Positions 1-64,000 of a DNA stretch of 64,000 nt are shown in pieces. The translations under genes were made by a program, and so were the position numbers. The DNA is from Starkeya sp. ORNL1 (GTDB lineage Bacteria > Pseudomonadota > Alphaproteobacteria > Rhizobiales > Xanthobacteraceae): positions 1,054,001 to 1,118,000 of the forward strand of contig NZ_CP048834.1 in assembly GCF_012971745.1 (NCBI RefSeq). Direction: 5' to 3'. A model generated the notes under the pieces. That model ran no database searches. It was not told the origin of the DNA and saw nothing but the letters and a program-made list of their open reading frames with translations. Numbering within the stretch: the first letter of the stretch is position 1; the number at the start of each line of letters is the position of its first letter.

Positions 1-84
1 AAAGCGGTCGAACGTGACTGCGCCGCCGTCGGTTAGCAACGCTTCATGACAGTTCGACGACAGTCGCGATTCCGAAGCGTTGTC

Positions 85-1194
85 TTACCTTGGGGCACTT
101 TCGGGCACACTCGCCATCACGCCCGACGTCGCGAAGCGCGCCTGCGGCAGCGCGGCGTAAAGCGCGGGCAGCTTGGTGCGGTCGAGGAAGGCCGGCAGCA
201 CCTCCACCGCGGCAATGGCAGCGATGACGGCTTTGAGGTCCGACAGTGGTGGGTGCACGTTCCAGCGCACGAAAGAGGCGCGGCCCTCGCCGACCAGTTC
301 CGCCGCGAGGGTGCCGCTGCCGACATGGCCGGTGAAGGCGATGCGCACGCTAGGCTCGTCGCGCCATTTCACGGCGAGCTCGCGGCCGAGACCGCTGCCG
401 AGGGCCGGCTTGGCGACGATCATCACGCCTTCCGGCGCCGCTCCGGCGTCGAGCGGACCGGCATTCGACAGCATGCCGGCGAGCGCGGCGCGGCCGTGGG
501 CCGTCAGCACCTCGTCCTCGGCAGCAATCACGGCTTCCGCGATGTGCCGATGCGCCGGGCAGAGCCGTACATGTGCGCCGGAGCGGGCCAGCACCACCGC
601 CATCTCCAGCCCGCGCCCATCGGCCGGCGCCGGCAGCAACAACGGCCCCTCGCCTGCCATGGCGACGAGCTTTGCCGCACCGATATCGAGCGGCTCGTCA
701 TAGTCGCCATAGGAGGCGTCGACGATCGCCAACGTCGCCGGCGGCGGCATGTCGAACGGGTAGAGCGCGGACTCCCGGCTGACGTCGCCAGTATAGAGCA
801 GGCTCTCATTGGCAGCGGCATCGGCAATATGCAGCCACACCCCGCCCGGCGCGTGCCCGTTGCGCCCCGTCGTCACCCGAAGGCCGAGGATGTCCGCCAT
901 GCCGCGCAGCGGCAGCGCCGACGTCGGGCGTGTCAGCGTGTCGCCTGCCAGATCATGGACCAGCGCCGTCATGAACACCGGCACTTCGGGCGGGACGAGA
1001 TCAAGCGCGGCGATATGGTCGAGATGGCCATGGGAGACGAGCACGGCGTCGAGCGTGCCGATCCCGCTGAGGTCCGGCCGCCGCTTGTTGTCCGGGCCCT
1101 CGCCGCAGTCCAGCAGCAGGCGTCGCCCGTCGATCTCGACCAGGAATGCCGCCGGTCCCTTGACCCCGAACCCGGAGATCGCCTCGACCCTCAT
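85..1194 (-). CDS. MBL-fold metallo-hydrolase, beta-CASP/CPSF-like
   Basis: 369 residues. A metallo-beta-lactamase fold is shown by the HGHLDH metal-binding motif near residue 55, a TGDVS segment near 136, TGHVGSG near 290 and a HPPLSDL segment near 318. The last two resemble the beta-CASP part of CPSF/RNase J-type proteins. The probable role is a metal-dependent hydrolase, perhaps of nucleic acid, but the substrate cannot be read from the sequence. The ATG overlaps the stop codon of the upstream ABC exporter gene by four bases, so the two are probably translationally coupled. It could instead be a general MBL hydrolase; fold confidence is high, substrate confidence is low. Confidence 0.8.
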   Translation of the reverse strand: MRVEAISGFGVKGPAAFLVEIDGRRLLLDCGEGPDNKRRPDLSGIGTLDAVLVSHGHLDHIAALDLVPPEVPVFMTALVHDLAGDTLTRPTSALPLRGMADILGLRVTTGRNGHAPGGVWLHIADAAANESLLYTGDVSRESALYPFDMPPPATLAIVDASYGDYDEPLDIGAAKLVAMAGEGPLLLPAPADGRGLEMAVVLARSGAHVRLCPAHRHIAEAVIAAEDEVLTAHGRAALAGMLSNAGPLDAGAAPEGVMIVAKPALGSGLGRELAVKWRDEPSVRIAFTGHVGSGTLAAELVGEGRASFVRWNVHPPLSDLKAVIAAIAAVEVLPAFLDRTKLPALYAALPQARFATSGVMASVPESAPR

Positions 1195-2942
1195 GTCCGC
1201 TCCGTGGCCATTTCGTCCGCCCCGGCGAACTGGGTGTCGTGAAGGCGGCGATAGATGCCGGGGCCGGCGATCAGGTCGCCGTGGCGACCCTGTTCGGCGA
1301 TGCCGCCATCGGTCACCACCACGATGCGGTCGGCATTGCGGATGGTGGCGAGGCGGTGGGCGATCACCAGCGTGGTACGCCCTTCCGACAGCGCGGCGAG
1401 CGACTGCTGGATCTCGCGTTCGGTCTCGGTGTCGAGCGCCGAGGTCGCCTCGTCGAGTATCAGGATCGGCGGGTCCTTGAGGAAGATGCGGGCGATGGCG
1501 ACGCGCTGCTTCTGCCCGCCGGAAAGCTTCACGCCGCGCTCGCCGACAATGGTGTCGAGCCCGGCCGGCAGGCCGGCCACCATGACGTCGAGCCGGGCGC
1601 GGTGCACCGCCTCCGCGATCTCGGCCTCGGTGGCGTCGAGCCGGCCATAGGCGATGTTGTCGCGCAGCGTGCCGGCGAACAGGAACACGTCCTGCTGCAC
1701 GATGCCGATATGGGCGCGCAGCGAGGCCAGCGTCAGGTCGCGGATGTCCACGCCGTCAATGCTGATGCGCCCGGCGCTCGGCTCGTAGAAGCGCGGCAGC
1801 AGCGAACAGATGGTGGTCTTGCCGGCGCCTGACGGGCCGACGAACGCCACCGTCTCGCCGGCGCGGATGGTGAGGTCGAGCCCGCGCAGCACGAGCGAGG
1901 CGGCGCCGCCATAGCCGAAGCTCACCTGCTCGTAGCGGATCGCGTCGCGCAGCCCGGTCATCTCGGTCGCCTGCGGGCGGTCGGCGATATCGGCCTTGGT
2001 CGCCAAGAGGTCGAGATAGGAGCGGAAGCCGGCAATGCCCTTGGGATAGATCTCGATGATGGCGTTGATCTTCTCGATCGGCCGGAAGAACACGCCGACC
2101 AGCAGCAGGAAGCCGATGAAGCCGCCATTCGACAGGTCGCCGCGGATGACGAACCAAGTGCCGGCAACCATCACCACCATCTGCGTGAGCCGCATGCCGA
2201 GATAGGACAGCGAGGCATTGGCGGCCATGATGCGATAGGCGGCGAGCTTGGTCTCGCGGTAGCGCGCATTGTCGTGGGCGAACAGCGCGCGCTCATGGTC
2301 CTCATTGCCGAACGCCTGCACCACGCGCATGCCCCCGACATTCTCCTCCAGCCGCGCATTGAAGTCGCCCACGCGGGCGAACAGCGCGCGGAAATTGTGC
2401 GTCATCCGTCCGCCATAGTGGCTGGTGAACCAGGCGGTGACCGGCACCACGGCGAAGGTGATGAGCGCCAGCGGCACGTTCACCGTCAACATCAGGGCGA
2501 AGGCGCCGAGGAAGGTCATCACCGCGATGAAGGCGTCTTCCGGACCGTGATGGGCGACCTCGCCCACCTCCTCCAGATTCTTGGTGATGCGGGCGACGAG
2601 ATGCCCGGTCTTGTGGTTGTCGTAGAAACTGAAGGACAGCTTCTGCAGATGGTCGAAGCTGCGGCGGCGCATCTCGGTCTCGATATTGATGCCGAGCATG
2701 TGCCCCCAATAGGTGACGATCGCCATCAGCCCGGCATTCAGCACATAGATCACCAGCAGCGCAGCAGCCGCCGCGGCGATCAGGCTCCAATTCTGCTCGG
2801 GCAGCAGTTCGTCGATGAACAGCTTCACCGCCATGGGGAAGCCGAGTTCCAGCAGACCCGAGATCACCGCGCAGGAGAAGTCGAGCAGGAACAGGCCCTT
2901 ATAGGGGGCGTAATAGGCGAAGAACTGCTTCAGGATGGTCAT
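1191..2942 (-). CDS. ABC exporter, fused permease and ATPase
   Basis: 583 residues from the chosen ATG. The reading frame stays open upstream to 3083, but the extension enters a palindromic repeat and reads as non-coding, while MTILKQFFAYY is a typical start for this family. Residues 1-310 form a six-helix ABC exporter membrane domain. The C-terminal ATPase has Walker A GPSGAGKTT, signature LSGGQKQR and Walker B ILILDEATSAL. It works as a homo- or heterodimer in the inner membrane exporting a lipid, peptide or drug-like substrate; MsbA/multidrug-type exporters are the closest class. Its coupling with the MBL hydrolase gene suggests a shared role that I cannot name. Confidence 0.9.
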   Translation of the reverse strand: MTILKQFFAYYAPYKGLFLLDFSCAVISGLLELGFPMAVKLFIDELLPEQNWSLIAAAAAALLVIYVLNAGLMAIVTYWGHMLGINIETEMRRRSFDHLQKLSFSFYDNHKTGHLVARITKNLEEVGEVAHHGPEDAFIAVMTFLGAFALMLTVNVPLALITFAVVPVTAWFTSHYGGRMTHNFRALFARVGDFNARLEENVGGMRVVQAFGNEDHERALFAHDNARYRETKLAAYRIMAANASLSYLGMRLTQMVVMVAGTWFVIRGDLSNGGFIGFLLLVGVFFRPIEKINAIIEIYPKGIAGFRSYLDLLATKADIADRPQATEMTGLRDAIRYEQVSFGYGGAASLVLRGLDLTIRAGETVAFVGPSGAGKTTICSLLPRFYEPSAGRISIDGVDIRDLTLASLRAHIGIVQQDVFLFAGTLRDNIAYGRLDATEAEIAEAVHRARLDVMVAGLPAGLDTIVGERGVKLSGGQKQRVAIARIFLKDPPILILDEATSALDTETEREIQQSLAALSEGRTTLVIAHRLATIRNADRIVVVTDGGIAEQGRHGDLIAGPGIYRRLHDTQFAGADEMATERT

Positions 2943-3048
2943 TTTCACGTGCATCGGGCAATGGGCCGTCCGCCGATCGGCGAGGCCGTGGCGAGGGTAT
3001 ATTTCACAAAGCCGCTCCGGTGTCATGACATCGGGATGGCGGAACTTG

Positions 3049-3160
3049 GCTTCAGCATCCTTCGAGGCCGCCTGCGGCGGCACCTCAGGATGACGTGGTT
3101 CTTATAAACGCGACGTCATCCTGAGGTGCGAGCGTAGCGAGCCTCGAAGGATGCTGAAGC
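3049..3160. repeat. Family R1 palindromic repeat, inverted pair
   Basis: Two units in opposite orientation, each with outer arms CATCCTT..AGGATG-like and inner CCTC..GAGG. The left unit has a perfect inner stem GCCGCC-TGC-GGCGGC (3067-3081); the right unit has GCGAGC-N3-GCGAGC, which does not pair. It lies between the ABC exporter and the AraC gene. It is one of six R1 loci in the window. Confidence 0.85.
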
Positions 3161-3176
3161 CAAGCCACAGCCCTGC

Positions 3177-4145
3177 TCAAGCACCGCCCTGGCATTGCTT
3201 GCGGAACTGCGAGGGCGGCAGGCCGAAGCGGCGGCGGAAGCTGCGGTTGAAGTAAGAGAGGTCGCCGAATCCGGCCTCATAGGCGATGGCGCTGACCGAG
3301 CGCAACGCGCCCTCGCCGCGCCGCTCCAGCATGGCCCGCGCCACTTCCAGCCGCTGCTCCAGCACATAGGCGGTGAAGGTGGTGGCCTCCGCCTCGAACA
3401 GCTTCTGCACATAGCGCGGCGTGATGCCGTGCGCCTCGGCGATGGTCTCCACCGAGAGATCGCGGCGAGCGAGTTCGCGGCCGATATGATCCTTCAGCGT
3501 GGCGAGGCGGGCGGCAGGGTTCGGTGCGCGCTCGTGCGCGCCGTCCAGCCCGAACAGCACGCCGGCGAGGTCGCGTATGTGGTTGCCGGCGAGCCGGGCA
3601 TGGCGCTCGCTCTCCAGCGGGATCATGCCCTGCATCAGCGCGCCGGCGTAGTGCGCGAGCAGCAGCAGCCGGTTGTCGTTCGCGGATGCCGGCCGCAGCA
3701 GCAGCCCGTCGCGATGCGCGCCGCGGGCGACGGCCGGCGCGGAGATGCGCAGATGGTCGACCCGTACCGGCTTGGTGGAGTCATATTCGAAAGGCTCATC
3801 CAGCGTGAGCAAGGCAGCGTCGCCGGCCGAGATCACCAGTTCGCGTCCACCCTGGCGAACCGGCATGGCACCGCCGACCGGGCGCAGCAGCAGCACCTCC
3901 CCTGCCGGTTCGCTCTCCGCGTGCTCGGCGTGCCGGAATCGCGCAGCGACGCTGAAGCAACTGGCAAGCAGCGCACCGGGCAGCGCGCAATGCACGATCC
4001 GGCCCTTGAACAGCGCGCCTTCCGCCACCTCGATCTCGATGCCCGCCATCATCCCGGCAAAGGCGCTGCGGAAGGCGTCGACCCGTTGCGCAGCCGGGAA
4101 ATGAGAGCTTTCGAACCAGGCCGGCTGGTAAGGCGCATGCATCAT
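3177..4145 (-). CDS. AraC-family transcriptional regulator
   Basis: 322 residues. Residues 1-200 form a cupin-like sensory half of the AraC_binding_2 type. Residues about 215-320 hold the two helix-turn-helix AraC DNA-binding domain, ending with the family hallmark GFGDLSYFNRSFRRRFG. It is divergent from the TonB receptor gene (187-bp gap), the usual position for a regulator of a siderophore receptor, as with PchR and FptA in Pseudomonas. Regulation of that receptor is therefore inferred; the ligand is unknown. The start codon is overlapped by a 13-bp inverted repeat that could mediate autoregulation. Confidence 0.88.
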   Translation of the reverse strand: MMHAPYQPAWFESSHFPAAQRVDAFRSAFAGMMAGIEIEVAEGALFKGRIVHCALPGALLASCFSVAARFRHAEHAESEPAGEVLLLRPVGGAMPVRQGGRELVISAGDAALLTLDEPFEYDSTKPVRVDHLRISAPAVARGAHRDGLLLRPASANDNRLLLLAHYAGALMQGMIPLESERHARLAGNHIRDLAGVLFGLDGAHERAPNPAARLATLKDHIGRELARRDLSVETIAEAHGITPRYVQKLFEAEATTFTAYVLEQRLEVARAMLERRGEGALRSVSAIAYEAGFGDLSYFNRSFRRRFGLPPSQFRKQCQGGA

Positions 4146-4157
4146 GGAATGATTCCA
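4145..4157. promoter_or_regulatory. Inverted repeat TGGAAT-G-ATTCCA over the AraC start
   Basis: A perfect 6-bp inverted repeat with one-base spacer touches the AraC initiation codon. A second palindrome, TAAATATTTA, lies at 4252-4261 nearer the receptor gene. Both are candidate operators in the 187-bp divergent region; the binding protein (AraC itself or an iron regulator) is not determined. Confidence 0.4.
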
Positions 4158-4332
4158 AGTCGTTGCCGCACAGTAACACCGCGTCTTTAAGTGCCCGAGT
4201 TCGTTCTAGGCCAGTTTCGGTTTCGTGTCTGCCCAAGCAGAACCACTTCATAAATATTTACAAGTCAGTCCGATGGGCTCAACGCAGATCGCCTGAGGTG
4301 CGGCGGCTGCTTATTCGGAAATGTTATAAACT

Positions 4333-6630
4333 ATGAAGCGGTCGGCGCGCGGTGTTCTCTTATCGTCCTTCAGTGTTCTGGCGTTCTGCCTGTCGCATCC
4401 GGCCTTGGCCCAGCAAGCGACCAATGACGGCGAGACCATCGATCTCGACACCGTTACGGTGACCGCCACCCGCGCCGATCGCCCGCTCAGCGACGTGCCG
4501 CAGACCGTGCGCGTCGTCGAGCGCGCCGAGATCGAGGAGCAGCTTCAGCTTACCAACAGCGCCGCCGCGGTGCTGGCCAAGCTGATCCCCGGCTATACGC
4601 TGCCGACGCAGACCATCTCCAGCGCCTCCGAGACCTTTCGCGGCCGCGACCTGCTGGTGATGATCGACGGCGTGCCGATGAACACGCCGCTGCGCGACGT
4701 CTCGCGCATCTTGCCGATGATCGACCTCAATACGGTCGAGCGCATCGAGGTGGTGGCCGGCGCCTCGAGCCTGTACGGCTCGGGCGCCACCGGCGGCACG
4801 GTGAACTTCATTACCCGCAAGCCGACCGAGGGCAAGCCGACGGTCGCGGTGAATGCCGCCATCCGCGCCTTCACCGCCAAGCTGGGGGAATCGCTGGCGC
4901 CGGAGGTCTCGGCCACGGTGTCGGGCAAGGCAACGAGCGGCGTCGACTATCTGTTCAGCGGCAGCGGCACCTTCGCCAACAAGACCTATGACGGCGACGG
5001 CCGCGAATTGCCCTCCGACGGCATGCTCGGCCAGGGCGGCGGCGACCGCTTCGGGCGTGGCAATTTCCTCGGCAAGGTCGGCTACGACTTCGACGCCGCC
5101 CGCCGCTTCGAGGTGTCCGCCTCCTGGATCTATATGGAGCAGGATCCGCAATGGATGACGCTCTACCAGGCACCGTTCGCCCGGCCGGACATCGGCAATG
5201 CCTATACTGGCGAGAGCGTGCTGGAGGACACCAAATCGGTGTCGGCGCGCTACACCGATACTGGCTTCGCGCTCGGCGAGCTGAGCGTGCTGGCGTATTA
5301 CAACGACATCAAGAAGCGCTTCAACTACAGCGAGTTCGACATCGGCTACAACAACACGGTGTATTATTCGGGTAACCCGGCCTCGCCGACCTCACCGTAT
5401 AATCAGAGCGAGCTCTATTCCGAACGCGCCGGCCTCAACCTCACCATCGACACGCCCATCAACTTCATCGACGGCGCCAAGCTGACCTGGGGCTCCGACG
5501 TCGTCTATGACCGGACGTGGCAGACCATGACCAATGGCGAGGACATCTTCACGCCATTGCAGCAGACCACCTATGCCGGCTTCGCCCAATTGCAGGTGCC
5601 GATCGGCGAGCGCCTCGTGGTGCGTGCCGGCGTCCGCTACGAATATCTCGACCTCTCGGTATCCGATTATACGCGGCCGGCGGCATTCACGGGCGGCGTG
5701 ATTCCGCCTTACGGCCCGGTCGCCGCCATCCTGCCGCCGCTGAACGTAACCGGCGGCGACTACAATTATTCCGCGCCGACCTTCAATATCGGCGCCACCT
5801 TCAAGCTGACCGAGACCTCGGAGATCTATGGTGGCTTCAGCCAGGGTTTCGCGCTTCCGGACCTCGGCGCCTTCACCCGGCGCGCCGGCGCGCAGACCAC
5901 GGCCGACGCGCTCGCCCATAGCTGCGGGCTGATGCCATATCCGCTGCCGGGCAACGTGCCGGCCGGCGTCAATCCCTGCAACAGGTCCTGGACGCTCTCC
6001 TATGACGATCTCGGCATCGAGGCGCAGATCGTCAACAATTACGAGCTTGGCCTGCGCTACGGCTTCGGACGCTTCCGCGGCAGCCTCGCAGGCTTCGTCT
6101 CCACCTCCGACCAGGGCGTGAACTTCGTCGCCGCCACCAACAGCATCAAGCAGCAGAAGGAGATCATCTATGGCGTCGAGTTCACCGGCGAGTACGCGGT
6201 GAACGACCAGCTCACCCTCGGCACCAATCTCGGCTGGCGCGAGGGCAAATGGGATTCCGACGGCGACGGCGACATCGACTACTACCTGCCGAACAACCGC
6301 ATCTCGACGCCGTTCCGCGGCACGGTCTACGGCGACTATGTCTTCAAGACCGGCACCCGCTTCCGGCTGGAGGGCGAGTTCTGGTCCGGCCGCGACGAAT
6401 ATGACGGCACCGACAGCAATCCGGCCGACGGCCTGACCATCTACGAGATCGACAGCGGCGCCACCATCAATGCCGCGATCAGCCAGCCGCTCGGCGGCGG
6501 CACGCTTTATGTGTCGGTCGACAACCTGCTCGACGCCGACTACGCGAACCCGACCGCGACCGCCACCCGCAATCTGCCGGTGAATGGCTGGGGCCGCACC
6601 GTCACGCTCGGCTTCAGCAAGACGTTTTAA
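4333..6630 (+). CDS. TonB-dependent siderophore receptor
   Basis: 765 residues. A signal peptide (about residues 1-26, ending SHPALAQ) is followed by a TonB box/plug region starting near TVTVTATRADRP. The plug carries FRGRDLLVMIDGVPMNT and RIEVVAGASSLYGSGATGG, both classic plug motifs. The rest is a 22-strand barrel ending in the aromatic residue Phe (GFSKTF), as outer-membrane insertion requires. It would take up a ferric siderophore across the outer membrane with energy from TonB-ExbBD. The next two genes follow in the same direction, the second encoding an RhtX/FptX-like inner-membrane siderophore transporter, which supports this substrate class. The exact siderophore cannot be named. Confidence 0.92.
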   Translation: MKRSARGVLLSSFSVLAFCLSHPALAQQATNDGETIDLDTVTVTATRADRPLSDVPQTVRVVERAEIEEQLQLTNSAAAVLAKLIPGYTLPTQTISSASETFRGRDLLVMIDGVPMNTPLRDVSRILPMIDLNTVERIEVVAGASSLYGSGATGGTVNFITRKPTEGKPTVAVNAAIRAFTAKLGESLAPEVSATVSGKATSGVDYLFSGSGTFANKTYDGDGRELPSDGMLGQGGGDRFGRGNFLGKVGYDFDAARRFEVSASWIYMEQDPQWMTLYQAPFARPDIGNAYTGESVLEDTKSVSARYTDTGFALGELSVLAYYNDIKKRFNYSEFDIGYNNTVYYSGNPASPTSPYNQSELYSERAGLNLTIDTPINFIDGAKLTWGSDVVYDRTWQTMTNGEDIFTPLQQTTYAGFAQLQVPIGERLVVRAGVRYEYLDLSVSDYTRPAAFTGGVIPPYGPVAAILPPLNVTGGDYNYSAPTFNIGATFKLTETSEIYGGFSQGFALPDLGAFTRRAGAQTTADALAHSCGLMPYPLPGNVPAGVNPCNRSWTLSYDDLGIEAQIVNNYELGLRYGFGRFRGSLAGFVSTSDQGVNFVAATNSIKQQKEIIYGVEFTGEYAVNDQLTLGTNLGWREGKWDSDGDGDIDYYLPNNRISTPFRGTVYGDYVFKTGTRFRLEGEFWSGRDEYDGTDSNPADGLTIYEIDSGATINAAISQPLGGGTLYVSVDNLLDADYANPTATATRNLPVNGWGRTVTLGFSKTF

Positions 6631-6664
6631 ATGCCGGACAAGAGTCATTCCTGGTTGAGGACCA

Positions 6665-6774
6665 CCTCATCCTGAGGTGCCGCCATAGGCGGCCTCGAAG
6701 GATGTTGAAGCAGAGCAACGTCCCTCTGCGTGAACATCCTTCGAGGCTCGCTGCGCTCGCACCTCAGGATGAGG
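6665..6774. repeat. Family R1 palindromic repeat, inverted pair
   Basis: Two head-to-head R1 units between the TonB receptor stop and the next gene. The left unit has inner stem GCCGCC-ATA-GGCGGC; the right has GCTCGC-N3-GCTCGC, not complementary. Its place inside a probable operon suggests it could shape mRNA decay between receptor and transporter. Confidence 0.85.
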
Positions 6775-6799
6775 CGGTAGGAATTGAAGTAGATCCACC

Positions 6800-7198
6800 A
6801 TGGTGCGTCTCGACAATGAGGCCGGCAGTCTGGTCACGCTGCGCTTCCATCAGCCTTATGCCGACGCCGACGAGGCGGACTATCTCGCGGCCCTTGAGAC
6901 ACTCGCGGCGTTGACCGAGCCTTTCGTACTGCTCACCGTGTTCGGGGGCGGACCCGGCCTGTCGCAGGCCGGCGAGCGGGCGCAGGCGCTGTGGTTCAAG
7001 CGCAGCCGGGGGGCGATGCAGCACAAGTGCCGCGCCTGCGCCATCGTGCGGCCGAATGCCAGCGACGACATGGCCGCGGTGTTCCGGCGGCTGTGGTCGT
7101 TCCCGATCCATGCGACGCCGGATGAGGGGGAAGCGCGCCGGATGCTTTCGCGCTACATGACGATGGGGAATATGGGGGTCGCTCGTGAGCGTGGCTGA
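6800..7198 (+). CDS. Small hypothetical protein of siderophore locus
   Basis: 132 residues, soluble, no signal peptide or membrane segment. The sequence has a KRSRGAMQHKCRAC stretch in the middle with two close Cys residues. I do not recognise the family. It sits between the TonB receptor and the MFS transporter and overlaps the transporter start by 14 bp, so it is translated with it. In Pseudomonas aeruginosa the pyochelin locus has a small gene, fptB, between the receptor fptA and downstream fptC/fptX; this gene is in an equivalent place, which is a positional analogy and not proof of homology. Confidence 0.6.
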   Translation: MVRLDNEAGSLVTLRFHQPYADADEADYLAALETLAALTEPFVLLTVFGGGPGLSQAGERAQALWFKRSRGAMQHKCRACAIVRPNASDDMAAVFRRLWSFPIHATPDEGEARRMLSRYMTMGNMGVARERG

Positions 7199-8432
7199 GC
7201 AGACGGCAATCGAGGCAACGGCGCCGCCGCTCGGTCGCACCCGGCTGTTCCTGGTGTTGGCCGGGCTCTATCTCGCCCAGGCGATCCCGGCCTATCTCAT
7301 GGTCGCCGCGGTGCCGCCGATCATGCGCGAGCAGGGCGTGTCACGCACCACCATCGGGCTGATCGCCATATTGCTGGTCCCCGGCGTGCTGAAATTCCTG
7401 TGGGCGGCGAAGATCGACCAGATCCGGCCTGTCGCGCGGGCGCACCGGGCGAGCTGGATCCTCATCACCCAGACCGGCACGGTGCTGGCGCTGTTCGCGC
7501 TCGCCTTCTTCGAGCCGACCGACATCGTCGCCTTCATGACCATCGGCCTGATCATGTCGGTGCTGGTCTCGACGCAGGACATCGCCACCGACGGCTATGC
7601 GGTGCGCCAGCTGGCGGCACGCGACCGGCCGCTCGGCAACGCCATACAGGGCGGCGCGGTGGCGCTCGGGGTGGTCGTCGGGGGTACCTTGAGCCTCGTC
7701 ATCTACCACCACTTCGGCTGGCGGCCGATGATATGGACCATGTGCGCCGCCTCGCTGTTGCCGCTGATCGCCGCGCTGTCGATGCGCGAGGACGCCGACC
7801 CGGAACCCGCCGACCAACCGCGCGCTTCGCTCAAGGCGTTCTGGGCGCGGCCCGAGGCGCGCGAGGCGCTGCTCATCGCATTGGTCTATCGCGCCAGCGA
7901 GGGGCTGATAAAGGCGATGGAGGGCCCCTATCTCGTCGATCGCGGCGTGCCGCTCGACATTGTCGGCTATCTCTCCGGCGGCGCCGCCGCCACTGCCGGC
8001 CTGATCGGCTCCGGCCTTGCCGCCATATTGATGCTGCGGCTCGGCGCCTCCGGCGTGCTGACGCTGCTCGGCCTGCTGCGGACGATCTGCTTCACGCTGT
8101 TCGCTGCGCATGCGCTCGACCTCGTCACCGGCTGGCCGACGCTGTTCGGTGCTGCGGCGTTCCAGACGCTGATCCGCTACATGGAGATCGTCGCGCTCTA
8201 CAGCGTGTTCATGGCGGTGTCCTCGAAGGCCCAGCCCGGCACCGACTTCACCATCCTCGCCTGCGCGCAGCTGGTGATCTATCTGATCGGCGCCAGCCTG
8301 GCCGGTGTGTTGGCGGACCTCATGGGCTATGGGCCGCTGTTCGCGCTCGCCGCCGTGCTCTCGCTAGTAGCGGTGATCTTCACCCGGTCGCGGCTACGGC
8401 GGCAGTCGGCCGCAGCTGTTTTGGCCGATTAG
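7185..8432 (+). CDS. RhtX/FptX-like MFS siderophore transporter
   Basis: 415 residues with about twelve membrane helices. The N-terminus (LFLVLAGLYLAQAIPAYLM) and the segment PGVLKFLWAAKIDQIRP resemble the RhtX/FptX family, single-polypeptide transporters that carry ferric rhizobactin 1021 or pyochelin across the inner membrane. It starts at GTG inside the 3' end of the previous gene, so translation is probably coupled. Together with the TonB receptor it forms a two-membrane uptake route that needs no ABC permease. It could also carry a siderophore-like peptide (AmpG-type transporters are distant relatives). Confidence 0.82.
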   Translation: MSVAEQTAIEATAPPLGRTRLFLVLAGLYLAQAIPAYLMVAAVPPIMREQGVSRTTIGLIAILLVPGVLKFLWAAKIDQIRPVARAHRASWILITQTGTVLALFALAFFEPTDIVAFMTIGLIMSVLVSTQDIATDGYAVRQLAARDRPLGNAIQGGAVALGVVVGGTLSLVIYHHFGWRPMIWTMCAASLLPLIAALSMREDADPEPADQPRASLKAFWARPEAREALLIALVYRASEGLIKAMEGPYLVDRGVPLDIVGYLSGGAAATAGLIGSGLAAILMLRLGASGVLTLLGLLRTICFTLFAAHALDLVTGWPTLFGAAAFQTLIRYMEIVALYSVFMAVSSKAQPGTDFTILACAQLVIYLIGASLAGVLADLMGYGPLFALAAVLSLVAVIFTRSRLRRQSAAAVLAD

Positions 8433-8467
8433 CACCCCGGCGGAACACTCGGTCGCACCCGAACCGA

Positions 8468-8492
8468 GGAACTGGCGGCGTATCGTTGCGTT
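8468..8492 (+). promoter_or_regulatory. EcfG-type general stress promoter
   Basis: GGAAC at 8468-8472, 16-base spacer, CGTT at 8489-8492. This matches the alphaproteobacterial EcfG consensus (GGAAC-N16/17-CGTT). It lies 28 bp before the ATG at 8521 and excludes the TTG codon at 8491 as the real start. Confidence 0.65.
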
Positions 8493-8520
8493 GGCAACGG
8501 TAATAGCCGGCGGACCCCAG

Positions 8521-8709
8521 ATGCTGACCATTCTCCTCCTGATCCTGATCATCATCCTGCTGGGCGGCGGCTATTACGGGCAGCGCGCCTATGGCGCGCG
8601 CGCCTTGATCGGGGTGGTGATCGTTGCGCTGGCGCTGCTGATGGTTTTCTGGGTCGCCAGCGACGAGCGGGCAGTCGGCCCCGGCGTGCCGTCGATCATC
8701 ACGCAATAG
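8521..8709 (+). CDS. Small hydrophobic membrane protein
   Basis: 62 residues: a very hydrophobic N-terminal helix (MLTILLLILIIILLGGGYYG) and a second helix IGVVIVALALLMVFW, with a short polar tail. The frame is open from a TTG at 8491, but that codon lies at the -10 element of the EcfG-type promoter, so the ATG at 8521 is chosen. It resembles the DUF3309-type short membrane proteins common in Hyphomicrobiales; function unknown. The promoter suggests general stress control. It is followed at once by the convergent lipase gene. Confidence 0.65.
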   Translation: MLTILLLILIIILLGGGYYGQRAYGARALIGVVIVALALLMVFWVASDERAVGPGVPSIITQ

Positions 8710-8727
8710 AGTTCTGTCTGCAGAATC

Positions 8728-9918
8728 TTACCTGCTGCCGCAATCGTCGGGCGCCGGCTCGCCGGCGAAGCGCGCCTCGATCCATTGCACCGCGGCGTTG
8801 TACGAGCGCTCGGGTACGTCGGTGTGCTCGGCGCCAGATTCCACCAGGAAGCGCACCGGCACCTTGTGGGCGCACAATTCGTCGCGGTAGAGGCTGGTGA
8901 CCAGCGGCTGCACGATGGTGTCGGAGCCGCCCTGCGCAATGAAGACCGGCACACCCGGCGGCGTGACGCCCGGCGTGTTGCCCTCGATGAGGCCGCGCCA
9001 GGGCTGGATCACCGTCACGTCGGTTGCGAGGAACCCTTCGCGCTCGAAGGGCGCCTCGTCGACGCCAAGCGACAGCACCTCCTGGAAGGTCTCGGCGCAC
9101 TCGCGAGCGATGGGGTTCAACACCAAGCTGACGCGTTCCTCGACGGCGGTCCCGGCCGGGATATTGTAAAGCTGCGACCAGGACCACAGCGCATACGCCG
9201 AGAGCACCTTGCCCGGCCGGCCGCTGAGATCGGCGCGGATGATGGTGCCGAGTTCGGTCGGCGGCGCCTGCGCGGCGATGCCGGCGAGCTTCAGTTCCGG
9301 CGCATAGGATTTGGCGAGATTGCCGGCCCACAGCGCGGCATGGCCGCCCTGCGAATAGCCCCACGGGATGAAGCGCTCGCCGGCCGCGGCATTTGGCAGC
9401 GCACGGGCGGCGCGGGCGGCATCGAGCACGGCGCGGCCTTCGCTCACCCCGATGAGATAGGGGTGGATGCCGCCGGTACCGAGGCCGGGATAGTCCGGCG
9501 CGGCGACGACATAGCCATGGGAGAGCAGGTCACCGAGACCATGCACGCGGTCGAATACATCGGACATCAGCGAGGGCGCGCAGTGCCGGGCGACGCCGCT
9601 GGTGGGGTGCGCCCACACCACCAGCGGACGATTCGCAGCCCCGCCCGAAGCAGGGATGGCGACGACGCCGGAAACCGCGATCGGCTCGCCCTTCAGCCCG
9701 ATAGAGCGGTAGAGGATACGGTAGGCACTCGCGGCATGCGGCGGCGGCGTCATCGGCTCGGCGCGGATCAGCGTGCCGGGATGGCCGTGCAGTTCGGCGG
9801 GCTGGGTCTGGTAGAAGGCGTCGTCGGCGAAAGCCGGAGAAGCCGCCACCGCAATGATGGCGGCGAGAACGAATATCGAGCTACGCACGGTGTCTGTTCC
9901 CTGCCCCCCAGATGCCAC
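8728..9918 (-). CDS. Secreted lipase/esterase, alpha/beta hydrolase
   Basis: 396 residues from ATG; a GTG at 9888 would give a better signal peptide start (VRSSIFVLAAIIAVAASPAFADD). The serine nucleophile lies in GYSQGG near residue 199. A catalytic Asp is plausible in GGSDTIVQP and the His in GAEHTDV, in the right order for an alpha/beta hydrolase. The pattern matches the secretory lipase (LIP) family. It is likely exported to the periplasm or medium to cleave acyl esters. It stands alone, convergent with the small stress-promoter gene. Confidence 0.85.
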   Translation of the reverse strand: MASGGQGTDTVRSSIFVLAAIIAVAASPAFADDAFYQTQPAELHGHPGTLIRAEPMTPPPHAASAYRILYRSIGLKGEPIAVSGVVAIPASGGAANRPLVVWAHPTSGVARHCAPSLMSDVFDRVHGLGDLLSHGYVVAAPDYPGLGTGGIHPYLIGVSEGRAVLDAARAARALPNAAAGERFIPWGYSQGGHAALWAGNLAKSYAPELKLAGIAAQAPPTELGTIIRADLSGRPGKVLSAYALWSWSQLYNIPAGTAVEERVSLVLNPIARECAETFQEVLSLGVDEAPFEREGFLATDVTVIQPWRGLIEGNTPGVTPPGVPVFIAQGGSDTIVQPLVTSLYRDELCAHKVPVRFLVESGAEHTDVPERSYNAAVQWIEARFAGEPAPDDCGSR

Positions 9919-9975
9919 ACCATAGTGCGCATCCGGGACAGAGGGATCAATTCCCCGCTTAATTCCAGCGTTCCG

Positions 9976-10067
9976 TGATCCCAGACGGCCACAGGCCGAT
10001 CCGGGATCGCGTGACGATCTGTTGGGCGATCCCGGCTCTGCGCCCTGCAGGCTCCGGCCGGGATGAC
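9976..10067. repeat. Family R2 palindromic repeat
   Basis: Built from GATCCGGGATCGC/GATCCCGG and GGCCGGGATGAC-type arms in inverted order, ending just before the SDR stop codon. The same arms recur at 17243-17377 and 54461-54556. Confidence 0.7.
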
Positions 10068-10074
10068 ATGCTTC

Positions 10075-10893
10075 TCACGCCGCTACGGCATCGTCCTTGA
10101 TGCCATAGCGCGCCGCCGGACGGTCGCGCGAGAGGTCGGGCACCATGGCGAGGCGCGCGGCGTCGTATGCCTCGAATACCTTCACGTCGGGCATCGACGG
10201 GATGGTGATGAGCTCGCCCTGGTCCAGGCCGGCAAGCGCGGCGTCGACAAGGTCTTCGGCCGACATCATCATCTCGGCCGGTATCTGCTGCTCCGCGATT
10301 CCGGCGCTGCCGAAGAACTCGGTGCGAGTGTAGCCCGGCAGCACGGCCTGAACGCGTACCGGGGTGTCCTTCAGCTCGCTCTGCAGGGACTGGGTAAGGC
10401 CGAGCACGAAGGCCTTGGTGCCGGCGTAGGCACCGAGGAAATGGTCCGACACGAAGGCGACGACGGAAGCGACATTGACGAGCGTGCCCTTGCCACGCGC
10501 GCTGAACGCGTTCACCGCTGTAACCGCGAGGCGGTTCAGGGCGACGACGTTCAAGTCGACCATCGCTTCGATCCGATCGATGTCGGCACCGAGCACCGGG
10601 CCTTCCGTGCCCGAGCCGGCATTATTGACCAGCAGGGTGATGGCGGCGTCGTCGCGGATACGTTCGGCGACGCGACGCACGTCGTCCCTCTTGCCGAGAT
10701 CGGCGGCGAGCACATCGACCTTGCGGCCGGTGCTGCGGGCGAGGTCGGCGGCGAGGTCGTCGAGGCGGCCCTTGTTGCGGGCGACGATGACAAGATCGTA
10801 GCCGCGTGCGGCCAGGCGCTGCGCGTAGACCTTGCCGATGCCGGACGAGGCGCCGGTGACGAGCGCCGTGCCCTTTGCTTCTGTGTGAGCCAT
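10075..10893 (-). CDS. Short-chain dehydrogenase/reductase
   Basis: 272 residues from the ATG at 10893, chosen because GGAGG stands six bases upstream; the frame is open further to 11112 without coding character. Nucleotide-binding motif TGASSGIG at residues 12-19, NNAG near 88, catalytic Ser in NVASVV and YAGTK as the YxxxK pair. Cytosolic NAD(P)-dependent oxidoreductase; substrate unknown. It is divergent from the photolyase gene with a 160-bp AT-rich gap holding the palindrome ATGATCAT, so a shared regulator is possible. Confidence 0.88.
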   Translation of the reverse strand: MAHTEAKGTALVTGASSGIGKVYAQRLAARGYDLVIVARNKGRLDDLAADLARSTGRKVDVLAADLGKRDDVRRVAERIRDDAAITLLVNNAGSGTEGPVLGADIDRIEAMVDLNVVALNRLAVTAVNAFSARGKGTLVNVASVVAFVSDHFLGAYAGTKAFVLGLTQSLQSELKDTPVRVQAVLPGYTRTEFFGSAGIAEQQIPAEMMMSAEDLVDAALAGLDQGELITIPSMPDVKVFEAYDAARLAMVPDLSRDRPAARYGIKDDAVAA

Positions 10894-11053
10894 GAAATCC
10901 TCCCAATGGGTGCGGGCGTCGAGCCCGTAGCTGATGTCGGCATTTAAATTATGATCATCATCTAAAATCCGCAAGCTCGCGAAAGCCGAGATTTCCGTGA
11001 ACCCTCTGGTGTCGCCCGGCGTATGTCGGAACGGACGAACGGAGAATCTTAGC

Positions 11054-12490
11054 ATGACCAAGCCGGCGCCTGCGCTTTTCTGGTTCCGCGACGATCTGCG
11101 GGTCGCCGACAATCCGGCGCTGGCTGCGGCGTGCGCCTCCGACCGGCCGGTGATCTGTTGCTATGTGCTGGATGAGGAGAGCGCCGGCGTCCGCCCGCTC
11201 GGCGGCGCGGCACGCTGGTGGCTCTCTCGCTCACTGGCGGCGCTGGAAACCGCCATAAAGCGGCACGGCGGCACCCTGGTGCTGCGGCGTGGCAAGGCGG
11301 CGCATATCATCGGCGAGCTGGTCGCGGAGACCGCCGCGAAGGCGGTCTATTGGAACCGGCGCTACGGGGCTGCCGAGATCGCCGTCGACACCGCGATCAA
11401 GGAAGCGCTGAAGCGGCAAGGTGTCGAAGCGACGAGCAGCAATGGTGCCCTGCTGCATGAGCCGTGGGAGGTGCTGAACAAGGCGGGCGAACCGTTCCGG
11501 GTGTTCACGCCCTATCATCGCGCGGCGGCGGCCCGGCCGGTCCGTGCGCCCTGCCCGGCGCCGCCCTCGCCGCGTCTCGTCAACGGGATCTCCAGCGACA
11601 CGCTCGCCGACTGGACGCTGGAACCGCAGCATCCCGACTGGGCGGGTGGCCTTCGTACCTTCTGGACGCCGGGCGAAGACGGCGCGCGCGAGCGCATCGC
11701 GGATTTCCTCGATGGCGGCATGAAAGGCTATGCCGGCGGCCGCGACCGGCCGGACCAGGACCACACCTCGCGGCTCTCGCCCTATCTGCGCTTCGGCAAT
11801 ATCTCGCCGCACCAGGTTCTCGCTGCCGTCGGCCATGCCGAAGATGCCGGCACCATCCCCGCCCACGACGCCGCGAAATTCTTCGCCGAGCTTTATTGGC
11901 GGGAATTCTCCTATGCGCTGCTGTTCCATTTCCCGGACCTCGGCACGCGCAATTTCCAGCGGCGCTTCGATGCTTTCCCATGGCGGAGCGATACCGCCTT
12001 CCTGAAAGCGTGGCAGCGCGGGCGAACCGGCTATCCGCTGGTCGATGCCGGCATGCGGCAATTGTGGGAGACCGGATGGATGCACAACCGGGTGCGCATG
12101 GTCGCCGCCTCCTTCCTGATCAAGCACGGCCTGATCGATTGGCGCGACGGCGAAGCCTGGTTCTGGGATACGCTGGTCGATGCCGATCCCGCCAACAACA
12201 CGGCAAGCTGGCAATGGGTAGCGGGCTCCGGCGCGGATGCCGCGCCCTATTTCCGCATCTTCAACCCGGTGACGCAGAGTGAAAAGTTCGACCCGCAAGG
12301 CGACTATATCCGCCGCTTCGTCCCGGAATTGGCCGAGTTGCCCGCGCAGACCATCCACCAGCCATGGGCGGCGAGCGAGCCGGTGTTGAAGCAAGCGGAC
12401 GTGCGGCTCGGCGAGACCTATCCGCGCCCGATCATCGACCATGCCGCGGCACGCCAACGCGCGCTCGACGCCTTCGCCCGCGTCAAATGA
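11054..12490 (+). CDS. phrB: Deoxyribodipyrimidine photolyase
   Basis: 478 residues from the ATG at 11054, preceded by GGAGA; an upstream in-frame codon at 10997 is less likely. N-terminal antenna-chromophore domain begins FWFRDDLR. The FAD-binding half contains TSRLSPYLRFGNIS, ELYWREF, WETGWMHNR and DADPANNTASWQW, all hallmarks of class I CPD photolyases and cryptochromes. It repairs UV-induced cyclobutane pyrimidine dimers in DNA using blue light and reduced FAD. Length is typical (about 470-480). A cryptochrome role cannot be excluded, but the motifs fit a repair enzyme. Confidence 0.93.
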   Translation: MTKPAPALFWFRDDLRVADNPALAAACASDRPVICCYVLDEESAGVRPLGGAARWWLSRSLAALETAIKRHGGTLVLRRGKAAHIIGELVAETAAKAVYWNRRYGAAEIAVDTAIKEALKRQGVEATSSNGALLHEPWEVLNKAGEPFRVFTPYHRAAAARPVRAPCPAPPSPRLVNGISSDTLADWTLEPQHPDWAGGLRTFWTPGEDGARERIADFLDGGMKGYAGGRDRPDQDHTSRLSPYLRFGNISPHQVLAAVGHAEDAGTIPAHDAAKFFAELYWREFSYALLFHFPDLGTRNFQRRFDAFPWRSDTAFLKAWQRGRTGYPLVDAGMRQLWETGWMHNRVRMVAASFLIKHGLIDWRDGEAWFWDTLVDADPANNTASWQWVAGSGADAAPYFRIFNPVTQSEKFDPQGDYIRRFVPELAELPAQTIHQPWAASEPVLKQADVRLGETYPRPIIDHAAARQRALDAFARVK

Positions 12491-12590
12491 AACGCGGGAA
12501 TCCGTGACGGAGCAGCCTCACCCGGTTGCCCGCGGAACCATGGTCCACTAGTTTCGTCGACCTTTGGCTCACTGGCACACAAGTTTTCCC

Positions 12591-13622
12591 ATGGACATCC
12601 GAAACGGCCTCGTCGAAGCGATCGGCAACACGCCGCTCATCAAGCTGGAGCGCGCCTCGAAGGCGACCGGCTGCAACGTCCTCGGCAAGGCGGAATTCCT
12701 CAATCCCGGCCAATCGGTGAAGGATCGCGCTGCGCTCTTCATCATCAAGGATGCCGTCGCGAAAGGTCACCTCAAGCGTGGCGGCGTCATCGTCGAGGGC
12801 ACCGCCGGCAATACCGGCATCGGCCTCGCTTTGGTCGGCAATGCGCTCGGTTTCCGCTCGGTGATCGTCATCCCGGACACCCAGAGCCAGGAGAAGAAGG
12901 ACATGCTGCGGCTCGCCGGCGCCACGCTGGTCGAGGTGCCCGCCGTGGCGTACGCCAATCCGAACAATTATGTGAAGGTCTCCGGCCGCCTCGCCGAGGA
13001 ACTGGCGAAAACCGAGCCGAACGGTGCTATCTGGGCCAACCAGTTCGACAATGTCGCCAACCGGCAGGCACATATCGAGACCACCGGCCCGGAATTGTGG
13101 AAGCAGACCGAGGGCGCGCTTGACGGCTTCGTCTGCTCGGTCGGCACCGGCGGCACGCTGGCAGGCGTCGGGATTGCGCTGAAGGAGCGCAATTCCCGCA
13201 TCAAGATCGGCCTCGCCGATCCGATGGGCGCGGCTTTGTTCAGCTACTACACTACCGGCGAACTGAAGAGCGAAGGCTCCTCCATCACCGAAGGCATCGG
13301 CCAGGGCCGCATCACTGCGAATCTCGAGGATGCGCCGATCGACGTCGCCTACCAGATCCCCGACGCCGAAGCGGTGCAGATCGTGTTCGATCTGCTGGAG
13401 TATGAGGGACTGTGCCTTGGCGGCTCGTCCGGCATCAATGTCGCCGGCGCCATCCGGCTGGCCAGGGAGCTGGGACCGGGCCACACCATCGCCACCATCC
13501 TCGCCGATTACGGCACGCGCTATCAGTCGAAGCTCTTCAACCCGGATTTCCTGCGCGAGAAGGGCCTGCCGGTGCCGGCCTGGCTCGAACGCGAGGTGAG
13601 CGTTCCCAACGTGCTGGTGTGA
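12591..13622 (+). CDS. cysK: Cysteine synthase (O-acetylserine sulfhydrylase)
   Basis: 343 residues. PLP-dependent fold type II enzyme: EAIGNTPLIKL at the N-terminus, the PLP lysine in NPGQSVKDRAA, the substrate loop EGTAGNTGIG and GTGGTLAG for phosphate binding. It makes L-cysteine from O-acetylserine and sulfide in the cytosol. The ATG at 12591 is chosen by alignment with the family; the open frame starts at a TTG 27 bases earlier. The stop overlaps the ATG of the AlaX gene (TGATG), so the two are translationally coupled, and a sulfurtransferase follows. Confidence 0.9.
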   Translation: MDIRNGLVEAIGNTPLIKLERASKATGCNVLGKAEFLNPGQSVKDRAALFIIKDAVAKGHLKRGGVIVEGTAGNTGIGLALVGNALGFRSVIVIPDTQSQEKKDMLRLAGATLVEVPAVAYANPNNYVKVSGRLAEELAKTEPNGAIWANQFDNVANRQAHIETTGPELWKQTEGALDGFVCSVGTGGTLAGVGIALKERNSRIKIGLADPMGAALFSYYTTGELKSEGSSITEGIGQGRITANLEDAPIDVAYQIPDAEAVQIVFDLLEYEGLCLGGSSGINVAGAIRLARELGPGHTIATILADYGTRYQSKLFNPDFLREKGLPVPAWLEREVSVPNVLV

Positions 13623-14335
13623 TGGCAACCTCCCTGCTCTTTCGCGACGACGCCTATCTGCGCGAGACCCCGGCAGTGGTGACCGCGCTGACGCCGGAAG
13701 GTGGCGTGATCGTCGACCGCACCGTGTTCTACGCCACCGCCGGCGGCCAGCCGGGCGACAAGGGCACGCTGGTGCGCGGCAACGGCAGCGAGATCGCGAT
13801 TGCGACGGCCACCTACGGGCCGGACAAGTCCGACGTGATCCATGTGCCTGCGGCGGGTGTGGAGCTTCCCGAGATCGGCGAGGCGGTGACGCTCCGGCTC
13901 GATTGGGAGCCGCGCTACAAGCGCATGCGCATGCACACCGCGCTGCATCTGCTCTCGGTCGCCCTGCCCTATCCGGTGACCGGTGGCTCGATCGGCGATG
14001 AAGATAGCCGGCTCGATTTCGACATTCCCGATGCCGGCCTCGACAAGGATGCCATCACCGCCCGGCTCGCCGAGATGATCGCGACAAATGCCGCGGTGAC
14101 CGAGAGCTGGATCAGCGATGACGAGCTGCTCGCCAATCCGGGCCTCGTGAAGACCATGTCGGTGAAGCCGCCGATGGGCAGCGGCCGGGTGCGGCTGGTG
14201 AAGATCGACGGGCTCGATCTGCAGCCCTGCGGCGGCACCCATGTGCGCAACGTCCGTGAGATCGGCGCGGTGCAGGTGACCAAGATCGAGAAGAAAGGCC
14301 AGCAGAACCGCCGGGTGCGGCTCGGCTGGGCCTGA
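13622..14335 (+). CDS. AlaX-type alanyl-tRNA editing protein
   Basis: 237 residues. Related to the editing and C-terminal part of alanyl-tRNA synthetase: the zinc-binding HxxxH is seen in MRMHTALHLLS near residue 103, and the CxxxH in QPCGGTHVRN near residue 203. Such free-standing proteins hydrolyse mischarged Ser-tRNA(Ala) (some act on other amino acids) in the cytosol. It lacks synthetase domains, as usual for AlaX. The one-base TGATG overlap with cysK is notable: serine is the precursor of the CysK substrate, so a link between serine/cysteine pools and editing can be imagined, but is inference. Confidence 0.85.
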   Translation: MATSLLFRDDAYLRETPAVVTALTPEGGVIVDRTVFYATAGGQPGDKGTLVRGNGSEIAIATATYGPDKSDVIHVPAAGVELPEIGEAVTLRLDWEPRYKRMRMHTALHLLSVALPYPVTGGSIGDEDSRLDFDIPDAGLDKDAITARLAEMIATNAAVTESWISDDELLANPGLVKTMSVKPPMGSGRVRLVKIDGLDLQPCGGTHVRNVREIGAVQVTKIEKKGQQNRRVRLGWA

Positions 14336-14354
14336 GAGACGACGGAGAAATCCC

Positions 14355-15206
14355 ATGACCGATGAACGCTCCTCCTGGCTGGTGTCCACCGAGTGGCTGG
14401 CCAGCCATCTGAACGATCCCGACCTCGTCGTGGTCGACGGCTCCTGGCACCTGCCCACGAGCGGCCGCAACGGGCACGCCGAGTATCTCGCCGCGCACGT
14501 CCCCGGCGCGGTGTTCTTCGACATCGACAAGATCTCCGATACGTCGAGCGGCCTGCCGCACATGCTGCCGAAGTCCGGGGCGTTCGGCGCCGCGGTCGGC
14601 GCGCTGGGCATTGGCGACGGCATGACGATCGTCGTCTATGACGGCTCCGGGCTGTTCTCGGCGCCGCGGGTGTGGTGGACGCTGCGCGCCTTCGGCGCGA
14701 AGAACGTGCGCATCCTCGATGGCGGGTTCCCGATGTGGCAGGCCGAGGGCCGGCCGGTCGTGGCCGGATCGGCCTCGCCGGCGCTGAGGACCTTCACCGC
14801 CATGCTCGACAGCGCCGTCGTCGCCAATATCGAAGAGGTCGCCCGCAAGCTGGAGGACGGCACTGCGCAGGTGGTCGATGCCCGCCCTGCCGACCGCTTC
14901 CGCGGCGAGGCGCCGGAGCCACGCCCGGGTGTGCGCCCCGGCCACATACCTGGCAGCCGCAACCTGCCCTTCCCCGAAGTGGTGGCGAACGGCAAGCTCG
15001 CCACGCCGGAGACCATCCGCTCCGCCTTCAATGCCGCCGGCGTCGACCCCGCCAGGCCGACCATCACCAGTTGCGGTTCCGGCGTCTCCGCCGCGATCCT
15101 ATGGCTGGCGCTGGAGAGCATCAACCAGCCGCCGGTGGCGATCTATGACGGCTCCTGGGCGGAATGGGGCGCCTCCGACATGCCGCTGGCGATCGGACCG
15201 GCTTAG
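14355..15206 (+). CDS. sseA: Thiosulfate/3-mercaptopyruvate sulfurtransferase
   Basis: 283 residues, two rhodanese domains. The active-site cysteine is in TSCGSGVSA near residue 238; the CGSGVSA loop matches 3-mercaptopyruvate sulfurtransferases more than thiosulfate rhodaneses. It transfers sulfur from mercaptopyruvate (from cysteine) to a thiol or cyanide acceptor. It begins 20 bp after the AlaX stop with the Shine-Dalgarno GACGGAGA. The trio cysK-alaX-sseA reads as a cysteine-handling operon. Confidence 0.88.
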   Translation: MTDERSSWLVSTEWLASHLNDPDLVVVDGSWHLPTSGRNGHAEYLAAHVPGAVFFDIDKISDTSSGLPHMLPKSGAFGAAVGALGIGDGMTIVVYDGSGLFSAPRVWWTLRAFGAKNVRILDGGFPMWQAEGRPVVAGSASPALRTFTAMLDSAVVANIEEVARKLEDGTAQVVDARPADRFRGEAPEPRPGVRPGHIPGSRNLPFPEVVANGKLATPETIRSAFNAAGVDPARPTITSCGSGVSAAILWLALESINQPPVAIYDGSWAEWGASDMPLAIGPA

Positions 15207-15275
15207 TAGAAGGGTCTTGACGTGAGCAAGCTTGAGCCCACATTGGTCATTGTAGTCATATTAGGATGATGACGG

Positions 15276-15521
15276 ATGAAGGAACTCCAGCTTCGGGACG
15301 CCAAAGCCGGCTTTTCCGCGGTTATCGAGGCGGCAGAGCGCGGGGAACCGACGACCATCACCAAGCATGGCCGTCCTGCCGCGGTCGTCGTTTCCTATGA
15401 GGAATGGAATCGGCTTCGCCGCCAACTGCCGGATTTTGCAGAATTGCTCCTTGCGGTTCCCTCGCTCGATGAGGATGACGTGCCGAAACGCCGCCCCGCC
15501 CGCATGATGTCATCCGATTGA
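15276..15521 (+). CDS. Phd/YefM-family antitoxin
   Basis: 81 residues. The N-terminus (MKELQLRDAKAGFSAVIEAAERGEP) and the HGRPAAVVVSYEEW segment are typical of Phd/YefM antitoxins, which bind their own promoter and neutralise the toxin with a flexible C-terminus. Its stop overlaps the toxin ATG (TGATG). GTCAT repeats upstream (15246-15250, 15255-15259) with ATGAC at 15269-15273 may be part of the operator. Confidence 0.88.
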   Translation: MKELQLRDAKAGFSAVIEAAERGEPTTITKHGRPAAVVVSYEEWNRLRRQLPDFAELLLAVPSLDEDDVPKRRPARMMSSD

Positions 15522-15958
15522 TGTCCGGCTATCTACTCGACACCAATGCAATTTCCCTGCTCGCCCCTGGTCAAGAGGCGAGCGATGCAGCCGGATTCCG
15601 GGCGTGGGTGGGCGAGCGTGGGGGTGAATTGTTTCTGTCGGCGATCACAATCGCCGAATTGCAGGCGGGGGTTTCTCGCCTGGAAAGAAAGGGCGCAACG
15701 CGCAAGGCCGAAGCGCTATCGCGCTGGCTGCATCTTGTGCTGGAGCTCTATGCCCCCCGCATTCTTGCCCTTGACGCCCATGCCGCGCTTGAAACCGGTC
15801 GCCTGCTTGATCGGTCGATCGGTGCTGGCGGTGAGCCCGGCTTCGAGGACGCCGCGATCGCAGCGATCGCGGCGGTCCATGAGTTGGTTGTGGTGACGGC
15901 CAATACCCGTCACTTCAAGCTGTTCGGCGTCCCGTTCATGGCGCCGCCGGCGGCATGA
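15521..15958 (+). CDS. vapC: VapC-type PIN-domain toxin
   Basis: 145 residues from the ATG at 15521. PIN-domain ribonuclease: first acidic residue in LLDTNAIS, Glu in AITIAELQAG, and the Asp cluster in GFEDAAIAAIA followed by VVTANTRHFK. Such toxins cleave specific RNAs when the antitoxin is degraded. It is the second gene of the Phd-VapC pair. Convergent with the gene for a secreted protein that ends 6 bp downstream. Confidence 0.88.
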   Translation: MSGYLLDTNAISLLAPGQEASDAAGFRAWVGERGGELFLSAITIAELQAGVSRLERKGATRKAEALSRWLHLVLELYAPRILALDAHAALETGRLLDRSIGAGGEPGFEDAAIAAIAAVHELVVVTANTRHFKLFGVPFMAPPAA

Positions 15959-15964
15959 TCGCTC

Positions 15965-17134
15965 TCATTCGTCGGTAAACGGACCGATCACCAGCAGTTC
16001 CAGCTTCATCCAGCTCGCCAGCTGCTGGTAGTTCAGCTTCACGGCGTTGAGGCTGTAGGTGACCTCGGAGCGCGTCGGGCCGACGCACTCCATCTTGCCG
16101 TCATCCTTCTTGATGCGCTTGCAGGCGTCATCGGTGTCCGAATAGAAGACCTTGCCATAGAGGCCCGGCTTGGTCTGGTCGGAGGTCGAGAAGAAGGCGT
16201 CGGACTGCGCCGCCGCATTGGCCTCGTCGAAGAACTGATCGCCGCCCGAGGCCGCCTGCTGCTCGTTCCAGCGCAGATTATATTCGTAGTAGCCGGTGTA
16301 TTCGCGCTTCTTGCCCTTGGCGTCGGTGGTCGAGCCGGTCTCCTCGACATAGCGGATCGAGCCGGTGACGCGGTCGGTGTAGCTCTTGTCGCCGACCGTA
16401 TAGGCGAAGGTCACGCCGTTCTGGTCGGTCAGCCAGTTGCCCAGTTCGTAGTCGTAGTCGAGATTACCGGAAACGCGGGTCTCGGGCAGGAAGGAGAACG
16501 GGCCTGAGGGCAGACCGAGCCGCTCGAAGCGCAGCGGGTCGGGGTTCTTGACCTGGATCGAGACCACCTTGCCGTCGACATAGCGCGAATAGACCTTGGT
16601 GGCCTCGGTCTTGGCGCGGCGCACCAGTTCGCCCACTTCCCACCAGCGCGTCACCTCGCGGCCCTGGATCGAGCCGGTGACCTTGGAGGTGGTCTGGTTG
16701 CCCTTCACCACATCGAGCCGGAGCTGGCCGGTCTCGGGCAGATAGCGGCCGCGATTGTCGATCTGCATCTCGCCGCGCAGGATGGCGACGTCGCGGGCGA
16801 TCTGGCCGGGATTGGTGGGATTGATGACATCGTAGCGCACCGAATAAGCGAGCTTGCTGCCCGGCGTGCGCTGGATGGTGCCCTTCATCAGGAATAGGTC
16901 GGCGACCGCGATCTCGCTGATGTCATAGGTGTCGACGCCGCTGGCGCTGCGCTCGGAGCGCGAATTGTAGTCGATGATGATGGAGCCGGCGACCTTGCCC
17001 TTGTCGGCCGGGATCTCCTTGATCGCCTGGGCCGACTGGCCGAGCGCGCCACCGGCGCCGGCGAGCAGCAGGACACCTGAAAGCGCCGCGCCGCCCAGCG
17101 CGACGCGGAAGCTGTTCCGCGTTTTCATGATCAT
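15965..17134 (-). CDS. Secreted protein of unknown function
   Basis: 389 residues from the ATG at 17134, which has GGAG eight bases upstream. A clear signal peptide ends around GAGGALGQS. The mature part is rich in beta-strand-like, Tyr/Asp/Arg-rich sequence (IIIDYNSRSERSASG, YEYNLRWNEQ), with two Cys near the C-terminus (DDACKRIKKDD, KMECVGP) that could form a disulphide. I do not recognise a family. Probably periplasmic or outer-membrane associated. It stands alone between the toxin gene and an R2 repeat. Confidence 0.75.
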   Translation of the reverse strand: MIMKTRNSFRVALGGAALSGVLLLAGAGGALGQSAQAIKEIPADKGKVAGSIIIDYNSRSERSASGVDTYDISEIAVADLFLMKGTIQRTPGSKLAYSVRYDVINPTNPGQIARDVAILRGEMQIDNRGRYLPETGQLRLDVVKGNQTTSKVTGSIQGREVTRWWEVGELVRRAKTEATKVYSRYVDGKVVSIQVKNPDPLRFERLGLPSGPFSFLPETRVSGNLDYDYELGNWLTDQNGVTFAYTVGDKSYTDRVTGSIRYVEETGSTTDAKGKKREYTGYYEYNLRWNEQQAASGGDQFFDEANAAAQSDAFFSTSDQTKPGLYGKVFYSDTDDACKRIKKDDGKMECVGPTRSEVTYSLNAVKLNYQQLASWMKLELLVIGPFTDE

Positions 17135-17242
17135 GTGCCACGTCTCCTGGATCGCTGTCCGCCGCATCGGTGCAGCCGCCGCGATACATCGGGCGGAGCA
17201 CCTGAACCGGCACTGAACGTTGGGGGATGTGGTGCCCTGAAG

Positions 17243-17377
17243 ACGTCATCCCGGACGGCCGTCAGGCCGATCCGGGATCGCGCAAACGCTCTTCACCTTC
17301 CTACGATCCCGGCTCTCCACGGAGCCTGTCCTCGGGCTTGCCAAAGGCAAGACCCGTGGGCTGCGGCCGGGATGACG
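17243..17377. repeat. Family R2 palindromic repeat
   Basis: Left arm CGTCATCCCGGACGG at 17243 with GGCCGATCCGGGATCGCG; right arm GATCCCGGCTCTCC to GGCCGGGATGACG ending near 17377. The outer arms CGTCATCCCGG and CCGGGATGACG are exact inverted copies. Lies downstream of aapP. Confidence 0.75.
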
Positions 17378-17402
17378 ACTTAATGGGCTATCAAACCACC
17401 CC

Positions 17403-18200
17403 TCAATGCAGGATCTGGCTGAGGAACAGCTTGGTGCGCTCGTGCTGCGGGTTGGAGAAGAACTCGTTCGGCTCGTTCATCTCGATGATCTGGCCGGCAT
17501 CCATGAAGATGACGCGGTTCGCCACCTGGCGGGCGAAGCCCATCTCGTGGGTCACGCACAGCATGGTCATGCCTTCCTCGGCGAGGCTCACCATGGTCTC
17601 CAGCACCTCCTTCACCATTTCCGGGTCGAGGGCGGAGGTCGGCTCGTCGAACAGCATGATCTTCGGCTTCATGCACAGCGCGCGGGCAATGGCGACGCGC
17701 TGCTGCTGGCCGCCGGAAAGCTGGCCGGGATACTTGTTGGCCTGCTCGGGGATCTTCACCTTGCGCAGGAAGTGCATGGCGAGGTCTTCCGCATCCTTCT
17801 TCGGCATCTTGCGCACCCAGATCGGGGCAAGCGTGCAGTTCTCCAGGATGGTCAGATGCGGGAACAGGTTGAAGTGCTGGAAGCACATGCCCACCTCGCG
17901 TCGGATCTCATCGATGCGCTTGAGGTCGTTGGTGAGCTCGATGCCATCGACCACGATGCTGCCCTGCTGGTGCTCCTCCAGCCGGTTGATGCAGCGGATC
18001 ATGGTCGACTTGCCGGAACCCGAGGGCCCGCAGACGACGATGCGCTCGCGGCGCTTCACCCGAAGGTTGATGTCCTTCAGCACATGGAATTCGCCAAACC
18101 ATTTATGCACACCGATAAGTTCGACGGCGACTTCCTTGGCCGGCTCGACATGAACGGCAGGAATTTCATCGCTTGGGACGATCGAGGGGGCTTGGGACAT
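17403..18200 (-). CDS. aapP: General L-amino acid ABC transporter ATPase
   Basis: 265 residues from the ATG at 18200, with GGAGA upstream; the open frame to 18314 lies in aapM sequence. Walker [10 protein letters not shown], signature LSGGQQQR, Walker [13 protein letters not shown] and H-loop [10 protein letters not shown]. Cytosolic ATPase energising the AapQM permease. Last gene of aapJQMP; it starts 16 bp after aapM. Confidence 0.94.
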
Positions 18201-18216
18201 CCATGGTCTCCGTCGT

Positions 18217-19587
18217 TCAATGCCGGTGGGAGGTGTTGAGCCGCCGTTCCACAAACAGCGAGTAGCGTGACATGCCGAAACAGAAGAAGAAATACACGAC
18301 ACCGGCAAAAGCAAAGCCGGTATAGAGGGTTACCGGGCTTGCCCAGTTCGGGTCGGTGAACGCCGCGCGCAGCTGGCCGAGGAAGTCGAAGATGGCGACG
18401 ATCAGCACCAGCGTGGTGTCCTTGAACAGGCTGATGAAGCTGTTCACGATGCTCGGGATCACCATCGTCAAAGCCTGCGGCAGGACGATGAGCCGCATCA
18501 TCTGGCTCCAGGTGAGCCCCATCGCCATGGCGCCTTCATACTGGCCCTTGGGGATCGCCTGCAGGCCGCCGCGCACCACTTCGGCGAGATAGGCGGCCGA
18601 GAACAGCGCGACGCCGACCAGCGCCCGGAGCAAGCCGTCCGGATTGGTACCGGCCGGCAGGAACAGCGGCAGCATGTAGGTGGCGAAGAACAGCACGGTG
18701 ATGAGCGGCACGCCGCGCCAGAACTCGATGAAGATCACGCACAGCAGCCGCACGATCGGCATTTTCGAGCGCCGGCCGAGCGCCAGCAATATGCCGAGCG
18801 GCAGCGAGGTGACGATGCCGGTGACGGCGATCACCAGCGTCACCAAGAGCCCGCCCCATTGCCTGGTCTCGACATAAGGCAGGCCGAAATCGATGTCGCA
18901 GACGAAGATGACGATGCCAAGCGCCAGGAAGATCCAGAACACCGTCTGCGCCGTGGCCTTGCCGGCGCCGACCAGCGAGCCGATCAGCGACGCGACACCC
19001 ATGACGATCAATGTCGTGAGCACGTAATCCGCCCAGAAGGCGAGGTTGACGCCCATCACCATGACGTCGCCGGTGAGCGGGCGGATCAGGCCGAAGCGCT
19101 GCAACAGGAAGGCGTTGGCGTTGACGTTGCCGCCGGTAAGCAAGATGAAGGCGACGACTGGGTAGACGGCGAAGAACAGGATCGCGTTCAGCCGCTTGCC
19201 GGGCCAGGACAGCACCAGCAGCGGCACCAGCAACAAGGCGCCCAGCGCAAAGACGATATTGACGCGCCAGCGCTCGGAGCCCGGATAGAAGCCATAGATG
19301 AACTGGCCGAACTTCGCCTGGATGAACGGCCAGCAGGCACCGACGCCGGGGCCGAGGCAGGCTTCGCGGTTCTGCCCCTTCCACACCGCGTCGATGAAGA
19401 AGAATTTCACCATTGGCGGCACGATCCAGACCACCAGCGCAATGCCGATGACGGTCAGGATGGTGTTGAGCGCGCTGGAGAACAGGTTCGCGCGCATCCA
19501 CCCGATGACGCCGACCTGGCTGCCGGGAGGCGGCCGCGACGCCTCCATCTCGGTGCGGATGTAAGAGGAGCTGTCGCTCATCGTCAT
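18217..19587 (-). CDS. aapM: General L-amino acid ABC transporter permease
   Basis: 456 residues, inner membrane. The C-terminal half holds the HisM/GlnP-type permease domain with the EAA loop [22 protein letters not shown]. The long N-terminal region with additional helices and a loop with [12 protein letters not shown] is characteristic of AapM. It pairs with AapQ to form the channel for broad-specificity L-amino acid uptake. Start is ATG at 19587 (ATG at 19581 also possible), 10 bp after the aapQ stop. Confidence 0.93.
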
Positions 19588-19597
19588 GTCCGCGCCC

Positions 19598-20788
19598 TCA
19601 CCGTTCGACCAGCGCGACGCGCTTGTTGTAGGCGTTCATGATGACGGAGGTGAAGATCGAGATGGCGAGATAGACGCCCATGGTGACGGCGATGATCTCG
19701 ATCGCCTGGCCGGTCTGGTTGAGCGAGGTGCCGGCGAACACCGCGACCAGATCGGGATAGCCGATGCCGACCGCCAGCGAGGAGTTCTTGGTGAGGTTGA
19801 GATACTGGCTGGTCAGCGGCGGGATGATCACCCGCATCGCCTGCGGAATGACCACGAGGCGCAAGGTCGGGCCGGAGCGCAGGCCGAGCGAGTTCGCCGC
19901 CTCGGTCTGGCCATGGCTCACCGACTGGATGCCGGAGCGCACATTCTCGGCGATGAAGGCCGCCGTATAGGTGGAGAGCGCCACGGTGAGCGCGACGAAT
20001 TCCGGGATCACCCGCACCCCGCCGACGAAGTTGAAGCCCTTCAGCTCGGGGCGCTCGAAGCTGATGGGAAAGCCGGTATAGACCATCGCCAGCAGCGGCA
20101 GGCCGACCAGCAAACCGAGGCCGATCGGCAGCATGCGCAGGCCGCGACCGGTTTCCTCGCGCCGGCTCGCCGACAGGCCGGACAGCAGGATGGTGAGCAG
20201 CAGGCCGAGGCCGAACGCCCAGAGTACGAGGCCGGTGCCCTCGCCGAACAGCGGGCGCGGCACGATGATGCCGCGATTGGACACGAACGCCTCGCCGAAG
20301 ATGCTGATGCTCTGGCGCGGATTGGGCATCGCGCTCAGCACGGCGAGGTACCAGAACAGGATCTGGAACAGCGGCGGCAGATTGCGCAGCACCTCGACAT
20401 AGACGGTCGAGAGCAGCCGCACCACGAAGTTCTTGGAAAGCCGCCCGATGCCGACCAGGAAGCCGATGATGGTGGCGAAGAAGATGCCGACCACGGCGAC
20501 CAGCAGGGTGTTCAGCAGGCCGACCAGGAAGGCGCGGCCATAGGTCGAGGTCTCGCTGTAGGAGATCAGGGTCTGGTTGATGCCGAAGCCGGCGGTCTTG
20601 TCGAAGAAGCCAAAGCCGGTGGCGATGCGCTGCGCGGCAAGGTTGTCGCGGACATTGTCGAAGAACATCCAGCCTAGGAAGATGACCAGGGCCAGTGCCA
20701 CCACCTGCAGCACGATGCTGCGCACGCGCGGATCGTTTACGAACGACGTCCCCGTCCGGAGCGGAACGGGTTGAGCTATGTCTGCCAT
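19598..20788 (-). CDS. aapQ: General L-amino acid ABC transporter permease
   Basis: 396 residues from the ATG at 20788. HisM-type permease with extra N-terminal helix; FFDNVRDNLAAQRIATGFGF and NTLLVAVVGIFFATIIGF are characteristic AapQ segments, and the EAA loop is AENVRSGIQSVSHGQTEAA. Partner of AapM in the inner membrane. Preceded by a strong hairpin that separates it from aapJ. Confidence 0.93.
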   Translation of the reverse strand: MADIAQPVPLRTGTSFVNDPRVRSIVLQVVALALVIFLGWMFFDNVRDNLAAQRIATGFGFFDKTAGFGINQTLISYSETSTYGRAFLVGLLNTLLVAVVGIFFATIIGFLVGIGRLSKNFVVRLLSTVYVEVLRNLPPLFQILFWYLAVLSAMPNPRQSISIFGEAFVSNRGIIVPRPLFGEGTGLVLWAFGLGLLLTILLSGLSASRREETGRGLRMLPIGLGLLVGLPLLAMVYTGFPISFERPELKGFNFVGGVRVIPEFVALTVALSTYTAAFIAENVRSGIQSVSHGQTEAANSLGLRSGPTLRLVVIPQAMRVIIPPLTSQYLNLTKNSSLAVGIGYPDLVAVFAGTSLNQTGQAIEIIAVTMGVYLAISIFTSVIMNAYNKRVALVER

Positions 20789-20861
20789 GATCCCCCTTCG
20801 CCTCATTCGAGGCCCGCTTCATGCGATTATCGCGCCGATCTTATGCCGGCTCAATAGCAGG

Positions 20862-20889
20862 GCGGCTTCCCGGTGGACCGGGAAGCCGC
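20862..20889 (-). promoter_or_regulatory. Intercistronic hairpin aapJ-aapQ
   Basis: Perfect 12-bp stem GCGGCTTCCCGG / CCGGGAAGCCGC with four-base loop, 10 bp beyond the aapJ stop and about 75 bp before aapQ, without a following T run. Likely a 3'-end stabiliser or partial terminator that raises binding-protein yield over permease yield. Confidence 0.75.
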
Positions 20890-20898
20890 GTGTCGTCA

Positions 20899-21915
20899 TC
20901 AGCGAACCGGCGGGGCGTATTGCAGGCCGCCCTTGCTCCACAGCGCATTGGTGCCGCGCTCGAGCTTCAGCGGGGTGTTGGGCCCGACATTGCGATCATA
21001 GACCTCGCCATAATTGCCGACGAGCTTCACGATCTGCACCACCCAGTCCTTGGAGAGACCGAGCATTTCGCCGAAATTGCCTTCGGTGCCGAGCAGGCGC
21101 TTTACTTCGGGGTTGGCCGACTTCAGCTGCTCGTCGACGTTCTTCGAGGTAATGCCGAGCTCTTCGGCATTGATCTGGGCGAACAGCGTCCACTTCACCA
21201 GGTCGAACCACTGGTCGTCACCATGGGCGACCACCGGGCCGAGCGGCTCCTTGGAGATGATCTCCGGCAGCACGATGTGGTCGTCCGGGTTGGTCAGCTT
21301 GAGGCGCTCGCCGGCCAGGCCCGAGCGATCGGTGGTGAGCGCGTCGCAGCGGCCGGCATCATAGGCCTTGACCACCTCGTCATTGGTGGCGAAGGCGATG
21401 ACTTCATAGGTCATGTTGTTGGCGCGGAAGAAGTCGGCAAGGTTCTGCTCGGTGGTGGTGCCGGTCTGGGTGCAGACCGAGGCGCCGGAGAGCTCGAGGG
21501 CCGAGTTCACCTTCTTGTCCTTGCGGATCATGAAGCCCTGGCCGTCATAATAGTTCACGCCGGCGAAGTTCAGGCCGAGCTGGGTATCGCGCGACATGGT
21601 CCAGGTGGTGTTGCGCGACAGCACGTCGATGTCGCCGGACTGCAGCGCAGTGAAGCGGTCCTTGGCCGAGAGCGGGGTGAACTTGACCTTGGTGGCGTCG
21701 TTGAAGATCGCCGCGGCGACGGCGCGGCACAGATCCACGTCCATGCCGGTCCAGTTGCCCTTGTCATCGGGCGTGGAGAAGCCCGGCAGGCCCTGGCTCA
21801 CGCCGCAGGTGACAAAGCCCTTGGACTTGATCTGATCCAGCTTCGCGGCCTGCGCGCCGGCGGCGACGAGGCCGAAGGCACCGGCGAGAGCCAGTGTGGA
21901 GAGGAGGCGTTTCAT
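20899..21915 (-). CDS. aapJ: General L-amino acid binding protein
   Basis: 338 residues from the ATG at 21915 (AGAAGG upstream); ATGs at 21933 and 21951 are alternatives and all lie after the predicted sigma54 start point. Signal peptide about 1-24 (ends GAQAA). Mature protein begins KLDQIKSKGFVTCGV and contains FTALQSGDIDVLSRNTTWT, YDGQGFMIRK and ends ALWSKGGLQYAPPVR, closely matching rhizobial AapJ. It captures L-amino acids in the periplasm for AapQMP. First gene of the operon. Confidence 0.94.
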   Translation of the reverse strand: MKRLLSTLALAGAFGLVAAGAQAAKLDQIKSKGFVTCGVSQGLPGFSTPDDKGNWTGMDVDLCRAVAAAIFNDATKVKFTPLSAKDRFTALQSGDIDVLSRNTTWTMSRDTQLGLNFAGVNYYDGQGFMIRKDKKVNSALELSGASVCTQTGTTTEQNLADFFRANNMTYEVIAFATNDEVVKAYDAGRCDALTTDRSGLAGERLKLTNPDDHIVLPEIISKEPLGPVVAHGDDQWFDLVKWTLFAQINAEELGITSKNVDEQLKSANPEVKRLLGTEGNFGEMLGLSKDWVVQIVKLVGNYGEVYDRNVGPNTPLKLERGTNALWSKGGLQYAPPVR

Positions 21916-21988
21916 GGCGGCAGCCTTCTTCATGAGTATCGTTTTGTGCATGAACGCCGCTTCCCCGGCGTCATGGGTGAAATTCGTA

Positions 21989-22004
21989 GGCAAGTAGCGT
22001 GCCG
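21989..22004 (-). promoter_or_regulatory. Candidate sigma54 promoter of aapJQMP
   Basis: On the minus strand CGGCACG-N4-TTGCC: the invariant GG (-24) and GC (-12) and the spacing fit the RpoN consensus TGGCACG-N4-TTGC, with one change (C for T). It is 75-90 bp before the chosen aapJ start, consistent with nitrogen control of this operon in rhizobia. Confidence 0.6.
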
Positions 22005-22030
22005 TCCCACACAGATTCGCATCATGGCGA

Positions 22031-22496
22031 GGTGCGCCTTTCGTCTGGGAACAGCGCGTCCGCCGGCTCTCCCTATGGTAGCCGACGCCACGTCAGTCTG
22101 AGCGCCCTACCACTGCCCGGTCAAGCGCTTGACGCTACTGTCGGCGATGGCGTCAATGCCTGCGGGGCGCCGCGAGCAGATGGCAGACGAGATGGCAGGG
22201 CATTCGGGGAACGACAACAAGAACAAGAGTGGCGGCCATAACGGACCACCGCTCGCAACGGCGACCGAGATCGTCGTCGCCGGCCGCGATCCCGCGCGTT
22301 TTGACGGCTTCGTGAATGTCCCGGTGGTGCGGGGCTCAACCGTCCTCTCCCCCACCGTCGCGGACATGGAAGGCCATACCGGCCGCTATAGCTATGGAAG
22401 GCGCGGCAGCCCGACACTGGAGGGCCTTGAGACGGCCCTGACCAAGCTGGAAGGCGGAGCCGGCGTGGTGTTGACCCCCTCCGGGCTGTCGGCGGT
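22031..22496. repeat. Tandem duplication, copy 1 (metC 5' end)
   Basis: 466-bp segment that is identical, as far as I can read base by base, to 22494-22959. Offset is 463 bp. The two copies share the trinucleotide GGT at the junction (22494-22496), a microhomology signature of tandem duplication. Confidence 0.95.
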
Positions 22497-22704
22497 GCGC
22501 CTTTCGTCTGGGAACAGCGCGTCCGCCGGCTCTCCCTATGGTAGCCGACGCCACGTCAGTCTGAGCGCCCTACCACTGCCCGGTCAAGCGCTTGACGCTA
22601 CTGTCGGCGATGGCGTCAATGCCTGCGGGGCGCCGCGAGCAGATGGCAGACGAGATGGCAGGGCATTCGGGGAACGACAACAAGAACAAGAGTGGCGGCC
22701 ATAA
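22147..22704 (+). pseudogene. Truncated metC 5' fragment
   Basis: Carries the first 116 codons of metC (through VLTPSGLSAV), then runs across the duplication junction. Because 463 is not a multiple of three, the continuation is a frameshifted readthrough of the upstream region, ending at 22704. It has no PLP site and cannot be an active lyase. It retains the same upstream sequence as the intact gene, so it could still be transcribed into it. Confidence 0.85.
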
Positions 22705-22959
22705 CGGACCACCGCTCGCAACGGCGACCGAGATCGTCGTCGCCGGCCGCGATCCCGCGCGTTTTGACGGCTTCGTGAATGTCCCGGTGGTGCGGGGCTC
22801 AACCGTCCTCTCCCCCACCGTCGCGGACATGGAAGGCCATACCGGCCGCTATAGCTATGGAAGGCGCGGCAGCCCGACACTGGAGGGCCTTGAGACGGCC
22901 CTGACCAAGCTGGAAGGCGGAGCCGGCGTGGTGTTGACCCCCTCCGGGCTGTCGGCGGT
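22494..22959. repeat. Tandem duplication, copy 2 (metC 5' end)
   Basis: Second copy of the 466-bp segment; here the sequence continues into the full metC gene. The copy includes about 115 bp upstream of the chosen ATG, so any metC promoter within that span is duplicated. Confidence 0.95.
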
Positions 22960-23860
22960 CGGCCTGGCGCTGCTCGCGTTGCTCGATGCCGGCGATCACC
23001 TGCTGATGGTCGACACTGTCTATCAGCCGAGCCGGCGCATCTGCACTGCGCAGCTGCGGCGCCTCGGAATCGCCACCACCTTCTACGATCCGCTGGTCGG
23101 CGCCGACATCGCCGGGCTGTTCCGCGAGAACACCAGGGCGGTGTTCATGGAATCACCGGGCTCGCAATCCTTCGAGATGCAGGATGTGCCGGCCATCGTC
23201 GCGGCGGCACGCGCGCGCGGCGTCACCACACTGATGGATAATACCTGGGCGACGCCCTATTTCTTCCGCCCGCACGATTTTGGCGTCGATGTCTCGATCC
23301 AGGCCGGCACCAAATATCTCGGCGGCCATTCCGACCTCAATCTCGGCACCATCTCGGCCAATGCCGCGCTATGGCCACGCATTAAGGGTGCCTATAGCGA
23401 TCTCGGCATCACCGTGGCGCCGGAAGACGCCTTCCTCGCCGCGCGCGGGCTGCGCACCATGGCGGTGCGGCTGGAGCGGCACCAGGAATCGGCGCTGAAA
23501 GTGGCACGCTGGCTTGCCGCGCGCCCGGAAGTACTCAGCGTGCTGCACCCGGCGCTGCCGGAGCATCCCGGCCACGCCATCTGGCAGCGCGACTTCAAGG
23601 GCTCGTCCGGCCTGTTCAGCATCATCCTCAAGCCAGCGCCGAAAAGCGCGGTCGACGCCTTCCTCGACAGCCTGGGGCTGTTCGGCCTCGGCTATAGCTG
23701 GGGCGGCTTCGAGAGCCTTGCCATCCCGTTCGACTGCTCGACCTACCGCACCGCGACGCAATGGGCGGCGGGTGGGCCGGCGGTGCGCTTCCATATCGGG
23801 CTGGAGGATCCGGCAGACCTCATCGCCGATCTGGAGCGCGGGCTCGCGAAGCTGGCTTAG
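22610..23860 (+). CDS. metC: Cystathionine beta-lyase
   Basis: 416 residues from the ATG at 22610; ATGs at 22619, 22643 and 22655 are alternatives because no clear Shine-Dalgarno decides, and the open frame begins at a TTG at 22592. Cys/Met metabolism PLP enzyme: the YSYGRRGSPTLEGLE segment, PSGLSAV, the MDNTWATPYFFRP segment and the PLP lysine in IQAGTKYLGGHSD. It cleaves cystathionine to homocysteine, pyruvate and ammonia on the way to methionine. GYSWGGFESL near the C-terminus is typical of MetC. The gene is intact downstream of the tandem duplication. Confidence 0.92.
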   Translation: MASMPAGRREQMADEMAGHSGNDNKNKSGGHNGPPLATATEIVVAGRDPARFDGFVNVPVVRGSTVLSPTVADMEGHTGRYSYGRRGSPTLEGLETALTKLEGGAGVVLTPSGLSAVGLALLALLDAGDHLLMVDTVYQPSRRICTAQLRRLGIATTFYDPLVGADIAGLFRENTRAVFMESPGSQSFEMQDVPAIVAAARARGVTTLMDNTWATPYFFRPHDFGVDVSIQAGTKYLGGHSDLNLGTISANAALWPRIKGAYSDLGITVAPEDAFLAARGLRTMAVRLERHQESALKVARWLAARPEVLSVLHPALPEHPGHAIWQRDFKGSSGLFSIILKPAPKSAVDAFLDSLGLFGLGYSWGGFESLAIPFDCSTYRTATQWAAGGPAVRFHIGLEDPADLIADLERGLAKLA

Positions 23861-23866
23861 GTACAA

Positions 23867-23979
23867 CGTCATCCTGAGGTGCGAGCAAGGCGAGCCTCGA
23901 AGGATGCCGATCCCCGATAGCCGTCTTCTGCTTCAGCATCCTTCGAGGCCCGGCTGGCTCCGGGCACCTCAGGATGACG
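23867..23979. repeat. Family R1 palindromic repeat, inverted pair
   Basis: CGTCATCCTGAGG at 23867 to CCTCAGGATGACG at 23979. The right unit has inner stem GCCCGG/CCGGGC; the left has GCGAGC-AAG-GCGAGC without pairing. Between convergent metC and the LabN gene. Confidence 0.85.
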
Positions 23980-23985
23980 TGGTTC

Positions 23986-24333
23986 TCACGCCTGTTGCTG
24001 TGCCGCCTCGGCGTTGTCGCGGCGGCGCTCGCGCAGCACGAACTGGACGTTGCGCAGATAGATGACGAGGCTCAGCAGCTGCCCGGCGATGAACACCGGG
24101 TCCTTGCGGTACAGCGCATAGATCAGCAGCAGCGCGCCGCCGCCGATGGAGAAGCTCCAGAAGGCGAAGGGCACCACGCTGCGGCCGGCCTTCTCGCTCG
24201 CCAGCCACTGCACCACGAAGCGGCCGGTGAACAGCAATTGGGCGACGAAGCCAAGAATGATCCAGCCATCGATCTGGATCACGAACACATCGTGCAGATA
24301 GTCGCCAACGGCGTGGGCGATATCAACCAGCAT
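23986..24333 (-). CDS. Lipid A biosynthesis N-terminal domain (LabN) protein
   Basis: 115 residues with three hydrophobic helices. The LAB_N family (PF07578) is recognisable from GFVAQLLFTGRFVVQWLASEKAGRSVVPFAFWSFS. Such small membrane proteins usually sit beside polyprenyl-phosphate glycosyltransferases and ArnT-like enzymes. Its start overlaps the 3' end of the GT2 gene by 11 bp, so the two are coupled. Role in lipid A or lipid-linked sugar handling is inferred from the family. Confidence 0.85.
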   Translation of the reverse strand: MLVDIAHAVGDYLHDVFVIQIDGWIILGFVAQLLFTGRFVVQWLASEKAGRSVVPFAFWSFSIGGGALLLIYALYRKDPVFIAGQLLSLVIYLRNVQFVLRERRRDNAEAAQQQA

Positions 24334-25105
24334 GGCCTGGCACCTCGGTGACGACGGGGGATGGCCGGCGGCGGCGGATCAGCCACCAAACCCCGGCGAG
24401 ATCGAGCATGCCGACCCACATGCGGTCCCAGATGCCGTAATTGGACTGGCCGGTGAACCGCGGGCGGTCGAGCACGTCCACGAGCCGTACCTCATAGCCT
24501 TCGCGCCGCACCAAGGCAGGCATGAACCGGTGCAGCGCATCGAAATAGGGCAGAGCGAGATAGAGCTCGCGGCGGATCGCCTTCAGCCCGCAACCGGTGT
24601 CGCGGGTGTCGTCGCGCAGCACGGCGCGGCGCACCGCATTGGCGATCTTCGACTGGTAACGCTTTGAGACGGTGTCCTTGCGCCCGACCCGCTGGCCCTG
24701 CGCCAGCCCGACCGCCGGCCCGCCATCGATCAAAGCGCGTACCAGGGCGGGGATGAAGGCGGGATCGTTCTGGCCGTCGCCGTCCAACGTGACGATGACG
24801 CCACTGCCGGCCGCTCGGGCACCAGTGCGAATCGCCGCGGACTGGCCGCAGGAGCGATCATGACGCAGCCCCCGGAGCCATGGGCGCGTCGCCATCAGCC
24901 GGGCGAGCTCGGCATCGGTGCCGTCGGTCGAGCCGTCGCTCACCACGATCACCTCCAGCGCACCGAAGCCTTTGGCCATGCGCTCGATATCGGCGATCAG
25001 CGGCGCCATGTTGCCAGCCTCGTTGCGGGCCGGGATCACCAGGCTCGCCAGCAGCGTCACTCTGGCCGGTGCGGTTGCGGCAGTATCAAGCAGTTGGTCG
25101 GACAT
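24323..25105 (-). CDS. Polyprenyl-phosphate glycosyltransferase, GT2
   Basis: 260 residues from the ATG at 25105; an in-frame extension to 25288 has no coding look. GT-A fold: SLVIPARNEAGNM at the N-terminus, EVIVVSDGSTDGT and VTLDGDGQNDPAFIP with the DxD-like metal site. The KIANAVRRAVLRDDTRDTGCGLKAIRR segment is typical of dolichol/undecaprenyl-phosphate sugar transferases (DPM1/ArnC group). No C-terminal membrane helices are seen. It probably makes a lipid-linked sugar used by the ArnT-like enzyme encoded upstream. Confidence 0.88.
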   Translation of the reverse strand: MSDQLLDTAATAPARVTLLASLVIPARNEAGNMAPLIADIERMAKGFGALEVIVVSDGSTDGTDAELARLMATRPWLRGLRHDRSCGQSAAIRTGARAAGSGVIVTLDGDGQNDPAFIPALVRALIDGGPAVGLAQGQRVGRKDTVSKRYQSKIANAVRRAVLRDDTRDTGCGLKAIRRELYLALPYFDALHRFMPALVRREGYEVRLVDVLDRPRFTGQSNYGIWDRMWVGMLDLAGVWWLIRRRRPSPVVTEVPGHAG

Positions 25106-25241
25106 AGGGAATTCGGCACTCCGTCCGGCCCTCGCCGGGATCCAGGGCCGCACGCGTGCCCGAAGGCCCCTGCAATGTCCGTCAATGATTGCGTCTGGAT
25201 GACAGTGCTGGAGCGATCCTCGGGTGGAGCGCCAGGTGCCG

Positions 25242-26999
25242 CTACGGACGGCTGCCGCGATAGAGCGAGATGTCGAGCTTGCGGCCATTGTTGAAATTCA
25301 TGCCGAACACCGACTCGCCGCGCTCAAGGCGCAGGCCCAACTCCTCGGCGCGGCGCGCGAACGCATCTTCCATGCGGCGCTCGACGAAGACGACACGGCA
25401 GCCGCCTTCGGCGAGGAATTCGGCGGCGCCGGTGGCATTGGTGAAGGTCACCTTCCCCGGCATCACGAACATCAGGCTCACTTCGTTGAAGCCGGCAGAG
25501 GCGATCTGCGCCGGTACGCCCGGCGTCGCACAGCGCTCCTTGGCAGCAAGTTCCTCGAGGCGCGGCGAGATCCACACGCTCTTCATGTCCGGCACGATGA
25601 GTTGCATCACGCCGAAGCCGGAGACCAGCATGCCGGCGACGGCCAGCAGCGAGGATTTCTCCACGCCGTACTCACCGACGAACACCACGGCGACGACGAG
25701 GGCGAAGAAGCCGACCACCAGCAGGGGCCAGGCGAGGATCGAGGTCGAGCCGTCGAGCACGGCAAGCCCGACCAGCGCACCCACCGCGATCGCCGCGCCG
25801 AAGATCGGCCACATCCACAGCGCGCGGGCATAGCGCATATTGCCCAATGCCATGCCCCCGCGCTCCACCACCATGGCGACAAGGATGGCGATGGCCGGGA
25901 AGGTCGGCATCACGTAATGCGGCAGCTTGGTGGGGATCAGTTCGAAGATCAGCCAGTTCGGCACCACCCAGGCCAGCAGGAAGCGCACCGGCTTCAGCCG
26001 GCGGGCACGCCAGACCAGCGGCGCGGCGAGCGCAGCCAGCGGCGCCGCCGGCCAGAACGAGCCCCAGAAGGCGAGCAGATAGGTGCCGGGCGGAGCGCCG
26101 TGGCCCTCCTGGCCGCCCGCCAGCTTGCTCATCATGTCGCCGCCGACCGATTGCGCGATGAAGCTGTCGCCGGCGCGCAGCAGGATCAGCGCGAACCAGG
26201 GGGAGACGGCGACGAGGCACAGCACCAGCCCGGTCACCGGCGCCAGCGGGCGCACGAAACGCATCGAGCGCTCGATGACGGCAAGGGTGATGATGGTGAC
26301 GCCGGCGAACATCGGCGTCAGCGGCCCCTTCACCAATATGCCGATGGCCATCGCCACCCAGAAGATGGCGGCGAGGCGGATATCGACCTTGCCGGACCGC
26401 TCCGGCGGGGCGAGATAGGCGCGGGCCAGCGCGCCCATGGTCGCGACCATGGTGGCGAGCAGCATCGCGTCGGTCTTGGCGAGCCGCGCCTCCACCGCCA
26501 CCGCGGCGCAGGTAGCGAGCAGGATGGCGGCGAACACCGCGCCGCGCCTTCCGACAAAAGGCAAGGCTGCCCAGAAGGTGAGCAGCACCGCGAGCACGGC
26601 GCCGATGAGCGAGGGGATGCGGTAGAGCCAGATGGTGCGGGTGGCGTCGGGCACGCCGAGCGCCTGCGCGGCGCCGACGATCGCCGACTGCATCCAGTAG
26701 ATGCCGATCGGCTTTTTGTAGCGCGGCACGTCGCCGAGCCGGATATCGACGAGATCGCCGCTCTCCACCATCTGCCGCGAGGCCTGGACGAAGCGGGCCT
26801 CGTCGCGGTCGACGACGGGAATGAAGAAGAAGCCCGGCAGCAGCGACACCGCGCAGAGCGCCAGCAGGAAGGCCACCGCCCGGCCGTTCGAACGGGTGGC
26901 CCAGTCGAACAGGCCGGCGATCCAGTGCACGATGCGCCGGCCATATTCGTCGACCCGCAGCGGGCGGGTCGTCTTCAGGCCGTCTTCAGTATGCACCAT
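25242..26999 (-). CDS. ArnT-like glycosyltransferase, GT39
   Basis: 585 residues with about twelve membrane helices. The first periplasmic loop has PVVDRDEARFVQASRQM (the DE pair typical of GT-C enzymes) and DVPRYKKPIGIYWMQS. PMT/ArnT family members move a sugar from undecaprenyl phosphate to lipid A or another envelope acceptor on the periplasmic side. The order GT39-GT2-LabN on one strand is a recurrent cassette for envelope glycosylation. The sugar (aminoarabinose, mannose or other) is not shown by the sequence. Confidence 0.85.
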   Translation of the reverse strand: MVHTEDGLKTTRPLRVDEYGRRIVHWIAGLFDWATRSNGRAVAFLLALCAVSLLPGFFFIPVVDRDEARFVQASRQMVESGDLVDIRLGDVPRYKKPIGIYWMQSAIVGAAQALGVPDATRTIWLYRIPSLIGAVLAVLLTFWAALPFVGRRGAVFAAILLATCAAVAVEARLAKTDAMLLATMVATMGALARAYLAPPERSGKVDIRLAAIFWVAMAIGILVKGPLTPMFAGVTIITLAVIERSMRFVRPLAPVTGLVLCLVAVSPWFALILLRAGDSFIAQSVGGDMMSKLAGGQEGHGAPPGTYLLAFWGSFWPAAPLAALAAPLVWRARRLKPVRFLLAWVVPNWLIFELIPTKLPHYVMPTFPAIAILVAMVVERGGMALGNMRYARALWMWPIFGAAIAVGALVGLAVLDGSTSILAWPLLVVGFFALVVAVVFVGEYGVEKSSLLAVAGMLVSGFGVMQLIVPDMKSVWISPRLEELAAKERCATPGVPAQIASAGFNEVSLMFVMPGKVTFTNATGAAEFLAEGGCRVVFVERRMEDAFARRAEELGLRLERGESVFGMNFNNGRKLDISLYRGSRP

Positions 27000-27176
27000 G
27001 TGGTCCGCGCCTCAAAAAGCGGGCGGACCTTATCAGATACGCAGCGCGCCGGAAGAGTGCGGCGCACCACGGAAGCGGACGGCGACACTGTGTTGCAGCC
27101 ATGCCGCGAGGAGCGCCGACAACACAACGGGGTACCGCTGGTTGAGAGGCTGCTCGCCGCTGGACCGATCGACCTG

Positions 27177-27260
27177 TCATCCCGGGCTCGTCCCGGAGAT
27201 CCATGGCTGCGCCGGGAGAGTGACCGTGGATGGCCGGGACAAACCCGGCCATGGCGATGG
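27177..27260. repeat. Palindromic repeat, R2-related
   Basis: TGTCATCCCGGGCTCGTCCCGG at the left and GGCCGGGACAAACCCGGCCATGG at the right. Arms with CCCGGG/CCGGCC symmetry; resembles family R2 but is diverged. It is the only structure I see in the 323-bp gap 27000-27322. Confidence 0.5.
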
Positions 27261-27322
27261 AAATCGCCGATGGGCTGCGCCCGAGCTAGCGCCAGCCTCC
27301 CCTGCCCGTCACTGCCCGCAAG

Positions 27323-30300
27323 TCACTGCGGGCAGTTCTCCTGTCCGGGCTGGCAACCGCGATTGCGCTGCTTTCGGTCCTGCTGTTGCTGGCCACCATC
27401 CTGCTGCTGGCCACCCTGGCGGCGCTGGTCCTGTTGCTGCTGCGGCTTCTGGCGTTGCTCCTGCTGCTGTTGCCGCTGCTGCTGGCCCTGCTGCTCCTGC
27501 TGCTGCTGACGGCGACGCTGGTCGTCGCGTTGCTGCTGCTGGCGCTGCTCGTCATTGCGCTGCTGGTCGTTGCGCTGTTGCTGCTGGCGTTGCTGGTTGT
27601 CGCGCTGCTGTTGCTGGCGCTGCTCCTGCTGCTGTTGCTGACGACGCTGCTGCTCATCGCGCTGCTGCTGACGCTGCTGGTCCTGCTGCTGTTGGCGCTG
27701 CTGGTCCTGCTGGCGACGCTGCTCCTGCTGCTGACGCTGCTGGTCCTGTTGCTGCTGGCGCTTTTGCTCCTGCTGCTGGCGCTTTTGCTCCTGCTGCTGG
27801 CGCTGCTGGTCCTGCTGGCGCTGCTGATCGTCGCGCCGCTGCTGCTCTTGTTGCTGGCGCTGATCCTGGCCCTGACCGCGACCTTGGCCTTGACCACGTC
27901 CCTGACCCTGATCCTGGCCTTGGCCACGTCCCTGACCTTGTCCCTGACCTTGGCCCTGATCCTGACCACGTCCCTGACCTTGGCCTTGGCCTTGGCCTTG
28001 GCCTTGGCCTTGGCCTTGGCCTTGGCCTTGGCCTTGGCCTTGGCCTTGGCCTTGATCTTGGCCTTGGCCACGTCCCTGACCCTGACCTTGGCCCTGATCC
28101 TGGCCACGTCCCTGACCCTGACCTTGGCCCTGATCCTGGCCACGTCCCTGACCTTGGCCTTGGCCTTGATCTTGGCCACGTCCCTGACCCTGACCTTGGC
28201 CCTGATCCTGGCCACGTCCCTGACCTTGGCCTTGGCCTTGGCCTTGGCCTTGGCCTTGGCCTTGGCCTTGGCCTTGGCCCTGGCCCTGGCCACGTCCCTG
28301 ACCCTGACCTTGGCCCTGACCCTGACCTTGGCCCTGTCCCTGACCTTGGCCCTGATCCTGGCCACGTCCCTGACCTTGGCCCTGATCTTGGCCTTGGCCA
28401 CGTCCCTGACCCTGACCCTGACCCTGACCCTGACCCTGACCTTGGCCCTGACCCTGATCCTGGCCACGTCCCTGACCTTGGCCTTGGCCTTGGCCTTGGC
28501 CCTGACCACGTCCCTGACCTTGGCCTTGGCCTTGGCCACGTCCCTGACCTTGGCCCTGACCTTGGCCCTGATCCTGGCCACGTCCCTGACCTTGCCCCTG
28601 GCCCTGACCTTGATCCTGGCCACGACCTTGGCCCTGACCGCCACCTTGGCCCTGGCCCGGAACGAACGGGCCGGGACCACCAGGCCCACCGCCCGGCCGT
28701 CCATCATCCGAACGCGGACGGCGGCCGGGGCGGTTGTCGACACAATTGCCGTCGCGCCGCGTGAAGCCAGGCGCGCAGCCGCCCATGCCGGGCGGCAGCC
28801 CGATGCCGGGACCGCCCGGGCGCGGGCCTATCGGCCGCTGCACGCAGCTGCCGCGGTCACGATCCCAGCCGGGCGGGCAACGGTCGTCGCCGGGCTTCGG
28901 ACGGAAGCCGGGGGTGCAGGAATCGCCCTGCCTCACCCAGCCGGGCGGGCAGCGGTCGCTGATCGGCCGCGGCCGGCAGCGGCCGTCGACGAACACCTCG
29001 TCGCGGCGGCAGAAGTCCGGACCCGGGCGCGGGCCGACCCACGGATCGTTCGGCCGCACGCAGAAGTCGCCGCGACGGATCGAGCCCGGCGGGCAGCGAT
29101 CGCCGATCGGCCGCGGCCAGCAACGGCCGTCGCGGAAGATCTCGTCGCGGCGGCAATCGGGGCGATACTGCTCGCAGCGACCGCGGTCGAAGCGCTCGCC
29201 GCGGGGGCAGCCGCAATAGCCGCCCGGCATCGGCCGCAGGCCCGGCGGGCAGAAATCCTGACGTCCGCAGCGGCCATTGAAATAGACGAGGTCCGGCGGG
29301 CAGCCGCAATAGCCGCCGCGGCGCCAGACGAGGCCCGGCGGGCAGCCCGGCCGTATGCAGCGCCCGTCAACGAAGATGTCGTAGCGGTCGCAGACGATCG
29401 GCGGCGGCGCGCACGTGCCGCGATAGCGCACGAAGCCCGGCGGGCAGTCATAGACGCACTCGCCGTCGCGGAAGCGGGTGCCGACCGGGCAGCGCACCGG
29501 CACGGCGCAGAATTCACCGTCCCACACCGTGCCCGGCGGGCAGCCATAAGCCACCATCGGCGGCGGCGGTGCGGCGAACGCCACCGGCGGAGGCGGCGGC
29601 GGAGCCGCGCTGCCCTGCACCGGGCGGCAAAACTGCCAGGTCGCGATCGCGCCCATATAGCCGCGCGCCGCCGGGTTGCCCGGCTTGTCGTCATAATCGA
29701 TGTACCAGGCGGTCGTCGGCGGCTCGTTCTTCGGCCGGATCATGTCGAGCGCGTTGCCCTGCAGGCCGTCTATGTCGGCCGGCCCGCCGCCGGGCGGCTG
29801 GGCGTTGTTACCGGGATCGCGCAGCCGCTCGCCGGTGCTCCACAGCGTGGTGCCGCAGGTCGAGGGGCCGAGTGCGCCGGACGCATTGTAGCCATTGCCG
29901 ATGGCGACGCCGCCATCACCATTGGAGAAGGCCGGCAACAGGCCGACGGCATATTCGTCGCCGACCGAATCCCACAGCGCACCGCTGTCGGGATCGGGAT
30001 CGCGCAGCGGCCGGAAGCGCATGACGCGCGCTTCGCCCGGGGACGCCAGCTCGCCGAAATCATAGGAGCCGAGCGGCTGGCCGCGCTCGGCCACATAGAG
30101 CAGGCCGGAGCGGTCGAAGGTGAGGCTGGCAATCTCGATGCCCTCGCGCAGCGCGGGGACCTCGACCTCGAAGCGGATATCGCTGGTGAAGCCGTTCGGA
30201 CCGACGCCGACCGACCAGATTTGCGGGCCTTCGGCCACGGAATAATAGAGACGACCCTCGCGCACGCCGAGCGCGCCGACGAGGCGCGGCAGCGGGGCGA

Positions 30301-31096
30301 AGCCCCAGGTCTCGGGCCGTTCCACCTCGAAACCGGATTGCGTGATGTCGAGCCGGCCTTCCGGCGCGTCCACCACCGGTTCCATGCCGAGCGCGGTGCG
30401 GCCGGCATTGCCATGGTCATAGACGCCATGCTCGCGGCCATCGAGGCCGAAGGCGTGGATCATGCCGGTCGAACGGTCGGCGGCGAAGACCTGCTTGCTG
30501 GCGGGATCGAAGGCGAGGCCGCCGAGGCCGGTGCCGGTGTTGGGCTGGCCATTGAAGCGCACATCGGCGAACAGGTTCACTTGCCCGCTGCGGCCATCCA
30601 CCCGCCAGATCGAGCCGGGTCCGCCGTTTTGCTGCGCCGGGCCGAACAGGCCGGGCATGAAGGCGGCGCCGGGCGCACCCTGGCGCAGCCGCGCGCCGTT
30701 CGAGCCGACGATCGGCAGGCCATAGGCGGAGGTGGCGGCGAGATAGATGTTCGGCGGGGTGGCATCGTCGAGCGCGACACCGAACACCTGGCCGACCTGG
30801 CCGGCGGTGATGGTGCCGGGCTTCGGCGCATTGACCAGCTGGCCGCGCGGTGGGCCGCCGAGATTCTGCAGCGCGACGACGCGAGCGGAGGGGCCGTCGA
30901 GATCGATGGCGAGCCCGTCAGGACCGCCCTGCCCGGGCCGAACACCGGAGAAGCCGGTGACGACGGCGTCGCCCGGCGCCATGGCGCCTTGGGCATAAAG
31001 GGGGGCGGGAAGCGAGGCGCAGAGTAACGCAACACTTGCCGTGATCACCGCACCGATGTTGGCGCAGTGGCGGCGCAACGCCTTCAAGCAACGCAT
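27323..31096 (-). CDS. Giant secreted protein: propeller-like, Cys-repeat, Gly/Gln tail
   Basis: 1257 residues from the ATG at 31096 (GGGGGG run upstream). Signal peptide ends around APLYAQG. Residues about 40-480 contain repeated blades (GPGSIWRVDGRSGQVNLF, TGLGGLAFDPASKQVFAADR, SLTFDRSGLLYVAERGQ) suggesting an NHL/SMP-30-like propeller. Residues about 500-800 hold at least 14 short modules of pattern CPPGxxxxxGxC. Then about 260 residues of GQGQGRGQDQ-type repeat, then about 170 residues of Q/R/E-rich sequence, ending GCQPGQENCPQ. No family name is offered. It may be a cell-surface or matrix protein. Confidence 0.75.
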   Translation of the reverse strand: MRCLKALRRHCANIGAVITASVALLCASLPAPLYAQGAMAPGDAVVTGFSGVRPGQGGPDGLAIDLDGPSARVVALQNLGGPPRGQLVNAPKPGTITAGQVGQVFGVALDDATPPNIYLAATSAYGLPIVGSNGARLRQGAPGAAFMPGLFGPAQQNGGPGSIWRVDGRSGQVNLFADVRFNGQPNTGTGLGGLAFDPASKQVFAADRSTGMIHAFGLDGREHGVYDHGNAGRTALGMEPVVDAPEGRLDITQSGFEVERPETWGFAPLPRLVGALGVREGRLYYSVAEGPQIWSVGVGPNGFTSDIRFEVEVPALREGIEIASLTFDRSGLLYVAERGQPLGSYDFGELASPGEARVMRFRPLRDPDPDSGALWDSVGDEYAVGLLPAFSNGDGGVAIGNGYNASGALGPSTCGTTLWSTGERLRDPGNNAQPPGGGPADIDGLQGNALDMIRPKNEPPTTAWYIDYDDKPGNPAARGYMGAIATWQFCRPVQGSAAPPPPPPVAFAAPPPPMVAYGCPPGTVWDGEFCAVPVRCPVGTRFRDGECVYDCPPGFVRYRGTCAPPPIVCDRYDIFVDGRCIRPGCPPGLVWRRGGYCGCPPDLVYFNGRCGRQDFCPPGLRPMPGGYCGCPRGERFDRGRCEQYRPDCRRDEIFRDGRCWPRPIGDRCPPGSIRRGDFCVRPNDPWVGPRPGPDFCRRDEVFVDGRCRPRPISDRCPPGWVRQGDSCTPGFRPKPGDDRCPPGWDRDRGSCVQRPIGPRPGGPGIGLPPGMGGCAPGFTRRDGNCVDNRPGRRPRSDDGRPGGGPGGPGPFVPGQGQGGGQGQGRGQDQGQGQGQGQGRGQDQGQGQGQGQGRGQGQGQGQGRGQGQGQGQGQGQGRGQDQGQGQGQGQGQGQGQGQGRGQGQDQGQGQGRGQDQGQGQGQGQGQGQGQGQGQGRGQGQGQGQGQGQGQGQGQGQGQGQGRGQDQGQGQGQGRGQDQGQGQGQGRGQDQGQGQGQGRGQDQGQGQGQGRGQGQDQGQGQGQGQGQGQGQGQGQGQGQGQGQGRGQDQGQGQGQGQGRGQGQDQGQGRGQGQGRGQGQDQRQQQEQQRRDDQQRQQDQQRQQQEQKRQQQEQKRQQQQDQQRQQQEQRRQQDQQRQQQQDQQRQQQRDEQQRRQQQQQEQRQQQQRDNQQRQQQQRNDQQRNDEQRQQQQRDDQRRRQQQQEQQGQQQRQQQQEQRQKPQQQQDQRRQGGQQQDGGQQQQDRKQRNRGCQPGQENCPQ
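27870..28660 (-). repeat. Coding low-complexity GQ-repeat tract
   Basis: On the + strand this reads as CCTTGG hexamers and CCTGATCCTGGCCACGTC-type longer units, encoding Gly-Gln dipeptides with GRGQDQ interruptions every 10-20 residues. The hexamer period keeps all six frames largely free of stops, producing long spurious frames on both strands. Length is likely to vary by slippage. Confidence 0.9.
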
Positions 31097-31255
31097 GCCT
31101 TCCCCCCGGAAGCGGCGCAGGTTCGCGCCCAGCACTGTTTTGTGGAACGAGGCTCGGCGCCGATCAAGGCAATAATGCGGACGCAGCGTCAGTCGTTCCG
31201 TTGACGTAGCGGTCGCAAGGGAGGATTGCCGGCTATTCGGTGGGACTACTTCCTT

Positions 31256-31362
31256 CCCTCTCCCGCTTGCGGGGAGGTGGCCGGCGAAGCCGGTCGGGAG
31301 GGGGAAGCGGCCGAGTGCGGCGAGGCCCCCTTCCCGACCCTCCCCCGCAAGCGGGAGAGGGA
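31256..31362. repeat. Family R3 palindromic repeat
   Basis: Outer arms CCCTCTCCCGCTTGCGGGG (left) and CCCCGCAAGCGGGAGAGGG (right) are near-perfect inverted copies; each arm also forms its own small hairpin around TTGC/GCAA. Lies in the gap 31097-31378 upstream of the giant protein gene. A related copy is inside the di-haem peroxidase gene. Confidence 0.8.
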
Positions 31363-31378
31363 GTTATGCGCGCTCGCC

Positions 31379-32119
31379 TTAGAATTCCTGTTGCGTCGGC
31401 CGGAACAGGATCTCGTTGATGTCCACCTCCGCGGGCTGGCTGATGGCAAAGGCGACGGCGCGCGCGAAGCTGTCGGCAGGGATGGCGTTGGCCTCGTAGA
31501 AGTCCTGAACCCCCTTGGCGACGTCCGCCTCGGTGATGCTCTGCGGCAGTTCGGATTCCACGGCGCCCGGCGAAATGATCGTGGTCCGGATGTTGTACGG
31601 CTTCACTTCCTGGCGCAGCCCTTCCGAAAGCATCCGCACCGCCGCCTTGGTCGCGGCATAGACCGCGCTGCCGGCGCGCACCTTGTGACCCGCCACCGAG
31701 GACACATTGATGATGTGCCCGCTCTTCTGCGCGCTCATGTAGGGCAGGACTGCGGCGATGCCGTAGAGCACGCCCTTGATGTTCACATCGATCATGCGGT
31801 CCCAGTCCTCCACCTTGCCGCGCTCCAGCGGCGAATGCGGCATGAGGCCGGCATTGTTGATGATGACATCGACGCGCCCATGGGTCCGCACCGCATGGTC
31901 AACCAGATGCCTGACCTCCTCGGCCCTGGTCACGTCGGTGCGCACGAAAGCACCCTCGCCGAGCGACAGCTCGCCGGCGAGGGCCTGGAGTCGATCGAGG
32001 CGGCGGGCGCCGAGGATGAGTTTCGCACCCTCTGCGGCAAGGCGGCGCGCCGCCGCTTCGCCAAGGCCGCTGCTGGCGCCGGTGATGACGATCACCTTGT
32101 CCTTGATGCCCTGTGTCAT
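31379..32119 (-). CDS. Short-chain dehydrogenase/reductase
   Basis: 246 residues. TGASSGLG near residue 12, NNAGLM near 91, NVSSVAG (Ser) and YAATK (YxxxK). Classical NADP-dependent SDR of the YdfG-like group. It is the distal gene of a leftward set (CMD-cupin protein, aldo/keto reductase, SDR) with a LysR regulator opposite, so it is probably induced together with them. Substrate unknown. Confidence 0.9.
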
Positions 32120-32157
32120 GAGTCCCAGGTCCTGTCGTTTGGGGGCGGCACCGATGC

Positions 32158-33183
<1,026 letters not shown>

Positions 33184-34392
33184 TCAGCGTCCGTACTGTT
33201 CGTCGGACACCTGCTCCATCCAGTCGACGCTCTTGCCGTCTCGTGCCTCCGCTATGGCGATGTGGGTCATGGCCGATGTCGCGGTGGCGCCGTGCCAGTG
33301 CTTTTCGCCCGGCGGGATCCAGACGATGTCGCCCACGCGGATTTCCTGGATGTCCTCGCCCTCGCGCTGCACCCAGCCGGTGCCCGAGGTCACGATCAGC
33401 GTCTGGCCGAGCGGATGCGTATGCCACGCGGTGCGCGCGCCGGGCTCGAACGAGACAAACGCGCCGCCGATGCGCGCCGGATCATTCCGCTGGAACCGCT
33501 GCTCGATGCGGACGCGGCCGGTGAAATAATCCGCCGGCCCGTCGCTGGGCGGCTGGGAACCGTGGCGCAGAATTTCCATGGCCGTTCTCCCTCGCGTGCC
33601 GGACGCCGGGGCCACGTCTTGCCTGCCCGCGCGCGTCTCGAACACCGTCTTGGCAACAGGTAGCGCGGACATCGCCCGCGGCCAGCCAGCATAGAACGCA
33701 AGGTGCGTGATGACTTCGGAAAGCTGGGTCTGGCTCAGGCCGTTGTCCATCCCCCGGTTCATGTGGAAGGCCAGTTGGTCGACCTGGCCGGCCGCGATCA
33801 AGGCGGTGATCGTCACCAGGCTGCGATCGCGCGGCGCAAGGTCGGCGCGGCGCCACAGATCGCCGAACAGGACGACGTTGGTGTAACGGGCGAGCGCCGG
33901 CGCGACAGCTCCGGCCTGCGCCTCCACCGCTGCCGCGCGCTGCGCCTCGCTGGCGTCATCGACGGGGATGCGTTCGCTCGATTGCGCTGCGAGTTGCTCG
34001 GCTCCGATGCCGCGCTGCGTGAATACGTCCTTGGCGACGCCGACCGCCGACATGGCCCGCGGCCAGCCGGCATAGAAGGCAAGGTGCGTGATGGTCCCGG
34101 CGATCTCGCCGGGCTTCACCCCATTGTCCAGCGCGCGATTGAAGTGGCCCGTCATCTGGGCGGTATGCCCGCCGGCGATGAGCGCGGCGATGGTAACCAT
34201 GCTGCGATCGCGTGGAGCGAGCTCGGTGCGCTTCCAGACATCGCCGAACAGCACCTCATCAGTATAGGCGCCAAGTGCCGGCGCGACCTCATATACGATG
34301 GCGGGCGCCACACGCCTGGGTGCTCCGGCCTGCTCCGCCTCGGCGGGCACGGCGAGCGAAATGACGGCAGCCATGGCAGCGGGCAGCTTCAT
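33184..34392 (-). CDS. Double carboxymuconolactone decarboxylase-like plus cupin protein
   Basis: 402 residues. Possible signal peptide at 1-19. Two tandem CMD-like domains (about 30-145 and 155-265) share the motif LAPRDRS(M/L)VTI.ALIA and [15 protein letters not shown]. The redox CxxC of AhpD-type members is absent. A C-terminal cupin (about 285-385) has the metal site HTHPLGQ and PPGEKHWHG. Proteins with this fusion are known in proteobacteria next to reductases; they may act on quinone or lactone-like compounds. First gene of the LysR-linked operon. Confidence 0.85.
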
Positions 34393-34519
34393 TGATCAGC
34401 TCTCTGATTGGGCAGCGTCGGTGTACGGGCTGCGGAACAGGCGGGCCGCTCGCTTGCCCTCTCGCAGCACGCGAGGGGCCAGCAATCCGCCAGGCCGTGA
34501 AAATAGGTCGTGCCGCTTC

Positions 34520-34535
34520 TAGCGATTAGGCGCTA
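34520..34535. promoter_or_regulatory. Candidate LysR operator TAGCG-N6-CGCTA
   Basis: Perfect 5-bp inverted repeat in the 176-bp divergent region, 34 bp before the LysR ATG. LysR regulators usually bind such interrupted palindromes between their own gene and the target operon. Confidence 0.5.
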
Positions 34536-34568
34536 AAGATCGCATGGACTTATATCGGAGGCTCATGA

Positions 34569-35462
34569 ATGCGCCGCGAAGAACTGGGAGACCTGGCGGC
34601 ATTCCTCGCCGTCGCCAGGGAGCGGAGCTTCACGCGGGCGGCTGCGCAACTCGGCACCTCGCAATCCGCGCTCAGCCACACCATCCGCCGGCTCGAGGAG
34701 CGGCTCGGAGTTCGACTGCTGACCCGCACCACGCGCAGCGTGTCGCCGACCGTCGCGGGGGAGCGCCTGCTCCAGAGCCTGGGCCCGCGGTTCGAGGAGA
34801 TCGAACTGGAACTCGCGGCCCTGAGCGAGCTTCGGGACAAGCCCGCCGGGACCATCCGCATCACCGCAGGCGAGCACGCGGCCGACGCGATCCTCTGGCC
34901 GGCGCTGGAAAAGGTCCTGCCGGACTATCCGGACATCAAGGTCGAGATCATCGTCAATTACGGCATGATCGACATCGTCGCCGAGGGCTATGACGCGGGA
35001 GTGCGGCTCGGCGAGCAGGTGGCGCGGGACATGATCGCGATGCGCATCGGGCCGGACATGCGCATGGCCCTGGTGGGCGCCCCCGCCTATTTCGCCAGCC
35101 GACCGGCGCCGCTCGCGCCGCAGGACCTCACCGCTCACAGCTGCATCAATCTGCGCCTGCCCACTTATGGCGGGCTCTATGCCTGGGAGTTCGAGAAGGA
35201 CGGACGCGAGCTGAAGGTACGCGTCGAAGGCCAACTGGTGTTCAATACCCTCGCCCTCAGGCTGAATGCGGCCCTTGCGGGCCTGGGGCTCGCTTATATG
35301 CCGGAGGATGCAGTGCGGACGCATCTTGCCGAGGGCCGCCTGGTGCGCGTGCTCGCAGATTGGTGCCCGCCCTTCCCCGGCTATCACCTCTATTATCCGA
35401 GCCGGCGCCAATCCTCGGCGGCTTTCGCCGTGCTGGCCGACGCGCTGCGCTACCGGGGTTGA
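34569..35462 (+). CDS. LysR-family transcriptional regulator
   Basis: 297 residues. Winged helix-turn-helix at 1-62 (LGDLAAFLAVARERSFTRAAAQLGTSQSALS region), then a periplasmic-binding-protein-like effector domain. The second ATG of ATGAATG is used, seven bases after GGAGG. It is divergent from the CMD-cupin/AKR/SDR operon, which it probably controls in response to a small effector. Confidence 0.92.
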   Translation: MRREELGDLAAFLAVARERSFTRAAAQLGTSQSALSHTIRRLEERLGVRLLTRTTRSVSPTVAGERLLQSLGPRFEEIELELAALSELRDKPAGTIRITAGEHAADAILWPALEKVLPDYPDIKVEIIVNYGMIDIVAEGYDAGVRLGEQVARDMIAMRIGPDMRMALVGAPAYFASRPAPLAPQDLTAHSCINLRLPTYGGLYAWEFEKDGRELKVRVEGQLVFNTLALRLNAALAGLGLAYMPEDAVRTHLAEGRLVRVLADWCPPFPGYHLYYPSRRQSSAAFAVLADALRYRG

Positions 35463-35503
35463 GTGCTGATCGTTCGGATGATCCCATCCGAACGGAAAGG
35501 GCT

Positions 35504-37243
35504 TTAACGCGTGGCAGTCGTATCGACGCCGAAGACATGAACGTGCCGGTTGAACCCCTTCAAGGAGCGCGCCTCCAGCTCGACGAGCGCAACGGCCGTC
35601 CCGACCGCCTGGGCCGCCACGCGGTCGATAAGGATTTCGCCGTCCTTCGCGCTCGCGCAGAGGCGCGAGGCGAGGTTTACGACATTGCCGACCGCGGTGT
35701 AGTCGAGGCGGCCTTCGGAGCCGATCCGCCCCACTGTCGCCGGCCCCATCGCCAACCCGACACCGAAGCCGAGCTGATGTCCCGCTGCGCGCCATTCGGC
35801 CAGAAGCGTCTGAACGCTTGCCTGCATGTCGCGCGCCATCGCGACCGCGCGCCCGGCCGGGTCCGGGCAGGCGACCGGCGCGTTCACCAGCACCATCGCG
35901 CCATCGCCCGAAAAGTTGGTAAGCGTCGCCCCATGCGTCGCGACCACCCTTCCGAGCGCATCGTAATAGCTGCCGAGCACCCCGATGATGGTCTCGGGCT
36001 TCACCTGGGTCGAGAAGGCGGTGAAGCCGCGGAGATCGCAGAACACCGCCACCACTTCGACGCGCCGCCCGTCGAGCACCCGATCGTCGCCGCTTTGGTC
36101 GACAAGTTCGGCGACCTGCGGCGCGAGGAAGCGCTTGAGCCGGCTGATGCGTTCCGAGCGCTCCTGCGAAACGGCGAGTTCGCCGGCCATCTCGTTGAAG
36201 CGCTGCGCGAGGCGCTCGAGTTCGTCGCCGGTGGTCAGCTCGATGCGATGATCGAACTGGCCCGCGCCGATCCGGGCGACCCCATCCTCGAGGAGGCGGA
36301 TCGGCCCGACCATGCGCTGCGTCAGCCAATAGGCGAGCAGCGCGGCGAGGATCGCGCCCGCGATGAGCAGGGCGCCGGTCCGCCACAGCGCCGCATAAAT
36401 CGGCCCAAACGCCTCCGCCGCCGGCTGCTCGACGATGACGCTCCATTCCACCATGGGGATCGACGCCATCGCTGCCATGACGGCGTCTCCCTCGATATCC
36501 CGACCGGCGATGGCCTGGCCGGGCTGCGCCAGGATGGCGGCGCGCAGGAGCTGCAGCGGCCGGGTCGTGGCGTGGTCGGCACGCAGCACCAGGCTAATGT
36601 CGGGATGCGCAACGAGGCGTCCCGGCTGGTCGAGCACGAAGGCCTTGCCGGTCTGCCCCACCCGTATCGCGGAGATCACCTCCCAGATGAACTTCAGGTT
36701 GACCTCCGCGATCGCCACGCCAACGGCCGAGCGATTTCCCGCGACTGCAACCGTCATGTAGGGTTCCGAACCGCCCTGGAAGGTGACCGGTCCGAACCAG
36801 ACCCGCTGAGCTCTCGCGCCGATCACGGCGGGATTGCGGGAATCGTCGTCGCCGCTCTCGATGCGGTTGAGGCCGATCCGCGAAACGAAAAGCCGCTCCT
36901 TGCCGGCAGAATCGACCAGGCGCAGGCTCAGGACGGGTTGCACCTGGCGCAGCAGGCGCAATCCGTCCAGCCGGCGCCGCTCATCGGCGCCGACCGACCA
37001 TGGAAGCTGCACCATCCATCCGAGCTGGTCGCGGATCCCTTCGAGGAATTCCTGGATCTTGACGGCCGCGAGTCGCGCCTCCGCGTCGAGCAAATCGCTC
37101 AACCGGGCCCGCTGATCGCGATAGCCGAGCCATGCCTCGCTTCCGCCCGCGATCAAAAGCGGTACAACCACCGCCGCGAACAGGGCGAGGAAGTATTTCG
37201 TGAACAGCGAGGTCCGGGGGCGCGCCGGTGCGTTGGTCACCAT
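35504..37243 (-). CDS. Membrane-bound adenylate/guanylate cyclase with periplasmic sensor
   Basis: 579 residues. One helix near residue 15-35, a large periplasmic sensor region (about 40-285, Cache-like), a second helix near 290, a HAMP domain (RMVGPIRLLEDGVARIG) and a class III cyclase domain from about 385. Metal-binding Asp residues are present in VFCDLRGFTAF and FSGDGAM; the transition-state Asn and Arg lie in VGNVVNLASRL. Both catalytic sets look intact. It likely makes cAMP in response to a periplasmic signal. The upstream gene, 46 bp away, encodes an orphan binding protein that may supply the ligand. Confidence 0.9.
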   Translation of the reverse strand: MVTNAPARPRTSLFTKYFLALFAAVVVPLLIAGGSEAWLGYRDQRARLSDLLDAEARLAAVKIQEFLEGIRDQLGWMVQLPWSVGADERRRLDGLRLLRQVQPVLSLRLVDSAGKERLFVSRIGLNRIESGDDDSRNPAVIGARAQRVWFGPVTFQGGSEPYMTVAVAGNRSAVGVAIAEVNLKFIWEVISAIRVGQTGKAFVLDQPGRLVAHPDISLVLRADHATTRPLQLLRAAILAQPGQAIAGRDIEGDAVMAAMASIPMVEWSVIVEQPAAEAFGPIYAALWRTGALLIAGAILAALLAYWLTQRMVGPIRLLEDGVARIGAGQFDHRIELTTGDELERLAQRFNEMAGELAVSQERSERISRLKRFLAPQVAELVDQSGDDRVLDGRRVEVVAVFCDLRGFTAFSTQVKPETIIGVLGSYYDALGRVVATHGATLTNFSGDGAMVLVNAPVACPDPAGRAVAMARDMQASVQTLLAEWRAAGHQLGFGVGLAMGPATVGRIGSEGRLDYTAVGNVVNLASRLCASAKDGEILIDRVAAQAVGTAVALVELEARSLKGFNRHVHVFGVDTTATR

Positions 37244-37289
37244 CTGGCCTTGTCCGCCGTCTCTCCGGCCAAGCAGGCTGTTGAACAGG

Positions 37290-38270
37290 CTATTCGATCA
37301 CGACGTCGGCGCTGCTCAGGAGCGAAGGCGGGACCGTCAGGCCGAGCGACTGGGCGGCCTTCAGATTGATGAAGAACTCCACTTTCGTCACGCGCTGGAC
37401 CGGCAGATCGGCCGGCTTCTCGCCCTTGAGGATGCGCCCGGCATAGATTCCAGTGTGTCGATGCGATTGCTGGAAATCGCCGCCATAGCTCATCAGCCCG
37501 CCGGCCACCGGAAAATCGCGGCTCTGGGTGATCGCCGGAACGGCATGCTGCGCGGCAAGTTCGGCGAGCCGCCGGCTGCGATTGGCGAAATAGGGATCGG
37601 AAGTGAAGACGAGCCCGGCGGCCTCCATGTCGCGGACCGACGCGAACATCCCCTCGAATTCGTCGGACTTGCTGGCGTTCAGCACCCGCAGCTGCAGGCC
37701 GAGCGTAGCGGCGGCGGCATGGAGATTCGTCAATTGCGAGTTGACGGTCGGGCTGGTCGGGTTGGCCGCAATCGCGAAGCGCTTGGCCTCCGGGAACAAC
37801 TCGCTCATGAACTCCAGGCGCTTGCGCGAAACCTCGACGCTCAGGCTCGTCACCCCGGTCATGTTGCCGTCCGGCCGGGACAGGCTGGTTACCAGCCCAA
37901 GCGCGACGGGATCACCGCCAAGTTCGAAGACGATCGGGATGTCGCTCGTGGCCGACTTCGCCGCGAGCGCCACCTCCGCACCGCCCGGTGCGACAATCAC
38001 CGTCACCGCGCGCTTGACGAGTTCCGCCGCCAGCGCCGGCAATTGACGATATTGCCCGTCCGCCCATTGGAACTGGATGGCGACGTTGCGTCCCTCGACA
38101 TATCCGGTCTCGGCCAGCCCTTCCGCGAAGGCGGCAAGGCGGCTGGCGTAACGTTCCGGATTCTCGGAGCCGAGATAGCCGATCACAGGCATGGCGGACG
38201 GTTGCGCGCGTGCCGGTCCTGCCCATGCCACGACCCCAACCATCGAAGCGATGAAGTCGCGCCGCCGCAT
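37290..38270 (-). CDS. ABC_sub_bind family periplasmic binding protein
   Basis: 326 residues from the ATG at 38270. N-terminus MRRRDFIASMVG is Tat-like and ends ARAQP. The mature part follows the ABC_sub_bind (PF04392, tryptophan/tyrosine-binding-like) family: VIGYLGSENPERYASRLAAFAEGL, GYVEGRNVAIQFQWADGQY and PIVFELGGDPVALGLV. No permease or ATPase gene lies beside it; the next gene is the cyclase. Such orphan proteins are plentiful in Bradyrhizobium and relatives. Here it may act as a co-sensor, by inference. Confidence 0.85.
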   Translation of the reverse strand: MRRRDFIASMVGVVAWAGPARAQPSAMPVIGYLGSENPERYASRLAAFAEGLAETGYVEGRNVAIQFQWADGQYRQLPALAAELVKRAVTVIVAPGGAEVALAAKSATSDIPIVFELGGDPVALGLVTSLSRPDGNMTGVTSLSVEVSRKRLEFMSELFPEAKRFAIAANPTSPTVNSQLTNLHAAAATLGLQLRVLNASKSDEFEGMFASVRDMEAAGLVFTSDPYFANRSRRLAELAAQHAVPAITQSRDFPVAGGLMSYGGDFQQSHRHTGIYAGRILKGEKPADLPVQRVTKVEFFINLKAAQSLGLTVPPSLLSSADVVIE

Positions 38271-38471
38271 CCAGGCTGTTGCTCGGCGAGAGCCCGAGCG
38301 ATGCGGCAGGAGGTCGTCTCGGCCGGCGACCGACATGGCTGCAACCCTGAGCGCTGAACATAAGCTCGCGCAATTGGCATCATAGCCGCGCGGCGGGAGC
38401 GGCGAAAGTCGTCAACTACGATCGGAACAGGCCCCTCACGGCCGAACTCTCAGCACAATACGGGTCGCTGG

Positions 38472-40790
38472 CTACGCGCCCTGCGCATCCTGCCCGCGCA
38501 GCAGATCCGAGCCACCGACCAACGGGAAGCCGAGGCCCGCCCAGCGGCCGGGGGTCCAGTTGCGCAGCAGCCAGGGCACGCGGGTCGCGGGCAGCGCCTT
38601 GGAGAACAGGAAGCCCTGCGCGAAGTCGCAGCCATTCATCCTGAGATAGGCCGCCTGCGACACCGTCTCGACGCCCTCGGCGGTGGTCTTGATGCCGAGG
38701 CTGTGGCCGAGATTGACCACGGCGCGGACGATGGCAGCGTCATCGGCGTCGCGCTCGATGTCGCTGATGAAGGAGCGGTCGATCTTGATGCGGTCGACCG
38801 GGAATTGCTTGAGATGGGTGAGCGAGGCGTAGCCGGTGCCGAAATCGTCGAGCGCGATCAGCACGCCGGCATGGTGCAGCTTCGACAGGCTGTGGCGCAC
38901 CGCCTCGATGCCGCGGCCGAGGAACACGCTCTCCGTCACCTCGATGGCGAGGCGCTCGGGTGGTACCGAGCGCTCGGCAAGCGCGTCGAGCACCCGCTCG
39001 GCCAACTCGCCGCGGGCGAATTCGGCCGAGGTGACATTGATGGCGACGCGGCCGAACTCGTGGCCGGCATCCAGCCATTCGCGCATGTCGCGCACCGCGA
39101 CATCCAGCACCCGGGCGCCGATGGCGATGGCGAGGTCGGTGTCCTCGAACGCGCCGGCGAAATCGCCCGGGCCGAGCAGCCCCTTGCGCGGATGGCGCCA
39201 GCGCAGCAGCGCCTCGAAGCCGGCAATGGCGCCGGTGCGCAGCGAGATCTTCGGCTGGTAATAAGGCAGGAACTCGCCATTCTCGAGCCCCATGCGCACG
39301 CGGCCATTGAGCTGGACGCGGCTCTCGGTGGCCTCGCGCATCACCACGTCATACTGCACCACGATGCCGCGCCCGGCGGCCTTGGCGCGGTAGAGCGCGA
39401 TGTCGGCGTTCTTGAGCAGTTCCTGCGGATCGGTGCCGTGCTCCGGTGCCATGGCGAAGCCGATGCTGCCGCGGCACGAGAGCTTGCCACGGCGATAGAC
39501 GAAGGGCTCGCGCAGCGCCTCGAGGATACGTTCGGCAACTTCCATGCCCTCGGCCGCGCTGGTGACGCGGTCCAGCACCACGACGAACTCGTCGCCGCCG
39601 AGCCGGGCGACGGTGTCGACCTCGCGCACGCATTCGATCAGCCGGCGCGCCGCCTCGATCAGCAGCGCGTCGCCGGCATCGTGGCCGAGCGCGTCGTTGA
39701 CGTCCTTGAACTGGTCGAGATCGATCAGCAGCAGCACGACATGGCAGCCGGCGCGGCGGGCGCGGCGCAGCGCGACGTCGAGCCGGTCGCGCATCAGGCC
39801 GCGATTGGGCAGGTCGGTCAGCGCATCATGATTGGCCATGTGCCACATGCGCTGCTCGGCTTCCTTCTGCTCGGTGACGTCCTGCAGGATGCCGAAGGCG
39901 CGGACCGCGGCCTCGCCGTCGCGCTCGATGTCGCAGCTCTTGCGCACCATGCGGTTGCGGCCCTGCGCATCGATGAAGGGCAGCTCCAGCTCGAAGGATT
40001 CGCCAGTTCGCAGCGAGGCTTCGAAGCGGCGCTGGAACTGGGCACGGGCCTCGCTCGGGAAATGCGACAAAGCAAGGTCCGGCGAGGGCTCGCGCCCGGG
40101 CGTCATGCCATAGATGCGATAGACGCCGTCCGACCAGGTGAGCTTGCCGCTGGCGACGTCGAATTCCCAGCCGCCAACCTTGGCGAGGCGCTCGGTCTGC
40201 GCCAGCAGCGTCTGGCGCCGCCACAGTTCACGGCTCTGGTGCTCCAGCTGGTTCTGGCTGGTGCGGCGATGCTCGAGCTCGCTCTTGGCGCTGCGGGTGG
40301 CCTCGTGGAGGCGGATCTGGTCGGCGACGACGGACGCCAGATGGCGCACGATCTCGGCCTCCCCGGCGGTCAGTTCGCGCGGCTCCGGCCCGAAGATGCA
40401 CAGCGCGCCGATATTGAGGCCGGGCCGCACCGCGACCGGAGCGCCGGCATAGAAGCGGATATGCGGCGCGCCGGTGACATAGGCATTGTCGCGGAAGCGC
40501 GGATCGGCGGTGGTGTCGGGCACGACGAGGATGTCGTCGGACAGGATGGTCCAGGTGCTGAAGGAATCCTCGCGCGATGTCCCGTCAATGGCGAGGCCGA
40601 TGCCGGAGGTCGCCTTGAACCATTGCCGGTCGCGATCGACCATGCCGACGCAGGCCGACGTCGCACCGAGCGCTTCACACGCAATGGCGCAGATGCCGTC
40701 CATCGACGGCGTCGGGCAGGCATTCAGGATGTCGAGGGCATAGAGTTCCGCAAGCCGCTCCGCCTCGTTCTCCGGTACCGGATATGCCAT
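38472..40790 (-). CDS. GAF-PAS-GGDEF-EAL cyclic-di-GMP enzyme
   Basis: 772 residues, soluble. GAF about 15-170 (phytochrome-like context, SFSTWTILSDDILVVPD), PAS about 205-310, GGDEF about 330-490 and EAL about 500-750. The synthase motif RLGGDEF and its inhibitory site REVD are intact. The phosphodiesterase motif FEALLRWRHP, the EVTES glutamate and loop DDFGTGYASL are also intact. It can in principle both make and break cyclic di-GMP, with the balance set by the GAF and PAS sensors. Single gene with no obvious operon partner. Confidence 0.92.
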   Translation of the reverse strand: MAYPVPENEAERLAELYALDILNACPTPSMDGICAIACEALGATSACVGMVDRDRQWFKATSGIGLAIDGTSREDSFSTWTILSDDILVVPDTTADPRFRDNAYVTGAPHIRFYAGAPVAVRPGLNIGALCIFGPEPRELTAGEAEIVRHLASVVADQIRLHEATRSAKSELEHRRTSQNQLEHQSRELWRRQTLLAQTERLAKVGGWEFDVASGKLTWSDGVYRIYGMTPGREPSPDLALSHFPSEARAQFQRRFEASLRTGESFELELPFIDAQGRNRMVRKSCDIERDGEAAVRAFGILQDVTEQKEAEQRMWHMANHDALTDLPNRGLMRDRLDVALRRARRAGCHVVLLLIDLDQFKDVNDALGHDAGDALLIEAARRLIECVREVDTVARLGGDEFVVVLDRVTSAAEGMEVAERILEALREPFVYRRGKLSCRGSIGFAMAPEHGTDPQELLKNADIALYRAKAAGRGIVVQYDVVMREATESRVQLNGRVRMGLENGEFLPYYQPKISLRTGAIAGFEALLRWRHPRKGLLGPGDFAGAFEDTDLAIAIGARVLDVAVRDMREWLDAGHEFGRVAINVTSAEFARGELAERVLDALAERSVPPERLAIEVTESVFLGRGIEAVRHSLSKLHHAGVLIALDDFGTGYASLTHLKQFPVDRIKIDRSFISDIERDADDAAIVRAVVNLGHSLGIKTTAEGVETVSQAAYLRMNGCDFAQGFLFSKALPATRVPWLLRNWTPGRWAGLGFPLVGGSDLLRGQDAQGA

Positions 40791-40990
40791 CGAATATGTC
40801 TTCCCGGTCGGCGAAGATCGAGGAGCGTTTTCGGATGTCGAACGCGCCGGTCCGGCAGATTTTTCTGCCCTTCACCGGTGTCGACCTTCCAAACAGCCCT
40901 CACCCCGCGCGTCGTCTAGATGCCATATCGAAACGCGCAACCCTACGTTACTTTGGGGCTGTTAATGCCCGCTTTTTATGTTTAGTGAAT

Positions 40991-41033
40991 GTGGTGTGAA
41001 CCCGTTCAGCGAAACTTCCGGGTGCCACACCAC
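40991..41033 (-). terminator. Hairpin after ureG
   Basis: GTGGTGTG (40991-40998) and CACACCAC (41026-41033) form a perfect 8-bp stem extended by CCCG/CGGG inside, starting six bases after the ureG stop. No strong T run follows, so this is a likely 3' end of the urea operon transcript but not a textbook intrinsic terminator. Confidence 0.5.
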
Positions 41034-41038
41034 TCCTT

Positions 41039-41689
41039 TCAGACACCGGCGAGAGCCGGGCTCTTCGAACCATGCGGCACCAGGCCGCCGGCCTGCTCGA
41101 TGAAGCGCGCCACGTCCTCGACGCCCTGGCCCGCCCGCACATTGGCGAAGACGAAAGGACGGCGTCCGCGCATGCGCTGCGAATCCCGGTCCATCACCTC
41201 CAGCGAGGCGCCGACATAGGGCGCGAGGTCGATCTTGTTGATGACGAGGAGGTCCGAGCGGGTGATGCCGGGACCGCCCTTGCGCGGGATCTTCTCCCCC
41301 GCCGAAACGTCGATGACGTAGATGGTGATGTCGGCAAGCTCGGGCGAGAAGGTCGCGGCGAGATTGTCGCCGCCGGATTCGATCAGGATGAGGTCGAGCT
41401 TCGGGAAGCGCGCGCGCATGTCCGCGATCGCCGCAAGGTTCGCAGAGGCGTCCTCGCGGATCGCGGTGTGCGGGCAGCCGCCGGTCTCCACCCCCATGAT
41501 GCGCTCGGCGGGCAGCGCCCCGGCGCGGGTGAGGATTTCGGCATCCTCCTTGGTGTAGATATCGTTGGTGATGGCGCAGAGGTCGTAGCGCTCGCGGAAT
41601 GTCCGGCACAGCGCTTCCATCAGCGCGGTCTTGCCCGAGCCCACCGGCCCGCCAATGCCGACCCGCAGCGGCCCGCTCGTCTCCATCAT
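41039..41689 (-). CDS. ureG: Urease accessory GTPase
   Basis: 216 residues; GGGAGAAGG stands directly before a double ATG. P-loop [11 protein letters not shown], the metal-binding CPH in [13 protein letters not shown], and [12 protein letters not shown] for guanine recognition. It hydrolyses GTP to drive nickel delivery into apo-urease with UreD and UreF. Last gene of the urea operon, 17 bp after ureF. Confidence 0.95.
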
Positions 41690-41706
41690 CCTTCTCCCAT
41701 CTGCAC

Positions 41707-42420
41707 TCAGCTTCGGAACAGTCTCGTATATTGCGTCTCGTGGCGCATCGAGGCGATATCGGAGCGCAGCGCAGCGCAGGCGATCGCATCGAGCGGCACG
41801 TCGGGCGCCGCCTGAGCCGCGGCCCGCACCTCGGCGACGAGGCCGGCCAGCACGCGGTTGCCGTCGGTCTGGCCCAGCGGCACCAGGCGCACCGCGGCGG
41901 AGACCAGATTGGCGGCCACCGCGGTGAGGAAAGCCGAGAGTGTGGAGGCAAGCGGCAGGCCATGTGCCGCCGCGCTGACGCCGACCGCCACCGGATAGGC
42001 GACGCGTCCGTCCCAGGCGTGCGCCAGCCGGTCGAGCCTGGGCGCCGGCCAGGCGGCGCGGGTCGCGGTCATGAAGGCGTCGCCCTGGTTCAGCGTCTCC
42101 ATCTGCCGCTCGCGCGAGGGTGCGAACGCCGCCGCCAGTTCCGCCACTTCGCGCAGATCGGCGTCCGAACCATCGCGCAGTGCGCGCCAGGCAAGAGCGA
42201 GCAGCACCGCATCGCAGAACGGCCCGCCGTGCCGGATCAGGTCGGAGACCCAATCCATCAGCGTCGCCGCATCGCGGATGTCCCCGGTCTCCACTGCCCA
42301 TTCGAGCCCGTGCGAATAGGCGAAGGCGCCGACCGGATAGGCCGGCGACAGCCAGACCAGCAGCGGCAGCAGGTCGACGGCGTCCTGGTGCCCGCCGGCC
42401 TCAGCCGTGCCGGTGGGCAT
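41707..42420 (-). CDS. ureF: Urease accessory protein
   Basis: 237 residues from the ATG at 42420; the open frame continues upstream only because it is antiphase to the His-repeat of ureE. The start [22 protein letters not shown] is diagnostic for UreF. All-helical protein that forms the UreD-UreF-UreG complex and gates GTP-driven nickel insertion. It overlaps the 3' end of ureE by 20 bp, so translation is coupled. Confidence 0.94.
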
Positions 42421-43132
42421 GGTCGTGGTGGTGATCGTCGTGGTCGTGGCCGCGCTTGTGGTCATGGTCGTGCACGTGGATCACGTCGCGGGCCGGCTCG
42501 TGAGCATGTTTGTGGTCGTGGTCGTGGCCATGATCGTGCCCATGATCATGGTCGTGACCATGGTGCGCGTGGTCGTGGTGCGCGTGATCGTGGTGCGCGT
42601 GATCGTGGTGGCTGTGGCCGCAGCCGCATGCTTCACCGTGCTCATGATGATCGTGGGCATGGTGTTCATGTGCGTGATGCTCGTGGCCGTGGGCTTCCGC
42701 CGCCTCATAGGCGCCGCCTTCCGGCTCGAACGCGGCTTCCACCACCGACACGGTGGCGCCGAGACCGCGCGCCATCTCTTCCAGCACGTTGTCGCGCGCA
42801 ATGCGGATGCGGTCGGCCAGCAACTCCGCCGCCACGTGGCGATTGCCGAGATGCCAGGCGAGGCGGGCGAGGTGATGGGCGTCGCGGGCGACGATCTCCG
42901 CCACCGGCTCCTCGGCCGCGACCACGGCGACGATCCGGCCGTCATCGAGCTTCAGGCCGTCGCCATGCTTCAGGTGGGTCGCCTCAGTGAGGTCCAGCAG
43001 GAAGGCTACATCGCCCTCCCCGCGCATGGCGATGCGGCGGCGGTGGCGGCCATCATGCGGCAGCACCACGCGGTCGGCGGCGCTCGCCGCATTCCAGGTG
43101 CCGGCGGGAAGGACCTCATTGGCGCGGATCAT
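42401..43132 (-). CDS. ureE: Urease nickel chaperone with very long His tail
   Basis: 243 residues. Residues 1-140 are the standard UreE fold (VVLPHDGRHRRRIAM, DLTEATHLKHGDGLKL, HLARLAWHLGNRH). From about 148 to the end the chain is a His/Asp/Glu/Ala-rich tail with about 45 His residues and a CGCG pair, far longer than the short His tail of the enteric protein. It should bind many nickel ions and act as a store as well as a donor to urease. It starts 38 bp after ureC. Confidence 0.94.
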   Translation of the reverse strand: MIRANEVLPAGTWNAASAADRVVLPHDGRHRRRIAMRGEGDVAFLLDLTEATHLKHGDGLKLDDGRIVAVVAAEEPVAEIVARDAHHLARLAWHLGNRHVAAELLADRIRIARDNVLEEMARGLGATVSVVEAAFEPEGGAYEAAEAHGHEHHAHEHHAHDHHEHGEACGCGHSHHDHAHHDHAHHDHAHHGHDHDHGHDHGHDHDHKHAHEPARDVIHVHDHDHKRGHDHDDHHHDHAHRHG

Positions 43133-43170
43133 GGGTGAACTCCTGCTCGGTCGCGATGCCCCGCATTCAC

Positions 43171-44883
<1,713 letters not shown>

Positions 44884-44893
44884 GGGGGTCTCG

Positions 44894-45289
44894 TCACATC
44901 ACGGGTGAGAAGGCGGGATGCGTGGCGGCTTTTCGATCGAACGTATAGGTCGTCGCACACTCGAGATCGGCATTGATCTCGGCGATGAAGTAGTCGGCGA
45001 AGTGAGCGGATCCATCTTCCCATGCGGCCATGGCGCGGCGGATCGCCCCTTCATGCGAGAAGGTCAGGTCGTCCTGATCGAGCAGCGATTGCAGGACCGA
45101 CAGCACATCCGCCTTGCTCCAGCCGAGCGTGCGACGCAGCACCCACACCATCTCGTGGACGACGACCGCATTGACGAGCACGGGCGTGTCGGGAGCGATG
45201 GATTCGAGTAGTTGCTGTGCCTTCCCGCTTTCGATCGGGCTGTCCTGCAGGATCAGACGCAGCAGGACATTGGTGTCGAACCCGATCAT
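44894..45289 (-). CDS. VapC-type PIN toxin within the urease operon
   Basis: 131 residues. PIN fold: Asp in [11 protein letters not shown], Glu in [12 protein letters not shown], Asp in [11 protein letters not shown] and the last acidic position in YTFDRKAA. It is a likely RNase toxin. Its ATG overlaps the antitoxin stop by four bases (ATGA). It lies between ureAB and ureC in the same orientation, so it would be co-transcribed with the urease genes. Confidence 0.9.
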
Positions 45290-45570
45290 GGCTTCTTGCC
45301 CAGCCCGCTCAAATAGCGTTCCCGCATCGCTTCGTCGATCGCCGCGTCGATATCCTCGTCCGTCAGCGGCCGCTCCAGCTTCACCGGCTCGCGCGAGCGC
45401 ACCCAGTCGAGGAAACGCTTCGGCTTGCGCGGCGCCACCTCGGCGGTGCCGTCGTCGCGGAGTACCACGTGGAGCTTGTCGCCGGCCTTCATGTTCCAGC
45501 GCTTGCGCAGTTCGGCCGGCAAGGTGAACTGGCCCTTGCTGGTGAGGGTGATGTCAGTCTCGTAAGGCAT
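45286..45570 (-). CDS. AbrB/MazE-type antitoxin within the urease operon
   Basis: 94 residues. The swapped-hairpin AbrB/SpoVT DNA-binding domain is seen in TLTSKGQFTLPAELRKRWNMKAGDKL. The C-terminal 45 residues are acidic and flexible, suited to toxin binding. A Shine-Dalgarno AAGGAG stands 8 bases before the ATG. An 11-bp inverted repeat flanks the Shine-Dalgarno, one arm being the first 11 bases of the gene, and could be the autoregulatory operator. Confidence 0.9.
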   Translation of the reverse strand: MPYETDITLTSKGQFTLPAELRKRWNMKAGDKLHVVLRDDGTAEVAPRKPKRFLDWVRSREPVKLERPLTDEDIDAAIDEAMRERYLSGLGKKP

Positions 45571-45606
45571 GACGCAATCTCCTTACTTTGAAGATATGCC
45601 TTACGA
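45560..45606. promoter_or_regulatory. Candidate antitoxin operator, 11-bp inverted repeat
   Basis: TCGTAAGGCAT (45560-45570) and ATGCCTTACGA (45596-45606) are exact inverted copies with a 25-bp spacer containing the antitoxin Shine-Dalgarno. A further GCCTT-CCGC-AAGGC palindrome is at 45609-45622 in the 55-bp gap after ureAB. Confidence 0.6.
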
Positions 45607-45625
45607 CAGCCTTCCGCAAGGCAAC

Positions 45626-46246
45626 TCACAGCTTCCCCATCACGTCCTGCCGGAACCCATAGACCTCGCGCTTGCCGGCGAGCGCGACCAGCGTCACCTC
45701 GCGGGACTGGCCGGGCTCGAAGCGCACCGCGGTGCCGGAGGGGATGGCGAGGCGCATGCCGCGCGCCTTGTCCCGCTCGAAGGCGAGCGCCGGGTTGGTC
45801 TCGAAGAAATGGTAATGGCTGCCGACCTGGATCGGCCGGTCGCCGGTATTGGCGACCGTGAGCGCGACGGTCTCGCGGCCGGCGAGCAGCTCGATCTCGC
45901 CGTCCTCCACCAGCACCTCGCCGGGCACGACGGCGGCATGCGCGCCGCGGATCGGCTCATGCACCGTCACCAGCTTGGTGCCATCCGGGAAGGTCGCCTC
46001 GACCTGCACGTCATGGATGATCTCGGCGATGCCGGGCATCACCTGCTCGGCGGTCAGCACGGTGGCGCCAAGGGTCATCAGTTCGGCGACGCTCTTGCCG
46101 TCGCGCGCGCCCTCGATGACGACATCGGTGATCAGCGCGATCGCCTCCGGATGGTTGAGCTTCACGCCGCGCTCCAACCGGCGGCGCGCCACCATGGCAG
46201 CCATGGCGACCAGCAGCTTGTCCTTCTCACGGGGGCTCAGATTCAT
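45626..46246 (-). CDS. ureAB: Fused urease gamma-beta subunit
   Basis: 206 residues joining the gamma subunit (1-100: [29 protein letters not shown] region, [31 protein letters not shown]) to the beta subunit (105-206: [33 protein letters not shown]). In most bacteria these are two genes, ureA and ureB; a fusion is best known from Helicobacter. Here the linker is very short. It forms the non-catalytic shell of urease with UreC. Confidence 0.94.
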
Positions 46247-46290
46247 CGGGACTCTCCGGAAACAGGCGGATCAGAAGCGGAAAACAGGCA

Positions 46291-47163
46291 TCAGGAATGC
46301 CAGATGCGCGGCGGGTCAGCTATGCCCAATTCGCCGATGATGCGGCGCAGCGCCTTGTCCAGTACCGCGCTGTCGCGCGCCAGCAGGCGAACCGAAAGCA
46401 TGCCGTCCCAGGCGCTGGCGCCGGCCTCGAGCGTGGGGGCGAGATCATCGGGCAGACCGAGCGCAGCGCGCACCGCCTCCAGCCGCGCCTCGGCATCGGG
46501 GGCCACCAGCAGAACCGTGGCAAAGGCGGCCGCCCCCAGAGCAATGCTGGGGCGATCGAGCAGCTTTGCTATGTCGCCGCCGAGATCGAGCCCATCGGCA
46601 TAGATCAGCCGGCCATTGCGACGGATGCGCCAGCGATCATGGAGCGCCCCGGTCGCAAAGCGCTCGCCCCGCGCGGCGCGGCCGAGCGCGACCGGTTCCA
46701 CCAGAAGCAGGCGGGCGCCCTCCCTGACCTCGGCGGAGATGGTGCGCTCCACCCTCGCCTGATCGAAGAGGATGGTCCATTGCGGCAGCCAGTCGAGGCT
46801 GGCGCCGGGCTCGACCAGGAGATCGACGTCGATCTTCGAGACCGCGCCGTCGGAGCGATAGATCTTCTCCGCCGCCTGCGTCGTCGCCACCAGATGGGCA
46901 CCGGCGCGGGCGATCATCTGCGTCGCCACCGCGTCGCCGCCCGCGATCCCTCCGCCGGTATTGATCAGCACCGCCTCCAGCGCGGCACCGCGCTTGCCGG
47001 AGCGCGGGAAACGGGCGCGGCTCGGCCCGGCCTCCTCCAGCCGGCCGAGCACGGTGCGCTCACCCAGCGCCCTCGCCTCGACCAGCACCCGGCCATGCGA
47101 GCGCAAGCCGGCGGGAACGCGCTCGATCGGAGAGAAATCAGACGGCAATGCGGTTACGTACAT
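46291..47163 (-). CDS. ureD: Urease accessory protein
   Basis: 290 residues. INTGGGIAGGD, TTQAAEKIYRSDGA and LPQWTILFDQARVERTI are conserved UreD/UreH segments. It binds apo-urease and, with UreF and UreG, channels nickel to the active site. The start overlaps the 3' end of urtE by 26 bp, so uptake and enzyme genes are one transcription unit. Confidence 0.93.
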   Translation of the reverse strand: MYVTALPSDFSPIERVPAGLRSHGRVLVEARALGERTVLGRLEEAGPSRARFPRSGKRGAALEAVLINTGGGIAGGDAVATQMIARAGAHLVATTQAAEKIYRSDGAVSKIDVDLLVEPGASLDWLPQWTILFDQARVERTISAEVREGARLLLVEPVALGRAARGERFATGALHDRWRIRRNGRLIYADGLDLGGDIAKLLDRPSIALGAAAFATVLLVAPDAEARLEAVRAALGLPDDLAPTLEAGASAWDGMLSVRLLARDSAVLDKALRRIIGELGIADPPRIWHS

Positions 47164-47833
47164 CCGGGTCCTCGAGCGCCGCGCCGTCGCCCGACATCAC
47201 CACCGCGCCGCGCTCCATCACGATGAAATGGTCGGCAAGTTCCTTGGCGAAGTCAAAATACTGCTCGACCAGCACGATCGCCATGTCGCCCTTGGAACGC
47301 AGATAACGGATGGCGTTGCCGATGTCCTTGATGATGGAGGGCTGGATGCCCTCGGTCGGCTCGTCCAGCACCAGCACCTTGGGCCGCATCACCAGTGCGC
47401 GGCCGATGGCGAGCTGCTGCTGCTGGCCGCCGGAGAGGTCGCCGCCACGCCGGCGCAGCATGGAATCCAGCACCGGAAACAGCGAGAACACATCGTCCGG
47501 TATCTCGCGCTCGCTGCGCTTCAGCGGCGCGAAGCCGGTCTCCAGATTTTCCGCCACGGTGAGGAGCGGAAAGATCTCGCGGCCCTGCGGCACGAAGGCG
47601 ATGCCGCGGCGCGCGCGCTCGGCCGGCGCCAGGGTGGTGATGTCGGCGCCATTGAAATGGATGGCCCCCCTGGCGATCGGCGCCTGGCCGACAATGGCGC
47701 GCATCAGGCTGGTCTTGCCGACACCATTGCGCCCGAGCACGCACGTGACCTTGCCGGCCTCGGCCTTCAGCGAGACCCCGCGCAGTGCCTGGGCGGCGCC
47801 GTAGAACAGATTGACGTCCTTGACTTCGAGCAT
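47138..47833 (-). CDS. urtE: Urea ABC transporter ATPase
   Basis: 231 residues, LivF-like. Walker A GRNGVGKTS, signature LSGGQQQQLAIG, Walker B VLVLDEPTEGIQPS. One of the two ATPases of the urea importer. Begins 6 bp after the urtD stop. Confidence 0.94.
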   Translation of the reverse strand: MLEVKDVNLFYGAAQALRGVSLKAEAGKVTCVLGRNGVGKTSLMRAIVGQAPIARGAIHFNGADITTLAPAERARRGIAFVPQGREIFPLLTVAENLETGFAPLKRSEREIPDDVFSLFPVLDSMLRRRGGDLSGGQQQQLAIGRALVMRPKVLVLDEPTEGIQPSIIKDIGNAIRYLRSKGDMAIVLVEQYFDFAKELADHFIVMERGAVVMSGDGAALEDPDVRNRIAV

Positions 47834-47839
47834 GATGCG

Positions 47840-48649
47840 TCAGCGCCCCAGATACACTTCGATGACGCGCTCATTGGCGCTGACCTGGTCGAGCGAGCCT
47901 TCCGCCAGCACCGAGCCTTCGTGCAGGCACATCACGCGCACGCCGAGATCACGCACGAAGGTCATGTCGTGCTCGACCACAACCACGGAGTGCCCGTTAT
48001 CGTGGATCGAGCGCAGCAATTCCGCGGTCTGCGCGGTCTCGGCATCGGTCATGCCGGCGACCGGCTCGTCGACGAGAAGCAGCTTCGGGTCCTGCGCCAG
48101 CAACATGCCGATCTCCAGCCACTGCTTCTGGCCATGCGAGAGCGCGCCGCCCAGGCGGTTGCGGTGATCCGAGAGCTTGATGGTGTGGAAGATCTCGTCG
48201 ATGCGGTCGCGCTGCGCACCGGTTTCCTTCTGGAAGATATTGGCGAGCGCGCCGCGCTGGCCCTTCAGGGCGAGGCGCAGATTGTCGATCACCGTGTGGC
48301 TCTCGAACACCGTCGGCTTCTGGAACTTGCGGCCGATGCCGAGCGTGCAGATCTCGGTCTCGTCGAGCTTGGTGAGGTCGGTGGTGCCGGCGAACAATAC
48401 GTCGCCGCGGTCCGGCCGGGTCTTGCCGGTGATGACGTCCATCATCGTGGTCTTGCCGGCGCCGTTCGGGCCGATGATGGCCCGCATCTCGCCGGGATCG
48501 ACGGTGAAGGACAGCGCGTTCAAGGCTCGGAAGCCATCGAAGGTGACGGTCACGTCGTTGAGATAGAGCAGCGCCTCGGTGAGGCTCCTGTCGGAGATGG
48601 CCCTGGCCTCGTGCTCTGCGGGCGGCTCCAGCGTATCAATGTCGCTCAT
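47840..48649 (-). CDS. urtD: Urea ABC transporter ATPase
   Basis: 269 residues from the ATG at 48649, preceded by AGGAGG. LivG-like ATPase: Walker A GPNGAGKTT, signature LSHGQKQWLEIG and Walker B LLLVDEPVAGM. Partner of UrtE. The frame open to 48700 overlaps urtC and is not used. Confidence 0.94.
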   Translation of the reverse strand: MSDIDTLEPPAEHEARAISDRSLTEALLYLNDVTVTFDGFRALNALSFTVDPGEMRAIIGPNGAGKTTMMDVITGKTRPDRGDVLFAGTTDLTKLDETEICTLGIGRKFQKPTVFESHTVIDNLRLALKGQRGALANIFQKETGAQRDRIDEIFHTIKLSDHRNRLGGALSHGQKQWLEIGMLLAQDPKLLLVDEPVAGMTDAETAQTAELLRSIHDNGHSVVVVEHDMTFVRDLGVRVMCLHEGSVLAEGSLDQVSANERVIEVYLGR

Positions 48650-48659
48650 GTCCGCCTCC

Positions 48660-49856
48660 TCACTCGGCCGGCTTGGGTTCGGCGACCTCGGGCAGCACAT
48701 CGGGCGATGGCAAGCGCTTGGCCCGCCATTCCAGGAAGGTGCCGAGGATGCCCTTTGGCAGGAACAGCGTCACCGCGACGAACAGGCCGCCCAGCATGAA
48801 CAGCCAGTAGGGCGCGAGGAAGCCGGAGGTGAAATAGGTCTTGGCGTAGTTCACCAGAACGGCGCCAAGCGCCGCGCCGGCGAGCGTGCCGCGTCCCCCA
48901 ACCGCCACCCAGACGATGATCTCGATGGAGTTGGCGGGGGAGAACTCGCTCGGATTGATGATGCCGACCTGCGGCACATAGAGCGCCCCGGCAATGCCGG
49001 CGAGGCAGGCCGAGACCACGAAGGCGACCAGCTTGTAGTTTTCGGCGCGATAGCCGGTGAAGCGCACCCGGGTCTCGGCGTCGCGGATGGCGATCAGCAC
49101 CTTGCCGAAATGCGAGCGCACCAGGAACCGGCACAGCACATAGCCGCCGGCGAGCGCGAGCGCGGAGAGCGCAAACAGCACGGCGCGGGTACCGTCGGCC
49201 TGGATGTTGAAGCCGAGGATATCCTTGAAGTCGGTCAGGCCGTTATTGCCGCCAAAGCCCATGTCGTTGCGGAAGAAGGCCAGCAGCAAGGCGAAGGTCA
49301 TCGCCTGGGTGATGATCGACAGATAGACGCCGGTGACGCGCGAGCGGAAGGCGAACCAGCCGAACACCAGAGCGAGGATGCCCGGCGCCAGCAGCACCAT
49401 GATCACGGCGAAGGGGAACCAGTCGAAGCCGTACCAGAACCAGGGCAGTTCCTTCCAGTTCAGGAACACCATGAAGTCCGGCAGCACCGGATCGCCATAG
49501 ACGCCGCGGGTCCCGATCTGGCGCATCAGGTACATGCCCATCGCATAGCCGCCGAGCGCGAAGAAGGCGCCGTGGCCGAGCGAGAGGATGCCGACATAGC
49601 CCCAGATCAGATCGACTGAGAGCGCGAGCAGCGCGTAGCAGAGATATTTGCCGAGCAGCGCCATCACATAGGTCGGCACGTGCAGGGCGGAGTCCGGCGC
49701 GGTGAACAGGTTCAGCGCCGGGATGAGGATGGCCGCGCCGATGACGATGGCGAGGAAGATGCGGCCGCTCGTGCCGAGCAGCGCCGGAATCGGCGTGTCG
49801 AGCGGGCCTGTGCCGGGCGTATTCATGCTGGGCGTACTGGTGCTGGGCGTACTCAT
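48660..49856 (-). CDS. urtC: Urea ABC transporter permease
   Basis: 398 residues, LivM-like, about ten membrane helices. DLIWGYVGILSLGHGAFFALGGYAMGMYLM is diagnostic of UrtC/LivM. The first 20 residues are a Ser/Thr/Pro-rich stretch encoded by a short imperfect DNA repeat (TGCTGGGCGTACT-like). Its ATG overlaps the urtB stop (ATGA). Confidence 0.94.
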   Translation of the reverse strand: MSTPSTSTPSMNTPGTGPLDTPIPALLGTSGRIFLAIVIGAAILIPALNLFTAPDSALHVPTYVMALLGKYLCYALLALSVDLIWGYVGILSLGHGAFFALGGYAMGMYLMRQIGTRGVYGDPVLPDFMVFLNWKELPWFWYGFDWFPFAVIMVLLAPGILALVFGWFAFRSRVTGVYLSIITQAMTFALLLAFFRNDMGFGGNNGLTDFKDILGFNIQADGTRAVLFALSALALAGGYVLCRFLVRSHFGKVLIAIRDAETRVRFTGYRAENYKLVAFVVSACLAGIAGALYVPQVGIINPSEFSPANSIEIIVWVAVGGRGTLAGAALGAVLVNYAKTYFTSGFLAPYWLFMLGGLFVAVTLFLPKGILGTFLEWRAKRLPSPDVLPEVAEPKPAE

Positions 49857-51469
49857 GCCTCGATCGCCCTTCCCTTCAGCGCGAACAGGCCGCGCGGTCG
49901 CTTCTGGATGAACAGGATGACGATCACCAGCAGCGCGATCTTGCCGAGCACTGCGCCGGCATAGGGCTCCAGCAGCTTGTTGGCGATGCCGAGCGACATG
50001 GCGCCGACCAGCGTGCCCCAGAGATTGCCGACGCCGCCGAACACCACGACCAGGAAGCTGTCGATGATGTAGCTCTGGCCGAGATTGGGCGACACGTTAT
50101 CGATCTGCGACAGCGCCACGCCCGCCATGCCGGCAATGCCGGAGCCGAGGCCGAAGGTGGCGGCGTCGACCCAGTTGGTGCGGATGCCCATGGAGGCGGC
50201 CATGCGGCGGTTCTGCGTCACCGCGCGCATCTCCAGCCCGATGCGGGTCAGCCGCAGCACGCCCATCAGCGCGATGAACACCAGGATGGCGAAGACAATG
50301 ATCCACATCCGGCCATAGGTGACCGAGAGATGGCCGATATCGAAGGTGCCGGACATCCAACTCGGCGCGCCGACCTCGCGGTTGTTGGCGCCGAATATGG
50401 TGCGGATGGCCTGCTGCAGGATCAGCGAGATGCCCCATGTGGCGAGCAGGGTTTCCAGCGCGCGGCCATAGAGGAAACGGATCACGGTGCGCTCGATGAT
50501 CACGCCGATCAGCGCGGTGAAGATGAAGGCGAGCGGGATGGCGATGATGAGCGACCAGTCGAACAAGCCGGGCGCATAGGAGCGGATCGCCTCCTGCACC
50601 ACGAAAGTGGTGTAGGCGCCGAGCATCACCATCTCGCCATGGGCCATGTTGATGACGCCCATCACGCCGAAGGTGATGGCGAGGCCGATGGCGGCCAGCA
50701 GCAGCACCGAGCCGAGCGAGACGCCGTACCAGACATTCTGCGCCACGCCCCAGACCGCGAGGTTGCGGTCGATGCCGGCAATGGCGGTTGCCGCGGCGGA
50801 CTTCACCGTGGCCGGGGTGTCGGCCGGCAGGTTGCGCAGAATGGCGAGCGCGTCCTGGTCGCCGGCATCGGCGATGGTGGCGACCGCGGCGACGCGCTCG
50901 GCCTCAGGCGCGGCAGGATTACCGATGATGAGCGCCGCGCGGGCCTCCTCCATCGCCGCCTTCACCTTCGGATCGGTCTCGCGGGCGAGCGCGGTCTGCA
51001 ATGCGGGCAACGCCGCGACATCGCGCGACTTGAACACCGAGATCGCAGCCTCAAGCCGCTTGGCCGGGTCCGGCGCCATCAGCGAGAGCGCGCCACTGGC
51101 GGCCTCGATGGCGCCGCGCACCCGGTTATTGGCACGAACCGTCTTCAGGCTCGCCGCATCGACGGTCGCCGGGGCGCCGGTGGTGGCGTCGATCAACGCA
51201 CCGTCGGTGCCCTTGATGTAGACGAGCTTGCTCGCCGGATCGAACAGCAGCCGGCCGTCGCCCAGCGCCGCGACCACGCTGCCGGCGCGCTCATTGCCGC
51301 TGGTGACCAGCAGGCCAAGCCCGGCGAAGGTGTCGGCGTAGGAGTCGGTGGTGAATTTCGCGAGGGCGTCCTCATAGGGACCCGCCTTGGCATCGGACGG
51401 CAGGAGGGCCGCAAACAGCGCCAGCCCCAAAAACAGGGCGGCGGCGAAGCTCGATGGAAGCCGCATCAC
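49853..51469 (-). CDS. urtB: Urea ABC transporter permease with periplasmic N-domain
   Basis: 538 residues. A signal-like helix and about 220 residues of Ala-rich helical sequence (ALQTALARETDPKVKAAMEE region, HEAT-like) precede a LivH-like permease domain starting near AITFGVMGVINMAHGEMVMLGAY. Such an N-terminal extension is usual for UrtB. Partner of UrtC. Preceded by a hairpin that separates it from urtA. Confidence 0.93.
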   Translation of the reverse strand: MMRLPSSFAAALFLGLALFAALLPSDAKAGPYEDALAKFTTDSYADTFAGLGLLVTSGNERAGSVVAALGDGRLLFDPASKLVYIKGTDGALIDATTGAPATVDAASLKTVRANNRVRGAIEAASGALSLMAPDPAKRLEAAISVFKSRDVAALPALQTALARETDPKVKAAMEEARAALIIGNPAAPEAERVAAVATIADAGDQDALAILRNLPADTPATVKSAAATAIAGIDRNLAVWGVAQNVWYGVSLGSVLLLAAIGLAITFGVMGVINMAHGEMVMLGAYTTFVVQEAIRSYAPGLFDWSLIIAIPLAFIFTALIGVIIERTVIRFLYGRALETLLATWGISLILQQAIRTIFGANNREVGAPSWMSGTFDIGHLSVTYGRMWIIVFAILVFIALMGVLRLTRIGLEMRAVTQNRRMAASMGIRTNWVDAATFGLGSGIAGMAGVALSQIDNVSPNLGQSYIIDSFLVVVFGGVGNLWGTLVGAMSLGIANKLLEPYAGAVLGKIALLVIVILFIQKRPRGLFALKGRAIEA

Positions 51470-51528
51470 AATTCCTGAAGTTCGATCGGCAAAAGCGCGA
51501 TCGACAAAACGCCGATCGGCAGGTGGAA

Positions 51529-51554
51529 CGGGCGGGGCTGCAACGCCCCGCCCG
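51529..51554 (-). promoter_or_regulatory. Intercistronic hairpin urtA-urtB
   Basis: Perfect 10-bp GC stem CGGGCGGGGC / GCCCCGCCCG with a six-base loop, about 50 bp beyond the urtA stop and 60 bp before urtB, with no T run. Same arrangement as the hairpin after aapJ. Confidence 0.75.
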
Positions 51555-51605
51555 GCCGCATTCTTCTCCCTCTTCCCATGGGGGCGAGGGGCTAAGGCCG
51601 TGATC

Positions 51606-52901
51606 TCACGCGCCGCCGCACTTCTTGGTCTTGGCGTTGTAGTTGCCGCACTTCAGCTTCACCCAGTCGGCGTCGAGGTCCTTCGAGCCTTCGAGGAAGT
51701 CGGACCAGGCGTCGCCCGGCACCAGACCGTTGCTCTTCCACACCACGTCGAACTGGCCGTTATCCTCGATCTCGCCGATGAAGACGGGCTTGGTGATGTG
51801 GTGGTTCGGCAGCACTTCGGCGACGCCGCCGGTGAGGTTCGGCACCTTGATTCCCGGCAGGGCGTCGATCACCTTGTCGGCGTCGGTGGACTTCACCTTC
51901 TCGACCGCGGCGACCCAGGCGTTGAAGCCGATGACGGTGGCTTCCATCGGGTCATTGGTGGTGCGCTTCGGGTTCTTGGTATAGGCCTGCCACTTGGCGA
52001 TGAAGTCCTTGTTGGCAGGGGTATCGATCGACTCGAAGTAGTTCCAGGCGGCGAGATGGCCGACCAGCGGCTTGGTGTCGATGCCCGCGAGCTCTTCTTC
52101 GCCGACCGAGAACGCCACCACCGGGATGTCGGTGGCCTTGATGCCCTGGTTGCCGAGTTCCTTGTAGAACGGAACGTTGGCGTCGCCATTGATGGTCGAG
52201 ACTACCGCGGTCTTCTTGCCGGTCGAGCCGAACTTCTTGATGTCCGCCACGATCGTCTGCCAGTCGGAATGACCAAACGGCGTGTAGTTGATCATGATGT
52301 CTTCCTTCGCGACGCCCTTGGAGAGCAGGTACGCCTCGAGGATCTTGTTGGTGGTGCGCGGATAGACGTAGTCGGTGCCGGCCAGCACCCAGCGCTTCAC
52401 CTCGCCGCCGTCCTTCGACATCAGATAGTCGACCGCCGGGATCGCCTGCTGGTTCGGAGCGGCGCCGGTGTAGAACACGTTGCGCTCGCTCTCCTCGCCC
52501 TCGTACTGGACGGGATAGAAGAGGATGGAGTTCAGTTCCTTGAACACCGGCAGCACGGACTTGCGGGACACCGAGGTCCAGCAGCCGAACACCACGGCGA
52601 CCTTGTCCTTGGAAATCAGCTCGCGGGCCTTTTCGGCGAACAGCGGCCAGTTGGAAGCAGGATCGACGACCACCGCCTCGAGCTTCTTGCCGAGCACGCC
52701 ACCCTTCTTGTTCTGCTCGTCGACGAGGAACAACACGGTGTCCTTCAGCGTGGTCTCGCTGATGGCCATGGTGCCGGAAAGCGAGTGCAGCACGCCGACC
52801 TTGATCGTCTCCTGGGCCTTGGCGGGGACGAGAGCGCCGGCCAGCACGAGCGCAGCCGCGCCCGCGGCCACGCGGCCCGCATGGGAAAACAGATTAAACA
52901 T
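51606..52901 (-). CDS. urtA: Urea-binding protein of ABC transporter
   Basis: 431 residues. Signal peptide 1-29 (ends VPAKAQ). KVGVLHSLSGTMAISETTLKD and FGCWTSVSRKSVLPVFKELN are UrtA-typical, as is FYPVQYEGEESERNVFYTG. It captures urea or short amides in the periplasm. First gene of the 12-kb urea operon; AAGGGA stands before its ATG, and a sigma54-type promoter lies about 60 bp upstream. Confidence 0.95.
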   Translation of the reverse strand: MFNLFSHAGRVAAGAAALVLAGALVPAKAQETIKVGVLHSLSGTMAISETTLKDTVLFLVDEQNKKGGVLGKKLEAVVVDPASNWPLFAEKARELISKDKVAVVFGCWTSVSRKSVLPVFKELNSILFYPVQYEGEESERNVFYTGAAPNQQAIPAVDYLMSKDGGEVKRWVLAGTDYVYPRTTNKILEAYLLSKGVAKEDIMINYTPFGHSDWQTIVADIKKFGSTGKKTAVVSTINGDANVPFYKELGNQGIKATDIPVVAFSVGEEELAGIDTKPLVGHLAAWNYFESIDTPANKDFIAKWQAYTKNPKRTTNDPMEATVIGFNAWVAAVEKVKSTDADKVIDALPGIKVPNLTGGVAEVLPNHHITKPVFIGEIEDNGQFDVVWKSNGLVPGDAWSDFLEGSKDLDADWVKLKCGNYNAKTKKCGGA

Positions 52902-52961
52902 AGTCGTTCCCTTCTGGAGTTCGCACGCAGGACCCCCGTCCGCGCGCCGGGTCAGAAGGTT

Positions 52962-52977
52962 AGCAATGGCCGTGCCA
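52962..52977 (-). promoter_or_regulatory. Sigma54 promoter of the urea operon
   Basis: On the minus strand TGGCACG-N4-TTGCT, matching the RpoN consensus at all core positions with correct spacing. The expected transcript start is about 50 bp before the urtA ATG. Two ATGCATGC palindromes at 53081-53088 and 53110-53117, about 105-145 bp upstream, sit where an NtrC-type enhancer would be, although they do not match the enteric NtrC box well. Confidence 0.8.
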
Positions 52978-53131
52978 AGCGAGCCGGGGCACCGGCCAGC
53001 GCCCGCGAGATACCTTCGGCAACGCTCGGAAAGTCGAATTACCGCGAGCTTTGCCTAGAAAGGCGGCAGGCCCTCACCAAATGCATGCTCCGGCGGCAGC
53101 CGAATCCCTATGCATGCATCGGCCGCAAGGC

Positions 53132-54295
53132 TCACGCTGTCACAAATGCCGGAATGAAGGCAGATAGCCGGCTAATCGCGGAATCCAGCGTGGCGTCATG
53201 CTTGGCAAAGCAGAAGCGCACCACGCTGCGCACCGGCTCCTGGGCGTAAAAGGCCGAGACCGGAATGGCGGCGACGCCACCCTCCGCCACCAGCCGGCGG
53301 CAGAAGGCCTCATCATCAAGCGTCGCACCGAGCGGACCGATATCGATATTGAGGAAATAGGTGCCGGCCGAAGGCAGCACCCGGTAGCCGAGATCCGCCA
53401 GCCCCTGCCCCAGCCGGTCGCGCGAGCGCTGCAGGCCGGCGCGCATCGCCTCGAACCATTCCGGCTCCTTGCCGAGCCCATAGGCGACGGCTTGCTGGAG
53501 CGAGGGCGGCGTGGTGAAGGTGAGGAACTGGTGCGCTTTCGACAGCGCCCGCATCAGTTCCGGCGCGGCGCAGACGAAGCCGACCTTCCAGCCGGTCATG
53601 CCGAAGATCTTGCCGGCCGAGCCGATCTTGACCGCGCGCTCGCGCAGGCCCGGCAATGCGAGCACGGAGACGTGGCGGCGACCATCGAACACCACGTGCT
53701 CCCACACCTCGTCGGACACCAGCACGGCATTGCTGCGCCGTACAAAGCGGGCGAGCAGTTCCAGTTCCTCGGCATCGAAGACGCGGCCGGTCGGATTGTG
53801 CGGGTTGTTGAACAGCACGACGCGGGTGCGGGCTGAGAAGGCGCGCTCCAGCGCCTCTTCGGTGATCCGCCAGCCGGGCGGCGACAGGCCGACGAGGCGC
53901 GGCACGCCGCCGGCGCGCTGCACCAGCGGCAAATAGGCATCGTAAAGCGGCTGGAACAGCACCACTTCATCGCCGGGCTCGATCAGCGCGAACAGCGCGC
54001 CGGCGATCGCCTCGGTGGCGCCGGAGGTAATCATCACCTCGCTCTCGGCATCGAGATCGAGGCCCTGCCAGTCCCGGTAATGGCGGGCAACGGCATGGCG
54101 CAATTCCGGCACGCCCATCATCGGCGGGTATTGGTTCCAGCCGTTGAGCACCGCCTCCGCTGCCTTCGCCCGCACGTCCTCGGGGCCGGGATCATCCGGA
54201 AAGCCCTGGCCGAGATTGACGGCGCCATGCTCGCGGGCGAGCCGCGACATGGTTTCGAACACGGTGGTAGGCAGGTTGGCAAAGAGCGAGTTCAT
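53132..54295 (-). CDS. PLP-dependent class I/II aminotransferase
   Basis: 387 residues from the ATG at 54295; the longer frame to 54427 enters a palindromic repeat. Fold type I: NLGQGFPDDPGP near the N-terminus, NNPHNPTGRVF, DEVWEHVVFDG, the PLP lysine in SAGKIFGMTGWKVG and the carboxylate-binding Arg in VVRFCFAKHD. Close to the methionine/kynurenine aminotransferase (YbdL/KAT) group, but substrate is uncertain. It stands alone upstream of the urea operon. Confidence 0.9.
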   Translation of the reverse strand: MNSLFANLPTTVFETMSRLAREHGAVNLGQGFPDDPGPEDVRAKAAEAVLNGWNQYPPMMGVPELRHAVARHYRDWQGLDLDAESEVMITSGATEAIAGALFALIEPGDEVVLFQPLYDAYLPLVQRAGGVPRLVGLSPPGWRITEEALERAFSARTRVVLFNNPHNPTGRVFDAEELELLARFVRRSNAVLVSDEVWEHVVFDGRRHVSVLALPGLRERAVKIGSAGKIFGMTGWKVGFVCAAPELMRALSKAHQFLTFTTPPSLQQAVAYGLGKEPEWFEAMRAGLQRSRDRLGQGLADLGYRVLPSAGTYFLNIDIGPLGATLDDEAFCRRLVAEGGVAAIPVSAFYAQEPVRSVVRFCFAKHDATLDSAISRLSAFIPAFVTA

Positions 54296-54390
54296 TTTAC
54301 GCGCGCTGGATGTTGTTCTTGATGATGAACAGGCGACTTGCGCCTTTATCCTCCCGTGCGCGGCAAAAGGGAAGAGAGGCGCGCCCTCCT

Positions 54391-54440
54391 GCTTCAGCAT
54401 CCTTCGAGGCCCGGCTTTGCCGGGCACCTCAGGATAAGGT
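54391..54440. repeat. Family R1 palindromic repeat, single unit
   Basis: One R1 unit only, with inner stem GCCCGGC-TTT-GCCGGGC (perfect 7 bp) and outer CATCCTTCGAGG / CCTCAGGAT arms. Lies in the 344-bp gap 54296-54639 together with an R2 copy and the omp terminator. Confidence 0.8.
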
Positions 54441-54460
54441 CGTTCTTTTTCTCCAACCTG

Positions 54461-54556
54461 TCGTCATCCCGGCCGAAGAGCCGGGATCGCGTGAAGTCCC
54501 GCCCAACACCTTGTCTGGGATCCCGGCTGGGCCTTGCGGCCGTCCGGGATGACGAC
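54461..54556. repeat. Family R2 palindromic repeat
   Basis: CGTCATCCCGGCC on the left and GGCCGTCCGGGATGACG on the right, with GCCGGGATCGCG / GGGATCCCGGC inside. Outer arms CGTCATCCCGG and CCGGGATGACG are identical to those at 17243-17377. Confidence 0.75.
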
Positions 54557-54574
54557 CGGTAGCAGCACGAACAA

Positions 54575-54605
54575 AGAAAAAGGGCCGCACTTGCGTGCGG
54601 CCCTT
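54575..54605 (-). terminator. Intrinsic terminator of the outer-membrane protein gene
   Basis: On the minus strand an 11-bp stem AAGGGCCGCAC / GTGCGGCCCTT with a four-base loop is followed by TTTCTTTG, about 34 bp after the stop codon. Textbook Rho-independent terminator. Confidence 0.92.
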
Positions 54606-54639
54606 CAAAGGCTGGTCGCGGGAAGATTCGCGAAGACGA

Positions 54640-55410
54640 TCAGAACTTGTAGTTCAGGCCGGCCTTGATGGTGTGGAACTTGGTCTCGACGTCGAGATTG
54701 GCGTTGAAACCATCATCCGAGATGTCAACGAGGTTCTGGCTGCCCAGATCGACGTAGAGATATTCGGTCTTGAAGGTCCAGTTGTTGGTGATGGCGTATT
54801 CGAGACCAGCACCGACCGTCCAGCCCCACTGGGTGTCGCTCACCGAGTCGCTGGCGTTGAAATCGTCGATATTGATGCTGTAATGCGACTTGACCTTGCC
54901 GTAGGCAGCACCACCGGTGCCGTACAGGAAGACCTTGTCCCACGCATAGCCGAGGCGGCCGCGGATGGTGCCGAACCACTCGACCTCGGAGCCGGCGCTG
55001 AAGCTGGCGTCAAGCTCGTTATTGCCGTTAACGTCCAGAGAAGCGTTACCGGAAAGCTCGCCCTCGATGCCCGACCACTGGAAATCGGCCTCGATGCCGA
55101 TCACCCAGCTATTGTCGAACTGGTAGTTGTAGCCGATCTGACCGCCGCCGAAGAAGCCGCTCGAGGTGAGCTTGAAATCACCGTTGAGATCGAAGTCGTC
55201 TTCGCGGAAATCATCCGAGACATTGTACGGATATTTGAACTTGTCGCCGCCGTAGCCGACGTTCGCGCCGAGGTAGAAGCCAGTCCAGGAGAACACCGGG
55301 ATCACCACGACCGGCGGAGCCTTCACCGGGTAGGACAGGTCAGCTGCGTAGGCGCCGGAAACCGGCAGGAGCGCGCCCAGGAACACGGTCGCGAGCAGGT
55401 ACTTCTTCAT
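54640..55410 (-). CDS. Outer-membrane beta-barrel protein (Omp25/RopB-like)
   Basis: 256 residues from the ATG at 55410; ATG at 55419 is also possible. Signal peptide ends SGAYAAD. The mature start has APPVVVIPVFSWTGFYLGANVGYG, the hallmark of the eight-stranded barrel family common in Hyphomicrobiales, and the chain ends in Phe (GLNYKF). Alternating strands with aromatic girdles are visible (IGYNYQFDNSWVIGIEADFQW region). Structural outer-membrane protein. Strong own terminator downstream suggests high expression. Confidence 0.9.
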   Translation of the reverse strand: MKKYLLATVFLGALLPVSGAYAADLSYPVKAPPVVVIPVFSWTGFYLGANVGYGGDKFKYPYNVSDDFREDDFDLNGDFKLTSSGFFGGGQIGYNYQFDNSWVIGIEADFQWSGIEGELSGNASLDVNGNNELDASFSAGSEVEWFGTIRGRLGYAWDKVFLYGTGGAAYGKVKSHYSINIDDFNASDSVSDTQWGWTVGAGLEYAITNNWTFKTEYLYVDLGSQNLVDISDDGFNANLDVETKFHTIKAGLNYKF

Positions 55411-55542
55411 AGTGGGCATCCCCCAATTGAACTGTCCCTGATTGTAGCGAAGCCCGTCTCCGCAACTAGTGCGAATAGGCAACACTCCTCCGAGATCGAT
55501 CAGCCTATACTTCCGTGCCATGATACCATTTGGATCATCATA

Positions 55543-55559
55543 ATACCTTTTTAAGGTAT
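55543..55559. promoter_or_regulatory. AT-rich palindrome upstream of the barrel protein
   Basis: ATACCTT-TTT-AAGGTAT, a perfect 7-bp inverted repeat in the otherwise AT-rich gap 55411-55661. Nearby GATACCATTTGGATC adds a second, nested symmetry. Candidate operator for the omp gene; no clear -35/-10 pair could be assigned. Confidence 0.4.
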
Positions 55560-55661
55560 CATTCAGCATATTTTACCTTAAGAAATCAGCAATGAATGCA
55601 ATGTGCCAGTATTGCGTAACGGGCCCGTGAAGGCCGTTGCCGGCGACTCGTACGCCGTGAC

Positions 55662-56771
55662 TCAGGGAACCAGAACGGCGTGGTTGTCGAAACGTAAGCT
55701 GCCGGATTTCCGGGCCGCGACACCAACGCCTTCACCATCGGTAACCATGAGCGCAATCTCGCCAAGCCCGCTGGTAGCAAGGAATTGGCCGGCCTCCCGG
55801 GTGGCGGCGAGGCCGCAACCGTCGACCATCGGAACCGAGCCGATGAAGCGCCCGTCGCGCTGCCACAGGCAAACCCGATTGCCGCGCGGGCTCGCCGCCG
55901 CGACATAGGCCCCGGAGGCATCGAAGGCGACGGAGCCGATATAGGTGCGCAAGCCCCGCCACTCGGCGTCCGGCGCATCGAAGGCGCGCAATGCGCCCTC
56001 CGGTTGCACCGCATAGAGCAGCGGGCGGGCGAGTCCGTCGTTGAGCAGATCCTGCGCCGCGACCACCACCAGCCCGTCCACTGCGACCGCAAGGTGGCGC
56101 AGCGAGAGAGATTCCAGGTCGGCGCCGAGTTGCGCCAGCGCGCGGGTCTCCCCGCTGGCCGGGTCGATCACGGCGATACTGGCGCCGGCGACCTCGGCGC
56201 CGAGCGCCTCCGGCGTATGCGGCTCGACGCCGCCATTGGCCACCACCAGCGCATCACCGGCGCGCAATAGGTCGTGCGGGCCGATGCCGGACGACGCCCA
56301 TTCGGTGCGGATGGCGAAGCCCGCCGCGGGATCGCGCAGGGTCACGGTACCCTGCCCGCTTATCCGGTCGATCTCCACCGCCAGGAAGCGCCGGCCGTCA
56401 TCGCTGAAGCGGCCATGGCCGGAGAAGACGCGCCCCTCGCCGGGCTCGAAGGTAGCGGTCACCGTGCCGTTGATGCGGTCAAACAGGATCGCGGTGGTGC
56501 CCGGCCGGCGGGCGACGGCGATGGCGCTGCGCCCATCCGGCGCCGGCTCCACCCAATGCAGGCGCTGCGTGCCGAGCCCGACCTGGGTCGCGGCATAATC
56601 GGGCGCCAGCACGACGGGGGCGAAGCCGCCCTCGACGCCGGCGGTCGCCAGCCACTCCGCATCGAGCGCATGGTCCTGCGCATGGGCGGCGCCGAGCAAA
56701 GCGCGCGGCGCCAGGGCAAGGCCGCCGAGCCGCGCCAGCAGCGAGCGGCGGGAGAGGTCGGAGAGGCGCAT
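55662..56771 (-). CDS. DUF1513 family periplasmic protein
   Basis: 369 residues from the ATG at 56771; the longer frame enters an R1 repeat. Tat-type signal SRRSLLARLGGLAL ending GAAHAQ. The body shows repeated propeller-like strands (PAPDGRSAIAVARRPGT, GRFSDDGRRFLAVEID, SGIGPHDLLRAGDALVVANGG). DUF1513 genes typically sit at the end of imelysin/di-haem peroxidase clusters, as here. Function unknown; an iron-related periplasmic role is inferred from context. Confidence 0.85.
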   Translation of the reverse strand: MRLSDLSRRSLLARLGGLALAPRALLGAAHAQDHALDAEWLATAGVEGGFAPVVLAPDYAATQVGLGTQRLHWVEPAPDGRSAIAVARRPGTTAILFDRINGTVTATFEPGEGRVFSGHGRFSDDGRRFLAVEIDRISGQGTVTLRDPAAGFAIRTEWASSGIGPHDLLRAGDALVVANGGVEPHTPEALGAEVAGASIAVIDPASGETRALAQLGADLESLSLRHLAVAVDGLVVVAAQDLLNDGLARPLLYAVQPEGALRAFDAPDAEWRGLRTYIGSVAFDASGAYVAAASPRGNRVCLWQRDGRFIGSVPMVDGCGLAATREAGQFLATSGLGEIALMVTDGEGVGVAARKSGSLRFDNHAVLVP

Positions 56772-56810
56772 GGCGGTGTCCTTTTCCGTGGGCCGGAAGG
56801 TGTCGCTCGG

Positions 56811-56916
56811 CTTCAGCATCCTTCGAGGCTCGCTGCGCGAGCGCCTCAGGATGAGGTTCTGCTTTATTGAACGACCACATCCTGAGGTGCCGGCCAACGG
56901 CCGGCCTCGAAGGATA
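56811..56916. repeat. Family R1 palindromic repeat, inverted pair
   Basis: Both units have perfect inner stems of different sequence: GCTCGC-TGC-GCGAGC (left) and GCCGGCC-AAC-GGCCGGC (right). Lies between the second imelysin gene and the DUF1513 gene, inside a probable operon. Confidence 0.85.
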
Positions 56917-56930
56917 CTCACGCAGAACGG

Positions 56931-58046
56931 CTAATCCCCATCCAGCGCGTTGAAACCCAGCGGCACGCCGAGGCCGGAGGCGAGCGGCTCGGCCACGGTC
57001 TTCTGCGCCGCCTTCAGCGCCACAACCGTCGCCTCCAGCACCCTACGACCCTTGGCGTCGGCGGCGGCGGCGCCGACATCGTCGGGCAGCCGCTTCACGG
57101 CATCGAGCGCCGCCTGGCCGGCCTTGTCGACCACGCCCTGCGACTTGGCATCCAGGCCCTTGGCCAGCGCCTCGGAGAGCGCGTCGGCGCTGGCGATGGT
57201 GGCGAGGATGGTCGCCTTGGAGCGGCCACTGCGGCGGCGGTCGGCGAGTGCCGGCTTGGCATCGGCAATGGTCTTACCGGCGACCACCAGCAAGCGCTGG
57301 TCGACGACGCGCTGGTAGGCACCGGCTAGGTCGGTCACCATCTGGCTGAGCAGCGCATTCGGATCTGGGAAGAACACCGGATCCGACTTGCCGGCGATGA
57401 GTTGCGCCAGCAATCCGGTCGAGCGATCGCCCCAGCCGGAGCGGATGCCGCGGGCGATCTCGTCGAGATTGCCGGCGATGGCGAGGCCGATGGCGCAGCG
57501 GCGCGCCGATTCCGGGCCGCTCGCCAGCGCCGCGGACGCGCCATCCTCATAGAGCAGGCGCTCCAGCGCCGGCAGGCCCTGCGCGGCGGCGCTGAGCCGG
57601 CCGAAGCGCTCCGGGGCGAGGCGCTCCTCATTGGGATCGGCGATCAGTTCGGCCAGCGAGCGTGCCACCGCATTGCGCCGCTCCGGGAACAGGTTGAAGC
57701 GGTCGGCGCGCAAGGCGAGGATCACCGGGCCGGAGGTGATGAACTCGACAGCGGCCCAGGCATCCGAAGCCGTGCCGAAGCGTTGCTTGAGCCCGGCTAT
57801 GCCATCCGCGCCCGGTGCCTTGCAGAAGGCCTTCCAGGCATCGAGCTGCGCCGTGGTGGCGGCGGCGAGCGCGTCATAGCGTGGCAGCAGCCATTGCTCG
57901 ACCACCTCGGGTGCCGAGACCGGAGCGGCCTGGGCGCGGCTGACGAAGACCTGCGTCAGCAAGGCGGCGGCCGCCGCGACGCCGGGCACGCTCTGGCCGA
58001 TCTGCGCGGCAAGCGCCACCAGCAGGGCCATCAAAGAACGAAACAT
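56931..58046 (-). CDS. Imelysin-family periplasmic protein
   Basis: 371 residues. N-terminal signal region ends about SRAQAAP. Helical imelysin (peptidase M75) fold: VEQWLLPRYDALAAATT, KRFGTASDAW-like segment and QGLPALERLLYED. The last is the place of the GxHxxE motif; here the His is Pro. This subgroup therefore probably does not use the same metal site. Imelysins such as IrpA and EfeO take part in periplasmic iron handling. It lies 14 bp before the DUF1513-side repeat and after the di-haem gene. Confidence 0.87.
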   Translation of the reverse strand: MFRSLMALLVALAAQIGQSVPGVAAAAALLTQVFVSRAQAAPVSAPEVVEQWLLPRYDALAAATTAQLDAWKAFCKAPGADGIAGLKQRFGTASDAWAAVEFITSGPVILALRADRFNLFPERRNAVARSLAELIADPNEERLAPERFGRLSAAAQGLPALERLLYEDGASAALASGPESARRCAIGLAIAGNLDEIARGIRSGWGDRSTGLLAQLIAGKSDPVFFPDPNALLSQMVTDLAGAYQRVVDQRLLVVAGKTIADAKPALADRRRSGRSKATILATIASADALSEALAKGLDAKSQGVVDKAGQAALDAVKRLPDDVGAAAADAKGRRVLEATVVALKAAQKTVAEPLASGLGVPLGFNALDGD

Positions 58047-58060
58047 CTCTCAGTCCTCGG

Positions 58061-59386
58061 TCAGAGGGAGGATACATACTCAATGAGCGCGCGGCGCTCG
58101 CCGGCGCTCAGTTTGTCAAAGCGCGCGCGGGCGGACGAGGCCTCGCCGCCGTGCCAGCCGATCGCCGCGTTTACATCGGCGGCGCGCCCGTCATGCAGCA
58201 GGCCGGTGCCCCGCGCCAGCGCCCGCGACAGGCCGGCGAGCGGCGCGGTGCGCCATTCGCCCGCCGCGGCGCCGGGCACGCCGGTGGGATCGGCAAGCCC
58301 CTCGCCCATATCGTGCAGCAAGACATCGGTGAACAGCGCGGCGCTGCCGCCGTCCCGGGTGGGCAGGTGTGGACGGTGGCAGGCGGCGCAGCCGACCGCT
58401 GCAAATAACTTCGCGCCGCGCTTGTCGGGTTCGGATTTCGGGATGTCGAGCCCACGGAGATAGGCGACGAGGCGTTGCACAATCGCCTCGCCAATCTCGG
58501 GCTCGCCCTCCACCTCGCGGCCATGCGGGGCGTTGCGGCAGGCGGTCTGCACCTCGGTGCAGTCGCCCCACGGCTCCAGCCGCAGCGGCGTCGACAGGCC
58601 GAGATCGAGCGCGAAAGCTTCCGAGGCCTGGCTCTCCAGCGTGGCGTGGCTGGCCTTCCAGCCGAACCTGCCAATACTTGAGCCATGCTCCGGCATTGCC
58701 AGACGGCGCGCATGGCCACGTATGCCGTCGCCGTTCCTGTCGTCGGGATCTTCCATGGCGAGGATGGTGGCGTCGGTGACATCCTCCAGCCGGCCTCGGC
58801 CGCGCAGGTCCGGCGCGGCGCGCAGCGAGATCCGGGTCGCCGGATCGAGAGGGCCGTAGCCGGGTTGCTCGATGCGCGGGATGCGGCCGCCATCCTGCAC
58901 ATCCACAGCGATCACGCCCTCGGCCGGAATGCCGGGGAGCGTCATGGTCTCCAGCCGGTGCCCATAGGTCGGATCGCCCGTGCCGTCGGGGCGGATCAGC
59001 GAGAGCACGAGACCGAGGCCCTCGGGGTGCCCCTGCGCATCGAGCGCGGTCGCGCCGCGACCGGCGCCGCCGGGATGGCAGGAGGCGCAGGAGCGGGCAT
59101 CGAACAGCGGGCCGAGCCCGTCATTGGCGCGGGTCGAGCTCGGCGCCGGCACCCAGGCGCGCTCGAACAGCGCCTTGCCGATGGCGCGGTCGAGGCCGGC
59201 ATCGTCGGCCGCGGCGGGGGTGAGGAGGAGAGCGGCGAGTACCGCGGCAAGCAAACCTCTCCCTCGAGGGAGAGGTCGGCGCGCAGCGCCGGGTGAGGGT
59301 GGAGGAACGCTGCCGACGCGTAGCGCCCCCTCACCCCAACCCTCTCCCCCTCGGGGAGAGGGAGCTTCGGCCGCTCCTTCCGCCAT
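58061..59386 (-). CDS. Di-haem oxidoreductase/peroxidase (DUF1111) with repeat-derived N-terminus
   Basis: 441 residues from the ATG at 59386, which overlaps the oxidase stop (TGATG). Two haem c sites: CASCHP and CAACHRPH. Other family segments are LGPLFDARSCASC, GRFGWKASHATLESQ and LLHDMGEGLADPTG. Residues about 5-46 are encoded by an R3 palindromic repeat, followed by a proper export helix LLAAVLAALLLTPAAAD. A TTG at 59252-59254 right before this helix, with GAGAGG upstream, is an alternative start. Periplasmic electron-transfer or peroxidase role, probably in metal oxidation. Confidence 0.85.
   Translation of the reverse strand: MAEGAAEAPSPRGGEGWGEGALRVGSVPPPSPGAARRPLPRGRGLLAAVLAALLLTPAAADDAGLDRAIGKALFERAWVPAPSSTRANDGLGPLFDARSCASCHPGGAGRGATALDAQGHPEGLGLVLSLIRPDGTGDPTYGHRLETMTLPGIPAEGVIAVDVQDGGRIPRIEQPGYGPLDPATRISLRAAPDLRGRGRLEDVTDATILAMEDPDDRNGDGIRGHARRLAMPEHGSSIGRFGWKASHATLESQASEAFALDLGLSTPLRLEPWGDCTEVQTACRNAPHGREVEGEPEIGEAIVQRLVAYLRGLDIPKSEPDKRGAKLFAAVGCAACHRPHLPTRDGGSAALFTDVLLHDMGEGLADPTGVPGAAAGEWRTAPLAGLSRALARGTGLLHDGRAADVNAAIGWHGGEASSARARFDKLSAGERRALIEYVSSL
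59256..59361. repeat. Family R3 palindromic repeat inside a coding region
   Basis: Left arm is the perfect palindrome CCTCTCCCTCGAGGGAGAGG (59256-59275); right arm CCTCTCCCC-N3-GGGGAGAGG (59341-59361). Between them lie GGTGAGGG and CCCTCACC, again inverted. It separates the ATG from the signal helix of the di-haem protein without breaking the frame. Confidence 0.82.
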
Positions 59387-60849
59387 CACACCACCCGGAA
59401 CCAGCCCATCATGCCGGCCTCCATGTGCTCCAATATATGGCAGTGGAACACCCAGTCGCCGCTCGCCGCGACGAAGGCGATATCGACGGTCTCGTCGGGC
59501 TGCACCAGCACAGTGTCGGCGAAGTGCTTCGGCAGGCGGCCGGACGAAGAGTCGATCACCGCGAAGGCGTGGCCGTGCAGGTGCACCGGATGCGGATAGC
59601 GCGTGCCGTTCTTGATGGTGACGCGGTAGCTCTTGCCCTCGACCATCCTCGCCAGCGGCGGCGGCACATTGCGCTTGTCGCCGGTCGGCCAGGATTCCTG
59701 GCTGATCGCCCAATAGGTGGTCGAGCCGACGCACAGGCTGTCGATCAAAGCTTTCGCCAGCGGATCGTCCGGCGGCAAGCCGGTCTCCTTCACCGCGGCG
59801 TCGGTGGCCTGCTGGAGAGTGAAGGTCGATTGTTCGGCGCGCTTCAGGTCCGGCTGCGGCAGCTTGGCCGCGGGCAGAGCAAGCGCGCGGAACGGGCGCT
59901 TGCGCTTGTCGGAGGGCTCGGCGGTGAGCGTAGCGAAATGATAGATGTCGGCGGCACGGTAATCGCCGATCTGCACGCTCTTGCCGGCTTCGGGCATGCG
60001 GATATGCAGGTCGATGCGCTGCGCCGGGCCGAAACGCCAGATGCCGTCGGGCAGCTTGTCCAGCGGGATCGGCGGCAAAGCGTGTCCATCAATGGCGATC
60101 AAAGCCGCGTCGGCGCCTTCGACGCCGATATCCATCACCCGCGTCGAATCGAGATTGAGGATGCGCACGCGCACGTCGCTATTTGCGGGCGCCTTGAGAT
60201 CGAGCGTCGGGACGCCGTTCACGGTACGGGTGGCGCCATAGGTGCCGGCCTTGGAGGCGCCGTCCGGCTCGGACATGGCGAGGTACGTGCCGTCCTCGGC
60301 AAGCCGCCAGTCCTTCAGGCAGAGAATGTGCTCGGCGTCGAACTTCGGATCCCGCGGATCATCGACGATCATCACCCCCGCAAGACCGCGGCCGACCTGG
60401 CCGGTCTCGTCGCAATGCGGGTGGAAGAAGAAGGTGCCGGGATCGTTGAACGGGATGCGATAGACGAAGCGGCCGCCGGGCTGGACCACGGGCTGGGTCA
60501 AGGTGGGCACGCCGTCATATTCGTTCGGCATGCGGATGCCGTGGAAATGCACGGTCGAGCCTTCGCTCAGATGATTGTCGAAGGTGAATTCGATCTGTTC
60601 GCCGCGCTTCGCCCGGATCAGCCGGAACGGCTCGCCATCATAGGCGAAGATGCGCGTGGCGGGCTTGTCGGGGCCGAGCAGATGCAGGTCCATCTCGCCG
60701 GCCGAGAGCGCCACGGTGCGGGACGCTACCGCCGACGGAAGCACCCGCGCCTCGCTGGTTTGCGAGGGCGCGAGCACAGAACCCGTGCCGAGCGTCGCCC
60801 CGGCCAGGAGGAAGGCGCGGCGCGAAAGCATCGCGCCGCTTTTGGTCAC
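59386..60849 (-). CDS. Multicopper oxidase
   Basis: 487 residues. Tat signal SRRAFLLAGATLG. All four copper motifs are visible in order: HFHGIRMPN, HPHCDETGQ, HPVHLHGHAF and HCHILEHMEAGM, with the type 1 copper Cys-His-Met set intact. Laccase/CueO-type periplasmic enzyme that may oxidise Fe(II), Cu(I) or phenols. It lies 7 bp downstream of the first imelysin gene and its stop overlaps the di-haem gene start. Ferroxidase activity is inferred from the iron-type neighbourhood. Confidence 0.93.
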   Translation of the reverse strand: MTKSGAMLSRRAFLLAGATLGTGSVLAPSQTSEARVLPSAVASRTVALSAGEMDLHLLGPDKPATRIFAYDGEPFRLIRAKRGEQIEFTFDNHLSEGSTVHFHGIRMPNEYDGVPTLTQPVVQPGGRFVYRIPFNDPGTFFFHPHCDETGQVGRGLAGVMIVDDPRDPKFDAEHILCLKDWRLAEDGTYLAMSEPDGASKAGTYGATRTVNGVPTLDLKAPANSDVRVRILNLDSTRVMDIGVEGADAALIAIDGHALPPIPLDKLPDGIWRFGPAQRIDLHIRMPEAGKSVQIGDYRAADIYHFATLTAEPSDKRKRPFRALALPAAKLPQPDLKRAEQSTFTLQQATDAAVKETGLPPDDPLAKALIDSLCVGSTTYWAISQESWPTGDKRNVPPPLARMVEGKSYRVTIKNGTRYPHPVHLHGHAFAVIDSSSGRLPKHFADTVLVQPDETVDIAFVAASGDWVFHCHILEHMEAGMMGWFRVV

Positions 60850-60856
60850 AGTGCCC

Positions 60857-62146
60857 TCACTGCGTGACCTTGGACGGGTCGTCGAGGCTGTCGGAGCCCT
60901 CGACCTTGATCTTCAGCTTCAGGCCGGCGACCACGCCCTCGAAGGCGCGGGTCTGGGCGACCAGGCTGTCGACGCCCTTCTGCACCAGCGCGTTGCCCTC
61001 GGTGTTGCCCTCGCCAATCATCTGGTCATAGGCCTCCTTGCCGCTGTCGGCCTCGTCCTTGATCGCCTTGAGAGCGGCGAGCGCGGCGTCGACCTTGATG
61101 GCGGCTTCGTCCGCCGCCTTCGGCGCGAGCGCGGCAGCATAGGCGGCGATGGACGGGCCTTCGACCACCGAGCCATCGACGCGGGTGTACTTGCCGCGAT
61201 AGATCGAGGCGATGCCGACTTCGTCGTAGTAATGCGAGTTGTGGGTGTTGTCGGAGAAGCAGTCGTGCTCTTCCTCCGGATCATGGAGGATGAGGCCGAG
61301 TTTCATGCGCTCGCCGGCGAGTTCGCCATAGGAGAGCGAGCCGAGGCCGGTGAGGATGACGGCGAGACCGGCCTTGTCCTTCTTGGCCAGCACCGACTTG
61401 CGGGCCTTGCCCTTGGCTGCCCAATTGTCGGCCATCTCCTGAAGGTCGGAGACCAGCAGGTCGGTCGCGGCCTTCAGGTAGGCGGCGCGGCGCTCGCAAT
61501 TGCCGCCGGTGCAGTTCTTGGTATCGTAGTCGCTGGCGGGACGCTTGCCGGCGCCGGGCCCGGTGCCGTTCAGATCCTGGCCCCAGAGCAGGAATTCGAT
61601 GGCGTGATAGCCGGTGGCGACGTTGGATTCGACGCCGCCTGCTTCCTGCAGGCTCTCCAGCAGCTTCGGCGTGATCTTGGTGGCGTCGATGGTCTTCTTG
61701 CCGACGCGGATCTTGGTGTTGGCGATCACATTGGCGGTGTAGAGCGGGTTCTCGTCCGACTTCTCGCCATAGGATTTGGTGTCGACATAGTCGATCAGCC
61801 CCTCGTCGAGCGGCCAGGCATTCACCTTGCCCTCCCAGTCATCGACGATGGCGTTGCCGAAGCGAAAGCCCTCGGTCTGCTGGTACGGCACGCGGGCCGC
61901 CTTCCAGGCCGCCTTGGCCTTGTCCTGATTCTCGGTGGTCGGCGCGGCGAGGAAGGCGTCGACCGCGGCCTGCAGATCCTTGGCGGTCTTCAGGCTGTCG
62001 CCATACATGGCCTCGGCGATGTTGGCGTAGGTGACGAGAATCTCGCGCGGCTTGGGGGCCGCGCCCTGCGCGGATGCGGGGGCGGCGGCAAAGACGCCGA
62101 GCGCGGCGGCAAGCAGCGGCGCGGCGAAAAGGGCTCTGGCTCGCAT
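60857..62146 (-). CDS. Imelysin-family protein, IrpA-like
   Basis: 429 residues from the ATG at 62146, seven bases after GGAG; the ATG at 62152 sits too close to it. Signal peptide ends APASAQG. The GxHxxE motif is intact in TGYHAIEFLLWGQD; PLDEGLIDYVD and DDPEEEHDCFSDNTHNSHY-like segment (HDCFSDNTHNS) are IrpA hallmarks. Imelysins of this type are iron-regulated and essential under iron starvation in cyanobacteria. First gene of the periplasmic metal/redox operon. Confidence 0.9.
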   Translation of the reverse strand: MRARALFAAPLLAAALGVFAAAPASAQGAAPKPREILVTYANIAEAMYGDSLKTAKDLQAAVDAFLAAPTTENQDKAKAAWKAARVPYQQTEGFRFGNAIVDDWEGKVNAWPLDEGLIDYVDTKSYGEKSDENPLYTANVIANTKIRVGKKTIDATKITPKLLESLQEAGGVESNVATGYHAIEFLLWGQDLNGTGPGAGKRPASDYDTKNCTGGNCERRAAYLKAATDLLVSDLQEMADNWAAKGKARKSVLAKKDKAGLAVILTGLGSLSYGELAGERMKLGLILHDPEEEHDCFSDNTHNSHYYDEVGIASIYRGKYTRVDGSVVEGPSIAAYAAALAPKAADEAAIKVDAALAALKAIKDEADSGKEAYDQMIGEGNTEGNALVQKGVDSLVAQTRAFEGVVAGLKLKIKVEGSDSLDDPSKVTQ

Positions 62147-62320
62147 GGACATCTCCTTGGGCGTCGCGGCGGCGCCGACGATGGGCCAGTCCTACGCCAG
62201 TGCGGGAAGATGCTGCAAGACTTCGAAGTTACATTGGAATTGTTTTATTCTTAATCATTCCGCTGCGTCATCAATGAATTACAAGACGTTACCTGTCCTG
62301 TTTGGAATCTATACAAACAA

Positions 62321-62608
62321 CTAGACGCTATTGGCTATCAAGGGCGCCAGCGCCTCGGCAAGGTCTTCGTCCGTCACGGTGGAGAGCGGCTTCATCAGCT
62401 TGGCCGCCTCGGTGCGCCGGCCCGGCCGCATCACCAGCACCACGGTCTCGGCGCCACCGCAGGCGGGATCGCCGCAGGCGATCTCGGTGATGGAGACAGT
62501 GGTCTCCTCGCCGACGCCCAGCACCGCGCGCGCCTTGTCCGCAAGTTCGCGCGCTGCATCCGGTGCCGCTTCACGATCCCGCCCCCGACGGAAGAACAGC
62601 CGTGCCAT
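62321..62608 (-). CDS. Small hypothetical protein with CGDPACGG motif
   Basis: 95 residues, no signal peptide. A basic start (MARLFFRRGRDR) is followed by an amphipathic helix and ITEIACGDPACGGAETVVLVM with two Cys four residues apart. I do not recognise a characterised family; similar short proteins are annotated as hypothetical in Hyphomicrobiales. Upstream of the imelysin operon in the same direction, but separated by about 170 bp from irpA-like gene start. Confidence 0.7.
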   Translation of the reverse strand: MARLFFRRGRDREAAPDAARELADKARAVLGVGEETTVSITEIACGDPACGGAETVVLVMRPGRRTEAAKLMKPLSTVTDEDLAEALAPLIANSV

Positions 62609-62700
62609 GATCCGACTCCGTTCGCGCGCCCCGCTTTACCGTGTGGCGTCATAGCGTGAGACTTGGAAAACGGCGACAGCGGGGCGGTGCGCTGCCGGGC

Positions 62701-62800
62701 ATCCTTCGAGGCCGGCCCGAGGCCGGCACTTCAGGATGAGGTTCCTCTGTGAAGATACGACCTCATCCTGAGGTGCTCGCGTAGCGAGCCTCGAAGGATG
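62701..62800. repeat. Family R1 palindromic repeat, inverted pair
   Basis: Both units have perfect inner stems: GCCGGC/GCCGGC (left) and GCTCGC-GTA-GCGAGC (right). Between the SDR stop and the 95-residue gene. Confidence 0.85.
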
Positions 62801-62813
62801 CCCACGGCGAGCG

Positions 62814-63650
62814 TCAGGCGAAATCCGTCGAGCGCGACACCTCGTCCCACGCCGCGATCTCGGCCTTCAATGCCGCCAGCTTCTCGGCCACCAGTTGGAG
62901 CGCGTCGGTGCCGAGAAAGAGATGCGCCGGCGGATTCTCCGCCTCCACCAGCTTGAGCAAAGCCTGCGCCGCCTTGGCGGGATCGCCGAGCTGGTTGCCG
63001 CGGCGGGCCTGCCGTCCGGCGCGGATCGGGTCCATCACCGCGTCATAGTCGGCAATGGCGCGCGGCGAGCGCACCATGGAGCGGCCGGCCCAATCGGTGC
63101 GGAACCCGCCGGGCGCCAGCGCGGTGACATGCACGCCGAACGGCTTCACCTCCTTGCCGAGCGATTCCGAGATGCCCTCCAGCGCGAACTTGCTGCCATG
63201 GTAATAGGCAATGCCCGGGAAGGTGATGAAGCCGCCCATCGAGGTGACATTGACGATGTGGCCGGAACGGCGATGGCGCATGCCCGGCAGCACCGCCTTG
63301 ATCATCGCGACCGCGCCATAGACATTGGTGTCGAACTGGCGGCGCAGTTCGTCCAGCGAGGATTCCTCGATCACGCCTTCCTGGCCATAGCCGGCATTGT
63401 TGACCAGCACGTCGATCGGCCCGACCTCCGCCTCGGCCTCGGCGACCGCGCCGGGAATGGCGTCGAAATCAGTCACGTCGAGCACCACGGCGTGGGCGCG
63501 ACCTGGTGCCAGCGCCTCGAAATCAGCCGCCGCATCGGGATGGCGTGCCGTGCCGATCACGGTGTGCCCGGCACCAATCGCGCCTTCGGCAAAGGCCTTG
63601 CCGAGACCGGAATTGATGCCGGTGATGAGAAAAATCTTCTGGTCGCCCAT
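62814..63650 (-). CDS. Short-chain dehydrogenase/reductase
   Basis: 278 residues. TGINSGLG at about residue 9, NNAGYGQEG near 87, NVTSMGG and YYHGSK for the catalytic Ser, Tyr and Lys. Cytosolic NAD(P)-dependent enzyme of the DltE-like/retinol-type group. Divergent from a TetR gene with a twin palindromic operator between, so it is very likely repressed by that TetR protein. Substrate unknown. Confidence 0.92.
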   Translation of the reverse strand: MGDQKIFLITGINSGLGKAFAEGAIGAGHTVIGTARHPDAAADFEALAPGRAHAVVLDVTDFDAIPGAVAEAEAEVGPIDVLVNNAGYGQEGVIEESSLDELRRQFDTNVYGAVAMIKAVLPGMRHRRSGHIVNVTSMGGFITFPGIAYYHGSKFALEGISESLGKEVKPFGVHVTALAPGGFRTDWAGRSMVRSPRAIADYDAVMDPIRAGRQARRGNQLGDPAKAAQALLKLVEAENPPAHLFLGTDALQLVAEKLAALKAEIAAWDEVSRSTDFA

Positions 63651-63709
63651 GTCCTGCTCCTCAAAGCGCGCGGCGACGGAACCATCGGGGCCGTCGCTGT
63701 TTGAAATTG

Positions 63710-63740
63710 ATATCGTGATATTGAATTTATATCGTGATAT
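63710..63740. promoter_or_regulatory. Twin TetR operator ATATC-GT-GATAT
   Basis: Two identical copies of the 12-bp palindrome ATATCGTGATAT at 63710-63721 and 63729-63740, 19 bp apart centre to centre, in the 132-bp gap between SDR and TetR starts. Spacing of about two helical turns favours cooperative binding. Confidence 0.75.
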
Positions 63741-63782
63741 AGAATTTTAACAGAGGGACGACGCACACGGGTTTGTGAGGTC

Positions 63783-64000
63783 ATGGGACACGGCCAGCCA
63801 CCCTTGAGGGAGCAGAACCGGCTGCAGGCGCGCGAGGTCGTGCTCGATGCTGCGGAGCGCCTGCTCGACCGGAGCGAGAACAGCGATTTCTCGATGCGCG
63901 AGCTGGCGGCGGAGGCCGGCGTCGGTTTCGCCACGCCCTTCAACCATTTCGGCAGCAAGAACGCGATCATGCAGGCGCTGTCGACGCGGCTGATCGAACG
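63783..64000 (+). CDS. TetR-family regulator, partial at window edge
   Basis: First 72 codons only; the gene continues beyond 64000. Typical TetR N-terminus: AREVVLDAAERLLDR (helix 1), FSMRELAAEAGVGFATPFNHFGSKNAIM (helix-turn-helix and the tyrosine/phenylalanine-Phe linker). No upstream ORF competes. It probably represses the divergent SDR gene and itself through the twin operator. Confidence 0.88.
   Translation, partial: MGHGQPPLREQNRLQAREVVLDAAERLLDRSENSDFSMRELAAEAGVGFATPFNHFGSKNAIMQALSTRLIE

Follow-up and report, generated by a model that had tools for sequence, protein, structure and literature searches.

In Starkeya sp. ORNL1, a toxin-antitoxin (TA) pair lies between two genes of the urease operon, and it is likely that this pair is an ordinary VapBC module that resides, and is repeatedly exchanged, in an order-wide cargo site between ureB and ureC, where it would repress itself and be kept by its own selection. 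The pair can be filed as a predicted member of the VapBC group in an unusual niche that spans the order.

A VapBC-type pair within the urease gene run

The window discussed here is a stretch of 64,000 nucleotides (positions 1,054,001-1,118,000 of the 6.29-Mb, single-contig genome), to which all coordinates below refer. On its minus strand the genes follow the order urtB, urtC, urtD, urtE, putative ureD, ureAB, antitoxin, toxin, ureC, ureE, putative ureF and ureG:

47138..51469, minus strand: urtE, urtD, urtC and urtB, the urea ABC transporter, directly upstream (TIGR03410, TIGR03411, TIGR03408 and TIGR03409, above cut-offs)
46291..47163, minus strand: putative ureD, named from its position (no NCBIfam match at E 1e-20)
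45626..46246, minus strand: ureAB, fused urease gamma and beta subunits, 206 aa (Pfam PF00547 and PF00699; NCBIfam PRK13192, bifunctional gamma/beta)
45571..45625, minus strand: leader of 55 bp from the ureAB stop to the antitoxin start (sequence, GC content, comparison with genome G025)
45286..45570, minus strand: antitoxin, 94 aa, with a MazE/SpoVT/AbrB-fold DNA-binding N-terminus and a C-terminal tail (PF04014, TIGR01439, alignment A2)
44894..45289, minus strand: VapC-type PIN-domain toxin, 131 aa, with acidic residues D5, E46, D99 and D118 (PF01850, alignment A3, AlphaFold2)
43171..44883, minus strand: ureC, urease alpha subunit, 570 aa (TIGR01792, 978.7 bits)
42401..43132, minus strand: ureE with a long histidine-rich C-terminus (matches UreE models, with scores below the equivalog cut-offs)
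41707..42465, minus strand: putative ureF, named from its position (no NCBIfam match at E 1e-20)
41039..41671, minus strand: ureG (TIGR00101, 342.1 bits)

The products of ureAB and ureC score far above the Pfam cut-offs, and a search of the whole genome located a PIN gene at the same spot between them. The antitoxin stop and toxin start share 4 bp (ATGA), and 10 bp separate the toxin end from the ureC ATG; the reading frames and Pfam matches thus agree with the first-pass annotation, which had placed an AbrB-type antitoxin and a VapC-type toxin between ureAB and ureC, on the same strand and at that distance. A second, unrelated pair is present on the plus strand of the window (15276-15958), where an 81-aa reading frame, Phd/YefM-like by eye, is followed by a PIN-domain frame (PIN match at 15530-15916).

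The toxin passes the PF01850 PIN threshold (29.9 bits, cut-off 23.6), and the antitoxin passes that of PF04014, MazE_antitoxin (33.8 bits, cut-off 24.7), and scores above the cut-off of NCBIfam TIGR01439 (33.1 bits); searches of the toxin against NCBIfam gave no match at E 0.001. Among the 28 toxins of alignment A3, from which a truncated toxin and near copies were left out, D5, E46 and D118 are kept in all and D99 in 27, residues which we take to be the conserved acidic positions of PIN domains. The AlphaFold2 model of the toxin is confident (pLDDT 96.9). A PIN toxin with its acidic residues, an overlapping upstream antitoxin gene and an N-terminal DNA-binding domain in the antitoxin are all found, as in VapBC pairs, and on these grounds the pair belongs to the VapBC kind of type II toxin-antitoxin modules, with predicted toxicity and neutralization. 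Protein searches yielded at least 3472 homologs among 7999 scored candidates, with PF01850 present in the best 120 of the 3472. Sequence searches of the PDB returned PcrIIC1 as the only match to the toxin profile A1 (8wmm, E 8.6e-8), and AbrB-family regulators and SpoVT as matches to the antitoxin profile A2. A role as a known anti-phage system was rejected, since neither protein matched the PADLOC anti-phage models at E 0.001 and 50,697 phage records held no match to the pair.

Ten pairs of linked relatives gave dN/dS values of 0.09-0.27 for the toxin and 0.03-0.25 for the antitoxin by a crude Nei-Gojobori estimate (custom script), which indicates that related pairs are under purifying selection. 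The ORNL1 pair is more than a chance arrangement, because other genera have homologous pairs in the same position, and dN/dS in such pairs lies well below 1.

The architecture has a characterized counterpart in the plasmid-borne VapBC of Shigella flexneri, in which, according to the available portion of the report, a SpoVT/AbrB-type VapB is paired with the PIN toxin VapC and the complex binds two operator sites overlapping the -10 and -35 elements (PMC3384007). As described there, the two systems share the N-terminal SpoVT/AbrB domain (PF04014) of the antitoxin and the PIN toxin; the Shigella pair differs in being carried on a plasmid rather than within a urease gene run, and its operator sequences are different by eye. 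Since S. flexneri VapBC was absent at E 0.001 from the PDB matches to both profiles, the resemblance is one of architecture only. Plasmid-borne VapC proteins with an antitoxin of the AbrB/MazE/SpoVT or PrlF family are also recorded in PLSDB; they are of the same toxin kind and have the same neighbor where annotated, and identity to the ORNL1 toxin is 31.5-39.3% in the best 30 of 45 records. Of three such records examined, one had annotated neighbors (pSymB of Sinorhizobium meliloti Ak57), with no urease genes among them.

The ureB-ureC gap in the genus, family, order and class

The first-pass annotation held that standard urease operons have nothing between these genes, and suggested comparing related loci for presence or absence of the pair. 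In the genus, ureC was found in 30 of 30 genomes, the UreAB-UreC gap measures 44-81 bp in 28, and the pair occurs in two, ORNL1 and G025, the latter being its nearest relative by UreC (97%). Here and below, G and L are handles for genomes and loci, and g and f for genera and families.

The family is Xanthobacteraceae (NCBI order Hyphomicrobiales) by one named record, JASHQO010000360.1, which contains the whole of L201 of genome G103. The toxin search over 198 genomes of the family recovered 12 loci of other genera between ureB and ureC. The ureB-ureC stretch was taken in 158 family genomes (30 of the genus and 128 others), three of which lacked ureB in the stretch, leaving 155 gaps; a further 21 family genomes with any ureC match, weak and partial ones included, stand outside this count. 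The gap is shorter than 150 bp in 78 and at least 150 bp long in 77, which hold a complete pair in 14 genomes of 11 genera, an antitoxin remnant without toxin in six (genera g23 and g32) and other contents in 57. Representatives of these other contents match Pfam GFA, HD, patatin and DUF559; models built from representatives assign GFA alone to 21 gaps and HD to eight, and leave 23 without assignment. In two loci (L040 and L045) the pair lies upstream of a GFA gene. L106, L115, L148, L178 and the g24 loci have patatin-like, HD-domain and DUF559 genes in this gap. Outside the count, G179 has a gap of about 480 bp with no match to the pair. Between ureA and ureB, too, a good many family genomes have a long gap, of about 360-770 bp.

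In the order sample of 297 genomes, toxin profile A1 matched 63 and ureC 221, weak matches included, and at least 22, ORNL1 included, have the toxin upstream of ureC at a distance of no more than about 540 bp; these span nine families (f1, f11, f16, f20, f28, f29, f30, f35 and f45). This number is a lower limit, as positions were compared by hand, with tblastn for fetched loci, and scoring was limited to the top candidates of each genome; for G369 and G320, where ureB was not found just upstream, linkage means closeness to ureC alone. In L223 of G298, the ureC that follows the pair seems to be divided between two reading frames (tblastn pieces at 1913-2158 and 2155-3396). Related pairs nested among the linked toxins in the toxin tree also occur in genomes without a ureC match (L203 of G086 and L204 of G044), the L204 toxin having H in place of D5.

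At the class level, alignment A3 matched 39 of 357 genomes and ureC 129, weak matches included, and none of the 29 toxin loci fetched from the 39 matched genomes had urease genes within 1.5 kb. In other alphaproteobacterial orders, urease operons share the ureB-ureC gene order, and UreC of the fetched loci is 74-81% identical, but unlike that of ORNL1 their gap is at most 61 bp; such a gap was found at class level in 27 of the 28 best loci, the exception being L318 (G329), which belongs to the same order as ORNL1.

The idea that nothing stands between these genes is therefore sound for the genus (28 of 30) and the best class-level loci (27 of 28) and fails for the family, where 77 of 155 gaps are long, and the suggested comparison finds the pair in 14 of 155 family genomes and 2 of 30 in the genus. 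A unique recent insertion in ORNL1 is ruled out by the family and order searches, which found pairs elsewhere, and the notion of a lone insertion gives way to a gap that holds pairs repeatedly. As judged from these comparisons, the ureB-ureC gap is a cargo site within the family and the order, which suggests a long-lived niche for TA modules inside a nitrogen-metabolism operon and not a one-off accident.

Replacement and decay of the pair

ORNL1 and G025 are 93% identical in UreAB and 97% in UreC, and 46% in the toxin; their antitoxins are 96% identical over codons 1-50 and 64% from codon 51 on. Synonymous divergence follows the same course, with dS values of 0.29 for ureAB, 0.30 for ureC, 0.49 for the antitoxin start, 0.80 for the antitoxin end and 1.07 for the toxin, and eight neighboring urt and ure genes range from 0.25 to 0.59, ureD being the highest (0.59). 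Fast protein evolution is unlikely as the sole cause of the toxin difference, because dS is raised too (1.07 vs 0.25-0.59 in the flanks). We read this pattern, which consists of divergence along one alignment, as replacement of the toxin and the toxin-binding half of the antitoxin while the DNA-binding half stayed; the dN/dS of this comparison (0.48 for the toxin and 0.22 for the antitoxin) is likewise read as that of a replaced allele. A further case is provided by family f35, in which L243 and L227 are 97% identical in UreC and 93% in UreB, and 29% in the toxin and 31% in the antitoxin, and L227 and L229 are 89% identical in UreC, 82% in the toxin and 77% in the antitoxin.

The toxin tree (32 linked toxins, leaving out G286, G438 and the truncated G078, and 23 unlinked ones; 133 columns, with 11 of 52 inner branches open) is in conflict with that of UreC. 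Groups of the UreC tree (four f35 rows, support 100/99; f11, 91/88; f28 without L220, 89/91) are rejected for the toxins by AU tests, with p values of 0.0012, 0.0013 and 0.0088, respectively; these groups were picked after both trees had been seen, and L221 of f35 stayed outside the f35 test since its UreC groups with f1. This conflict rules out simple vertical descent with UreC, and on the evidence of the trees and paired comparisons alleles are replaced at the same spot.

These data also bear on the possibility that the gap is merely permissive and has received independent insertions, again and again, from a general VapBC pool, with no lasting association with urease. In line with this view, a single clade of all linked toxins is weakly rejected (AU p 0.032; five changes of the 'linked' label), the gap holds many kinds of cargo, and related toxins reside on plasmids (45 records, all below 60% identity) and in other chromosomal places. 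However, linked toxins cluster far above expectation, the five changes comparing with 17.7 in shuffled labels and none of 500 shuffles being as low; the antitoxin starts 42-72 nt past the end of ureB in 33 of 36 leaders; and the fetched class-level toxin loci are all unlinked. ORNL1 and G025 share both leader and antitoxin N-terminus, which speaks for one resident altered in place, and independent insertion is, on balance, a doubtful explanation, even if it is the likeliest rival of the resident, exchanged module favored here.

The pair also decays. Four g23 genomes (L074, L078, L080 and L090) keep an orphan 62-aa DNA-binding part of the antitoxin between ureB and ureC, with two CCTTAC copies upstream and dN/dS values against L074 of 0.04, 0.02 and 0.00; the g32 remnant is less conserved (0.22). 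Toxin searches in the six remnant genomes gave no match, the G078 toxin is without its N-terminus, and the G438 match covers model positions 45-130 only, so that the toxin is missing or cut short while the urease genes stay.

Control of the pair and its relation to urease

The leader is poorer in GC than the window (49.1% vs 66.6%), and it contains, together with the first antitoxin codons, a set of candidate operator half-sites:

45616..45623, minus strand: half-site-like TGCCTTGC, one base off TGCCTTAC, also in G025 (by eye)
45599..45604, minus strand: operator-like half-site GTAAGG (half-site counts)
45581..45586, minus strand: operator-like half-site GTAAGG, overlapping the probable ribosome-binding AAGGAG (half-site counts)
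45562..45567, minus strand: inverse half-site, reading CCTTAC on this strand, within the opening codons of the antitoxin (half-site counts)

Three of the six GTAAGG copies of the window fall within 45562-45604. In the ORNL1 genome the paired half-site pattern occurs once and a reversed control pattern twice; the ORNL1 site taken alone is for that reason not significant genome-wide, and a genome-wide half-site regulon was rejected. The comparison covered 33 linked leaders (L088, L222 and L241 having been dropped for unsuitable start calls), which hold 64 copies of GTAAGG/CCTTAC vs 1.29 expected from dinucleotide shuffles, with two or more in 27 of 33, or 18 of 22 after thinning of near relatives, and a spacing of 18-20 bp in 27 of 36 intervals. 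The copy adjoining the start codon may be partly a ribosome-binding site, which cannot explain the half-sites as a whole, because 40 copies, spread over 28 of the 33 leaders, precede the start by more than 20 nt. The 79 short gaps (3899 bp) contain no GTAAGG/CCTTAC, and five copies occur in the 33,358 bp of the 56 gaps that have other contents. No exact half-site was found in five of the 33 leaders (L221, L226, L227, L229 and L230), and L234 has a single copy; outside the 33, L216 has three, L231 two and G286 two near the start, and L222, L224, L241 and the G438 gap have none. Since 11 of 23 unlinked pairs carry two or more half-sites, these belong to the kind of pair and not to urease. A sigma-70 promoter spacing seen by eye in the leader, TTGCGG-N17-TATCTT, was not backed by the sigma-70 scan, which found no promoter in the ORNL1 leader.

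VapBC pairs repress their own promoter through operators of this kind. As the half-sites recur, regularly spaced, in most related leaders, it is probable that the pairs regulate themselves through these candidate operators. The first-pass annotation had expected co-transcription to tie toxin supply to urease expression. Its first part is compatible with the layout, and a terminator scan of 44600-47400 found one terminator-like site, upstream of ureAB (46301-46287) and at chance level; dependence of toxin supply on urease expression alone is not supported, the recurring half-sites pointing to probable control of the pair's own.

These observations can be joined into one explanation. A VapBC-type (type II) TA module whose antitoxin has the MazE/AbrB fold is resident in the ureB-ureC gap, the order's cargo site inside the urease operon. 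By analogy with its family, the N-terminal domain of the antitoxin would bind the GTAAGG repeats that closely precede its gene, and its C-terminal tail would bind and block the PIN-domain RNase, with transcription coming from a self-repressed internal promoter and from operon read-through. The pair would be kept by selection on itself; in some lineages it has decayed, leaving a remnant of the antitoxin or a toxin cut short, and other alleles have taken its place at the same spot, probably through homologous recombination in the conserved urease genes on either side.

The most testable alternative is regulatory: the antitoxin, with or without the toxin, would act as an internal repressor that sets the UreC:UreAB ratio or couples urease to growth. 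NtrPR (VapBC4) and VapBC10 of Sinorhizobium meliloti, which like the ORNL1 pair are VapBC pairs of a Hyphomicrobiales bacterium, affect nitrogen fixation in nodules, and mutants with inactivated NtrPR and VapBC5 toxins fix nitrogen better, as stated in the available part of the report (PMC10945364); NtrPR and VapBC10 are not placed in a urease operon in that part, and are likened to the ORNL1 pair by description. The half-sites do lie inside the gene run and upstream of ureC, and the alternative is strengthened by the g23 remnant, in which the DNA-binding part is conserved with its upstream motifs and no toxin is found. Yet the 78 family genomes with a short gap have no pair, the half-sites are shared with unlinked pairs, and the g32 remnant is less conserved, so that a regulatory role is on the whole unlikely. 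Comparable odds, well short of even, are given to a bolder proposal, in which the gap would be a dedicated allelic TA locus across the order: incompatible pairs would swap by recombination through the urease flanks, operons would compete as poison-antidote alleles, and the DNA-binding part of the antitoxin would be domesticated in some lineages as an internal urease regulator.

The weakest explanation is that of addiction, in which loss of the operon would remove a short-lived antitoxin and free the toxin, making the cell dependent on its urease operon: the position of the pair amid a one-strand urt/ure run, 10 bp from ureC, the purifying selection on such pairs and the recurrence of the association over the order fit it, but it is rendered improbable by the 28 genus genomes that keep ureC without the pair, by the retention of urease genes where the toxin is missing (six genomes) or truncated (G078, G438), by the GFA, HD-domain, patatin-like and DUF559 genes that the same gap accepts, by the predicted operator of the pair's own, and by the presence of such pairs on plasmids and elsewhere in chromosomes. 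Addiction is possible as a side effect, and is not needed for the explanation of a self-maintained, exchanged VapBC module.

Chromosomal TA pairs are mostly viewed as scattered and mobile, without a fixed home, and older work has dealt with extra reading frames within rhizobial urease operons. Titles and abstracts from a literature coverage that most subscription journals fall outside contained no TA pair between urease genes, which is weak evidence of novelty. What the present comparison adds is one TA kind that several families share at one and the same position in a core operon of nitrogen metabolism, whose specificity half can be exchanged with the DNA-binding half retained, and of which sometimes only a conserved DNA-binding remnant is left. 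This natural series of empty, paired, swapped and orphan loci would make the question of why chromosomes keep TA pairs, be it selfishness, addiction or regulation, testable at one defined site and with a single measurable output, urease activity.
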